Source: Arabidopsis thaliana (taxonomy: Eukaryota > Streptophyta > Magnoliopsida > Brassicales > Brassicaceae). Taken from it: a stretch of DNA of 64,000 nucleotides. The stretch is taken from positions 12,959,001 through 13,023,000 of the forward strand of contig NC_003075.7 of the NCBI RefSeq assembly GCF_000001735.4, read 5' to 3'. This document shows positions 1 to 64,000 of this stretch, piece by piece (position 1 is the stretch's first letter; each line of letters begins with the position of its first letter). The translations under genes and the position numbers were made by a program. The notes below the pieces were generated by a model. The model was not told the DNA's origin and searched no databases. It saw only the letters and a list, made by a program, of their open reading frames with translations.

Positions 1-656
1 GAGATTGCCATTGCGACGGAGAATAATGGTGACGTATGGTGGATCATCAATGTTACAAAAATAAAAAAATAAAAACGGGTCAAAAGGTCAGAAATAACAG
101 TAAAAAAGAACTTGCAGAACAAGAAATAGGTCAAAGTCTTTCTGACGGTACAAAAATGACAAATTCGTCACGGTGATGATGGTGACGTAACTGTACCTGA
201 GAGTAGAGAGACCTTGATTAGAGACTAGTGAGAGAGACTTTCCACAAATGAATCATTGAATACTAACTAATGAAGAAGAAACTATAATCACTTTATTTAC
301 ACCAAAAAAAAGGGGTATTATTTACATTATTCAATTGAACGGATTCACGAGTCGGGGTTGTCGTTGCTATAAAATCTGGCTTAAAGTTGATTGGCCCCTT
401 TTTGGGTTCAAGTCCATCTACTATGTAAACAGCATTTGTATGATTCCAATTTTTGGTTTTTAAGCAAGTGTAAAATAGGCCAACAAAAGCTATCTGGAAG
501 AGGAAATCTGGGAAACAAATGCTATGGTCTTATCACTTGAAACACAAATCCATTTTTCAAAAAGATTCAAGTGTTAAAAAGGAAAGAAACAATCTTTTGC
601 AGCTACAACACCATTCAGAAACCCCTCATCAGAGATTCTATGAATTCAGGGCAGTT
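1..656. other. Left-edge flank and 3' UTR of FKBP53
   Basis: No complete gene is visible. The part nearest 656 must hold the 3' UTR of the minus-strand FKBP53 gene. At the extreme left edge the minus strand has an ATG at 11..9 in good context (purine at -3, G at +4), which could be the start of a neighbouring minus-strand gene cut by the window. Only three codons are visible, so this is a guess. The rest is AT-rich and non-coding. Confidence 0.4.
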
Positions 657-3632
657 TTATTGAACATTAATCAGTTCGACATCAAAAGTCAGCCAAGAAT
701 TAGGAGGAATCTGGCCACCAGCACCCTTCACACCATACCTGGGAGCCAAACAATATTATCATCCCATTAAAAAGGTTTAACAAAACATTGCTAATTCAAA
801 ATAACATAAATCAAAATGAGTTTACTTACCCCATTGATGGAGGAATTGTAAGCTTCCTTTTGTCACCAACGCGCATGCCTGTGGAATTCAAAAACTTGAG
901 ATGAATACAACACGATTCACTTTTTGAACAAAGTTATAAGTAAAAAAACAGTAAGAAATTAAGATATATACCATTAACTCCAACATCCCATCCCTTAATG
1001 ACTGATCCAATACCTACACGTTACAATAAGAACATAAAGTATCACTTACACCAGCAATACACTGTAATTCTCAACCAATTTCCCAAGCTATTATCTTTGA
1101 ATCTAGTTATAATACCAACCTAGACGAAACTTAAATGGTGATTTTCCAATGTTGGAATCGAAAATCTTCCCATTCTTCTGAAGTTTTCCAATATAGCGCA
1201 CAGAAACCTGCACTCAGAGACAATAGAATGAGCTCCAAAAAGATTTGGGAAAACACACAAATACATTGATGCACTCTAATAGGATTTTGGATTCAAACCA
1301 AGTTCACAAAGACAATTAGCCAGAGTTAACCACAACTTAAGGGTTTGAGTGTTTGTAGGTTTTACAAGCCATTAGTTTGTTCACTTCCTATTTAATGTAT
1401 ATTCTTTGGTGCTCTTAGGTCTAAGTCTAACAAGGTATTACTTTGCTCACTTTCTATCTAGTGTCAATTCTTTCAACACCCACATTCTTATCACACTACC
1501 ACCTTGTTGCATAATCTATATGAGATTGCAGTAACCATATGATATTATGTGTGCAATTTATGACTTTAAGTGTGCATACCGTTTTTCCAGGATCAGCTCT
1601 CTTGCCGTTGGGTTTTCCCATGCTCAACTCTTCAACAATGAGCCCATTTGGGTATGTCCGTACTTGAGAAGACTTGGAGTCCGCTGGGGTTTGCTTCTCA
1701 ACAGTACCAGAAATTTCTGCAGCTTCGTCACTTGGTTTCTTCTTTTTCTTATTTTTAGTTTTCTTCTCAGCAGATTTATCTGGGGTCTTGGAGCTTTCAC
1801 TCCTGCAATAATACCATAAAAAAGCACAGACTTTTGTTAGGAGAAAAAGTTTGAAAGAACCGCTGTATACTCATAAGCGTTTTTTACTTTGTGATCTATG
1901 TGAGTAATAATTCAAATACTTACTTACTGATATTTCACAAATGACATAAACACAATCTGTTATCACCAAAAAAGTTCTCAAATCAAGAAATAAGAGTTCT
2001 CACATGGCATTGTTTGCAGTTCCATCTTGAGCTTTTGTGTTTGAAGAAATTTGGCTAATATCCTGCTTCTTCAGAACATTTCCCGTCTGAACTTGTCCAG
2101 CTTCCTCATTTAAGACATTTTCCCCTTTCTTCTTCTCTTTCTGATTTTTCTTCTTTTTACTCTTGTTTGCACTGGAACAGATTTTAGAAACAACTTCGTA
2201 TCCCCACGATATATAAAATATGTGAACTCTGTCCTCAGAGTCAATAGAGAGCAAAGAGAGTAGTACCTTTCTTGTCCATCATCTTGCTCAGCAGCCTTGG
2301 CCTTCCGTTTCTTGTTACTACCTTGTTCGTCATTATCTACAACCATCTTCTCACCTGACGCATTCTCTACTTCAGATGATTTTCCTTTAGGAATAGGTAA
2401 ACCGTCTTCGTCTTCATCTTCGCTTTCCAAAACTGGAACATGGGCACCCTCTATGGCAACGATTTGTTTCTTTGCATTCTCACCTTCGCTAGCTTGACTC
2501 TTCTTCTTGGTTTGTTTTGCCTTATTATCTTTGGCAGGTTTCTCTTCATCTTCTATCTCCTCAATTATAACTAGCAAAGATATCATTCAGATTAGTTTTA
2601 ACAGAACAAGGAAAGATCAATCATATAAACTATTAACACAAATGTAGAACAGGATCAGCACCAAGGAGACACACTTGTACAAAAGCTTAAATTTACGGAC
2701 ATACATTTGAAAAGTCTTTTATCAATATCTTTTTGAAACCTTCTAGTTATAAGACAAGAGTGACGAATCAAGCAATCACACTAAGCTAAAATGGAAGTAC
2801 TAAGATGCAATCTGATAAGGATCTCTGTAAGAAAAAGTACCTCCACTCTTTGGGGCAGCAGCATTCCGATACCTTTCAAGATTGCTATCAAGGAAGTCTT
2901 CAAATTCATCCAATTGCTCATCCTCTTCACTATCATATTCACACGAATCGTCTTCCTCAGACTCACCAACATCAATACCATCTCTATAATATAGTCGCAA
3001 TGAAAACATTAAGATTTCTAAACAGATGGAATAATAGAAAAACAAGAAAGCATTATTTGCTAAAGTAAACTAGTAACAATGAAAGGATACGAATCATCTT
3101 CATCATGCTCATAATCATCTTCATCGTCCTGATAATACTCCAAGAATCCAGACAAGTGGATACTTCTGTCACCAGTCACGGTGAATTCCACTGGCTCATC
3201 ATCATCGTCAAACTCAAGATTCAGAGGGCAACATTCGATTTTGTTTGGCAACAATGAACACAAAGCAATAGGAGCCTTGTCTCCTATTGAACACTGAATC
3301 ACACTCTTTTCTTTGCTCAAACCCGTACCTAGAGTTGCCTGAATGATGGCAAAACATACATACATCAATAGATATATCAAACATATTCAGATTCCAAAAC
3401 TAGACTACACAAATATACAATTCATATCCCAAATCAGCTCGAAGGAACAAGAGTATAGTACCTGGGTCACGTGAATCTTTCCTTGTTCATTTTTTGGATT
3501 ATAAGCTTGAGGCTTCCCAGGTTTCACTTCAAGTCCTGCATATGTTAACAACACAAAATCAGAACCTAGGAATCATGCTCCGGGAAAATCAAAGAAAACA
3601 CTGAGCAGAGAAAACTAACCCCAGAATCCCAT
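657..3632 (-). CDS. FKBP53: FKBP53, nuclear FK506-binding peptidyl-prolyl isomerase and histone chaperone
   Basis: Eleven coding exons join in frame: 3632-3630 to 3620 region (13 nt), 3535-3462, 3338-3091, 2983-2841, 2570-2267, 2171-2004, 1802-1580, 1207-1120, 1013-972, 878-830 and 738-657. They give 477 residues. The start MGFWGLEVKPGK opens a nucleoplasmin-like N-terminal domain. Long acidic runs (DDEDDYEHDEDD, SEDEDEDG) alternate with basic, Lys-rich nuclear-type patches (KSKKKKNQKEKKK). The last roughly 100 residues are one FKBP domain (VSVRYIGKLQKNGKIFDSN, GVNGMRVGDKRKLTIPPSM, ending VELINVQ). The family is known to bind histones and to repress ribosomal DNA. The isomerase fold is clear, but activity cannot be judged from sequence. 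SHB1 lies upstream on the same strand. The 5' flank carries a telo-box and TGGGCY elements (separate entry). Confidence 0.95.
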
Positions 3633-3688
3633 TTTCTCAGCTAGGTTACTCCTTGGAATCGAAGCGGCAACTTTGTTTCTACAGACTA

Positions 3689-3841
3689 AAACCCTAATCG
3701 AAGGTTTTTAGCAGACGAGCTTTATATCGAGATTAAAGCGGTTTCGAGAAATTTCGACAATTTGTGCAACCGCGCTCTCAGTTTGGGCCTTAACAGACTT
3801 TGAAATTCAATGAAGCCCCAATGAAGCCCCAATGAAGCCCA
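3689..3841. promoter_or_regulatory. FKBP53 promoter: telo-box and triplicated GAAGCCC/TGGGCY block
   Basis: A telo-box AAACCCTAA lies at 3689-3697, about 60 bases upstream of the FKBP53 ATG. Farther out, an 11-base unit (aatgaagcccc) is repeated three times at 3809-3841. It is preceded by TTGGGCCTT near 3783. On the gene strand these give GGGCTTC and TGGGCY (site II type) cores. Telo-box plus site II is the known promoter pairing of plant ribosome-biogenesis and proliferation genes. Its use here is inferred. Confidence 0.55.
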
Positions 3842-4381
3842 TATATTGGTCTGTCATAAATCGTAAAGTAAATGGTATTGTCAAGATACTCTTCATATTT
3901 GATAACATTTAATTTGTGTTCATTATTTTACTAGAGTTAATTTGAAAAAAAAATCTATAATTTTCTCTCATGTAAACGCAAATTCAGAAATTTTGTTTTA
4001 AATAAAACAATATGAGACCTATCTTTCAACAAAACAATACAATATTGAGACCTAAACACACTGTACAATGACGTGAGTTTCTATCTTTCTTGTCAAAATC
4101 TGAAGTAAGTGTACAAAGTAATGTCTTTTTGTTGTATGTAACCAAGTTAGTTAAGTGTTTGTATCTCTTGTTACCAAGGAACGAAGAGATTTCCACTTGA
4201 TTTCTCCATAATTCTACCATCGCTTAGGTCTGACCCTGAGAGTGAGCCAGCCTCGAGTTGGCTCTCTGAAGAATACAGCGGAGAGGCAAAGCTCGATCGT
4301 TACAGTTGTATACCGGAACAGCGGTGAAAAGTTTAGTTGTTGTTTAGGTAATTTTGTGAAACCAAGTATTTTCTTGTTAAG
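3842..4381. other. Intergenic region between SHB1 3' end and FKBP53 promoter
   Basis: AT-rich spacer of about 540 bases. It should contain the SHB1 3' UTR (minus strand, just below 4382). A 64-codon minus-strand ORF here has no recognisable domain and no codon signature, so I regard the stretch as non-coding. Confidence 0.6.
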
Positions 4382-7300
4382 CTAATTGTTATGATGATCT
4401 CCATCTTCTTCGTAGTTGAACGGTAACGGGACAGTTTTGAACGCCCTGTATCTCCCAACGTTGTTCAAATGCTCATTCTCCAGCCTAATCAACAATTACA
4501 TTTCATTAGTTTTGTGTAGATTCATGCATGAAAACACCATCTTCTCAGTCTCGGAGCTTACCTAAAGAAGTTCCAGATACCTCTGCGTATGATCTCAAGG
4601 CAAGCCATAAGCGCGACCATAGTTTCTCTATGCAAGAAAGAGAATTTCAGATCCAAAACTGTTTGCAACCACACTAACCTCAACAAAACATTCAGGACCT
4701 GCCAAGTACATGAAGCAACAATCTTCACCATATATGTATAAAGAAAAAACAAAAACAGAGGTTATTGCTGTTTTCTGTTTGCTCTCACCATTGCAGCGTA
4801 GTACACGGTTTTGTGAGGAACAAGAAGCTTGTCTCTCAAGAAACTATTCTTACATCCTCTTTGAAGCAATCCCCAGTCAAGAACAATGTCCCAGTAAGTT
4901 CCGTAAAACGTTGCAACTCCTGAGAAAACCCAAGCTGTGATATTCCAGTTGCTTCCTCGGTTTAGAGTATAAGCTGTTCTAAGAGAAGCAGCAACGATGG
5001 TCAAAAGGTATTTGATGCCATTGTAGCCATGACTCAGATCTCTGTCTTCCACCATTCTTCGGATGCACTGAAGAAACCGTAACCAGTAAGGTATAACGGC
5101 GACGATGAAGTAGAATGTTCTGAATCCAATATTTGATGTGCAGGTGTTTCGTCGTCTATATCTGAAATCTCCAAAACCATAGTAGCATATGTAGAACTCT
5201 AGACTCCTCAGTGCTTGAACCTAGCATTGATTGTTTAAATCAGAAATCATCGATCAAAATAAGTATGAAGCTATCTTATCGAGTATAGATTTTCTCGAAC
5301 CTGGCTTGTTAGTTGATCTCCCAAGAAAAAGTCCGGAAGATGCACCTGCAAAAATGGAAGACATTCTTCTTAACATTTCTGTTTATGCTTCAGATGAATG
5401 GAGAGGAGGATATGTTGTTGGTACCGCGTAAAATGGTGCAGCAATGCAGCGGAACAGAACCGAGAGGAAGAAGAATCGGCTTGACCGATACAAAATGTTA
5501 AAGGGGCAGAGAACAATGATAATCACTAACTGCAATATGCAGAGAAACGAGTCTTACTAAAAACAAAGATTGAGTTGTGTAAAATGTACTGAGAAATAGA
5601 GAGAGATAGAAGGAACTTACTACGAGAAGAAAGAGGGGGATAAGTTCGGTGACTAATCTGTAATCTTTTGTTTGAGCATCCATTTCCATGTCAAGGTTTA
5701 ATAAGACAGCACATAAAGAAAGTGTACCAAGACCAAAGCTGAGAAGTAGAACATGTCTATAACCAAGTTCAGTGCCTTGTTTGAATCCAAAGATGAAGGA
5801 GTAATTCACACGGTATCGCCTCCAGAAGTAGATATTAGCAGCGTACACGTCCATGTGCAAAACTACAAACCCAAAAAACCTGCAAATGAAATGTATATAT
5901 CTCAAGAATATTACACAGAGACAGAGATAGTGTGTTTGGTTTATATTTGGTCGTTTTACTGACCTGTAAAGAGGGAACATTGTTTCCATATAAGTTCTTT
6001 GTCCCGGTGTACCCATGATATTACGAGCATGGATGATCAAACCCAGAGCTACAATGAGAGAAATACCACAGCCGAAAAAGAAGCCTAAAACAAAACAAAA
6101 AACAGAACAAAATGATGAATTACTCTTGAAAATACATGTCAAAAGATTGGTTATTGTAGTGTTGATATATATACCGGTGGAAAACGTTATAAGATGACGT
6201 TCTTTATTTATTTTTGGTCTTAAATGGCTCATCCCTTCCCTCCGATTTGAATTGGAGAAATGTTCAATGAAAATAGATTCAACCTTTAGCAACAACTTAT
6301 GAACCTGCACATGTTTAAAGCTTCAAACTAAAGTTTCATGTTTCGATTTTCCTAGATAGAAGAAGGATACTTACTTCTTCGGAGCTACTGAGGAAAGATT
6401 TATCGACCATCTCCATATACAGTTTCGCAGCATTTCTTTTGGCTATCTAAAGAGTAGAGCATATATATTAAACTAGAGTAAATGCTGTAAAAGCTTGTCA
6501 AAATTATCAACAGAAATTAAGTACCTTATCATACTTCTTCATGATCTTGGAAACAGCGGAAGCGTTCAAGAAGCTGTAGTTTTTAAGATGTCGAAGCTTC
6601 TGATAAAACTCAATGAACGCTACCTGAAGTCGCTTTTCCACTTCCTTGAGATTATCTCTTGTGAATTTGAGCTCGTCCTGCTTATGGACCTTGAGTATAG
6701 TTTTAATTGCGGACAGAGGAGTTATTTCTCGAGTTTTGTTCATCCTGATGCGCTCAAGAATACTCTCATTCGATGTATCTTCGTTCCTCATAAGATCAGC
6801 TAACGCCACATCTGATTAACCAAAACATAATAAAGATTCATACTTTTCAGTCTTCACAGGCCAAAATTGAAACCAAAACAGAACATGAGAAACTCACTTA
6901 CTGTGTTCTGTACACTTTGAAGATGATCCAACCTCAGAAGCTGAGCCATTGATGTCTTCTGAAACTGAATCAAAGACAGAAGGGTTCTTCTGATTCTGAT
7001 CCATGACTTTGTGTCTGAAAGCAATCAAAGCATCCATTTGTTTGTTCAGAGCCAGAGCCTCAGTTCTAGCTGTCTCCACTTTCAGCCTGTAAAAGTTATT
7101 TACCTTGTTGAATTCTCGATCTAGGGTTCTAAAAAAGGTAACCTCAAAGTCGCCACCTGCTTCTCCGGCCTTTAAAAACGTAGTCTCGTAAGCCGCCGTC
7201 TCGAGCCCTTCTTCGAGCCGTGTCACAGTGTTGACCACAATGTCGTGATTCTCAGAGACCAAGGCGTCGCGGTTGTACCGTCTGGTTAGGTTACGTGCGA

Positions 7301-7448
7301 AGGAAGGAGTACTGCTCTGGTTATTGGAATCTGACCTATTCCGGGAAGCTTGGATGTCTTGAAGAATGGTTTTGAGGTAAGCGTAATCTATATAAGCTTC
7401 TTGCCATTCTGGGATCATCTGAGACACAAACTCTTTCCCAAACCTCAT
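4382..7448 (-). CDS. SHB1: SHB1, SPX-EXS domain protein of the PHO1 family
   Basis: Eleven exons join in frame to 745 residues: 7448-6902, 6811-6525, 6446-6375, 6304-6175, 6084-5964, 5879-5621, 5529-5425, 5345-5301 (45 nt), 5220-4789, 4698-4562 and 4484-4382. The N-terminus [20 protein letters not shown] is an SPX domain, which in this family senses inositol pyrophosphate or phosphate status. Several hydrophobic segments follow. The C-terminal EXS domain is plain from [37 protein letters not shown] and [12 protein letters not shown]1 relatives export phosphate. SHB1 is known as a regulator of hypocotyl blue-light response and seed size. The start is the first ATG of the SPX motif. A full-length PHO1-type protein with no visible defect. 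Confidence 0.95.
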
Positions 7449-8196
7449 GATTCTTCAACCTTCAGATCTTTTTTTTTCTTGCTCGAAGTCTACAGTCAGA
7501 ATCTCAAATTATGAATCTTGGCCTCTCTCTGTCTTTGGAACAAAAGTTGGAAAGAAGAATGTGACTTTTTGACTTTTGGGTTTTGAGTGATGCTGAAAGT
7601 TTTTCTAGAGAGGTAGACCAGGTCTTGAGTCTTAACTTAGCCAACAAAAATATGAATTCGTTTTCGTCCACAATTTTAAACAATAAAAAAAAAATACCCA
7701 AAAAAAAAAACAGACAATCAAAAGTCAAAACTCTTAAAAAATTACTAACAAAAATATGAAATTGTTATAAGATATCGTTTTGTTATATATCATTCTTAAT
7801 TAAGGTTTATAAGTTGTAAATTAAAATTTAAAAACTATGAAATTAAAGCAAAAGTAACGTTAGCAACGCATGTTACATCGTTTTTGTGCAAAACGCATGT
7901 TACATCTATCGAGTAATTTTCCATTGCCAATAAATTATTGATATAACTAGAAGTTTGATTATAGTTCAATAAAATTTATGGCCTGTTTTCGGTATGGATT
8001 AGGATCCTAGATATTTTTATAATCAACCCTGCATGTGACATGTGAAATGTCAATGTGCTTATTAAATCTGTAGTCAATCAATACATGTCATGTCAATGTG
8101 CTTATTAAATTATTATATGACATATATCAACGTACGTTCCCACTTGAGATGATTAGGTTTTGGTCAATGCCTTGGTGGTGGCTCTATACGCGTAAA

Positions 8197-8357
8197 TCGT
8201 ATCTTCTACATCGGTTGACAAAAAAAACTGGTATCTTCTACACTTTTATCTTTTGAGCTTCTCTGTTTTGTCGCCACCTAATGTGTAATGTCTTTTATTC
8301 AATGCAAAACCCGTATCTTCTACATTTCGTTGACAAAACAAATTGGTATCTTCTACA
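8197..8357. repeat. Diverged direct duplication around the core gtatcttctaca
   Basis: The block gtatcttctacat, then gttgacaaaa, then ggtatcttctacac occurs twice, at about 8199-8245 and 8312-8357. The second copy is slightly diverged. It is an internal direct duplication of about 45 bases with period near 113. Confidence 0.7.
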
Positions 8358-8911
8358 CTGTGTAGTGACCACAATGTATCATCAACTGGTATTGCATCAG
8401 CTCAGAAGCGAGTCATTTGGGCATTGTATATTCTACGGACCAATTTTTTTCATTTTTAGCAAACAAATTTTACAAACTACATATCGGTTGTCCATAAAGA
8501 AAACAAGTACGTAGAAAAATAAGAAAACAAGTACGTATACTTAACGCTAATAAATAGCAACCGACTTTTGAATTATTTGATTTAACTCTTTAAATTATTT
8601 CTTAGAAAGAGTTATGGAAGAATTAAAAGTTTTAAAAACATTTGATGCTAATCTAGTTTTTCTTTGGTGACTTTTTTTCAACCAATTTGAGATGTTTTAA
8701 ATGGGGATCTGACAAGTAACTATTGTACCAGGAATACGCACCATTTCCTTTTTTTGTGCTTATAAATACATATTTATTTATTTTATTTATATAATAATTT
8801 GAAAACTTAGAAATTACACTAATTTATTAATTCTTTACTTACAAACAATTGGTTTTAGTTTTTAAAATTATCCAAGGCTGATTTCACCTAATTAAAATAA
8901 CCATGACTAGA

Positions 8912-9085
8912 TTTTAACCCGCGGACAACTTATTTTTTAAATTAGTATATATAAAAGTTTGCAAATTAAATCTATTTATTTTTATTTTATAGTTTACAAT
9001 TGTTATTAAATAACGTCTTACCAAACCCGTCTCGCCAAATCCGCCCCGTAAAAAAAAACCGCGGTACACCGCTAATTTAAATATA
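8912..9085 (-). mobile_element. Possible Helitron-like terminal remnant
   Basis: Read on the minus strand, the segment ends with ccgcgggttaaaatCTAG followed by T, at about 8912 of the plus strand. A CTAG end following a GC-rich short palindrome and inserted before T is what Helitron 3' termini look like. A second ccgcgg lies near 9060. The hairpin is not complete and no 5' TC end was identified. Weak call; a random GC islet in AT-rich DNA is the alternative. Confidence 0.2.
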
Positions 9086-9107
9086 TAATTAAAAGAAATA
9101 TTTTACG

Positions 9108-9295
9108 GGATTGCAATTGTATTTTGGTTTGTCAAACAAATATTTGTTTAAAATAGTTGCCAAAATCTAGTTCAAATTTTGGAGAAAAAAGATTTATTGG
9201 ATAGATAAAGAATATATTTAGGTGGGTTTTGCTCATTTTAAGGGATTGCAATTATATTTTTGTTTGTCAAACATTTTTTGTTTTAAATAGTTGCT
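9108..9295. repeat. Diverged direct duplication around the core gggattgcaatt
   Basis: A segment beginning gggattgcaatt and continuing through tttgtcaaac and aaatagttgc occurs at about 9110-9162 and again at about 9242-9293. The two copies differ by scattered substitutions and one small length change, so the duplication is not recent. Confidence 0.65.
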
Positions 9296-10015
9296 GAATA
9301 TATTTGGAATATTTTTAGTTTATTAATCAATTTATTGCTGGAAAAAAATCAATAATTAATACTCAATGGCAGCCTAGTAAATAAGTCCCAACTCTAAGAT
9401 TTATTTCACAAAATGGCTGCAAAAATGTATATATAGATGATTCATTATTTCATTTTATGCGGTAGGAGTAAAAACAACATTAACTAGCAAAAACTATAAT
9501 ACACACACAACAGTAACTACTCATCGAGTATGGCATTCATGGATACGAATCAAATCTCAAATCGTATAAGCCTGGCCATTATTTTATTTTACAATATTTG
9601 ATAATGTGCTACCTAAATATCAAAATTTTAGAATATTCTGAAATAAAATGTCGAATTTTTGTGATAGCCTTAAATTACTACATGCTCACGTATGTAAATT
9701 TTCTATTCTTTCATAGTTAATTTTCTATTAAAATGTACAATTTCCAGTTTGATGGTATGAAGATCAACAAAGTACCATAAAAATGTATAATTTCTATTTC
9801 TTCCTAATTAATATTCTTTAAAGTGTAATTTTCCAGTTCATCCTTGTTAATTTTCTTAAATAATAAAATGTAAAACTTACAAATTTCACGGACTTTATTA
9901 ACAGAAATGTAAATAATTGTAAATAAATGTAAACATACTGTGTCACAAGAAGACATGACAAAAAATAAAAACAGTAGAAATAAACTTTTTTCTGGGTGCG
10001 TGTGGTAAAACAAAC

Positions 10016-10174
10016 ATGGGGACTGATCCAATGAAGTTTATCGCAATTTCTGGAATTTCAGTCGGTGTATTAATCATCATCGCACTGATAGTGGCTTATG
10101 CCTGCTATCGTGCCCGAAAGGAAGGACCAGTCAGAGGCGACGGACGACTCACACCTATTGTAATGATGATATGA
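10016..10174 (+). CDS. Small putative single-pass membrane peptide, 52 residues
   Basis: ATG at 10016 (A at -3, G at +4) opens a 52-codon frame ending TGA at 10172-10174. The peptide starts MGTDPMKFIAISGISVG. It has one strong hydrophobic segment at residues 8-25, then a cysteine and a positively charged juxtamembrane stretch (YACYRARKEGPVRGDGR). That is the usual layout of a small type III or tail membrane peptide. The hydrophilic half is balanced and not AT-biased, unlike the surrounding DNA, which argues for a real coding stretch. A second in-frame ATG at 10031 would give 47 residues. I do not recognise a family. A spliced upstream exon (for example a short ORF at 9530) is possible but unsupported. 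Confidence 0.45.
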   Translation: MGTDPMKFIAISGISVGVLIIIALIVAYACYRARKEGPVRGDGRLTPIVMMI

Positions 10175-11186
10175 TATATCACCTATTTTCGATCTTTTTC
10201 TAATAATTTATTTTATGATGCAACTTTTTAGATTACTATATACTATAGAAGAGCATATTGTAATTCTATTTTACCTATATAATAATAAATAATATTTCGG
10301 CGATTTTGTCATATGCTGGAGTGTTACATTAGATGATGACTAGTAGGGTTTTTTTTTTTATGTGAAAACAACAATCGTTGTGTCATATAACGCGAAGTGA
10401 CAAACAAACAATTCGAAATATTAGCAATGTTACAAAATTCGAAATATACGCAATGTTATGGTGGTGTTGACCGAAGGGTAGTTTCGTAACTTTACATCAT
10501 CGCGTGGTCGTATACGCGCCGATGAGATCACAGACGGCATTAATGGGCTCCGGAAGAAGAAACAAATGATTAATTTAAGGAATAAATTACCACTAAATTC
10601 GTTTGATTATTTCCGGAAAACAATTAACTAATAAAACTATAACTAACCTTTGTTTAATTTTTTGATTTCGCGTCTTCACTGTTGTGGATTTCTTCTGAAT
10701 CTTCTGAGCTCGCTTCACCTACAAGAAGACAACAAGGATCATTTTCTCTAGGTTCGTAGATTCTCTTTCTTCTTCTTCTTCGTTTGGATCTGCTTAGTGA
10801 AGAAGATAATCTTCTGAAAAATTGTTTGTTTTTTTTCTGAAAATCTGAATACGTAATGATTTGAGCTGAATCTGAGTTAGATTCACATTTATATTCTGGA
10901 TTTGTGCTATTTGATGATTTATTAGATCGATCATCTTGTTTTCTTCTTTCGCCTTTAAGTATGTTTGCTCATAGTGTTGCTCTTCCAGATTCCAGATCCT
11001 GAAGAAGGTGAAATCTTATCTGTGATCCAGTGGAAGATTGAATCAAGTAACAGATTCACTTAGTTCACTTGCGTATTGCATGCCCCTGAAGATAACATTT
11101 TGAATAATGTTGATATTGAATTATCACCTATAAGCTCTGGTTCTTGTTGCTTGTATTGGTTCTGGGTATCTACTAGTGAAGAAACC
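10175..11186. other. TBL18 promoter and 5' UTR
   Basis: AT-rich DNA up to about 10,490, then a more balanced, CT-rich stretch (tcttcttcttcttcg near 10,770) typical of an Arabidopsis 5' UTR. Short upstream ATGs occur. One at 11076 is in frame with TBL18 without an intervening stop and would add 37 residues. Confidence 0.5.
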
Positions 11187-13404
11187 ATGGCTTTTGGTTC
11201 TCCTAGGAATAATTCTATATTAGCTGCGGCTGGATTTCCTCGGAAAGTGTCTACAGTTGCAATTGCTATTGGTGGTTTGGCATCATTCTTTGTTTTCGGA
11301 TTGTTGCTTCGTCTTTCGTATCCGAATAGTTCTTCAGTTGGTGGCATATTTTATGGGATAGGGAATCCTGAACAAGTTCATGTCCCTTTATCTTTGAGCA
11401 ACCATACTGTCAATATCCTTCAGAAGAGTAGTGACATCAATGCGTTTGATAAAAATCTGACTTCTGATTCTAGCTCTGGCTTACCTGTTGTTGTTAGCAA
11501 AAGTATACCACCTCCAGATTTCAGTAGTGATAGGAAGTTGGAGACACCTTTGACACAAGAAAAAGAGGATTTGGTTTCTTCGGATATAACTGAAAAGACT
11601 GATGTTCAATCAGGTGAACGTGAAACCAATGTTTCCAAGGCTGAAGACACTCCAAGTGCATCATCTCCTCCAGATGATGTCTCTGAAACTGCTTCAGCAG
11701 AACCAGGTACTGTTGTTATCTTTTAAACGCTTATTTCCGTAGCTTTTGTCGTATTTGGAACATTTTGAGTTATGGTAGCTTAAATTTCAATAAACAAAGA
11801 CTAAGCTAGTGTGGGAATGTTATAGAACATTTAGTTTTGCATTTCTATGGAAAGGCGTAAGTTTCTGAGAAGTTTTAAAGAAATTCAGCGGCTAAACTCT
11901 TAGCTATAGACCTACTGTAATTATTCTAGCCGAGGACTGAATATAGCAGATTAGAGTAAAAACTTGGTTAGGGAGCAGATAGTGAGTGCTGGGCTTGTAA
12001 GGTGGTCTCAGCATTTTGTTTTAGGGGTTAGAGTTTCTAGGCTTTGTGGGCATTTGGTTGAGAGTTCTACCTGTTTTGGTGAATTGGAATAAGAAGAGCA
12101 GTTTCATAGATCTGTTCTTGTCAGTTTCCCTTGCTTCTCATGATTCTAGCTGTTCGATGTTTTATATTTCTGTTATGAGTTTGTCGCTTACTCAAATCTT
12201 TGATTGCTTGTAGAGTGTGATTTGTATCAAGGTAGTTGGTTTTATGATCCTGGGGGACCTCTCTACACGAACAACTCTTGCCCTGTCCTGACGCAGATGC
12301 AGAATTGCCAGGGAAATGGAAGACCTGACAAGGGATATGAGAACTGGAGATGGAAACCGTCTCAGTGTGAGCTTCCTCGGTTTGATGCCAGAAAATTTCT
12401 TGAACTTATGAAAGGCAAGACACTGGCCTTTATAGGAGATTCAGTAGCTCGTAATCAGATGGAGTCCATGTTGTGCCTTCTTTGGCAGGCAAGTAATTCA
12501 ATTTAATGGTGAAAACCGGTATAAGGGATCTATTGTGTTGCTTTATTCAGCTTCAGGAGATCGTATGTATTATATTAAAGTAGGTTTCTGTTTTCAGGTT
12601 GAAACACCAGTCAATCGTGGGAGCCGAAAGATGCAGAGATGGTATTTTAAGCAATCATCAGTAATGATTGCCCGTATTTGGTCATCTTGGCTTGTTCATC
12701 AGTTCAACGAAAAATTCGATTATGCTCCTGAAGGTGTCACAAAACTAAAGCTGGATCTTCCTGATGAGCGCATAATGGAAGCTATCCCGAAATTCGACGT
12801 GGTTGTCCTCTCATCAGGGCACTGGTTTGCAAAGCAGTCTGTCTACATATTGAAAGAAGAGATCGTGGGAGGCCAATTATGGTGGCCAGACAAATCAAAA
12901 CCCATGAAAGTCAATAACGTGGATGCATTTGGAATATCAGTTGAAACAATCCTTAAGTCCATGGCTACACACCCGAACTACAGCGGTTTGACCATTGTGA
13001 GAACATTCTCACCTGATCATTACGAAGGTGGTGCTTGGAACACAGGTGGATCATGCACGGGGAAAGAAGAACCCATCCTTCCAGGGAAGCTAGTGAAAAA
13101 CGGATTCACAGAGATAATGCATGAGAAGCAAGCGACAGGATATAACCAAGCCGTCGATAAAGTCGCGGAGAATTTGAAGCTAAAACTAAAGCTGATGGAT
13201 ATCACAGAGGCATTTGGATATCGCCATGATGGTCATCCTGGTCCATTCAGAAGTCCTGACCCTAACAAGATCACTAAACGGGGACCAGACGGACGGCCTC
13301 CACCTCAGGACTGCTTGCACTGGTGCATGCCAGGACCAGTCGATACATGGAACGAAATGGTCTTGGAGCTCATAAGGAGAGACAGGAAAAGCTCATCAAC
13401 TTGA
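11187..13404 (+). CDS. TBL18: TBL18, trichome birefringence-like wall polysaccharide O-acetyltransferase family protein
   Basis: Three exons, 11187-11706, 12214-12488 and 12598-13404, give 533 residues. A short cytosolic N-terminus (MAFGSPRNNS) precedes a membrane anchor at residues 21-43, so this is a type II Golgi protein. A Ser/Asp/Glu-rich stem follows. The TBL domain starts ECDLYQGSW and carries the esterase motif FIGDSVARNQ (GDS near 248-250). The family DxxH motif is DCLHWCMPG (D503, H506) near the C-terminus. Relatives transfer acetyl groups to xylan, mannan or pectin; the substrate of this member is not readable from sequence. Intron 2 uses a GC donor (AG|gcaagt at 12489), and the nearby GT alternative would hit a stop at once. 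The start at 11187 is preferred because the anchor then sits at the normal distance. Confidence 0.93.
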
Positions 13405-13746
13405 CTTGGTTTGAAACTCAAAGGATGAGAGAGCATATTACACGACTTATACTATTAATCTGATTCTTGGTTACTGATAAACTCAAAGATAAACTCACTT
13501 GTAGATTTGTGCTAGGCACGGTGAGTTAGGATTAGAATTTGTTCCACTATACTTGTTGGTTCGTTTGTCCTGAGATTGAAATTTAAGATTTGGGAGTTAT
13601 GAGTTCAAGTTTATTCATACTAGTCGAAATTTCATAAATTATATAAACTGGGGGGGGCGCATTTGCAAAATAGCTGAGTAATAATCGCCTATCTCACTGA
13701 CTCACCCAAAGCCCGACCAAAAGCTTTTGATTCCTCAAGAGTGAAA
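13405..13746. other. TBL18 3' UTR and CLPT1 promoter
   Basis: Compact 342-base spacer between two genes on the same strand. It holds a run of seven G at about 13,651 and no ORF of note. The CLPT1 5' UTR must begin within the last 100 bases. Confidence 0.6.
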
Positions 13747-15580
13747 ATGGCGTCGTACACAGTCTCCTTTATCCCTTTGACGCTCTCTAATCCTCGGATC
13801 TTTGTTTCGAGACAGAATGGATCTCCCTCGTCTTCTTCTCGGATTCCTCTAACGTCTTCTCTGTTAGGTAAGAAGCTTCTGGCGACACAACCGTCGCATC
13901 GCTGCTTCGTCCCCAAGCTCCGGTGCTTGACCTCGGCCAGCACGGTCTTAAACGTCCCTATTGCGTTAGTTTTTTTATCTGACAGCTCTTTTACATCTTT
14001 ATCATTTCTGGGTTTTTCCTTTCACCACGGATATTGAAGCTTAGGGTGTTAAGGTTGAATTTTTCAGGCAACCGGAGAATGGTTCTTCGGATAAGATCCC
14101 AAAGTGAGTCTCACTCCAAATTACGTATAGAATTTGTAATTGTAGAGCTTATACGTTTGAATTGTTGAGGTTTTTTTTTTAATTGTTTGATTTTAGATGG
14201 TCGGCGAGAGCTATAAAGTCACTTGCAATGGGAGAATTGGAGGCTAGGAAGCTCAAGTATCCAAGTACCGGGACCGAAGCCATTCTCATGGGTATTTTAG
14301 TCGAAGGTTTGTGATTCTGAGACCTATATTTGCTTCAGCTTTGTGTTTTGCCGCGTCTTCTAGTTTAGATTTTGATTTCTAAGGATCACTATGTTGCTTT
14401 GGATATTTATGCTTTGTCATTGTGAAAGCTTGTATTTTAGTTTTGAGGGATTCTGTACAATAATGCTGGTGAGATTGTTTCGGCTAAGTGTGTGCTTCAG
14501 CTCATCTGAGCTTTAACTGAATCCAAGCATTGCATAAGCAAGAGCTTTTATGATTAGTTGTCCTGTTTCTTAATCATTAAGTTGATGCTGTATAAGTCGG
14601 TTGTGGAATGCCTTATGTTGGTTGATAGAGGAGAATTGGGTAACTTAACCGTAGAAAGTATAAACTGGAAACTGAAAAGTCTTACATTGAGTTGAGAGAT
14701 CTGTATAAGATAATGCTGGTGAAGATTTCTCTGTCTTGCTTTGTGCTTTAGTCCACCCTCTTAACTGATTCCGAGCATACCTTATAAGTACAGGCTGTGT
14801 TTGTTCCTATAAAACAAAATACATGTGAAATAAGGTAACCATAAAAAACTGTAACTTTATTATATTCAGTTGTTGAATGCTTATGCGGTTTGATCGAGAG
14901 GAGAGAACTGGGTGGAATCATCAGAAAGAAAGTTTTATCTTTGTGTTTTATACCCTTCTTCTTTCTGTTATTCAAAAGGCATTTATGGTAAATCGTTTTG
15001 GATTATGTGGTTTACTGACGTATATTAAGCTTGTCATAGTTGGTTTTGATTTTAGGCACTAGCACAGTTGCTAAGTTCCTGAGGGGGAATGGAGTCACAC
15101 TTTTCAAGGTTCGAGATGAGACGTTAAGCCTGCTGGGGAAATCAGACATGTACTTTTTCAGCCCAGAGCATCCTCCTCTAACTGAGCCGGCTCAAAAGGC
15201 CATTGCCTGGGCCATTGATGAGAAGAATAAATCTGGTGTGCATAAACAACACCTCCTTAATATTTTGTGGATCCTTGCTGTTTCCCATCCATTATATTAT
15301 ATTGCCAACTGAAACTATTTGGTCACAGATGTGGATGGGGAACTAACCACGGCCTACTTGCTTCTGGGGGTTTGGTCTCAAAAGGATTCAGCAGGCCGCC
15401 AGATTTTGGAGAAGCTCGGGTTTAACGAAGATAAAGCCAAAGAAGTTGAGAAATCGGTAAGTTTCTTAACACCAAATCCTACAGGATAGAAAAGCTTTCT
15501 CAAAGTCACAAGTGTTGAGTGTCTGTTTGGTGCAGATGAATGAAGATGTAGATTTGAGCTTCAAGAAACAAGGTCAATAG
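13747..15580 (+). CDS. CLPT1: CLPT1, plastid Clp protease accessory subunit with Clp N-domain
   Basis: Six exons (13747-13964, 14068-14103, 14197-14306, 15056-15235, 15329-15456, 15536-15580) give 238 residues. The N-terminus MASYTVSFIPLTLSNPRIFV is rich in Ser and Thr and poor in acids, a typical chloroplast transit peptide to about residue 65. The remainder is a Clp N-terminal-type domain (WSARAIKSLAMGELEARKL, KYPSTGTEAILMGILVEG, and a second repeat around AQKAIAWAIDEKN and TAYLLLGVWSQ) without any ATPase module. Such proteins bind and stabilise the plastid ClpP/R core rather than unfold substrate. The start is the ATG in the context aaaATGGC at 13747. Intron 3 is unusually long (749 bases) and contains an old internal duplication (separate entry). 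Confidence 0.93.
14453..14915 (+). repeat. Old tandem duplication inside CLPT1 intron 3
   Basis: The order ctgtacaataatgctggtga, cttcagctc, taactga, gagcat, then a gaatgc...gttgat...aggagaattggg block at about 14,453-14,640 recurs in diverged form at about 14,701-14,912. Period is about 250 bases. The copies differ heavily, so the event is old. It explains the long intron. Confidence 0.6.
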
Positions 15581-15980
15581 TGATGAGGTTTATATCGATT
15601 AGAAAAGCTTCTGTAATTGTTATGGAGTAGCAAAAGCAACTCTTGATTAAAGACTCGGCCAAAGACCCCACTTTCATTAGTATTCACTTTCCATACTTGT
15701 TTGTGGTTAGTGTCATTTAGCTTTTCCGCATTATCACAATATACAACTCTGGCAAATGATTCAGTGCTTTGGTTCTCCGATAGGTTTTTGTTACTAAAAC
15801 TCACGTCCTCTGTTGATTATTGACACCTTGGTGTCTTCATATGGATGCTGGGTAGGTATTTTCTTTACGCTAAAGATTGATTGTTATCTGAAGGAATGAA
15901 ACAGACGAGATAAAAAAAACTTGCAGAAGATGGAAACTGTAATTTCTTTCAAGGGTTAAAAAGTCATTCGTCAGTCAACT
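15581..15980. other. CLPT1 3' UTR and spacer
   Basis: Non-coding; contains the CLPT1 3' UTR. ORFs here have no recognisable domain. Confidence 0.5.
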
Positions 15981-15984
15981 GCAA

Positions 15985-16263
15985 CGTCTAGTTGTTTCCA
16001 TACTCGGTTTCAAACAAAAGCTGACATGCTTCAGAAAACCTATCCATAGATTCAAGCTTCTCCATCATCATCTCCTTGATTTCAGGTTGTAAGGTGGATT
16101 TTGAAATAGATTGTCACCGTCTTTAAACACCTGGATATGCTTGGGATATATTCCACTAATTCTTCTCTTCTTCTCTTCCACCGTAGTCTATCAACTCAAA
16201 CTTCTCTAGACACGAATACAAGCATTCGGGATAAGAGCCCCTATCGCTCTGAAAGCTGATGCG
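15985..16263 (-). pseudogene. Relic of the C-terminal FBD domain of an F-box/FBD gene
   Basis: Minus-strand translation gives SYPECLYSCLEKFELIDYGG then REEE, and after a broken middle part SISKSTLQPEIKEMMMEK and SMDRFSEACQLLFE before a stop near 15,989. This is the order of the FBD domain that ends plant F-box/LRR/FBD proteins (CL..SLE..EL..Y.G...E, K.L.P..K..M...L, S..C.L.F). The middle stretch between the two halves has in-frame stops (TAG after REEEKN, TGA before SISK) and seems shortened or shifted. No F-box or LRR part remains upstream, so this is a solitary fragment of a large, fast-turnover host gene family. Confidence 0.7.
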
Positions 16264-16935
16264 ATAGGGGATCTATCTGTTGATCTCTGAAAAGTTTTGA
16301 CATGGTATTAGCAATAATGCTAGTAAGTAACCACACGTCAGCAAGTGTTTGTGCTGAGTCTTAAACATACATTTTAGGCTCAATACTGAAAACTACACAC
16401 TAAACGGAATTATTAGGCTGGATACAGAAACTACACACTAAATGTAGTTAAGTGGTCAAGTGATCATCATTCTTCTAACTATAACCTTATTATGTAGACA
16501 GGAAACAAACCGATGACCTTATTCGTCTAAGCTCATAAGATTATAATATACATAAAACGCATTTGAAATCACGAATCCAATTTGTAGTTAATCCAAGCAT
16601 ATGTATAAACAAGCGTTTTAATGATTTGTTGTGATATTATGGATTTCATGTTCACAAGTTTTTGCAGTGTGATACAGAGCCGATACGTTTTGTTTAGGGT
16701 TTGATCAGTGAGTCGTGACAATAAAGTTTTGACAAAGTTCAGTTTTGTTTCTAGCTTGTGAATTTTTGGTTAATTTAATTGACCATTGAAATGGAAAGAT
16801 GGCTTGCTTGTTTTGAATCTCTCTTCAGTTCAGGGTGTTTTGTTTAGCTAAAAGAACTTATATTATTACTGGTACAAAGAATTTAACAACATCAAAATCT
16901 TAGCCAAGGAATCTAAACATCTACGACACATATCA
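16264..16935. other. Spacer and SAP10 3' UTR
   Basis: AT-rich, no coding signal. The right end must hold the SAP10 3' UTR. A short inverted pair cctatcgc / gcgatagg sits at about 16,242-16,269 at the edge of the FBD relic. A duplicated tact-acaaactaa-like stretch (actacacactaaa) lies at about 16,392 and 16,431. Confidence 0.5.
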
Positions 16936-17328
16936 CTAAAACCTCTGCAACTTGTCAGCTCTGATCAAAGGCAACTGTGTGGCCAAGGCGAGCCGTCCAG
17001 ATTGTTTGTAATCAAAGGGACAAGAATGCTCCTCCGGATAACGATGTGACCCGCAAAACATGTGTCCACATCTACACTTGAATCCCAACATTCCTACCTT
17101 CCTCTTACATATCCCACATCTCCTTTTTTTGACCGGTTCTTCTTCAACGGCGGGACTATTCGTAGGAGGGCAACACTGTGATTGCTCGGTCTCGGGTTCG
17201 AATCTTAAAGCGGGCGAGTGTTGAAGAACACTCTTTTTGTAGCAGAGAGAGCATAGATTGTTGTTCACTCGGGTGCCGTAGAGTCCACAGCCTCCCTCGC
17301 ATGGTAATGCTTCTGTTTCGTTCACCAT
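16936..17328 (-). CDS. SAP10: SAP10, A20/AN1 zinc-finger stress-associated protein
   Basis: Single exon of 131 codons, 130 residues, starting MVNETEALPCEGGCGLYG. An A20 finger lies at residues 10-32 (C-EGG-C, then CSLC). The AN1 finger fills the C-terminal half (RRCGICKRKVGMLGFKCR, CGHMFCGSHRYPEEHSC). All Cys and His ligands are present. SAPs act in stress tolerance, several as ubiquitin ligases or ubiquitin binders; this member is small and intronless, as usual. An in-frame ATG 18 codons upstream (17382) is less likely because the family begins just before the A20 finger. A TATATAT sequence about 90 bases upstream suits the TATA box. Confidence 0.95.
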   Translation of the reverse strand: MVNETEALPCEGGCGLYGTRVNNNLCSLCYKKSVLQHSPALRFEPETEQSQCCPPTNSPAVEEEPVKKRRCGICKRKVGMLGFKCRCGHMFCGSHRYPEEHSCPFDYKQSGRLALATQLPLIRADKLQRF

Positions 17329-18490
17329 CTTCTTTCTTCTACTTCTTGCGATAGTTGTTATATGAGAGTCAATATAATTCAATATTTTGTGTGAGCTCTA
17401 TCAATGACTCTAAAATCTAAATATATAGAGGATGTCTATTGTTCTTAGTTCTTCTGGAATTGTGTAGTGCAATTAAGTTTCCCTTTTTTAATACAATTCG
17501 GTAAGTGTTTCCTCTTTTGTAATAGTCATCTACGTTCGATAAGTGTTTGCTAACGATTCTTATTGCAAGTTATTGATTTTCCTTTCCTCATATAACTAAG
17601 AAAGGAAAAGTTACAATAGAAACGCTGAGAGATATTTCATAATAAGGAAACTGAGAAGACGTGTTTAATCCTCTTCGAACAGTCATAAATCCAATAAAGA
17701 AAAACGTTGACTAATGTAAGAAAAAAAAGACAAACCAAATAAATAACTAATCCAACTTGATGATAATTTAGACAACAGCAGCTTCCTGGTAGTTTCTAAA
17801 ACGTCGGTTCGTTTTCTAAATACAGAAAAGAGTTGCGTGCCGTTTTCACTATCTTAAGGAGTAATTAATTAGTTTCAAGTAAAATACCAAATTAGACAAT
17901 TCCACATGGTGATCTTTGATGGCCTCCCCACCACCGCACGTGAATTTGGAATACCTTGTTTAGTTTCATTATCAAATTACACCTAAACGCGTTACTAATT
18001 AAATTATTTATTGTCTATCAAAAAGCCACGCAACAACAGTCTAGCATTTAAATCTTCACGTGGGTCTAACCCGGTTCCGGTTTCATTATCCGGGTATATG
18101 TTTTGGCTTCGTCTGAATTTGAATTTGAGTTTTCTCATTCAAAAAACGATAAATAAATAAAATATTGGTCAGTTATTCTTTCTATGGTTCTTGTTTGATA
18201 TAGAAAGAATAACAGGTTTTGGATTTGTCTGTGTGTTTGGACTTTGGATTAGTATTCATTCGGTTTAACCAATCAAAATTCGCAACCTTAACACGTTATA
18301 AACCATGATGTAATGATTTAATCAATGATCAATTAAATGTATAGAAATTTATTTTCCATTTCCGCAACAGCTCAAAACGTTTTCTCTCTTTTCCGATTTT
18401 AGTCTAAAAACTGAAACAAACACAAAAAGCAACAATTTGTCTTTGAAAATCTCCTCTGTGTATGGTTCAGCTTCGGTTTACTAAATCTCT
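17329..18490. promoter_or_regulatory. Divergent intergenic region between SAP10 and the kinase gene
   Basis: SAP10 (minus) and the kinase (plus) are divergently transcribed over 1.16 kb. A minus-strand TATATAT at about 17,420-17,428 fits SAP10. The region is AT-rich, with several ACGTG cores (for example cgcacgtg near 17,936 and cttcacgtg near 18,055) and no ORF. Whether elements are shared between the two genes is unknown. Confidence 0.5.
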
Positions 18491-20446
18491 ATGCCGTCAC
18501 GATCAATCTCGGCACCGGTTCCGGTTCTTGCTCCGGCTCCGATCGTTTCCTCTTTAGTCCCAGCAGCGCCGTCAGGACATCAGAATAAGACAACGCGAAT
18601 CTTTCCACCGTTCGTGGTGGCTGGAGCCGGCGCCGGTTTCTCTCTTTTCATCACTCTCTCCGTCTGTTTCTGTAAATTCAGCCGGAAACGTTCATCACCT
18701 CCGGCGGAAAACGCTTCCTCTTCGCCTCGGAGACCGTCGCCACGTGAGTTTTCATATTCGTCTCTCCGTCGCGCCACCGGTTCTTTCTCGCAGGCGAATA
18801 GACTAGGTCAGGGCGGATTTGGCGTCGTGTTTCGTGGAACTATCTCCGGCGGCGAGAATGTAGCTGTTAAAGTAATGGATTCAGGATCTCTTCAAGGAGA
18901 AGGTGAGTTTCAGAACGAGTTGTTCTTCGCCGCCAAGCTTGACTCGCCTCACGTTGTCCCTGTTATTGGTTTCTCTCATGATCGAAAACGACGACGTTTG
19001 CTTCTTGTTTACAAGCTTATGGACAATGGTAATCTCCAAGACGCCTTGCTTCACCGGAGATGCCCTGAGCTTATGGATTGGAATCGGAGGTTTTTGGTTG
19101 CCGTTAACATTGCCGATGGGATTAAGCATCTTCATAGTCTTGAACCACCTGTGATTCATGGTGATATTAAGCCTAGCAATGTTCTATTAGATAGTCTCTT
19201 CTCTGCCAAAATCGCTGATTTTGGTTTGGCTAGGTTGAAAGCAGAGCAAGTGGAGATTAGTGTAGCTCCGGAGCGTGATGGTGATGGATCTATGGTTGAA
19301 GAAGTAGAGAGTGTGGTAACTACTGTGACTGGTTATGAAGATTTTAACTTTGGGTTGGTTGATCAGTCTCCGGAGAGTGTTGCTAAGGTTCCTGGGTCTG
19401 TGAGTGCTTCTCCTGAGGCGACGACGGTTGTCTCTGTTTCTCCGGAAATGGGAGAGAAAACGGATGAGGATGGTGGTAGTGTTGTGGTGATGAAGAAGGG
19501 GAAAGAGAGTGAGAGCAAAGATTGGTGGTGGAAGCAGGAGAGCAATGTTGAAAGAGGGAGAGTGAAAGAGTATGTAATGCAATGGATTGGTTCAGAGGTA
19601 AAGAAGGAGAGACCAAGCAGAAGTGATTGGATTGAGGCGGCAGCTTTGTCTTCTTCGTCAAGTAAGAAACTTGAGAAGAAGACTAGCAAGAGACTAGATT
19701 GGTGGTTGTCATTGGAGGAAGAGGATGAGAATAAGAAGAAGAAGAAGCGGAGGATGGTTAGAGAGTGGTGGAAAGATGAGTATCGTAGAGAACTCGCTAA
19801 GAAAAGGAAGAAGAAGAAGAAGATGACTTTAGAAGCCGAGTTTTGTAGTGATGATGGGAGTAGTAGTGTGAGTCAATGGCGGCGTGGTAGTGGTAGTGGT
19901 AGCAGCATAGATTGGTGGTTAGATGGGTTAAGTGGTGAACGATGGTTGAGAGCAAGGGGAAATAGCCATGACTCGGTGAGCGGTGAGATAGCTAAGAGCT
20001 GCGGAATTAGTAGCACGCCGAGCATGAGAGGGACTGTGTGCTATGCAGCTCCTGAGTACTGTAACTTGGACAACAACGTGTCAGAGAAATGTGATGTCTA
20101 TAGCTACGGTGTTCTGTTGTTAGTTCTGATTTCCGGGAGGCGCCCGTTGGAGATGACGGGCTCCGCGAGTGAGATACAACGGGCAAACCTCATGTCTTGG
20201 GCGAGGAAGTTGGCGAGAAGAGGAAAACTTGTTGATCTTGTGGATCAAAAGTTGCAAAACTTAGACCAAGAACAAGCAGTGTTGTGCATAAAGGTGGCTT
20301 TGTTGTGTCTGCAAAGATTACCGATTTCACGACCGTCAATGAAAGAGGTCTTGGGAATGCTTAAAGGAGAAGTGAATCTACCAGAGTTGCCTAGTGAGTT
20401 CTCACCATCGCCACCATTAAAGACAACGAGGAAGCAGCGCCGTTGA
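18491..20446 (+). CDS. Receptor-like Ser/Thr kinase with long activation-segment insertion
   Basis: Intronless, 651 residues. A Pro/Ala-rich N-terminus (MPSRSISAPVPVLAPAP) is followed by one membrane segment at residues 41-61 and a basic juxtamembrane stretch. The kinase domain shows the Gly-rich loop GQGGFGVV (106-113), VAVK (K127), catalytic loop HGDIKPSN (223-230), DFG (243-245) and APE (520-522). The catalytic loop reads HGD, not HRD, so this is a non-RD kinase. Between DFG and APE there are about 275 residues instead of about 25. The insert is rich in Glu, Lys and Ser with repeated acidic-Trp-Trp motifs (D344-WWW, D403-WW, E425-WW, D474-WW). The extracellular part is tiny, so ligand binding is doubtful. 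I know related plant kinases with the same insert but no established function. Confidence 0.9.
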   Translation: MPSRSISAPVPVLAPAPIVSSLVPAAPSGHQNKTTRIFPPFVVAGAGAGFSLFITLSVCFCKFSRKRSSPPAENASSSPRRPSPREFSYSSLRRATGSFSQANRLGQGGFGVVFRGTISGGENVAVKVMDSGSLQGEGEFQNELFFAAKLDSPHVVPVIGFSHDRKRRRLLLVYKLMDNGNLQDALLHRRCPELMDWNRRFLVAVNIADGIKHLHSLEPPVIHGDIKPSNVLLDSLFSAKIADFGLARLKAEQVEISVAPERDGDGSMVEEVESVVTTVTGYEDFNFGLVDQSPESVAKVPGSVSASPEATTVVSVSPEMGEKTDEDGGSVVVMKKGKESESKDWWWKQESNVERGRVKEYVMQWIGSEVKKERPSRSDWIEAAALSSSSSKKLEKKTSKRLDWWLSLEEEDENKKKKKRRMVREWWKDEYRRELAKKRKKKKKMTLEAEFCSDDGSSSVSQWRRGSGSGSSIDWWLDGLSGERWLRARGNSHDSVSGEIAKSCGISSTPSMRGTVCYAAPEYCNLDNNVSEKCDVYSYGVLLLVLISGRRPLEMTGSASEIQRANLMSWARKLARRGKLVDLVDQKLQNLDQEQAVLCIKVALLCLQRLPISRPSMKEVLGMLKGEVNLPELPSEFSPSPPLKTTRKQRR

Positions 20447-22225
20447 CTAATTTAGGAATCATTTTGATTATTATTATTCAAGTGTTACACCGCTAGTTTT
20501 AGGAACTTTGATTCAATTTCACTATACTTTCCAATTTCTCTTTCTATAGTTTCACACGCATTATTGACATTGATTTTTTTTTTACACGTTTATACTTCGA
20601 TGTCAATATGTCATACAACACTTCTTCAAATCGGAGTTGCTCGGGATTGGATTATTAGCAGAAAGAAAAGGCTAAAACTTTTTCCACCTCCAAAAGTCAT
20701 TTAAAGGTCACACAAATCCTATGGGCCTAATCAGTTAACAAACCACTTCCAATCGAGTTAAATGAAATGAAGATACCAAATTGGGTCACGTTAGGAGTCA
20801 GCAGTTTGTGTTCTTTATATATGGACATGGGCCATCTTCGATTTTTCTTATTCGTTTCTACTTAAAATCACCAAGATTTATTGAATTTTTCTTCTTATTA
20901 TTATTTGGCCCTTATATAGAGTATGGTCTATCCATAATTTGGCCCAGTTTTTTAAAAATACTAGATATTTGGAACATGCATGCTTTTTATTTTTAAATGT
21001 ATCAGATTCAGATGAAACTCAATTATTAAAAAAAAAATCATACATAAACAGTTTAAAATATTTACTACTACTTAATTATTTTCGGATTAAGAAATCCCTT
21101 ATAACATTTCATAAAACATAGTATTCTGCATTTTTTCAAAAAGTTGTTGTAATGTTTAGAAAACAAATTGAAAATGCAACAGTTTTTAATGAATAAATGC
21201 AAGGCGTTATAGAATGTTGGTTTGTTTTTCATTTTAAGTGTTTTTCAATATTTTAAATAATAACAACAACAAAAATCATTTGCTTTCGACTAGAAACAAT
21301 GACTTATATCATTGCTTATACGAGTGCATGTTACAATCGTATGTGGCGGTTAGTCATCCTACTTGGCTCGATCGATGGTGTATTTGCTGAGGAAAGGGCT
21401 TTGTGTTCTGATTAAATTTGAGTTTTGATGGTAGTATGGCTTGAGTAAAGGTTGAGGATGTTGTTTCATTTTCATATGTCTGGCTCTTTCACCTCTTTGG
21501 TGGGTATGTGTTGTATCAAACAATCGTCTCTTAATACAATACCAGTTGACAAAAAAAGAGCAGTAACTAATTCTTATAAACTATAGTACATTATTTCCTA
21601 TATATTTTATAACATAAAATAAATCATATTTTCTCATAATTTAAAGTGCTATTCAATGATTTTTAGGAATACGATCCAGCATATGGCCTTGCAGTCTATA
21701 GTATATATAAAAATAATTATATGGTACCTATGTCAGAGATATCTAGGATATATAGTAGATCGTCGTACAATTGATATATCATATAGTATGTGTATACAAT
21801 AAGAAAATAAACATATAAATTGTACGATCTCTAAAGAATACTTTAAAAATGATAAATATTAAGATATGGAATGTTGAAGGGAACCTATTAAAAAGAGAAG
21901 AAATTAATGATGAAGCAGAAAGACGTCATTGCTTACCCTAACAAACCTCTCTCTCCATCTTTTTCCGATACGTCTACCAATAACTTAGTATTTTTTTCTC
22001 TTAGTTTTTAATATTATAACCAAACCCTTTTACTATCTTTTTTCCGACTCCCATATCTTTTTTTTTTCCGACTCCCATATTATTCAACTTTACAACAAAT
22101 CCCTGACTAGAGCAAATCCCAGAGCACAAGATCAGATCCTTCTGTCTCATCATCATCATCATTATTATAATCATAATTACAAGAAGAATCGTTGTTCAAA
22201 ATAATTAACGTATAACGACTTCTAG
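20447..22225. other. AT-rich intergenic region, bHLH118 promoter at right
   Basis: No coding signal. At about 21,760-21,837 an imperfect inverted pair (gtcgtacaattgat / aaattgtacgatct) flanks an AT-rich loop. The last 250 bases are CT-rich and then contain cat/att repeats near 22,145, as expected for the promoter and 5' UTR of bHLH118. Confidence 0.5.
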
Positions 22226-23335
22226 ATGAATAATTTTCAGGAGAAGAAAAGAAGGCGTAGTAAAACGCCGAGAGTTTGTAATAACGAAGAAAACATGGAG
22301 AAGTTAGTACATAAAGAAATTGAGAAACGAAGGAGACAAGAAATGGCTTCTCTCTACGCGTCTCTCCGCTCTCTTCTCCCTTTAGAGTTCATCCAGGTCA
22401 AAACCCTAATTACTCTTGCTTTTAATTTCTTCCTCTTCTTCTTCTTTTTTTTTTGTTAAGGAAAAAGTCCACAAGTATGCTTTGTCGCTTAGTTTGTTAA
22501 AAAGATTCACTAGAACTCTAACACTCTATCATCACAATATCTCAAGTTGACCTCTACACCTTAATTACGTTTGATTTGGTTTTGTAGGGAAAACGTTCAA
22601 CGTCAGATCAGGTGAAAGGGGCAGTGAATTACATAGACTATTTGCAAAGGAATATCAAAGACATAAATTCCAAGAGAGATGACCTCGTGTTATTGTCTGG
22701 ACGAAGCTTTAGGAGTAGTAATGAACAAGAATGGAATGAGATTTCGAATCATGTCGTGATTCGTCCGTGTTTGGTCGGCATAGAGATAGTGTTGAGCATT
22801 CTCCAAACGCCATTCTCAAGCGTTCTGCAAGTGCTTCGTGAACACGGTCTCTATGTTCTTGGCTACATCTGTTCCAGTGTAAATGATAGACTCATTCATA
22901 CTCTACAGGCTGAGGTACAATATCTCGAGCTTACTAACTTTACAGCAATCGAAGCATTACTAACTTTACTAAGAATATAGAGAAATACTTAATCATAACA
23001 TATATTTCTAACTAACTTTACTAAGAATATAGAGAAATACTTAATCATAACATATATTTCTAACTTTGTTAATGTTTTCGATCTTGTCGGCTTACAAACG
23101 CGTTTATGTCCTAATTTGGAATGGAATATAGAATATAGCATACATCTTCTTCATAGCTTTTTGGAATGGCTTATTGTATCAGAGTAATGAATATATATGT
23201 TTGAGTTAATATGTGAAGTTGATTTGCCTTATGTTGAGTTAATATGTGAAGTTGATTTGCCTTATGTTGCAGGTCAACGATCTGGCTTTGATCGACTTAG
23301 CAGACCTTAAGGATACACTTACCCTGATGAAGTAA
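22226..23335 (+). CDS. BHLH118: bHLH118, basic helix-loop-helix transcription factor
   Basis: Three exons, 22226-22396, 22588-22914 and 23273-23335, give 186 residues. A basic region with [12 protein letters not shown] has the His-Glu-Arg spacing of E-box/G-box binders. Helix 1 ([15 protein letters not shown]) ends exactly at intron 1, and exon 2 opens with the loop and helix 2 ([16 protein letters not shown]). The rest has an ACT-like fold ([30 protein letters not shown]) that may serve dimerisation. An in-frame ATG at 22295 (residue 24) would give a 163-residue form that still contains the whole bHLH. The splice layout is the same as in bHLH126, the paralogue 3.4 kb downstream. Intron 2 contains two perfect or near-perfect tandem duplications, the second next to the 3' splice site. 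Confidence 0.9.
22961..23064 (+). repeat. 52-base perfect tandem duplication in bHLH118 intron 2
   Basis: Two adjacent copies of a 52-base unit beginning taactttactaagaatatag, at 22961-23012 and 23013-23064. I see no difference between the copies, so the event is recent. Confidence 0.9.
23201..23266 (+). repeat. 33-base tandem duplication beside the 3' splice site of bHLH118 intron 2
   Basis: Two adjacent copies of ttgagttaatatgtgaagtt plus gatttgccttatg, at 23201-23233 and 23234-23266. The right copy runs into the acceptor ttgcag|GTC, so the pyrimidine-tract and branch region is present twice; only the right copy is followed by an AG acceptor. Confidence 0.9.
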
Positions 23336-26300
23336 TTCAAATAATCAAACGTTTTTTTTCAGTAGATTCCTTTTAACTTCTCAAACCAAAACGATGTATA
23401 TATATGGTTCTTAGTACTTTTACTGTGTATTTATCTAGCTACTTTAAAGAATTTGTGCGTAAGAAACTAATGCTAGCTAGCTTTAATATCACAACCATCT
23501 CTTACATATTATATAAACTATGGTCCATCTAAACTTTTTCTTTATCATTGATGTTTTGACTATCTTGTTTATTCACAGAAAAAAATCTTCATTTTGAAAA
23601 TTTGATTAAATATCTTATGAAAACAAATTATCTTTCAAGAAAATATATTAGTTTACTCTATCTTTTGTTCATTAGGGACAATGACTATTATTTTGAGGAT
23701 TACCGCATGAGGCCTTCTTATTTCTAGACGTCTCTGCTCCTATATATAAGTCATATAACATTCTTATCTGAAGATGTACGTAATCTGTCGAGTTAGGATA
23801 TAATTAAGAGAATGGTGGAATTTAATTCGTACACATAGAATTAATGGTATAATTAATTTACTATTGTTGGTGTGAGTAGCATCAAATAGATGATAGAATA
23901 GTATTTTGAACAAAAATTCTGATAGATAGTATAAGCCTTCAAACTAAAATTGTTTCCGGACGAATACACGAAAAGAAAAATGAAATAATATTAACTTTCT
24001 AAAAACTCATCGATTGATGGGTATACACAAAATGGTTAAAAAGAAAAAAAAATGATTAACAGATTTTGAGATTATATAATACTGAAAATTTGAGTCGGAA
24101 ATTGATTTGCAATATGCAAAAGACAAGAAACATGAGGCAAAGGAAAAACCATTTTTCAGAGAAATCTAAACATGTGAAATTCGTTTTTCTAAAAGTAACA
24201 ATTTGCGAATTTATCAGCGACGGATATTTTTTAAAAATAATATGTAATGTTTCTGTTAGAAAGTACTTTTGGTTGACAAAAAGAACTGTTACAAACTTAC
24301 TTTGTTGTGTACGCACTGTTACAAAATTATCAAATTTGAATCTTGAAAATGGTTAATTAGGGTTGTGTGATACGCACTCCAGATCTGTAATCACAAATTA
24401 GCTAATGACTATAAAGTCGATGCAAAAAGTAAAACATAGGGAATGTATATTATATGCCGCTTAGTTGAAAACCGCTACATATCTATGATCGATTTAAATA
24501 TTTGAACTCTGGAACTGTTGACTTTTCTCTTAGACTTAAATTTTGGTAAACAATTTCAGCAACTAAAATGAGTGAGAAAACTTGGTTGTTGAAAAAAAAA
24601 GAGAGAGTGAGAAAACTTTGGTTTAGTTTTCTACAGTGACCAGCTTTGGGGTTTTGGGCGGAATTAATTAGCCAAGTAGGGTCTAGAAAATGTGATCTTT
24701 TAACACATGGCCAAAGTCGTTTATATTTGGTGATTCTGTTTAAAACTCACAATTTGTTTTTTTCTTTTCTTAAATTTTGAAATCATATCTATTTAGAACT
24801 AAAGTTCATCATAAATTTTGATGACCCTAATAAATAATATAGCGTCAATATAGAGAACTTAGCTGGAGATATATTGTAAATATGTTGTTGTAACGATCTA
24901 TTACGAATAACTATTGAAATACAATACAATTATTTAAAAGAGCAATATATAATTGTATAATTTACCACATCATTAGGATACTTCGCCCCAAACACATATT
25001 TTAATTCGTTTGAACGAACTTAAATAAAAAAAATAAAAAAAATCATTGGTTAAAACTTTTTATTGCAGAAATAATTGGTTGTTACTGTAGAAATAGCGGC
25101 TTCTATTCGCAACCGTCAGATATACAAGTCTAAAGAGATGTCTTTAGTTTAGTCGTGACTCCTACAAGGCATGTGTGTACGATCGCCTGATAGGGAATAA
25201 TTTAACTTTGCATAATCCATATTTTCCGACAATCATCGAGTTGACATGATTCGACATTTGGTCATACACGTAAATATAACAACGTGCTTCTAATTTTAAT
25301 TTTATAAGATTAAAACTATCAGATAGTACTTTTTGGGATATAGGAAAAATGCATCTCATGTAATAAAACTATAGCAGAAACGTGTCTTAAAAATAATTTA
25401 CATAATAAATAGTTAACTTGTTTTATCATGACTATAATATGCAAACATTATTGCGGTTGTACGCATGTAATAATATTACTGTATATAAACTGTTATATAC
25501 CAGCTCTTATAACTTTAAAACTCTATCCATTTTCTTAACGTAATGTATAGTATAAGTGAATGAAATTTTTCTCTTTTTACAAATTTATCTGGTTTATAAA
25601 AGTTGCTAATATCAGGCATAATATGGCTTATGGCGTATATTGAGCATATCAGCATACAACACACATCCCTAAAGAAAAGACTTTGGTCAAACATCCAACG
25701 AGATTATCTTTTATAGTATAGTGGCTCTTAATATGCGTATATACATATATATAAAAAACAAGGGATTCGTGACAGAGAAGAAGGATTTGCTTTGCCTTGA
25801 AAGGATAACCTTTACCAAAAGGATTATTTTTTAATAATGGAAACTGTGGAGGGATGTCATGGTTTTTATATTCAAAGCATATTATATTGAAATAGTATCT
25901 TCTTAAGAACAGTATATCTTTAGCATTATATATCTGATACGCAATGGATATGGACGTTTAATAAACATGTGAAAAGACTAGTTGCAGTGTGAGCAGGTGC
26001 AAATAAAAAGAAAGGATCGGAGCCCACATGCGACCATCGCAACATCATCAACGGTTGAGATTTGAGGTTTTGTTTTCATGTATCCGAATCTTAAGACATG
26101 GTTGCACTTTCACGTCGACATTTGTCAAATAGTTATATTCTCCAGTTCCTCCTAGTTGTATGAGAATATAATTTTGTTTTAGAGAAAATGTGCATTATGG
26201 TTTTTTTTTTTTTCCAACAGTTTGCGTTTTAGATACTAATTCTGTATTTCATGGAAAGAGATGGATTCGCAATGGTATTTCACATAAAGGAAATTTTGTG

Positions 26301-26771
26301 TTGGATGATGGTATGACAAAAGCTGTTTGGAGGGTATAAATTATTAAGTTGACATTAATTTCAAAAATTTATAATTATGTGTTTTAATTCTCTTAATTAA
26401 ATAAACTGTAGAGGATTTTATTTTGTTATGTATATATATTGACTATAAGTTGTATTCTACTAGTTTGTTACAAATCAAGCCCGAGGCTCATCCCATAAAT
26501 GAAATAAAAAAAAACTGATAACTATTTCAATTTTATTTAAAAAAAAAAAAAGAGTAATTCCGTAACCTGCATTATTTGGTCCTCCTACTGTGTATCTATT
26601 TAATATTTAAATAATGGTCCTCCCTCTCACCTAAGGAGACATAGAGAACCATCTGGTTCTTTAAGGCACCATCATTCAACAAGTAAACAATAAAGGAAAT
26701 TAAATTATCACAAGACAGAACCACAAAATCCTTTGGAGATCTGACACTGGTAAAGCTCAAAGTGTCAAACT
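23336..26771. other. AT-rich intergenic region between the bHLH paralogues
   Basis: 3.4 kb without recognisable genes. Scattered short ORFs on both strands (for example overlapping ORFs near 24,056-24,356) show no domain and use AT-rich codons. The right 250 bases are the bHLH126 promoter and 5' UTR. No terminal inverted repeats or long repeats were identified by eye. Confidence 0.5.
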
Positions 26772-27683
26772 ATGGATCCTTATAAGAATCTTAATCCAAA
26801 AGGTTACCAGAGACAGAGACCGTTTAGCTCAGCCGGCGAGAGTGGCGGCAGCGGCGGCTCCGGTACGGCCCATGAAACAGATGACAATAAGAAGAAGAAG
26901 AAGCTTCTCCACCGCGACATCGAACGCCAAAGAAGACAAGAAATGGCTACACTCTTTGCTACTCTTCGTACTCACTTACCTCTTAAATACATCAAGGTTC
27001 ATATTCTTAATTACTCACTCTTTTCTCTCAAATTTATTTACTTTTTCGTTATATCAATTGTTCGAAGAAACCAAGATTTGGTGAGATTTGGCTGCTAGGG
27101 TTGTGAATATGTCGTTTTTTGTATTTAATTTAGTTTTGTATTTAATCTTTATTTATAGGGAAAAAGAGCTGTGTCGGATCATGTAAATGGAGCGGTAAAT
27201 TTCATTAAGGACACGGAAGCACGGATTAAAGAACTTAGTGCAAGAAGAGACGAGTTAAGTAGAGAAACCGGCCAAGGATATAAATCGAATCCGGATCCAG
27301 GAAAAACTGGATCCGATGTAGGCAAATCGGAGCCGGCGACTGTGATGGTGCAACCACACGTGAGCGGTTTAGAAGTGGTAGTGAGCAGCAACTCCTCAGG
27401 CCCCGAAGCTTTGCCACTATCAAAAGTGCTCGAGACAATTCAGGAGAAAGGGCTTGAAGTCATGAGCTCCTTCACTACAAGAGTCAATGATAGGCTCATG
27501 CACACTATTCAAGTAGAGGTATGGTTGGTTACAACATGTCAACATGCCATGTCAATGGAAGTTAATCTAGGGTTTCATTACATTTAACTATATTCAATAC
27601 AGGTTAATAGTTTCGGATGCATAGACTTATTATGGTTGCAGCAGAAGCTAGTTGAGGATTTGATACTTTCGACGGGGTACTAA
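26772..27683 (+). CDS. BHLH126: bHLH126, basic helix-loop-helix transcription factor
   Basis: Three exons, 26772-26996, 27159-27518 and 27603-27683, give 221 residues. A Gly/Ser-rich leader ([12 protein letters not shown]) and a Lys run precede the bHLH: basic part [12 protein letters not shown], helix 1 [15 protein letters not shown], intron, then [16 protein letters not shown]. The C-terminal half ([43 protein letters not shown]) matches bHLH118 closely. Both introns sit at the same codons as in bHLH118, so the two arose by tandem duplication. His, Glu and Arg for E-box contact are all present. The family is close to the iron-response bHLH38/39 group, but the role of this member is not known to me. 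Confidence 0.93.
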
Positions 27684-30600
27684 TCATGCAGAAACATACC
27701 ATTCGTAGTCCTAAAGAACTTCCTCATCGTATGATCTCTTTTACCCGAGCTCTTCATTCGTTATATGAGCTTAGCTAAATAGAAACTCATTTCCAAATTA
27801 TTGTCCTTTTTAGATGTGGTATTGAAGCCTTGCATGTTAGTGGATATAAAACAGTATTTTTTGTAGATATCATATGTTTGTTGCTCCAATTATTGTTTTC
27901 TTGTTCATGAACTTATATATACTTAGAAGTTAAGAACTAATGTGAAAGTCATATATAATTATAAACACTAGAATTTCACATGGTTCTAGTTCATATATCA
28001 ATGGAAGACTAATATTAGCAATGTTCGATATGGTGTATTTTTGTTCATGTGTTTTACAACATTATAACTATGGTTGATGTTCTAATGAACTAATCTCACC
28101 GTATACTTGATGCAGAAAAAATCAAAGTCTTCTTGAAATTTCGTTATGAGAGCAAGGTGCATAGGTGTTAAAGTTCATTCATGGATTGAGGTGTAGCTTT
28201 GGTTTAAACAAGTTCAAGTGACTTCATGGGGTAGATCATAACTTCACCATGATTCGCCGCCGTAAAGACCAAGGGTCTGATGTTTTCAGTAGAGATTTTT
28301 TTTTTCTCACGGGCAAGCCATTTTTTTGTTTCCCTTTCATTATAACATTTTGTATCACTCCATTGTTAGGTTTTCTTGGGTTTTCTCGTATGGAAAATAA
28401 GTTTTTCTGTAATACATATCCATGAATCATTTAGACCTGTATTAGAAGGAAAATCCGGAAGGGCATAGTAAAATAAAGGCCAATACAATAGCATAATATA
28501 TATATATCGCCTAGTTCTAACCAGATAAGTATGAAGCAAGGGTAGGTGAGAACCATCTTTTGGGCTCTATAATAGTCAGAATCTGCTAGGTTGTTTCTAG
28601 CCTACTATTCTCTACGCTATCAGTACCACATTGGTGAATTAGATTTCGATATTTTATGTGAATTGTTCACACATAAAACTGCGAAAATTGAGAAGTAACA
28701 TAACTGTTATCTCTACGATATATATCAAAGATGAGAGACTATATATGAAGTAGTAGCACTAACCTCGATACAACCAATCCTTTGGGCGATTCGAAAGTGG
28801 TAAAATAGAAGTTCCAAATAACTAACAGATGGTAATACTAACCAGTAACCACACAATAAAAGATCGTTTGAATGTACGTGCATGAGTTGATAACCCTAAC
28901 ACAAATAAACATACATACAAATGCCATCACTATTTTGAAATTTTAAATAACTATTTAATTCATAAGCACAAGGCCTCACATCATCAAATGAGTAAATGAC
29001 ATAGCAAATGTGAAGTCAGACAAATTATTTATACAAGATTATGATATTTAATTACGATATTTTTTTCGGAAATAAGAAGCATATTACAAAATTGCCATAG
29101 ATAAAAGCCTAAGATTCAATGCAGAGAACCACCTTTCTATTTTTAAATCTTGAATTTGCAAAATCTCACTTTCTTTTGTAGTTCACGATACGACACAGTA
29201 TTATACATATCCCCAGAATCTTGGTTTCTTTTCTTTTCATACGTACCCATAAGCATATGAACAGATCGACCACATATTATTTAATAAAATCTCATTACTT
29301 TAGATCTAAATAGTCACTTTAATTAATACATGTCACGAACTTAAGCGAAGTTGACAGTAGTTCAAATGTTTTAAGAGATACGCATGATGAGTGGTTAAGA
29401 TCTCACTAATATTCGTTTGATATCTTATATCATTATTGGTAATTTAATTAATTATCAACTAGGAGTCTTATTTTTTAATTTAAATGTGTGGTTGTTAAAA
29501 AATGTTTTTTTAAATCAAAACTTGAGATGCCGTCCAACAAATTCATGATCTTCAAATCGGATAGTGTTCCGATAAAGAAAATCCCAGACGATATATTAAT
29601 GAGAATTAATAATATTTAAACCCATATTATTTCCAACTAGTTAACAACCAAACTAATAAATAACAACAATATTGAAAATAGAAACATTAACTCCATCTCA
29701 TATCAGTTGAAAATATAAACTACATGACTCGAAGTGTTTTGATGGCATTAAGAAATGTTCAGTACATTAATTTCAAAAAGGGGATTACGTTATTTCTTTT
29801 TATTTCTTTTTTTGTCTTTTTCTAACAACATTTCACAAAAAGAGAATAACAATAAGAAGCCATAAAAAGGAAACCTTTATATTTTCTTCAGTTGGCTAAT
29901 TTCGTCGATAATGTTTGTACACGGATCTAGTAATTAAACCAAAAATAAATAAAAATTCCACTGCAATAATTAGAGAGCAAGACATTAATATGTGTACATC
30001 TTTCCTACTTCTTACGTATAAGTATAGACCAAAACTTATTTTATTTGTGTGCATGTCCTGTGGTGTTTACTGTTTAATTTAAGCCCACTATTATATGACA
30101 GTGATTTGTAGCCAAACATATCCTCATGCACACGTTCACAATCATGTACTTCTCGATCAGTTGGTGTCATGTCCCAGAGATTCAGAAATGGATTTATCCA
30201 GTTTTGTATATCTGTGTTTCCAGTCAATAGATTATCATTTAAGGATGATTTCTCACCAACCCAATCCAAGATTTTTTGGGTGAACAATCGTTGTATATAT
30301 GATACAAAAAGGTTCTACAAAACAAGTACACGTGTGACGTGTGAAAAAAAAAAGTACACATGTGAAAACATACAGACCTAACTGGTTTGCTATTCCGTCT
30401 ATTGTTTTATGTTACTTCCTAAGGTCAATGTTGAGTTGTACGTTAAAGTAAATCAAATAATAATAATATTGAAGCTTTTTTGATAAATATAAAGATAATA
30501 TTGAAGCTTTTCTGCTTGTATACCAAAATAGTTGCATATATGTGATATCATGATATAGTGTTAGCAGAAATATCCAAATTTGCAGAAAAAAAAACACATG

Positions 30601-30906
30601 ATTTTCAGGCCATGCCACATTTTAAAATAAATGATTATCATATGGTCAAATTTAAAATGGACGGATGGGCTATCAACCTATTAAATAGTGGACTTGCCCA
30701 TTACTAGCCCATAAATAAAAAGGTTACGTCCCAAAAAAATGTTACTTTTCAAAATAAACTAAACGCGGATCTAGAATATGACATGACTAAAGCCCAAAAC
30801 CCATGTAACTACTCAACCTATATACTGTATGATTGATACTTCAAAGTTCAAAACATTAAAAATTCAAAAATTTCACTGTTGAATTGCCATGAGTTTTATT
30901 TATTTA

Positions 30907-30939
<33 letters not shown>

Positions 30940-31981
30940 GTAAAAGCCATGAGTAGTTTTACACCCGAAAGCTAACTCACAAAACAGTACTCTCACCAAA
31001 TAGGAGAAAGATCAGATCAGATCGTGTGAAGGTTGTTATTAGATGTCATCGTTTTAGGGGTCAATATTTTGAACTGCATGGAAGTTAATTCTCTTAGATA
31101 TTTCTCCAAAATCTTTTAAGAAGAACAGACGGTGAAAAGTATTCAATTATGTTCGATATTTCTTAGGGTCAGGGTTATGCCTCTCGTCAGCTTAATCCCT
31201 TTTTTGACCTTGTTTTCAAATTTTCTTTTGTTTCGATTGCTCTGGACTAAAAAACATGGTTAAAATTAGCAAAACTGGTTAAAAATGCTGCAATTAGTGG
31301 CGACCAAAAATAAACAACATGTGACATCGATATAAAGTGTTTGTTTCCTAGAGACCCAACTACAGAAACAAGACCACATGTTTATATATTTGTGGAGTTT
31401 TTTCACCCTAAATTGATTTTTTTTTTTTTTTTGCTTGGACATGAAAATCAATAATGCGGTTACTTTGAACTAAAAAACGCAAATCAATCTATCATTTGGG
31501 AGTTGGAATCTTACGATTTTGGGAAGAAAGCACTCTTAGTTAGGCTCTATATAGACTTACTTATATATGGTGTCCCATATGTTTATTTATTTTCTGATGA
31601 AACCCCAAGATGATGCATGATGAACATAATTCCTCTTTAACCTTAATTCGTACTCACTTGTCATAGTGGTGTGTTCACTATTTTTGTATTGATTCTTCAT
31701 CCCCCATTCCCTAAACTTGCTATTAGCTAAACCAATTGATCTGATATCCTCGTTAAAACATAAATGGATGATCTTTACATATCTTCTTGATTTGTTGAAA
31801 AGTTTTTTTTCCTTTGATAGAATTTGTTAGATACTTGTGAGTGCGTATTAAGTATTTTAGTTTAACGGATAGATTTTATAAATGAGATGCTAAAAGGTGT
31901 TATTGCCTATTACCATATACATACATGAAATATAAAGAAGATACTAGTAACTAACAAGACAAGACATGAATATTTTATTTC
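27684..31981. other. Large AT-rich intergenic region
   Basis: 4.3 kb with no gene that I can support. The left end holds the bHLH126 3' UTR and the right end the GA20ox1 3' UTR. A short T-run plus GT-repeat insertion with flanking duplication lies at 30886-30954 (separate entry). ORFs near 30,036-30,381 on both strands lack domains. Confidence 0.5.
30886..30954. repeat. T-run/(GT)n tract flanked by 9-base direct repeats
   Basis: The 9-mer gccatgagt occurs at 30886-30894 and 30946-30954. Between them lie tttattta, a run of about 20 T, (GT)6-7 and ggtaaaa. Matching short direct repeats around a homopolymer tail resemble a target-site duplication around a tiny 3' end of a retroposed sequence (poly(A) on the minus strand). 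Slippage expansion between pre-existing repeats is the alternative. Confidence 0.5.
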
Positions 31982-33409
31982 TTAGATGGGTTTGGTGAGC
32001 CAATCTGAAAAGGCTTGGAGAGTGTTCATGTCTGCTCTATAATGTTTCTGAGTGAACTCAAGGAACATAGACCATGTGAAGTCAGGGTATCTTCTTGATG
32101 TGATGCTGTCCAAAAGCTCTCTCGGTGGCGTCACTACTCTGTCTTTTTTCGGACACAAGAAGAATGCAAGTGATTTCCTCTCGCTCTCGCTGTTCACCAC
32201 CGCCCGGTGCAAGCAGCTCTTGTATCTATCGTTCGATAGAGCCTACAAAACAATATTAAGCCCAGTTTAGTATATGGAGGTACCTAGCCAAAGGCTGTAT
32301 ATATCTAACCAAGATGTGAGGTTTTTAAAAATCTAAATGGGTTACCATGAAAGTATCGCCGATATTGACCACAAAGGCCTTGGGGTTGGGACGAATGGAG
32401 CGCCATTGATTTTCCACAAAGACTTGAAGGCCATTAACATGGTCTTGGTGAAGGATGGTAAGAGATGTTGGATCACAATGAGGTCCTGTTCCTAGTGTGA
32501 GATCTGGTTTTATACATGGAGGGTAGTAATTCAGTCTCATTATTGAATCGTTTTCTTCGAAAAACTCTCTAAAGTAGTCCCGTTTTACGCCTAAACTTAG
32601 CCCCAGAAGCTCCATGATCTTCAGTGATAGAGAACTCATTGCTTCACAATACTCTTGATACACCTTCCTGCAACCACAAACCAACATTAACATAAGTCTT
32701 CTACAGTTACGGTACAGTGGTCGGTATAGAAGAAACCGGTTATTGGTTTAAGACGTTTTCTATATAAAAAAAACAGAGGAAAAGACAAAAGACATGTTAA
32801 ATGTTTGATTTCTCTATCTCTTTCTTTTTTAGATTATTTGCTCTGTTTTAACTTTTACCCAAATGGCTGAAACCCATGTCCCAACGCATCGCAGAAGTAA
32901 TCTTGAACGGATTTTGAGCGGCTCATGTCGTCGCAAAACCGGAAAGAAAGGGTCTCCTTCCATGGAAGCTTGGTGGAGAAGCGTCCGGTGAAACTGCTTG
33001 CGTAGCCAACACTCTCACCGGATTTTCTAAGAACCCTCTGTTTTTCGGAGAGAGGCATATCAAAGAAGCGGCTCGTGTATTCATGAGCGTCTGAAATAAG
33101 CTCCTCGCTGATGCCGTGATTGACCACGAGGAAGAAACCGTGCTTCTTACAGGCCTCAGAGATCAGTCTCGAAGCATCTAAAGTGGAGGATGGATCAGAG
33201 AGAAGGTTTTGAAGGTCGATGAGAGGAACATCAAGCTCGAGAACGTTGATGGAAGGTTTTTCGTCGTCAGGCCAGATGAATTGGTTTGGGATATTGGCTT
33301 GAAGGTTAAGCATTGAAGGGTTGAAGATTAACGGAGTTTGAATATTTCCAAGGCCTAGCTTCGGTTTGTCTTCTTCCTCAGGAGATGTTGTTACGAAACT
33401 TACGGCCAT
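31982..33409 (-). CDS. GA20OX1: GA20ox1, gibberellin 20-oxidase
   Basis: Three exons, 33409-32859, 32667-32346 and 32242-31982, give 377 residues. It is a soluble 2-oxoglutarate/Fe(II) dioxygenase that oxidises C-20 of GA12 and GA53 stepwise to GA9 and GA20, the rate-limiting part of gibberellin synthesis. Fe ligands are H247 and D249 in GPHCDPTSL and H303 in [10 protein letters not shown]; the following RKS supplies the 2-oxoglutarate contact. The GA20ox signatures NYYPPC and LPWKETLSF are intact. The N-terminal DIOX_N part includes [12 protein letters not shown]. This is the GA5 semidwarf locus. A minus-strand TATATAAA at 33479-33486, 70 bases from the ATG, is the likely TATA box. Long gene-poor flanks on both sides may hold regulatory DNA. 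Confidence 0.97.
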
Positions 33410-33478
33410 TTTGAGAGATTATAGTAAAGTGAGTAGTAGTATTGCGAGGAGATACGGGAACCAATGGTCCTTTTAGTC

Positions 33479-33486
33479 TTTATATA
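33479..33486 (-). promoter_or_regulatory. GA20ox1 TATA box
   Basis: TATATAAA on the minus strand, 70 bases upstream of the start codon. It leaves room for a 5' UTR of roughly 35-45 bases. Confidence 0.7.
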
Positions 33487-36400
33487 AGCAAGCATTTAAG
33501 TCGATCGTATAGTGTTGTCCACTTCTTTTTTTGTTGTTTTTGTTTTCTAGTAGTACAATACTATAGTCTGTAATGGAGTTATCAATACTTTTGCCACGAG
33601 TGATATATAATCCAAAAGAGTAAAGGATTTTTAGATTATTCACTGTAATGGAGTTAAATTCGCTAAAACAAGTGGTGGAATGATGTTGACAAAAACAGTG
33701 GTGGAATCATTCCTAAATTTTATATTATAAATCTAATTAACATATTGATTAGTTTTTTTTTTTTTGTCTTTTGTCTTTCTTTTTTTTTTGTACGCAAAGC
33801 TATTTTTTTTTTTAACTGAAATGGTGAAAATGTTGAAAACTGTCTTTTATCGATTCCCTACATGTTTGTTGTGTGGCAACATGGACAATTACCACTATTC
33901 CACTAATAATGTATAGCTTACTAGTCATAGGTGGTTGATTTTATTTGAATTTACTCCCTTCTATTTCTCCATACATAAGGATACCTTAAAGATTATAGCT
34001 CTAACCATTCATTCAAAACTGGCACAAATTTTAATTTTCATATAAAAATATTTCTTGAATTGAAATTAAAGATTTATAATAAAATAAAATTACGTAGTTG
34101 CATATTAAATCATTTACATAATCAAAATAATTTAATTAATTAAATAATTATATCAAATGATAAATTTAATAATTTCTGACTAAATATGTAATTTATCCAT
34201 ATTTTATCATAAGAACCTTTACATTCATATTACTGCATACTTATATTTTAACATTGTTAGATAAAATACATATTTCTTATCTACTCATATTATAATTTTA
34301 TAAAATCAGTCTAATAGAATTATTAATTTTAAATGGTTAATAATGTTTTACAAGATTACTTAGTGGCTGGGTGATTGAGAAATTAGGATTCAATTCCGTT
34401 TTAAAAGTTAAAATTGTTGTTACAATATTCAAAAGTGATGTTAAATTTGTGATTCATTAGAAAATCCGATAATCAGATTATCGATGGATTTAAAGATTTG
34501 TCAAATTTCGGTTTAGATGATCCTTTGGAAAGAAAAGAAAACTAAATAGTAAAGATGATATATAACATGAACACTAACTCATAAGATCTTATGACTGATG
34601 ATAAACTAAAGGGAGTTAATTATTTATCGGACTCGTATTAGTCTTGCTACCGCTTAACCGAATAAGACGTTAGAAAATCGGGGTACAGACAAATCCAAGA
34701 TTGTCTAATCTATTCATTGGGAATTGGAGCAAATAAAAGAAAAACAAATAAGATAATACTTGTATTTTAAACAAAAAAAAAAAAAAACTGTGGATCTTTT
34801 TGGTGGGGGGTCTGTTTTTATAGTTGGCAGGACAAAAGAGCTTCCCAAGGTTCTTTGGATGTATATGGAAGTGTTGGTTCCACATTGTTATTCTGTTTTT
34901 CTCCCTCTCTCTAGAGTTTACTTTCTCGTTTTTTTTTTTCTTTCTTTCGGTGAATTTTTGTTTTCCTCTATCCTCCTATTACGTTTGAACCTAATCAACT
35001 AATTTTTAGTAAGATATAAAAATTTTGGACTATATTTAGACTGGTTCATATCTCTAGTGTGAGGTGTATATTTCAGTTTGTTTTTGGGTTCAGATAGAGT
35101 TCGATTTAGTTTTGTTTATTAACCATTTAAAACTATTACTTACATTAATATAAATTTTAATTTTGGTTGAATTCAATTTGATTGGTTCAGTTACAGTTTG
35201 GTTCGGTTATGTTAGAATTTTGTTTCACTATGTCTTATATTTTACATATGTTAAATCTGATGGAATAAACTAATGAATTATTGTGATCAATTAAAGAGGA
35301 GACATGAGCATGGTCGGCATAAGGTGCAAATGCTAGAGTCGGTATGATAAGAGCCTAATTTTTGGAAGAAGAGTTTTAGTATTGATGAAAAAAAACATTA
35401 CCGAACCAAGTAAGGCAATAACGTAGTGAGACAAGAGTTCGGTTTCCATTTGGAGGGATATTTTTAAAAAGGTTGATTCCGGCTCTAAGATAGATATAGC
35501 ATAGGTTCGAAACATCTAGATTAACCGGAATAAAAATTGAAAAATAAGGTTTAGTAACTTTTAAATCCCAATTTAAACAAAAAATTAGAGCCATTTTTTT
35601 CATTGAGCCTCTTATAGTCTTATACATTTGATCCAATCCTGGGACAAAGAAGTACTAACAACTAAGTAGGGCTGCTATAAAGAAGGTGGGGGCCGACCAA
35701 ATGTGTTCATCTTCTTTAATATGAGCTCAAGTGCTATCTCTTTCTTAATTACTAGAAGAGAGAGAGAGATATTGAAGGACCCAACAATGCTGGACCTATA
35801 AAGGACAACCATTAGACATGGGTTTTTGTCGCAAATAGTAGCTCCAATTAAAATCCTCTTATTGATCCACTATAACCAGTTCATGCTTTTTATGTCCTGT
35901 CTCTGACATTATTAGATGGAGGAGGAGCGAGAGATTGATCTCTTACCTAAGCACACTAGAAACTGGGGGGGCATAGATGATCTGAAATAGATCTGTTTTC
36001 TTTCTCTTGATTTTCTTAGAAAAGGACATTACTCCATCCCCAATTAATTAATGACGCTGAAAGCATGTCTCACTGTTTAAGATTGGTAATTTGGTATATG
36101 CCATTTAGAAGATATCTATAAAAACAAAAAGGAGACAAAAAAGCATGAAAGAAATCTCTAGTTACGACAACAAAAAAAAAGTTACGAAGATCATGTAATA
36201 TGCCATAAAGATTAAAGATCTCACGTCCTAACAGTTATACTAACCGATCTCCTACTATACCTATATATATATCTGCATCTCAGCTCAAGATCGTAATAAC
36301 ACATTTCTGGTGACTAACATGGAAACACAATTTTTATAAATAAAAAAACATGGAAGCACATTGGATATCTATCACTCTATCCGTTATAAACTAACGATCT

Positions 36401-39400
36401 TTAACCATTGGACCACTAGAGGTTGAAAATAATTTCTAGCATTCGAATTGTAAATAATGACACTCTAGACGCTAAAAGCTTTCTGTCGTTGAAAACAGAG
36501 AGGAGCAACACATGTGCAGTTCCTCAACTCAATCATGCAACTTTTAAACTGTTACTTGAAATAAATGACAAGAAGGAACAAGTGTACGATCAAGATTACA
36601 CAGTACATAATTTTCTTATGCATTAGTCTACGACTTAGGAAATTGAAGTCTCTCATCATATATAGGATTTCCATTCATTTTATAAGGTGTGTGTGTATAC
36701 AAATTACTGATTTGATATACTGACAACCTAAGAACATACCATATAATGTGACTAAAGTACTTATAAAAATAAGAATACAAAGTTAGGATGATGGGTTATA
36801 CATCGCCAAAAAAACCTAGAAGAGATGTTGTAGCTTTATTATTCGAAAAATATTTGTTTTCAGAAAGTCTCAACTCTAAATTCGTTAAATCCCTTATAAG
36901 TTATAAGTATAAGCTATACAGTAGCTTATTTCATTTGAGATCACGAAACAGTAACGATGACATAATTTGTGATGACCAAATGAGTGAAATTCCTTTTTTA
37001 CAGTTCGAATGTACAAAACAAAAATTGAAGGCAATGTCAAATGTTATACGATATTTTTTTAAGTTTTTGGGTGGGTTTTAATGAGAATATATACAAAGCA
37101 TCAAACCAAGTGATTTGACGATATTTGTTTTGTTTTCTATCTACGGTTTAACAATGTTAACTTAAAACATATTACTTTTTATTTCCTTTCATCAAAATAT
37201 GTTCGAGGTTTTTTATCCACAAACCTAAAAATTAATTTGTTACTTTTTCTAGTTATATATATAGGCTGATTGTTTTTCTTTAACACAAGTTTCCCATTGG
37301 TGTGTAAGTTTTGAAAGTTTTTTTATGAGTGAATGGGTGCCGCACAAAGTCTAGCACAGTATAATTAATTAATGCGTAAGGAAATCAAGAAAAATAATGG
37401 AACCTTGAAAATGGATTTCTAGGTTGTTCTCTCCTCTTTTTCACTTTCTATATTCGTGGAAGAAAAAGACAATGGAAATGAAATGTGTGTGGGGTTATAA
37501 TGGATATCTTACTTGTACCATATAGAGTGGTCTCTGGAATGCTATTGGGAGATGGTTTCTATCATGGAAACTGGTCAGTCAAAAGATCCAAAAAAGCTTG
37601 TCCGTACTTGATGCACCTCAATATTCACTTGGTCTCGTACGAGGAAAATACAACAATGAGTATAGTAAAAGGACAAGCTAATAGAGACAAGTTAAGTTCT
37701 GTGGTGGCCTCCAATAACAAGCAGTAGAAAACAATAAGTTATACTGTGTGGTACATTAGCAAAGCATACGTAAAACAGAAAAGTATATGATACTCACTCT
37801 ATGATTGCAACAACCATTCGTTTCTTGGCATAGTTCAGCTTTTCCATCAACCATTTTTAGTTTACTAGGACTAGTTTCATGTTAAGTCCTGAATTGGTTC
37901 GATCCTTAATTTGGATTCAAATAGCTCAGCAGCACCAAGTAGCAATACTTACTCCATGAGATCCATAAAAGAATCACAAGGCTGTTACTAAATATGAGAA
38001 AATGAGGTTCATTGTCTTCTTTCTTTTCTTTTAATTAGCATCGCCTAGCCTACTTCTCAAAACATTTTCTTGGCATGAGTTTCATGCAACTCCATTACAT
38101 ACTAAAGCACATGAACCGAAATTCAAAAGTGCAAGTGGTCCAAATAAAGCGATTAAGTTTGCTGTATATATAATCGTTTCTTGGAGAGACTATTAACTGC
38201 ACGTTAATTTTTCTAATAGGAAAAGAAAAAAAGGGTTGGTTCTTTCAAACAAATTCAAATGAGCATGTAAAAATATGAATAGAACTAAGTCACTGACCCT
38301 TACCACTCAAAGCGCATAGAAGATTATTTATGATAGTACGTACGGAGGAGGGGACGAGACGTAGATAGTAGATACTGTTAGTAATAAGTTATTCAATTAT
38401 TAAACGAATAATATCGACTCAGTTAATAATTTAGGAATCATTAGTTAAATGAATAAGACTTGATTTCAACAAAAGTTTTAAAATCAATGATCTAATAACA
38501 TAAGATTTTGTTTGAATCTCTAAATCAATTAAAATTCGCAAACCAATAAACCCCAAGTTTGATTCTTGACGCGTAAAACACTCAACAAAACGAGTTCACA
38601 AGCTGTAGAGGGATGTTGCAATTCTAAGATAGAGTTAGCATATGCGTCTTCCTCTGTTTCAGAAATCGACCAAAACGTCCATAATGAGTTTGAGCTATGG
38701 GGCTTTTGGATTTATTAAGCCTACCAAATCACAGTAACCCACAGGCCCATTAAACCTCCAGACCATTGTTTAATTTTCTGCTAGCATCTTCTCTTCGGCC
38801 ACTGTGAAATTCATATAGTGGCTACAAAGTAAAAACTATGTGAATTAGTTTGAGGTCTAACATGAGATTCCTCCATTATTTTTATTTTGTCTAAAATGCA
38901 TGTATTGCATGTAAAATACGTAAACATAAATCTTGAGCGAATTGAACTAAAAAATTGGTTGAAATTTGAAACTGAGCAAATAATAGCGAGACAAGACAAG
39001 TCCTAGTAAATGCAAAGACATGGAACCTCTGCATTAAACATGTGGCCAAGCTGTAACTTTCTAAGCTACTAACTCACGATTCATAAGAATATTCTTCTAG
39101 TAATTGTAATCCCCAAGAGAAAATCTAGACAACCTTAAGTTCTCTCTTAATTTGTAAAGTTCAAAAACTTGAAAACCCCAAAGAAAATGGTGTGGTTGGA
39201 ATCATACTGTAATACTCAAGCTGTCTGTTTTCAAAGAAAATGCGTGGCTAAATATCATCATCTCACCATGCATTTATTTACTTGTAGTACAGTTTATCTT
39301 TTTAATTATTACTGTCACGTTTTAAAATTATTTTCTGTCACCACCCTCTGCTCGATTATCAATGCAATATAGAGATAAAGTTGCAGTGCTGCAGCTTCCG

Positions 39401-39570
39401 ATAGCTCTCTCGGGTCAGGAACCAAAAACATAAAATTTCAAATTTGGCTTTTTTGCTGGTGCAAAAAAAGATTTTGTTCTTCAACCTCTTCTTTCTTCTT
39501 TTGTCAGTCCATTTTTCGCCTTCCACTTGTCAATATTATACGTTAGAGACAGGCTTTTCTCTTAACAGAA
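33487..39570. other. 6-kb intergenic region upstream of GA20ox1
   Basis: No gene that I can support. The region is AT-rich with long T or A tracts near 33,750, 34,770 and 34,930. At 35,040-35,220 there is a string of ggtt/cagttt-like words of the ggttcggttt type that is common in crucifer intergenic DNA. ORFs of 67-97 codons near 36.4, 36.8 and 37.5 kb have no domain. The size fits a regulatory flank for GA20ox1, which is strongly controlled by feedback and environment, but that is inference. Confidence 0.5.
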
Positions 39571-41211
39571 ATGGGAAGAGAGTGGTACAATGGAGGAAGA
39601 TCCACTTGTTCCTCTAAAAGCAAGAAAAACTCCAATGAAGCTAATGGCTGCGTCACTGCACTTTACCACTTTTTTCATTTCCACCATTTTTACTTTCCTT
39701 CACGTCATCATCATCACCACCAACCTAGTATTGATTCTCCCTCCAGAACTCGTAAAGGTACGTGCTATCTCTATCTCTCTATAGATAAAGGACTTGGGAG
39801 CTTTTTGCAAGACAGTGAGTGAGGAATGTTATGCTACTGAAACTTGTAGGCTTGGTGGCGCCACGAAACAGCTTGGACTTATCAGAGGAGTCTCCATTAT
39901 CAACCAACTACAAGCTGGAAAGAGAAGGCTTGAACATCTCTGTAAGTCAACATTAATGACTTCAATGTACATTTGAAGTTGCTTCATTGATGGAGCCAAG
40001 TGAGAATTCAATTGCAGGTGGGCGGGAAAAAGTCAACACTTAGAGGTCTTCTCGTTGATACACCTTCACATAATTGCAACTTACCTCGCACCAAGACACC
40101 GAACGTTGTGGCTAGACTCATGGGTCTTGATCTTCTTCCTGATAACTTGGAGCTTACTAGATCACCAAGGAATGGAGTAAGAGGACATCGACTCTCCGGG
40201 AATGGCTCAGGGACAAGATCATTACCTGCGAGCCCTAGGATCTCCTCTGATTCCGAAAATCATCGCCTCTCTCTTGAGCTAAACAGAGAGAACAATAAGC
40301 ATGAAGAGTTTGTACGCACGAGGCTGAAAGAGTTGAAACAAGATGAGCAAAGTCCAAGTCCCAGATATAGTGGGAGACAGATAGTGAAACAAACAAAAAA
40401 GAGAGTCACCACCAGAAAATTTGGCATGGATGTAACAAACTTGCTTGAGAAGAAAAGGGCAGGAGGAGCAGCACAAAACAGGATTTCACAGAAAGAGAAG
40501 ACAACAAGCACTAATCCTGCATTTGTGTTAAGACAATATCAGCAACCAGCAACGGTAATAACCCTTTCAAAAGAGAATCAACAGTCACTAAGACCTATTA
40601 GCGGATGGGAAAAAGCAGAGAGTAAATCAAAATTCTCTCCTCATCCAACACCCAATAATCGAAACAAGCAGAGAAAGGTGCTCACACCAGTATCAACACA
40701 CTCGAGATCTAATCGATGTGATCTTTTAGAGAAGAAGCAATGCAAGAAAATCTATGTAACATCATCAGCTTTCTCTGCCACAGAACGTCCTCGGAAACAG
40801 GTACAACTTTTCTTTGTTTAGCTCTCATTGAAGAAATAAACACAAACACGTGGTAAGCAGTCTTACGCAGTGATTTGTTTTCAAATTTTTAAGATGAAAA
40901 GAGCTCAAGAACCGGAGAGGAAGGCAGATGCGACGATATGCTCTGGTCAGAAGATGTACAAGTACGAGAAGAAGCTTCCTCAAGAACCGTCAAGTTCCAA
41001 ATTTTACGATTCGAACACCATTTCTCCGACCATAATCAACGCAGGAGAAACCGAAAAAGATGTTCCGGGGATGAACAAACTTGAAGAGGAAGAGGAAAGG
41101 GTCGTCTCAGAGATTGAGCGGCAAATCGTAGACGCCCTCGTGCAGGAAACGGTAGAAACTACGTCGCTTTGGGGTCTAAACGCAAACGCTGTTAGCTTTG
41201 TGCGGCAATGA
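39571..41211 (+). CDS. TON1-recruiting-motif (TRM) family-like protein
   Basis: Four exons chosen by frame and family motifs, 39571-39757, 39850-39941, 40018-40800 and 40894-41211, give 459 residues. The start MGREWYNGGRSTCSSKSKK leads into a His-rich stretch (FHFHHFYFPSRHHHHHQPS). Exon 2 restores the family motif VAPRNSLDLSEESPL. Exon 3 has KTPNVVARLMGLDLLP, the M-motif shared by TRM/LONGIFOLIA proteins, followed by basic, Ser-rich disordered sequence. The C-terminal block VSEIERQIVDALVQETV is the family's last motif. These proteins bind microtubules and recruit TON1 and phosphatase 2A, shaping cell form and division plane. A longer ORF covers the exon 2 region in another frame, but only the chosen frame gives the conserved motif and keeps phase. 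I cannot give a TRM number safely. Confidence 0.8.
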
Positions 41212-42462
41212 AGACTTGGCTTTGGCTATATTTTAACAGCGTCTGCGTTTTGACCCTAACGAATAACGAATTTGGCCGTAACCTACCCATAAATTTGAAT
41301 TTATAAAGACTACTAATATTTCAGTAAGTTTAATCTCTAAATTAATTTGTTTCCGGAAGTCTATTAGATATTCATTTTGAATCCTTCAATTTCACATAAT
41401 CATATGGTTATATACCAAAACTTTAGTAAAAATTCATTGTTATTTATTATGAATACTCAAACATATTAAATGCATGGAATTAATAGCCCAAAGGTACATT
41501 CGTACGTAAATTTCGCGTGTGGAGTTAAATCCATGATATCAATGATGTTACAAAGTTTGACTATATCATTATTATGAAAAGAATACTCAAACATTCCACA
41601 ATGTATAAAAATAGTAAAATAATCTTTTCAGAAGAAGAAAGAAAAGATTAAATATTGTAGAGAATTCTTGTACACTCTTTATTTTTCAAATATGCATAGA
41701 GTCATAGAGATAATCTTACTGGGTCCAATATTAATTTCAAATATGTCATGGGCCCAATATTAATTTCAAAAACTTTCTTAATGATAAGGCCCAATGTTTA
41801 CAAAAAAAAATTTTTTATCAAGGGGTTTTAGTTTGTTTGTTTTTTCCTAGAGACCCCACTATATATTGAGACGGGACGGACCGGTCTCATCCCCCGAATA
41901 GCTTGGCACGGCCATGCCTTCACGAGGTCATCGGAAAATCAAATTATTGTATAGCTCGAAATATTCTTTGGTTTGTCTAAAGTTTGAGAAATCTTCATCT
42001 TATAGATGGAAGTGGTAGTAGCCTCGGATTGTAAGGGTGCCAAGCAAATCCAATTTACTTGCCAAAAACGTCATTTTCACTCTTACCTAGCTATATATGG
42101 GTGGTCCAGCTTGGCTGCACAATAGATTCCATGCTGAGACGACGGTTGGTTTTTAGTTGTCATGTTTGGCTCTGTTTTCAATTGCCTTGTCCGACTCTGT
42201 TTTTAAATTTCGGTACTCTGTTCTTAGTCTCTTTGGCTTTATCCGCTTTTTACACAAATGACAAAATAAAGTTTCTAACAAGAACAAATCCAAGAGAGTA
42301 GTTGTCCAATGGCAATGTATCGGATCTTTGTTTGTACCAAAACAAAGAAATGTTAAAAGTTAAATTCATTCAAAATCCAAACAAGAAAATAAAGAAAAAG
42401 AAAGGGAGATAACTATGTAACCATAATGTACATAAAACGACATGTCTTGAACTTGTTATGAC
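41212..42462. other. Convergent intergenic region
   Basis: Spacer between the converging TRM-like (plus) and LysM (minus) genes. The ends must hold their 3' UTRs. The phrase gggcccaatattaatttcaaa is partly duplicated at about 41,721 and 41,750. An 80-codon ORF at 42,059 has no domain. Otherwise nothing seen. Confidence 0.5.
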
Positions 42463-42795
42463 TTATTCAGGGAGGTTAATGTGAAGTTTGATGAGGAGAC
42501 CAGGGAAGACATCATCCGGGTCATGGATATGCGGGTTACGCTCCACGATAAACGGGTCGCCGCATTTTTCGCTGATGCTGTGAAGCGTGTCTCCTTCACC
42601 TACTACGTATAGCTCCTCACATGGCCTCTCCATCATTTGCTTCCCTCTCCAAACCTCACAGTTTCTTCCTCGATAATATTCTCCGCTACCTCCTCCGTTG
42701 CTGTTTTTAACCGATCCCGCAAGTGTTAGGATCAGCAGTGCCACCAGACAGTAAGACGCAACTGTGTTTGACCGCGACACCGTAACTCTTATCAT
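42463..42795 (-). CDS. Small secreted or membrane-anchored LysM-domain protein
   Basis: Single exon, 110 residues from the ATG at 42795. A basic start (MIRVTVSRSN) precedes a hydrophobic segment at residues 12-29 (SYCLVALLILTLAGS), a signal peptide or anchor. A short linker contains C46 and C59. One LysM domain covers residues 63-104 (YVVGEGDTLHSISEKCGD, ERNPHIHDPDDVFPG), with the typical GDTL and the late Pro-Gly. LysM modules bind N-acetylglucosamine polymers such as chitin or peptidoglycan; single-LysM plant proteins of this size are poorly characterised. An upstream in-frame ATG at 42861 would add 22 residues before the signal and is less likely. A duplicated promoter block lies upstream (separate entry). 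Confidence 0.85.
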   Translation of the reverse strand: MIRVTVSRSNTVASYCLVALLILTLAGSVKNSNGGGSGEYYRGRNCEVWRGKQMMERPCEELYVVGEGDTLHSISEKCGDPFIVERNPHIHDPDDVFPGLLIKLHINLPE

Positions 42796-42837
42796 GACTC
42801 TGATTATAACTGGCGAAAGAGAGAAAGAGAGAGATAA

Positions 42838-42990
42838 ATTTTGTGATGGCAAAACAAACAAATGTGTTTTGTTCTTTCTCAGGCGTGAGGCTTGTGTTTA
42901 TGTAGGGAGAGAGAGATTTTGTGATGGCTACACAAACAAATGTGTTTTGTTCTTTCTCAAACGTGAGGCTTGTGTTTATATAACGCCATA
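42838..42990 (-). repeat. 78-base tandem duplication over the LysM gene promoter and 5' leader
   Basis: Two copies of a block starting attttgtgatggc and running through caaacaaatgtgttttgtt and gtgaggcttgtgtttat, at about 42838-42915 and 42916-42985. They differ at a few bases (for example gcaaaac versus gctacac, and ctcaggcg versus ctcaaacg). On the minus strand the distal copy carries TATATAAA at 42975-42982. The proximal copy has ACATAAA at the same place, so only one copy keeps a good TATA box. Confidence 0.85.
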
Positions 42991-45042
42991 TGTATCGTTA
43001 ATTCGTTATACGTGGTATATTACTAATAAGCAATCACTGTCACCACTCTTCAATTAAATTAATCCCGCAATTTGGTCAATTAGGTAGGCTATGGGATCTT
43101 TTATAAAATCACATTTTAACCAAGGCTAGTAAGTGATTTTAATTAAGTAATGGGGAATCGACTGTTTGCTTCTGAAAATGATATTTTCTCATATTTGATG
43201 ACTCATGAAAATGATTGGTTTTCACTGTTTGCATGTGTTGTATCTTTCTGCACGTATAAAAGACATTTTGTAAAATCAATCTTGTTATCGTACTTTTTGT
43301 GAAAAAAATAACATGACACACAACAAAACAAAAAGGCAAAAGAGTAGACGGCAGATCCACAAATACAATGAACCTTAATTACAAAGTTTTGCTTAAGGGT
43401 GTTCAATTTGGATAAACCGATATGAACTGAGCTATGCTTTAATATTGTTCAAATGGTTTCACTATGTCTATATCCGAAAAAACTTGAATTCGAATGAACC
43501 TAATAAAAAAAATTGATCTAAAACTTAATGAAGACATACAAATATATTAGATCGACAAAATATGATTATAACCGATACAAAACCTAATTAATAATAATAA
43601 TAAAACGATGAAAACATGAATTAGATTATTAACTGAAACCATACCAAACCAAGAAAAGAAAAACATTCTCTAGGAGGTCGGCATTGTGGAATACTTTCGG
43701 TTATAACTTAGTATATCAGACGTAATGCGTATGAATAGACACGACAAACACACGTACATGTGGGACATATAGGCCTCTCGCTCGTGTAACTAGCGCCGTA
43801 TAGTTCCTAAGGTGTTGTGCTTGTGACTTGTGGAATTTTCTTTGTATTGAATGTGTAGAAAGCAAAACAACAAAAATTATTAGATATATTATTGTCTATT
43901 TTTGCTGAATGGGTCGGCCGACATATGACATTGACATATAAAATTACATATTGAATAAGGAAAGAAAAAATACAGAAAATGATCAGGCCACTCACATTTG
44001 ATAATAACTGAAATAATGATGATAGAATTATTAAATATCCTTGGGAAAATATTGTGTTTTGGTGGTTGATGATTCGTTAAGTAGATATAGGTCACAGATC
44101 AGATTAAATGTAAATTTTTATTTGCATTCTCTTTCCCTTTGCCATTATAAATGTGTTAAGTAGCATGAAAACTTGTTTTATATGAATCTTGGAATCAGTC
44201 TAAGTTTTGATTTGAGATTTATGAACTTTATAATATGTTTGTTGTGACAAAGAATTCCGGTTTAGGCGATGTAGATGTATCAGAGTTATGGTTTAGGTTT
44301 GTGCTAATTATAAGTTACAAAATTCTATCTCACAATAATTAATTAGAATAGAGTTTAAATTTCTATATTAAATGAAGAAATGAGATCATAAAGTAGAATT
44401 CTATTTTGGGTTACCAAATGCCACTTAATTGTTGAATTTTATGATATAATTAGATTTATTATGTGGTTAAAATCTACTTAATGGTCTCGAGTTTAAACAA
44501 GAAAGAGCATAATACATCTGTTTTATTTGACAATACTTGAACTATTTCCTCAAAATTAATTAGTTCAAAACTGGAAGACAAAGCACATCAACATCAATTT
44601 CCAAGTTATTAGAAAAAGTGGTAATTAATGATGGAATAATCAAAATGAATTACTTAAAACAAATACATCAACATTCAAAGAGTCGAGTTTAGAATGGAAC
44701 GTTAAAGAAAAATGGATGAAGGAGTCTTGAAGACAATGATTCATTTGAGTGCAATCAAATAATTGTGCTTCGGTATGTATGTATTTATTTATTTAATTAT
44801 TGTATTAGTGGATTCTAGTGATTTCAAATCATCAAATAAAAACAAGATCTTCACTTCTTAATTCCTCCTCGTCACAAGCTCCCTCTCTTCTTACTGTATT
44901 TGTATTTTTGCTTGCTGGAGAAGAATTCAGCATCTCTTTTAGGATAACAAATCTGAAACTCATGCATTTGTTTTTCATTCAGATCGATTGATTGTTTTAG
45001 ATCAGAATATGATCTCTTAATGACGATGTTCTTGGAAGAAGT
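42991..45042. other. Intergenic region between LysM gene and NUDT10
   Basis: AT-rich 2 kb, with the LysM promoter on the left and the NUDT10 3' UTR on the right. It has an ATAATAATAATAA microsatellite near 43,594 and ORFs without domains. No gene supported. Confidence 0.5.
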
Positions 45043-46771
45043 TTAAGAAATAGGTTGTTCCATATCTTCTTGTTTATTCAAGTAGAGATAACCTAACTTG
45101 TCGTCAAAGAAAGTTGTAATAGGTTTTTTTGAAAAACCACTATAGCTCTTCTCCATTTTCATTGAGCAAATGTGGTGAATATCTTTGAAGAGATCGTTCT
45201 TGTGTGTGATAGGTTGAGAGGCAGAGTCCTCGAACCGCATCCACTGCACATTCAAGAACCGACAAATTCGGGAAAGATTGCGAGAGAATTAATGTTTCAG
45301 ATTCAGAATAAGAAGTATATGTTACTTTACTTGAGCTGCTTCGATCTCTAAGTCCTGTTTTTGAATATCGAAGGAGGTAGGTCTCAAGAGACAAACGAAG
45401 AATAAATCTGACTTTGCAAAAAATGACTCGTGGGTTTGGCTGCAAACAGAAGGCTTAAAGGATAAGAACGTGAAAGTATCAAGAAACAATATATGAAGCA
45501 GACTAGCAGAGGATATGACGATGATCCGTACCAGAAAGCTAGAATCTCCAAAAACTCAGTGTCGATCTGAAGATAAATGTATGAAAACGTTAGGTTATAT
45601 ATATTGATGGTTGACTGATTTACATTAAGATATATGGATCTTCTTACGCCTGTTTCTTCTTTTACTTCTCTAATGGCTGCGGCGAAAATCTCCTCACCCT
45701 AGACGCAAGAAAATAAAATATTAAAGATGAAATCTTCAGCAAACATATAAAGTGGGATTGAAAACTTGTTGCTACATGCAGATAACACATACCTCGTCAA
45801 CAACTCCTGTTGGGATCTTCCAGATACCTGATCCGCATAATGAACCGTATTTTTCCTGCACCACAAGAATCTGCCTCTAGTTGTAATTTTAAGATGCAAA
45901 TGCTGGAATATGGAGTACATTTTCCTTACCATTCTAGGATGATTAGAATATTATGACTTGGAAATACAAAAATAAACAATATAATGGTGTCCTATCTCCT
46001 AAGTACCTCTTTGTTATGGTTCAAGACAACAGCACCTACACGAACACGATGGGAAGCATTCAAAGGAATAGTACTCTCGGCTTCCGGAATCCAATAAACT
46101 AGCATCAGGTAAGTTGGCTCAGCATGGTGATACCGGAAACCTTCCTGCATGCACAAATTATTTATGGGACCAGTTTGTTCATCCCTCAATGTAATAATAC
46201 ATGGGGATATGCAGCTATAACTTGGTATATCAACTATACATCCCATTAACCTAAATATGTCAAACCCAAAAAGATTTTCTTTTTAAAAACAAAACTAAAA
46301 TATGTCCATGGTACAAAAGAGATTCATCTTAATACTAATATTAGCAATAGATAAGACAATGACATCTAATTAACAAAAGATGATAATTAAGTAACGTTAA
46401 TATGCAAGACTTAGGAATCAAATTTAATCTGATATGTGACCTTAACCGCGGGTTCCACGAGGTTTACGTGTGAGAGAGGCAAGTTCAACCAGACTCCCTT
46501 TTTACCCTGACAACAAAAAACAAACAAAAAGGTTTTACAGAATCAACCGCTCGCTCACTCAAGAAGACAGAGATGCATGTGATCTCGCACCAACACAAAC
46601 CTGTAAGCGCCACTGCTCGAATGAATCTCTAAGCGCTGCAACGAAATTCTTAGTATCCATAGGAGTTTTCATCTCCACGATGACTCCACCGTAATCATCA
46701 TCCACAAACGGAAGTACTTCGAAAATCTTGTGTTCTACTCCATTACGCAGAGGAGCCTCTTGGTCTGACAT
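45043..46771 (-). CDS. NUDT10: NUDT10, Nudix hydrolase
   Basis: Eight exons (46771-46601, 46506-46441, 46144-46007, 45870-45793, 45698-45648, 45566-45532, 45439-45331, 45243-45043) give 282 residues. The N-terminal half has the plant Nudix pre-domain (GKKGVWLNLPLSHVNLVEPA, EGFRYHHAEPTYLMLVYW). The Nudix box is complete: G-VVDEG-E then seven residues and REVKEETGI, with all metal-binding Glu. Close relatives (NUDT6, NUDT7) hydrolyse ADP-ribose and NADH in the cytosol and temper defence and stress signalling; this enzyme is expected to do the same. The 35-base exon 6 was placed by phase and the family motif EFLEILAF followed by CQTHESFF. The start at 46771 is the first ATG of the frame. Confidence 0.92.
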
Positions 46772-47234
46772 GCTTCAAACTCTGAAAAAATTTGGAGGAA
46801 GATTGGAAGATTTCAAGTATTCAACGAAAAGGAGAAGATAAAGTAAAAGGAGAGTGTGGTTTCAACGAAGCAAATGATTTCAAAAGGAGAACAATCACGA
46901 GGCGGCAATGGCAGAAGTCAAGTAGTTATATAAACATTTAGATATTTACTAATAATGTACATTAGTGGGGTGGGTCACAAATCATAACCATCATAAATTC
47001 ATAATGGCCTTCACATTAACCCGTCGAGGCCCTTCGGTGGAGTGACGTAGTCCCACACGTCACCTTTAACGCAAAAATAAGAAATCCATACGTAACACAA
47101 ACCCTAATTAGAAATACTTTTGATCATGTCGCATGCTCTAATTTCCATTTTGACAAAATAACTCCGTTTAGTTTCATATTCATTAGAGAATGGGCTTACT
47201 GACATCATGGTACAAAAATAAAATGTAATTTCAC
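46772..47234. other. NUDT10 promoter region
   Basis: Non-coding flank with CACGT words near 47,058. The region just left of the tRNA holds the tRNA's T-run terminator on the minus strand. Confidence 0.5.
47220..47223 (-). terminator. Pol III T-run terminator of tRNA-Lys
   Basis: Four T on the minus strand, 11 bases downstream of the tRNA 3' end, with a further T-run (TTTTT) a few bases beyond. Confidence 0.6.
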
Positions 47235-47306
47235 GCCCACCGTGGGGCTCGAACCCACGACCAGAAGGTTAAGAGCCTTGCGCTCTACCAACTGAGCTAG
47301 ACGGGC
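47235..47306 (-). tRNA. tRNA-Lys (anticodon CTT)
   Basis: The minus strand begins GCCCGTCTAGCTCAGTTGG and ends ...CACGGTGGGC, 72 bases. The acceptor stem pairs GCCCGTC with GGTGGGC (two G-U pairs). The D arm (GCTC/GAGC), B box GGTTCGAGCC and T arm are intact. The anticodon loop reads CTCTTAA, giving CTT for lysine AAG codons. No intron, and no encoded CCA, as in eukaryotic nuclear tRNA genes. The base at the bottom of the anticodon stem is C opposite C (positions 27 and 43). A minus-strand TTTT at 47220-47223, 11 bases beyond the 3' end, is a proper Pol III terminator. Confidence 0.95.
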
Positions 47307-48106
47307 TTGTTGTTAATTTTCCAGCAGAACTATATAAATAATGTAAACTATCCCCATGTCTCATCTTGAGTAAAAGTGTTAAACATTCAACAATCTTTGG
47401 TCACACAAATGAAAAGGCCAACCTTTCAATGCCCGTTCGGCTCTGTACCTAGCAGCTACAAGAACATTTGGCATCTGTGCCTCGTACTGCTGTGGCAAGC
47501 CAGAAGATCGATGTGAAACCGCTCAATACCCACAGGCTCAGTTTCTCTCTAGAGGAAGTTGGAAAATCCCAGTGCTCGTGGTCGTGGAAGTGATGCTATC
47601 AAGGTTAATAAGATGCTTCGGAAACTCTGTTAATACCATCATTGTGGACATTCTCTTCAACATTCGACCCTGACCATAATTTGAATACAGTAAGAAATTC
47701 TCTTTATGATAAATCATCTCTTTTATTACACTGAAACATGACTACAAAGATCTATGCCATAAATTACATGACAAGAATGTTGACCAAAGAGGGACAAAAG
47801 TTTCTTATGCCTAAGAAGTAAGAACAGTAAGTCTGCAACCAACGTGGGCAGATCCATACGCGTCTCTGGAACTGATCAGACCATGTCTCTGCTCTGACAT
47901 CAAATCAATATAATAGTAGATACAATCAGTGGTCCATAATCTTCTCTGCGGCCGTCTGTCTTAACTGCAGAGACTTAATGGAGCCAGAGAGACAGATGCC
48001 TTGATGCTACTTACAATCTCTCGAACAACAAAACAAACAAGAACTATTGACACTCCGAGAAGAAGAGATTTGACAAAGGTGAAGAACTAGGGCTCTGTTT
48101 TGCGCC
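47307..48106. other. Spacer with a coding-like relic, and ZFWD1 3' UTR
   Basis: The part at about 47,400-47,650 has balanced base composition and coding-like plus-strand peptides, one in each of two frames: KRPTFQCPFGSVPSSYKN then WHLC, and SARGRGSDAIKVNKMLRKL. Stops interrupt both. I could not assign a family, so it may be a decayed gene fragment. The right part contains the ZFWD1 3' UTR (minus). Confidence 0.35.
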
Positions 48107-50381
48107 TCAAGACAAAATAGGGGTCGACTCAGTAGACCACTTCCATACTTTAACTTGACCACTTCCATCACCGGTGAAAAATATGCCCCCGGGACCTATC
48201 TGGATTGACCGAATCTCTTGCTTAGCTAAAATTTTGCCCCTTTCCGTAAACCTTACATAAGAACAGAATCTAAGCTTTTGAAAGTAAAACATAATTGTAT
48301 ACTCATGAAACAAACAGCATTGGAAAGACTTACGATGGCAAATCATAGAGGTGCAACGAATTGTCATTGCACGAACATAGCAATACTGGCTTGGCTTCTG
48401 CATCATGGACGCCACAGAGAGCTAGCACGCCCTATATCCAAATAGCCATTGAGAACTTAGTTACATATAGAATGAATCAAGAGAAAGGGTAATATTTCAA
48501 CAAAAATGCTAGGAACTGTACGTATTCTTCTTTGTGAGTATATGTCACTTCTAAGTTTCCACCTTCAGTAGCAGCCCATATCTACAACGGAAAAAAAAAA
48601 AAAAAAAAAACAGGGGGTAATGTCATATTCAGGAATCGAGCCAATTATCTAGCGAGTTAGAACCAAACCTTGACGGTATTGTCCAATGAACATGACAGAA
48701 GAAACTGATCCCAGCAAATGAGAGACATAACAACTGATGTATGCTCTGTAAGCGTTTGAATACACTGCAGATTATCCAGGCTCCAAACCTATTAAAAACA
48801 GATAAGGTAGGCCTATGAGCTTAAACAAAAAAAAAACAGAAAGGGGATTTTAATTTAGGTATAATAGGCACTGGTGACTACTTTTTAAGTAGTGCCACAC
48901 TACTTACTTTTATAGAATTGTCCATGGCACCAGAATAGAGTCTGTTTGCCCCAACATATAAAGAGACAACTGCAAGCGTGTGACCCAATAGTGATGCAGC
49001 TGGATCAAAACAGCTAGTGGTGCTATTGTATCTCCAAACCAAAATAGAGCCATCCTGCAGAAGAATTTTTATCAAAATCCAATAGAACTGTAGATTTCTA
49101 TAGCAGAGGTGGTTTTTCCAAGAGATGACGCAAACTTGAAATGATATTCAAGACAAAAAATGATTTTAAGTATATACATGACGCTGAAGCAAAATTCTAC
49201 TCCAACTCTCCAAGGCCTTAGAAAAGAAGTTTACAGTCAGTAAAAGTATTTACTTGTGTGCCAGCGAACAATAGATCAGTACCCACAACCAATGAATATA
49301 CTTGGCCAACAGGTCCATTGAGGCTCAGGTCTGCATTGTTTTGGATATTCCACGCCTGCATATAATTCAAAAATGTATATCCGTAACAACAATAAACCTC
49401 AACACATAGGACAACAAAAGTGATTCTCAGTATAGATGAAGAGTTTTAATAGTCAAGGAACCATGCAAATGAATCATACTCTGAACTTACCTTAACAAGA
49501 TTTGGCATGCCAACCAATAGCCAGGGACCTTCACTAATGATGCAGCCAACTTCCCCACCAAGATTGAGTACACCTGTACACTACATCGTAGAAAAAAAAA
49601 CAAATACTAGAATGAGAAGTACGCCTATAAAGTAGTCCAAACAACCAGCCATATCAAAATGATGTTTTAAACTCAATAGCTAAACTAAATATGGAGCGAA
49701 ACTCAATCAAACAACAATAAAAGAAATAATTATCAGAGGCAAATCAAAACCTGTCCAGAAGCACAATCCCATATTCGCACAGTTTCATCTTTACTCGCCG
49801 TGTAAAGCTTATCTGATCCTGAAGGCAGAGCAATCCCAGTAACAACCTACTCGAGAAATCAGAACCAAAAAAAAAAAAAACTATCAACATCGCCAACAAG
49901 CACAAGAATCCAGCATCACTTATAAGGACACTCAACAACAAGATACCTTCTGATGCCCGTCAAGCTGCGTCAACAAGGAGAAACTATCTCCTTTGCTCCA
50001 GCAATGCAAGTATCTACATTTATCACCATAAGGGCAATTTCCATCAACCCAGAATTTGCAAAGTTTCTCCGTCTTGGTCACCGTTCTGTTCCCACCAAAT
50101 CTTCCCCAGTTATTAGCAGTCCCGCTGAACCCAGGCCCTCTCCGGTGACTCGGACCCGCAAACCCAGATTCATCAGCGACCCTTTTATTTGAAGAAGCTG
50201 CTACTGGACCCGAACCCGGACCCGGCAATTCTCTATGCAGGTAAGGGCATGGGTAACGATTGCACCGGCCAGCTCGCCAGTGGAAACAAACCTTCTGATT
50301 TGAGTCCGTCGTCGGCCGATTAGAGCCACCGCCCAGTCTTTGAAAGACTCTCTTGTTTCCTCCGTTCATATCTAAATCCAT
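48107..50381 (-). CDS. ZFWD1: ZFWD1, CCCH zinc-finger and WD40 protein
   Basis: Nine exons (50381-49947, 49846-49751, 49580-49491, 49355-49254, 49054-48908, 48788-48669, 48581-48522, 48431-48334, 48251-48107) give 430 residues. Two CCCH fingers lie in exon 1: VCFHWRAGRCNRYPCPYLH near residues 31-50 and LCKFWVDGNCPYGDKCRYLH near 108-127. They are separated by a Gly/Pro/Ser-rich linker. Then come WD40 units, starting at QLDGHQKVVTGIALP and with typical ends TVRIWD, SILVWR, NSIKVWSL, NTVKIWA and GQVKVWKW. CCCH fingers bind RNA and the WD propeller binds proteins, so a role in RNA metabolism is likely; the cellular target is not known to me. Most exon borders fall between WD strands. Confidence 0.94.
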
Positions 50382-50844
50382 CGAATTGGATTCTCTCTAA
50401 ATTACGACTCAGAAAACTCGGAATTGGATTATCCTGTAAACGTCGAATGGATCATTACTGTTCAAAATACCAAATCCGATCATAAGTAAACAAAAACAAG
50501 CGCGAAAATCGAACGAACCCCTAACAGAATTTACCTCTCTGAATCAAGAGTACATAAATAATCTCTCACAAAGGAGTTTTCTTTGATAAATCAAAATTGG
50601 AAGAAGATGTCAAGCGGCTTCGGTTTTTTTTAATCTTCGGATCATTCTTGAAGAAAACATAAGTGAAGATCCCTCCACGTCAGCTTCACATCAATGGTCG
50701 TTTAATTTCTTCTTGTTTTACTATAAATTTTTGAAAATTTGATCTGTCTATAAACTATTGTTAATCAAAGTTGTATATAAAACCAGATTCTACCATTTGT
50801 AATTTTGTAGTAATTTGTTACAAATTACACCGAGTTAAGGTAAA
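50382..50844. other. ZFWD1 promoter and ABCB28 3' UTR
   Basis: Short spacer between two minus-strand genes. The left half contains the ZFWD1 5' UTR and possibly a 5' leader intron; the right half the ABCB28 3' UTR. No ORF of note. Confidence 0.6.
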
Positions 50845-53800
50845 TTACTCAAAGGCTAGTCTCTGAGTGCCAACAAGTGAAGCATATGATCCCTTTTGCG
50901 CTACCAATTCGGAATGTGTTCCAAGCTCTATGATCTTCCCATCAGAGCACACAGCGATCTGATTCGCGCTCTGAACTGTGCTCAGTCTGTGAGCGATGAC
51001 TAATGTTGTCCTGTCTTTCATCAGACGGTTCAACGCACTCTGGACTAACCGCTCGCTCACTGCATCCAGCGCACTTGTGGCCTGCAACAAAGTAAGCAAG
51101 AGAGAGACTAAGCAGAGATGTCTCATACTAACTGTTTGTGTTCTTGTTTGATATGCTATTACTTAGGTAAAGGTTCTAGCAAAGCAGACAGTTCATCAAA
51201 GGCGAGATTATTAAAATAAGAGTCTCTCACCTCATCGAGAATCAAGATGGGGGCATTCTTCAGCAGAGATCGGGCTATGGCAACTCTCTAACACATTGAT
51301 AAACAAGCACATCAAAGCAGTTGCAAAAGTCTATCAGAAATCAAAAACATGTAGCTCATAATGTTTCTATACCTGTCGTTGTCCTCCGCTAAGCAAGCCT
51401 CCTCTTTCACCAACCAGTGTATCGTATCCCTATAAACAAACACCGGTATTGCTCACAAGAATTGATGTGCAATTGCCAGGAAGAAACAGGAAAGTATAAG
51501 GCACACGAATCTGAACCTGAGGAAGTGAGATTATAAAATCATGAGCGTTGGCAGCTTTGGCTGCCTTAATGATGTCGTCCTTGGACACATGCTCATTGGG
51601 GAGACCATATGCAATATTCTCGGCCACGGAGAGAGAAAAGAGAACCGGTTCCTGAATCACACAGAAAGATAACCTTTGAAGAAGAAGAGAAGAAATGATC
51701 CAACCATGCCTGACACATAGATGTTACGTATACACACCTGATTCACAATTGAGACAACCTTAGCCCATTCACTCTTGTCAAACATCCTCACATCTTCTCC
51801 ACCCACAGTAATACGTCCTTGTGTTGGCTGCAAGAATTGAAAATTCAACATATCAGCATAATGTAAAAGTGGCAGTAAACATAGTCTCAACAGATATTAA
51901 ACTTCAAATTGGAAGAGGAGGGTAGATTAACCTCATAGAAGCGTGCCAATAACTGTACAATAGTACTTTTTCCCGCACCACTAGAGCCAACAAGAGCAGT
52001 TACAGTACCAGAATTCAACGTCAAACTCAGCCCATCAAGAACTTTCACGTCGGGTCGTAGAGGATAAGCAAAATGCACATCTACACTAGACAAAATAGAA
52101 CATGGAAAAGAAAAACAGATATGAAAAAGGTAAAAAGCTGTAGTAAGATATGATGAAGAGAGTTTTTCTTGGTCTGATTTTACCATCAAGACAGACATCT
52201 CCAGCCCATGTTAGGGTACGTAGATTGTTAGTTGATTTCAGATTTGACATGTAGTACTTATCGAGGTGACGGATATTCACATTTGGGCCAGCAGACAAGA
52301 ACAATTTAAGGTTTTCATCTTGGACTTTCTTTGTATGTATATCTCTTTCTAACCCGTAGGCAAGAGCCTCATCTATGTCCACCGCGTTTAAAATGGAATT
52401 GATCCTGTCAATAGCAGCAAAAGTCCCACGTAGATCTCCAAACGTGTTTACAAGCCCTTGGACCTGGATAACAGAATCACTGGTTATGGTAAACTAAATT
52501 ACATGTATAGCATATGTGTGACAGTAAATGATGTGTAGACAGAGGTACTTACAGCAAATGTTAGAGTGAATGTGTATCCAATGAACGAAACAACTGTTCC
52601 AACAGCGAGCTCACCCTGGGTTGGAGAAATTTTAAGAATAAGAACCAAGAAAAATAAAGTGCAAAAGAGCTAAAATGTAACAACATAAGAAACTACACAA
52701 AAGAGAGATACAGAGAAATTTGATTCTTAGTTTTTTTTTATTTAAAAATTCAGAAGGTAGTAACTTGATTCTAGCTAGAAACATCCAGTCATTTGTTCCA
52801 GAAAGTATAAACAACGAGTAACACTATCTTCTGCAATAGAAATTCATAAAAACACGATTCTCTTTATGTTTTAGGGGGCAAGAAGCATAATTTCAACTTG
52901 AATGATCATAATGGCAATCAACAAGTCTTACAGGCAGGTATATCTTACCGTCTTCACCTTGCTTCCCCCAAGACAGTAAAGAGCCAACAGAGAAATATAA
53001 ACAGCAACTCTTGTTATAGATTCATTTATAGACTTGAAAGTACCAAGCTTTAAGCCGCTAAGCTTGTAAGCAAGAATCTGTACATCAAACAAAAGTTTAG
53101 ATTAATAGATTATGGATCAGTTAGAAAAAAGAACAATTGTTTAGAAGAAATCAGTTTTAGCTAGTAAGAAGTCTGAAATATGACCTGACTACCGAAGATA
53201 GACATCTGACGTTTTTCGCCGCTGAATGATCTTACCTATAAAGAGATACAAATTACTTGAGTCTTCAAGGGTAAATCAAAGTTTCTTCAGATAATTTAAT
53301 CTGCCCTAAAAGATACAAATACGATGAAGTCAAGAACTTACAGTTCGGATTGCAGAGAACGTTTCTGATACACAATCAGACATTGTTGCTTGAGCTAATC
53401 CATGCGATTTATAAACAGGAACAGTCGATCTCTTGTACACAGCTTTTGAGATTTGACCGAGGGAGTAGATGTAGAGGTAAGCAAAGTAAGCAAAGATGAC
53501 CAAAGTAATTACCAAAAATAAAAAGTTTAGGAGAATGAAAAAGACATAGAGAATTTACCAACTAGAACTGACACAGCTAGCATCAATAGACCAAGTACAG
53601 GTGCAAGTTGAGGAGATAGAGTAAATAGGATACATATTGTTCCAAAAACCTACAAAAGGGATAACGCATAAGCCATGAGAACTGGGCATTCTTGAGATGC
53701 AACAGGATAGTCTTTGTCATTTATAGAACTCCAAAAATAACAGCAGACACCAACACCAGGCTAAGATTAAATCTGTATTCATTATGAAAAATGTATGTAC

Positions 53801-54912
53801 AAACACAAAAATCTCACATTTGCATAGTAAAGAAATGGCTTGCCTCTGTAAATGCCCTAAATCCACGATCTCGTGAGATGTTATCATTCACAATGCTATT
53901 CAGAGCACCAAGATCAGACGTGAGTAGCCCCGTTAGCTCTCCAACCTAAAACAAATGAACTCAATCTAACATAAGGAAGGTTTGTGCCAAAATGTCTCAA
54001 ACCTGAGCAAACCAAGAATAAAAGGAACAGACCTTGTATTTGTCGAAGAACTCTGCCTGAATATATAAAAGACAAAAAAAAGAAACCCATCAATGATATT
54101 TCAATACAGCCAACAATATAGCTTAAGCGAACTTTGATCATACTAAACAAAACATACCTTCTGGATCAAAACCCTTCTGAAAATCTGAGCTCTTAATATT
54201 GCCATAACGTTTTCCCAGATAGCAGTCATGTTGGTCACAAAAGCAATAGTAAAGATGGGTTCCAACGAGTACAAAACAGCAATTTTGCTCAGCAGCCGCC
54301 ACAAAGGCTCCGGTCTCACCCCAATCAGTACTTCAAAGAATCTACCTTTACTCAAAACAATAACACTTACCATTATAAAACAGCTTCACCAAGATAAAGA
54401 GAAACACAGATGACAAGCTAAATCATCATACCCAAACTTAAACTACATCAAACCCAAAGAGAAAAAAAGAGTACAGTTACAATTTGCTAATGGTGGGAGA
54501 GTGGATTGAAGAACCGATTACCAGAAAAAACAGGCATAGAGAGAGTGCAAGTACTGCATCCAAGGAGAGTCAATAAGCAAACACTGAGCCTGAGCTTGTG
54601 CTTGCTCATCAAGCTCCACAGAAGCCCCCAACTAATTAAATCCTTCGATTCAGCCTCAGATTTGGATTCTTCAATCTTTGGGTCTGGTTCTTCCACGATA
54701 GGCGGCGCTCCGGTAACATAGGCCCGAGCCAATCCATCGGATTTTGCTCTCAACGAATCCCGGAACGGCGCAGTGGAGTTAGGTAAGCTGCAGAAGGAAA
54801 GAAAGGGCTTTAAACCGCCGTAGGGTCTAAGGACTGAAGCTTGGCACCGTCTACGAGCGACGAGGACTCGAGTGGAACCGTGGTGGAAGAGAAGAGTCGT
54901 TGCAGACGCCAT
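50845..54912 (-). CDS. ABCB28: ABCB28, half-size ABC transporter (TAP-like), likely plastid
   Basis: Sixteen exons give 714 residues: 54912-54522, 54345-54158, 54056-54033 (24 nt), 53945-53844, 53649-53559, 53442-53342, 53235-53185, 53077-52949, 52615-52553, 52463-52184, 52080-51932, 51827-51738, 51651-51517, 51429-51373, 51287-51231 and 51081-50845. The N-terminal 60 residues ([20 protein letters not shown]) look like a chloroplast transit peptide. One membrane domain precedes one nucleotide-binding domain: Walker [11 protein letters not shown]-loop VNQEPVLF, signature LSGGQRQ, Walker B ILILDEATSALD, H-loop IAHRLST. Half transporters work as dimers; the cargo is unknown. Intron 4 has a GC donor (GAG|gcaagc at 53843), required by phase. 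An in-frame ATG nine codons upstream (54939) is less likely. Confidence 0.94.
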
Positions 54913-55340
54913 TGATATTGGTCCAACGAGCTTAACCACTGTATAAAATGGCTAATTTTGGAACTTCATCCAAAAAAAAAAAAGCGGCGTCTGAATTTCA
55001 CTTTCCTCTCTCGGACCTTACAAAAAGCCACGTGGACTGATCGATGAACATACAAGTAGTGACGTAACGTCTTCTCTTCTTCTTTTTCGACATCACATAC
55101 ATATACAGTAAGTTAGTAACCGTAGTAACGTCTTTCGAATACGTAAGAACTTGCGATGATGGATTTTTGTGAATCTCAATAATCTGATTTATTCTTTATA
55201 TTCATTAAAAGAAAAAAAAAACTGATTTCACGAGGAGAAATACTTGTCATCAAAACAAAGAAAAACAAAAATCATGATAGTTACACTTTTTTCTTTTCCA
55301 AAAGAAAAGGTTTACGTGAAAGTTCTTCTTGGGTTATGGA
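54913..55340. promoter_or_regulatory. ABCB28 promoter region
   Basis: Non-coding upstream region of the minus-strand ABCB28 gene. It has a CCACGTGG core near 55,029 (gccacgtgga), a palindromic G-box of the kind read by bZIP and bHLH factors in light-regulated plastid genes. Its use is inferred. Confidence 0.5.
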
Positions 55341-55344
55341 CTCG

Positions 55345-56345
55345 ATGCAAACTTTAGCTGTCATCAAAATTGATCATCATGTCTCCTAATTGAGAAATCC
55401 AAATAGCACTTGGAACTTTTGCTATCATCAAAACTGTACTACTTACCCCAGTTGCTCACTTCTTCTTTTGCTATTCAAAGAAGAATATAACCCAAGTTAC
55501 CCAAAATTTTATTTACCAAAGCGTTACCCAACTTTCTATTTACCAAAGAGCCTTACTGCCTTAGATCTTTTGATATTCAACGAAGTACCCGAAACTTATG
55601 TGAAGTGCTTTGCCGGGTAGGTATCTTGCTATATACAAGTGTTCGGATTTTACTGCTACTCACCAATAAAATATCCCGTAGATTTTTACTATATGGATCA
55701 TTTTCTCTTTACAATCTCGAAACATTTGTTATTTCCATAAATACTGTATATAAATCTCTTGATACTACTTATACACTATCACTATCTTGTATCTTTTGCT
55801 ATTTTTTTTTTTTTATTTTTTTTTTGTATCTTTTGCTATTTACATAGGATCGTTTCTCAGTTACATTACTGCCTAAAGCTTTGACTAAATTAAAAGTGTC
55901 TCCGCATCCTTTTTTTTTTATTTGCAGACATTTTTTGAAACCCTTTTTTTTTTTTTTTGGGTCAAACATTTTTTGAAACGTTAGATATCTATATAGTGCC
56001 TATAATTTATCATATTTACAAAAACTCACGGAACTTTGGATATTTACCAAACGTCCTTGAGTCTTGATATTTGCTGAATTAGCAGAAAGGCAGAAACTGT
56101 TGCTATCAACCAACCTGGAACTTTTGCTATTTACATAAGTGCCTAGAACTTTTCTTAGACACGGAAATGCCAGAATCATCTAACTTTAATTTTACAGGTG
56201 AGCCCAAACTTTTTGTTTTCAATTCACTGAATTACGTAATAGTATTATATTTTGATTTGTTGCTTATGGGGAGACCAAAGATTATATATTCTGCACTCAA
56301 AAACATTTGCATTTGACAACAACTTTTACCATTTACATTCGTTTC
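55345..56345. repeat. Degenerate minisatellite of about 25-35 base units downstream of CBF2
   Basis: About 1 kb is built of loosely repeated units close to gaacttttgctatttaccaa followed by agtgccc or agcgttaccc. Clear members start at about 55,411 (ggaacttttgctatcatcaa), 55,505 (attttatttaccaaagcg), 55,530 (actttctatttaccaaag), 55,843 (cttttgctatttacatag), 56,032 (gaactttggatatttaccaa), 56,110 (tggaacttttgctatttaca) and 56,136. The intervening DNA looks like more decayed units, with T-runs expanded at 55,805 and 55,940. Unit lengths and sequence vary strongly, so the array is old. No ORF inside is credible. Confidence 0.65.
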
Positions 56346-56435
56346 TCACAACCAAAAAAAGAAGAAGATCCATTCTAAAAAAGGATCAAATGTATAAAAA
56401 GCTATAATACCAAAAATGGAAATAAAAATCGAATT

Positions 56436-57086
56436 TTAATAGCTCCATAAGGACACGTCATCATCTCCCTCGACATCAAAATTATAGTTCCATTGAACCG
56501 ACGGCGACGGTAAAAGCATCCCTTCGGCCATGTTATCCAACAAACTAGACATCCCCAACATCGCCTCTTCATCCATATAAAACGCATCTTGGCTCTGTTC
56601 CGGCGTATAAATAGCCTCCACCAAGGTCTCCTCCATGTCAAGACCATGAGCATCCGTCGTCATATGACACATCTCATCTTGAAAATTCAACGCGGCTTCA
56701 GCCGCCGCCTTTTGGATTTCCTTGGCACAGGTTGATTCCGGGATTCGTAGCCGCCAAGCCGAGTCAGCGAAATTGAGACAGGCAGATCTGCCACGGAGAG
56801 CTATGGCGGCGACGTCGTGAGCACGAGCTGCCATCTCAGCGGTTTGGAAAGTCCCGAGCCAAATCCTCGTTTTCTTGTTTGGCTCTCTCAACTCACACAC
56901 CCACTTACCGGAGTTTCTTTGACGAACTCCTCTGTAAATTGGGTGACGAGTCTCACGAAACTTCTTCCTTCCCGCTGGTTTCTTGGGGCAGCTCGTGGCA
57001 AGCTTCGGACTGTAATCACCGCCTGAGGAAACCGGAGACTCGTAATCGGAGCCAAACATTTCAGAAAAGGCAGAAAATGAGTTCAT
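56436..57086 (-). CDS. CBF2: CBF2/DREB1C, AP2/ERF cold-response transcription activator
   Basis: Intronless, 216 residues, [20 protein letters not shown] start. The AP2 domain ([19 protein letters not shown] to LNFA, about residues 48-106) binds the CRT/DRE element CCGAC. It is framed by the CBF signatures [15 protein letters not shown] and DSAWR, which set this clade apart from other DREBs. The acidic C-terminus ending DDDVSLWSY is the activation domain. The protein turns on COR genes and freezing tolerance within hours of cold. It is distinguished from its neighbours by [17 protein letters not shown] and [10 protein letters not shown]. It is the leftmost, most downstream member of the tandem; the array downstream of it is not shared with the other copies. 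Confidence 0.98.
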
Positions 57087-57263
57087 TGATCAGAAGAGTA
57101 CTCTGTTTCAAGAAACTGGATAAGGTTTATGAGAGTAGAGTAAGTAGAAGATCTCTGTCTTTTTTTGTATGGTATGATAAAATATTTATTTCTCTATCTA
57201 TCTTTCTTTTCTAATTCAGGTAAGTGTTTGAAGTTATAGAAATGTTGGAGTGAGAGCTTGCTG
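57087..57263 (-). promoter_or_regulatory. CBF2 5' UTR region
   Basis: The first 43 bases upstream of the ATG are identical to the same stretch at CBF3 and nearly so at CBF1. The remainder up to the TATA box at 57264 is less conserved and contains tttctctatctatcttt-type tracts on the plus strand. Confidence 0.7.
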
Positions 57264-57413
57264 TTTATATTGGCCGGAAGATATTTGGATATTTGTGGGG
57301 TCGAACGCGGAGTTTCTGTCTCTGTGAATGCCACGTGGATAAGAAACAGCTAAGCGATCCCACGGTTTTGTAATTATCAAGGCTGTCAATCACTGAGAAT
57401 CTGACATGTGTCC
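57264..57413 (-). promoter_or_regulatory. CBF2 proximal promoter: TATA, CGCG/ICEr2-like box, G-box, ICEr1
   Basis: Minus strand. TATAAA at 57264-57269 directly follows GGCCAAT. An ACTCCGCGT box (ICEr2-like, with a CCGCGT core at 57305-57310 suited to CAMTA factors) is next. A perfect G-box CACGTG at 57332-57337 follows. The exact ICEr1 sequence GGACACATGTCAGA at 57400-57413 is last. ICEr1/ICEr2 are the experimentally defined cold-induction elements of this gene, and G-boxes here are known PIF targets. The order is kept at CBF1 and CBF3 with differences in each box. Confidence 0.85.
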
Positions 57414-57732
57414 TTTGACCCATCTTGGGAAGTTTCTGACCCTTCACTGGTTGATGCCTTTAGGGTATGAATTTTTTTAACTTCTTATTGTATGAATGTG
57501 TGGCTGTAGTTTATAGGGTACGACAACCATTATTAAATATTATTTTTCCACGAATAACAAATTGTTTATAATTGTCGCTTTTCTATGGTAAAATAATTAG
57601 ACATAATGATCCGTGAAACGAGATATTTTCAAATGCTCTTTCTGTCTTTTCTCCATTCACATATCGTGCATTGCAAATACTTCTAGAGTATAGTGAGATT
57701 AGATATTTGTGTCCTAAAAAAAATGTTATATT

Positions 57733-57764
<32 letters not shown>

Positions 57765-59352
57765 TTTGATTTAATTAATCAAGTTTCGTAGCATAGATAT
57801 GTAAATTTAATTATTCAGAAAAATTTATATATTGTTTCAAAAAATTTGAATATGCTAGAGTAATTTCCTAAGATTCACGGAGGCTATAAACTTTTTTACT
57901 CAGGATTTCTTTAAGATATTGAGAAATGAGAACACAAGTTGCTTAAAATCGAAGGAACAAAAAGAAAGCTTTTGGATATTCTTTACATAAGTATACATAC
58001 ATGGTCGAGAATTAACAAGTGGCAGGGGTGTATTAATTGGATATATATGTGAGAGACAAGATAGGGTTTGTGTAATTTGGCAAAAGGAAAATATCAAATA
58101 TGGTAAGTGGTTAGGCGAAAAGACATTTTGCATGTAGTTGATCACAATTTCCAGCATCTCTCTAACAAAAGTATGGTTCCTCCTCATACCTCTTCTCTTC
58201 TTCTCCCCCTTGGCTTAGACTTAGAGCGTCTTCGTCCTCTTTACTCTTCTTTTGTTCAACCACCATCTCTATCTTTTGTCCTCTCCTCTTCATCTTCATT
58301 TCTTCCAACCTTCTTTTTGGTCTGAAAACTCGCCGGACGCCACCGTGAGTTGAGTTTTCCGGCAAAGTAGAAAGGTAAACCTTTTTTACAGAACTTATTT
58401 GTTTTGTTTTCCTTACAACATACAAATTAAAATCATAAATGTTCACCGTCCCTTCGCTACTTGTCTAATAATAATCTGGATTATCAGATTTGCCAGAACA
58501 ACAAAAATAATAATAATTACGAAGTAAACAATTTTATTAATTCTAAAGTCCAAATTAAATTGATTGTGGTTGATCTATTAACCCCGCTTATATATATTTT
58601 TTTTGTTTTTTCGCTTATATATTTCTTAAACTCGACTCATATATTTTTTGAGAAAAAAATACTCCACCGAATAATAATACAGGAGCATAAAATTACTAAA
58701 TAAAAACTGGTTTAAGCCAAGGATTAGACCGATATAGTAGCAAGTTATACATCACTTTCAAATTCCAATAATAGCTATAAAATATCTCAAATCTCAACAA
58801 CAGCAATAAAATATCTTCACAACGAACGTTTCTCTCTCTCGCTACCTCTCGCTATCAATTGTCGTCTCACGGTATTGACATATTCGGAGAAATAATACGA
58901 CAAGGAATGGTGCGCGAAAGAAAGTGGTTTAGGACCTTAAGGTACAGAAAACGACAAACAAGATATTAGTATAAAAAAAGAAAGTAAAACTTGAAAATGA
59001 CATGACATTGGTTACAAGAGGAGCCACGTAGAGGGCCAATGAAGGGGAAGCTACGGACAGTGCTCTCTTGTGGGACCCATATTTCTGTTTATGGTGTACG
59101 GTCTATTATTGGAGGTTTTGCTGAATCGGTTGTTTCGGTTTTATACTCTAATTTAAACAACATTTTTTTGTTACTGCTCTAAAAATACTTGCATTTAAGA
59201 ATAGCCCACACTTATACTGAAACTGAATCAATTTAATTTACACTCGTTTCTCAGTTTTACAAACATAATGAAGATTCCATTCTAAAAAAGGATCTAAAAA
59301 TAATAATAAAATAAAAAGTATCGTACTAAAAATGGAAATAATAATCTGAGTT
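57414..59352. repeat. CBF2-CBF3 spacer, paralogous to the CBF3-CBF1 spacer
   Basis: The spacer aligns by eye with 60,318-62,920. Matching blocks include gttgatcacaat (58,138 and 61,216), aaatcat...ttcgctac (about 58,430 and 61,565), taagccaaggattag/taagccaagaattag (about 58,713 and 61,953), atatctcaaatctcaa (about 58,783 and 61,996), gagccacgta (59,021 and 62,297) and tgtttcggttttata (59,128 and 62,461). It holds no supported protein gene; CT-rich ORFs near 58,107-58,446 on both strands are not conserved as proteins in the other copy. The right end is the CBF3 3' UTR. Confidence 0.8.
58880..59200 (+). ncRNA. Possible SVALKA-like paralogous locus downstream of CBF3
   Basis: This segment is the counterpart of the SVALKA-bearing part of the CBF3-CBF1 spacer: shared gagccacgta, gtggaaccc/gtgggaccc and a gtttcggttttata block in the same order. 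It lies antisense-side and downstream of CBF3 as SVALKA does for CBF1. Transcription is not shown by sequence. The conservation may reflect only common ancestry of the duplicated unit. Confidence 0.25.
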
Positions 59353-60003
59353 TTAATAACTCCATAACGATACGTCGTCATCATCGCCGTCGACTTCATG
59401 ATTATGATTCCACTGTACGGACGGAAGCGGCAAAAGCATCCCTTCTGCCATATTAGCCAACAAACTCGGCATCTCAAACATCGCCTCATCGTGCATATAA
59501 AACGCATTTTCGCTCTGTTCCGCCGTGTAAATAGCCTCCACCAACGTCTCCTCCATGTCGAAGCCATGATCCGTCGTCGCATCACACATCTCATCCTGAA
59601 ACGCCAACGCAGCTTCAGCCGCCGCCTTTTGGATGTCCTTAGCGCAAGTTGATTCCGGGATTCGGAGTCTCCAAGCCGAGTCAGCGAAATTGAGACAGGC
59701 TGATCGGCCACGAAGGGCTAAAGCGGCAACGTCGTGAGCTCGAGCTGCCATCTCAGCGGTTTGAAATGTTCCGAGCCAAATCCTTGTTTTCTTGTTTGGT
59801 TCTCTAACCTCACAAACCCACTTACCGGAGTTTCTCCGACGAACTCCTCTGTATATTGGGTGACGAGTCTCACGAAACTTCTTACGACCCGCCGGTTTCT
59901 TGGGGCAGCTGCTCGCAAGCGTCGGAATATAATCACCGCCTGAGGAAACCGAAGACTCGTAATCGGAGCCAAACATTTCAGAAAAAGCAGAAAATGAGTT
60001 CAT
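59353..60003 (-). CDS. CBF3: CBF3/DREB1A, AP2/ERF cold-response transcription activator
   Basis: Intronless, 216 residues. Same plan as CBF2: a short N-terminus, [17 protein letters not shown]2 domain [24 protein letters not shown], and an acidic tail ending [10 protein letters not shown]. Diagnostic differences are [18 protein letters not shown] and [10 protein letters not shown]. It binds CRT/DRE (CCGAC) in COR15A, RD29A and similar promoters and is the classic ICE1 target. It is the middle gene of the tandem, 2.3 kb from CBF2 and 2.9 kb from CBF1. The 3' UTR shares ccattctaaaaaaggat with CBF2 and, with one extra A, CBF1. Confidence 0.98.
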
Positions 60004-60170
60004 TGATCAGAAGAGTACTCTGTTTCAAGAAACTGGATAAGGTAACTAAAAGATCTCTGTCTTTTTTGTTGGTATGGTTTGCTGAAATAATAGTTTCTCT
60101 CTCTTTCTGTTCTAGTTCAGGTGGATTTAATGTTTGTAGATAAATAAAAGTTGGAGTGAGAGCATGCTGT

Positions 60171-60317
60171 TTTATAATGGCGGAAGATATTTTAGAGGCA
60201 AAAGAAAAGGCGAAGACGGAGTTTGTGTCTCTGGTAATGCCACGTAAACTATACACAGCGAAGCAATTGTAAAATGAGTAGTTTAAGGATTCACTCATTA
60301 AGATCTGCCATGTGTCC
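60171..60317 (-). promoter_or_regulatory. CBF3 proximal promoter: TATA, ICEr2-like, degenerate G-box, ICEr1-like
   Basis: TATAAA at 60171-60176 (minus), ACTCCGTC at 60215-60222 (ICEr2-like without the CGCG core), GTTTACGTGGC at the G-box position (60240-60250; core ACGT kept, CACGTG lost) and GGACACATGGCAGA at 60304-60317 (ICEr1 with one change, E-box CACATG kept). The same four boxes occur in the same order as at CBF2. Confidence 0.8.
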
Positions 60318-62149
60318 AGAGAAGACTTTTTTTGACTTATTCACTCGTTATTATTATACCTTTATGAGTTTTATAAACTCTTTGCGTATGAATGTGTGGC
60401 TGTTAAGGATTTAGTGTACTAGGTGTAGGGTAACCGTTATTCATTATTATATTCCTGAATAAAGAAATTGTCGTTAATTGTTCACCCGTGTATTAGACAT
60501 AAAGATTGTGAGAGGATATTTAAAGATGCTCTTCTTGTGTAATTTCTCCCATTCTTATAGCACATCCTTCTAGAATATGAATTGGGAGAGTAGATATTTG
60601 TGCAACAAAGTATAAAAAAGTATAGAACATAATAATAGTCGTCCGTATATAAGCACGTAAGTCACCAAGTAGTTTTGGCGGAAAAACTTTTGAATTTAAT
60701 TTGGGTGAATGATCAAATGTAACATTTTAGTGCTTTTTACGGTTGAATTAATAAACAGTTTGAAAAGTTATGAAATATGGTATTTTGGAAAATTTAACTA
60801 GAAGGGTAACAACATATTGTAACTTTAGGAAAACCCTAAATAGACTGCTAATTAAAATTCTCAATCATCATTATACATATAAAATAAATAATCAAATATT
60901 ATTGGTTTAGAGTTATAAAAAATTGTTAATCACAAAAATGATGATTGAGAATTTAACAAAAAGTTGTTTTTTTAATATGTATAAAAAATTTAGAATTTAG
61001 ATCAATTAGAAGCATGCAGTTGTAATTGTAGATCGGATCGCGAAACGAGTCTGAAACCTAATTTTGATCACATAAAAGTAGTTAATTATATTTAATATTT
61101 TCTACCATCATGCATTAACAAATGGTGGGGTGTGTTAGATTTATGAGACAAAATAGTAAAAGGTTTGAGTATATGACAAAAAGAAAATGTAATAAAAGAA
61201 CATATTACATTAAGTTGATCACAATCTCAACGCCCTCTCTCTCACTCGAAACTCTTTTCTCTCTTTTCTCTCCAGCCAGCGCACTTCCTTCTCACTCAAA
61301 GAAGTTTCTCTTCTTCATGTATTCTCTCATTTCCTTCAACCACCACGTCCTTAGTCATATGATTCTCTATTCTTTAGCTACCTCTTCCCCACCTTCCCTT
61401 GACGAAAATTCTTGCATAATTCATAATTAGAAGAATTTCCTCCCAAGGTACTCGTGCTAACCCTTTTGATCACATACTTTCTTTTGATCACATACGTATT
61501 TATTTGACCCATTTGAATGTTCTACATCCATCATGATTTTTTTTGTTTTACGGTATGCAATCTAAAATCATGTGTTCTCCATCCATTCGCTACTGATTTA
61601 ATCATTATCTGAGTTTTTCAACAAAAAGAACACAATTTATAAACATAGACAACCATGATTAGTTTCGGAAGTCAAAATAAAAAGCATGTTAATCAATTGT
61701 CTTTTATCTCGTATCCCCAATTTTACTTCTCAAAGTACTAAAATAGTCTAAAAACAATCATACGTACGTAATAAGAAAATAATTTACTTCCTGCTGTGTT
61801 TAAACAAAACTTCTATGAGATGTAAAAAAAGAAAAAGAGTCTACGATGGATGATCAAGCGTAATTGCTTTGTTACGTCTAAAAGGTGTTTAACAAAACTA
61901 TAGCGCAGAAAATAATCAGTTTAATTAACTAAACAAAAACATGTTAGTGGATTAAGCCAAGAATTAGTCCGATAGAACTATAAAATCTACAAAATATCTC
62001 AAATCTCAATAATACGTATATAATATCTCAATAATACCTATATAATATCTCAACTCCAATCAGAAAGCTAAATAAAATATCAGCATAAGTTATATTCGCT
62101 TCCAAAAAAAGTCTGCCTCGTTACCTACCTCTCACACTCAAGTCTCTCA
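60318..62149. repeat. Left part of the CBF3-CBF1 spacer, upstream region of CBF3
   Basis: Non-coding, paralogous to the CBF2-CBF3 spacer (matching blocks listed there). It has a CT-rich stretch at 61,210-61,430 and repeated aatatctcaataatac-type words at about 61,990-62,050, which are a small local expansion relative to the other spacer. Confidence 0.7.
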
Positions 62150-62650
62150 CGTTATTTGAGATATTTAGGAGAAGCAAGACGACAACGAGAAGAAAAAAGA
62201 GTGGGTATGGTCAAGAAAAAGACAAATTATGATTTTAGTGGAAAATAGAAAGTAAAGAGTGAAGTGACGCGACACGTGGTACGAGACTCCACAGCGAGCC
62301 ACGTAAGGGGGGACAAAGAAGAGAAGGTATGGACAATGGTTTCCGCGGTCGAGCCACGCTTTCAGAATTCTGATTGGCACTGGGTTATCTTGTGGAACCC
62401 ATCTGAAAGATATTTTTGGTTGTCGTACGGATTTGTTTATTTCGGGTTTGTTGAATTAGTTTGTTTCGGTTTTATACACTATTTTAGGAAACTTTTTTTT
62501 ATATTCTTTATAGTGAACTGGGCTGAATTTTTTTGGTTGCTAGATTCGAGACGAGCCAATTTATGTAATATTTTGTGGCTTTCTGTTGCTAAATTGTAAG
62601 ATCTGTAACTTACATGAGATAGAATAAAATAATGTAATGCAGGTTTTGTG
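62150..62650 (+). ncRNA. SVALKA: SVALKA antisense lncRNA region (approximate)
   Basis: The cold-induced lncRNA SVALKA is known to be transcribed between CBF3 and CBF1, antisense to CBF1; readthrough gives an antisense CBF1 transcript that causes polymerase collision and lowers CBF1. Given the orientation here it must lie on the plus strand in this spacer, heading into the CBF1 3' end. Plus-strand AATAAAATAATG near 62,621-62,632 is a possible poly(A) signal. The exact ends cannot be read from sequence. A 111-codon ORF at 62264 is not conserved in the paralogous spacer and is probably not translated. Confidence 0.5.
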
Positions 62651-62920
62651 GCATATTTACAAACATCATCCACGTGTAATGATCTGTCCACATATTTTGC
62701 CTTGAAAGCAACTACAATATGACTTTTAATATCTTTTTTGTTAAATATTTGACTTTTAACTTATGTGAAGCAAAGAAGTAGAAAACGATTTGTTTTGTAT
62801 TGAATTATTTTCCACTCGTTTCTACAACAATAAAATAAAATAAAATGAAGGAACCATTCTAAAAAAAGGAACTAGAATATTTTCAAACTATAGTACAAAA
62901 ATGGAAACGACTATCGAATA

Positions 62921-63562
62921 TTAGTAACTCCAAAGCGACACGTCACCATCTCCTTCGCCGTCATAATTATGATTCCATTGAACAGACGGCGGCGGTAAAA
63001 GCATGCCTTCAGCCATATTATCCAACAAAGTCGGCATCCCAAACATTGTCTCCTCATCCATATAAAACGCACCTTCGCTCTGTTCCGGTGTATAAATAGC
63101 TTCCACCATCGTCTCCTCCATGTCCAGGCCATGATTCGTGGTCGTCGTATCACACGTCTCATCTTGAAAAGCCAACGCCGCTTCAGCAGCCGCTTTTTGG
63201 ATATCCTTGGCGCATGTTGACTCCGGGATTCGTAGCCGCCAAGCCGAGTCAGCGAAGTTGAGACATGCTGATCGGCCACGGAGGGCTAATGCAGCGACGT
63301 CGTGAGCACGAGCTGCCATCTCAGCGGTTTGGAAAGTCCCGAGCCAAATCCTGGTTTTCTTGTTTGGCTCTCTCACTTCAGAAACCCACTTACCGGAGTT
63401 TCTTTGACGAACTCCTCTGTAAATTGGGTGACGAGTCTCACGAAACTTCTTACGGCCCGCCGGTTTCTTCGGACAACTCGTGGCCAACGTCGGACAATAA
63501 TCTCCGCCTTGAGGCTCGTAATCGGAGCCAAACATTTCAGAAAAAGCTGAAAATGAGTTCAT
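62921..63562 (-). CDS. CBF1: CBF1/DREB1B, AP2/ERF cold-response transcription activator
   Basis: Intronless, 213 residues, three fewer than its neighbours: the N-terminus reads [12 protein letters not shown] instead of [15 protein letters not shown]-like sequence. It has an AP2 domain [19 protein letters not shown] with both CBF flanking signatures, and an acidic tail ending DGDVSLWSY. It binds CCGAC elements of COR genes. Rightmost gene of the tandem. It shares the 5' UTR start and 3' UTR words with CBF2 and CBF3. The neighbouring plus-strand SVALKA locus points into its 3' end, so antisense control is expected here. Confidence 0.98.
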
Positions 63563-63763
63563 TGATCAGAGTACTCTGTTTCAAGAAACTGGATAAGGTT
63601 TAAGTAGTACGTAGTTACTAGAGTTCTCAGTCTTTTTGGATTAATAAAAGATAGTATATCTGTCTTGGTAAAGCTATTTATATCTCTCTCTCTTTTTTTT
63701 CTTTTCAGGTAGATTCTTTTTCAAGTGTGTAGTTAGTATAAAAAGTGAGAGTGAGAATTGGTG

Positions 63764-63903
63764 TTTATATTGGCCGGAGGAGAGATAACGGATATGTGGG
63801 GAGCACACGGAGTTTTTGTCTCTGTGAATGACACGTGTATAGTACATAGCGAAGCAATCCCACGATGTTCCACTCGCTGTCTGACGTGTGTCCTTTGACC
63901 CTT
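63764..63903 (-). promoter_or_regulatory. CBF1 proximal promoter: TATA, ICEr2-like, G-box, ICEr1-like
   Basis: TATAAA at 63764-63769 directly after GGCCAAT, ACTCCGTGT at 63805-63813, a perfect CACGTG at 63832-63837 and GGACACACGTCAGA at 63890-63903. The last is ICEr1 with the E-box changed (CACATG to CACACG), creating an ACGT core instead. The promoter continues to the window edge. Confidence 0.8.
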
Positions 63904-64000
63904 GTAAAGAGACTTTTGACTCTTCACTCGTTAACCTTTATGAGTTCTTTAAATTCTATCGAGTGTGTGCCTGTGTGGTTGGCTGGCTGCTGTTGTTACA
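63904..64000. other. Window edge, distal CBF1 promoter
   Basis: Still alignable with the CBF3 upstream region (ttcactcgttaacctttatgagttc here, cactcgtt...cctttatgagtttt at about 60,340-60,372). The window cuts the promoter. Confidence 0.6.

Follow-up and report, generated by a model that had tools for sequence, protein, structure and literature searches.

The segment downstream of CBF3 in Arabidopsis thaliana as the probable 3' part of SVALNA, an antisense unit with the same duplication origin as SVALKA

SVALKA is a cold-induced lncRNA of the CBF3-CBF1 spacer, antisense to CBF1, for which a polymerase collision mechanism has been reported (Kindgren et al. 2018, PMC6212407). Measured from the CBF1 start codon, its cold starts were mapped at about 2360 (distal) and about 1386 (proximal), with splicing between 1386 and 2113 and poly(A) sites at 846-897, and 110 bp separate SVALKA and CBF1 (PMC6212407). 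A second antisense lncRNA, SVALNA (SVN), has since been described downstream of CBF3 by Rosenkranz et al. 2025 (PMC12549994); it is cold-induced and exosome-sensitive, being barely detected in the wild type and accumulating in hen2-2 and sop2-1. The main SVN start was placed downstream of CBF3, at 1124 bp from its poly(A) site, with transcript isoforms measuring 514 and 1103 bp. From polymerase stalling at the SVN locus and from mutants, the authors conclude that CBF3 is limited by RNA polymerase II collision; in their view, transcription seemingly matters more than the RNA product. SVN is also up in cbf3-1 and cbf3-2 (PMC12549994). At 22 C, H3K27me3 is reported at the promoter of SVN and, of the two SVALKA starts, at the distal one alone, and it is lost in the cold (PMC12549994).

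SVALKA and SVALNA share homologous sequence, orientation to their CBF gene, cold induction, and a reported collision mechanism. They differ in several respects: two starts have been mapped for SVALKA, one of its isoforms is spliced and more stable, and a PRC2 role in trans at CBF3 has been reported for it (PMC6212407, PMC12549994), whereas SVALNA is unstable, with one main start and no reported splicing (PMC12549994). In Brassica, putative SVALKA-like lincRNAs beside CBF1 paralogues have a similar orientation and distance to the CBF1 gene (PMC9421480); these were found by position, and sequence homologues of SVALKA are described there for Camelina, not for more distant species. SVALKA and SVALNA are themselves called positionally conserved in PMC12549994, whose main sections were found to contain neither a sequence alignment nor a comparison of splice sites nor any mention of evening elements. 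What is given below on homology from start to start, on paired clusters of evening elements, and on splice sites may be new relative to that main text.

The DNA analysed here (the window) is a stretch of 64,000 nucleotides, to which all positions refer. It holds three minus-strand genes for AP2-domain proteins, which we take to be CBF2, CBF3, and CBF1 of Arabidopsis thaliana from their protein sequences and order (Table 1). The CRT/DRE core CCGAC has no site on either strand in 54913-56435, 57087-59352, and 60004-62920, and CBF feedback via CRT/DRE sites in the spacers was rejected for lack of them. An Rfam scan of 54900-64000 at gathering score gave no family match, as expected for an lncRNA, which led to the rejection of a known structured RNA there. 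The longest plus-strand ATG open reading frame in 58112-59230 has 50 codons, also as expected for an lncRNA. Within SVALKA, a plus-strand ATG open reading frame of 87 codons was observed at 62336-62599.

Table 1. Positions, strands, and bases of assignment of features in and around the CBF cluster of the window.
Feature	Position	Strand	Basis and remarks
CBF2 coding sequence	56436-57086	minus	Open reading frame, AP2-domain protein
Putative homologue of the segment that svk-2 should remove	58001-58034	plus	Alignment; position of the deletion in the window estimated
SVN long isoform, estimated outer limits	58079-59233	plus	Start 58079-58130, end 59182-59233; published distances on the estimated CBF3 poly(A) site
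Main SVN start zone, estimated	58079-58130	plus	1124 bp from the estimated CBF3 poly(A) site
Two evening elements (AAAATATCT), just upstream of the block	58779-58816 (58779, 58808)	plus	Motif search, local shuffles 0/2000
Block under study, homologous to SVALKA 62162-62527 with its proximal start, acceptor zone, and 3' body	58880-59200	plus	blastn, global alignment, shuffles
Counterpart of the SVALKA acceptor zone in the alignment, with one remaining AG (58888)	58885-58896	plus	Alignment
CBF3 coding sequence, 216 aa, reported SVALNA target	59353-60003	minus	Open reading frame, AP2-domain protein
SVALKA	61202-62716	plus	Converted distances: distal start ~61202, proximal start ~62176, intron ~61448-62176, poly(A) 62665-62716
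SVALKA cluster matching the two evening elements	61991-62050	plus	Motif search; evening element at 61991, shorter AATATCT at 62022 and 62044
CBF1 coding sequence	62921-63562	minus	Open reading frame, AP2-domain protein

To place SVALKA on the window, the published distances (Fig. 1 legend of PMC6212407) were converted by counting back from 63562, the position of the CBF1 start codon. A GT at 61448 (AAG/GTACTC) fits the converted position of the donor, about 61449, and several AGs near 62176 fit that of the acceptor, the published distances leaving the choice among these AGs unspecified. In the same legend, one number, 1386, is given for both the proximal start and one intron end. From the proximal start to the poly(A) cluster there are 489-540 bases, which is shorter than the published lengths of about 750 for SVALKA alpha (PMC12549994) and, according to a review, 696 nucleotides for SVK-S (PMC11677326). 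RNA tails may account for part of this gap; if they are insufficient, the proximal start would lie nearer 62.0 kb, inside the evening-element cluster.

A preliminary description of this DNA had claimed a homologue of SVALKA in the CBF2-CBF3 spacer, in the same place relative to CBF3. The homology and its extent were computed here. Between the two spacers, blastn gave eight pieces, those touching the block being 58766-59062 / 62029-62338 (65%) and 59114-59169 / 62444-62500 (81%, E 6e-9); with the 321-base block as query against the whole window, only this 57-base island was matched besides the block itself. In a global alignment with its counterpart in the CBF3-CBF1 spacer, the block has 64% identity over 303 aligned bases. 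Its local score against 62100-62600 lies 14-15 sd above dinucleotide shuffles, none of 300 reaching it under two scoring schemes, and the same count (0/300, two scorings) was obtained for 58880-59100, i.e., the block without its best island. The claimed homology is confirmed by the blastn and shuffle results, and it extends beyond the block, 57980-58200 and 58200-58690 each scoring above all 300 shuffles against their counterparts under two scorings. The positional part of the claim holds only approximately, as 184 bp separate the end of the island from the CBF3 stop, against 421 bp between its partner and the stop of CBF1.

From 58000 to 59359, identity is uneven (0.42-0.74 per 80-base step). 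At fourfold-degenerate sites, CBF3 and CBF1 are identical in 54 of 83 cases (0.65), which is close to the 0.64 of the block, so that constraint is not evident for the block taken as a whole, which appears to have diverged about as fast as silent sites. Such divergence would be expected if the block were a neutral relic of the tandem duplication that is transcribed merely through its position between the SVN start and CBF3, its own sequence being inert. Collision, moreover, requires transcription and not a particular sequence, in line with the ranking of transcription above the RNA product in PMC12549994. On the other side, the island (59106-59169 / 62437-62500) is the best-kept stretch 3' of CBF3 and CBF1 (73% over 64 bases, 81% over 57, the latter at 59114-59169), and the evening-element cluster is likewise better kept than average. 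We regard inertness of the block as about evenly balanced with its opposite, and as compatible with membership in SVALNA. A minus-strand TATA-like site is carried by the island in both copies (59139, 62470).

Downstream of CBF2, no SVALKA-like block was detected by blastn or by shuffle-tested local alignment, both computed here. With the two scorings, 66 and 55 of 300 shuffles reached the local score of the block against 55000-56330, and 6 and 63 of 100 that of 57980-59200 against 54950-56330. Since the block scores no better than shuffles there, a counterpart 3' of CBF2 was rejected. The sole same-strand blastn match between this region and either spacer is a 3' UTR stretch, 56331-56430; a 26-base inverted match to 61814-61839 (E 0.004) is probably due to chance.

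For the placement of SVALNA, a literature search yielded no published coordinate of the CBF3 poly(A) site. The 110 bp between SVALKA and CBF1 were assumed to be the gap separating the poly(A) cluster of SVALKA from the 3' end of CBF1, which puts that end at ~62775-62826; carried through the CBF1-CBF3 3' UTR alignment, this gives a CBF3 poly(A) site at ~59203-59254, the lower bound lying past the aligned piece. With the published distances (PMC12549994), the main SVN start would then fall near 58.1 kb, some 0.75 kb upstream of the block, and the short isoform would end at ~58593-58644. All or nearly all of the block would accordingly lie past the end of the short isoform and form the 3' portion of the long one. 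In the alignment of the two units, the SVALKA distal start 61202 corresponds to 58125 (91 of 138 aligned bases identical around it, SVALKA 61100-61240), and the proximal start 62176 to 58894, at the beginning of the block. As the independently placed start zone (Table 1) includes 58125, the main SVN start is most likely a duplicate of the distal SVALKA start, its window coordinates being estimates; the reported H3K27me3 pattern agrees with this. In svk-2, a 32-bp segment located 66 bp upstream of the distal SVALKA start is deleted (PMC12549994). Within the presumed svk-2 segment and its counterpart, each unit carries one CANNTG E-box, and the two are aligned with each other (58016, 61119).

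Judged by their sequence, SVALNA and SVALKA are duplicates, start to start, and we consider it very probable that SVALNA, as an antisense lncRNA unit, has a common duplication origin with SVALKA and that the block makes up its 3' portion. The block lies downstream of CBF3 and, by the orientation of the homology, on the opposite strand, which is also the strand of the transcription reported in PMC12549994. The preliminary description had predicted for it a cold-induced, plus-strand antisense brake on CBF3 as a paralogue of SVALKA. This agrees with the published SVALNA in locus, strand, target gene, and predicted mechanism, and the homology it called for at the mapped SVALKA starts is present at both the distal and the proximal one. 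It erred, however, in looking for the start within the block and within 58.7-59.4 kb, as the published main start, near 58.1 kb by our placement, is upstream of both. The regulatory idea was right in substance, wrong on the main start, and already published (PMC12549994).

The idea that the block is simply an untranscribed flank on the 3' side of CBF3 and holds no lncRNA would suit its position directly downstream of the gene and the lack of an Rfam match. It is nevertheless very hard to reconcile with the plus-strand nascent transcription, Northern blots, and RT-qPCR of SVN (PMC12549994), and the 3' UTR similarity common to CBF2 and CBF3 begins only at ~59236 (blastn), outside the block; we consider such a flank highly improbable.

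The evening element AAAATATCT occurs at seven sites in the window against 2.5 expected, a number reached in none of 100 shuffles, and six of the seven fall in the CBF cluster (57621-62416). Both lncRNA units have an evening-element cluster near the proximal start or, in SVALNA, its homologue, the SVALNA elements lying ~80-115 bp upstream of 58894. In plus-strand local shuffles, the full element was matched in 0 of 2000 for the SVALNA segment and in 79 of 2000 for the SVALKA segment, and the short form in 4 and 3 of 2000, respectively, counts that are biased as both segments were picked after the clusters had been seen. Clock-related MYB-like factors bind the evening element in the CBF3 and CBF2 promoters, and at cold-inducible genes CCA1/LHY repress and RVE4/RVE8 activate (reviewed in PMC11060690). 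A literature search for SVALKA together with the evening element found no paper. It is hypothesized here that evening elements may act on the SVALKA and SVALNA lncRNAs.

These elements, together with the alignment of the block's beginning with the SVALKA proximal start, raise the question of whether the block has a plus-strand start of its own, a duplicate of the SVALKA proximal promoter that would be silent or minor in normal cold and usable otherwise or when the main start is lost. The Results text of PMC12549994 reports a rise of SVN and a fall of CBF3 on deletion of the SVN start together with a piece of the promoter, which is there called corroboration. Read literally, this fits an opposition of SVN and CBF3, not a loss of SVN; the rise in the svn lines may be a wording slip or may reflect use of another start. 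If the rise is real, it would speak for a start in the block; if it is a slip, this support falls away. Although sequence homologous to both SVALKA starts exists in SVALNA, only one main SVN start is reported in PMC12549994, where a switch of starts is described for SVALKA and not for SVN, and initiation inside the block has no mention in its Introduction, Results, Discussion, and Methods. A dormant or minor start of this kind is therefore unlikely in our judgement, and equally doubtful is the more specific proposal that the block keeps a second, evening-element-driven SVALNA start homologous to the SVALKA proximal promoter. If such a second start were true, the reach of the clock factors CCA1/LHY and RVE4/RVE8 would extend from CBF promoters to both antisense brakes, and the reported SVALNA rise and CBF3 drop after deletion of the main start would be explained.

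Splicing is reported for SVALKA and not for SVALNA (PMC12549994). On the donor side, the GT of the SVALKA donor is matched in the alignment by a GT at 58367 of SVALNA, which also has AAG/GTAAAC at 58375. On the acceptor side, one of the six AGs at SVALKA 62150-62190 is an AG in the SVALNA alignment; SVALNA still has AGs at 58888 and 58903. Across SVALKA 61100-62529, only 16 of 59 AGs are kept (AGs opposite gaps excluded), and the five of six missing from the acceptor zone are therefore not exceptional. This control weakens the idea of a special loss of the splice acceptor in SVN. The differences in acceptor-zone AGs are possibly a cause of unspliced SVN, a link that, like the exact window coordinates, we infer.

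In the scheme proposed for SVALNA, a CBF gene and its downstream region would have been copied in tandem, giving rise to the SVALKA and SVALNA units. In the cold, RNA polymerase II would initiate on the plus strand near 58.1 kb and traverse the block, and polymerases on this strand would meet those transcribing CBF3, so that some CBF3 transcripts would end early, as in the published mechanism. The nuclear exosome would then remove the SVALNA RNA, as published, and at CBF3 the homologue of the SVALKA distal start would do the main work. The transcription of SVN, its cold induction and instability, and its rise in cbf3 mutants are as reported by others (PMC12549994). Several points speak against assigning the block to SVALNA: I) the CBF3 poly(A) site is estimated rather than measured; II) the CBF3-CBF1 spacer is the only place for which antisense cold starts are named in the 2018 study (PMC6212407), although an unstable SVN could escape detection in the wild type; III) the svn start deletion is reported with more SVN and less CBF3 (PMC12549994), which a simple loss-of-SVN model does not predict; and IV) the block, with an identity equal to that of fourfold sites, appears to be without sign of constraint.

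With two of the three tandem CBF genes having a duplicated antisense unit, and none detected 3' of CBF2, asymmetric control of the cluster could have its basis in the sequence. The start-to-start alignment also makes the differences between SVALKA and SVALNA in start choice, splicing, and stability traceable to particular bases.
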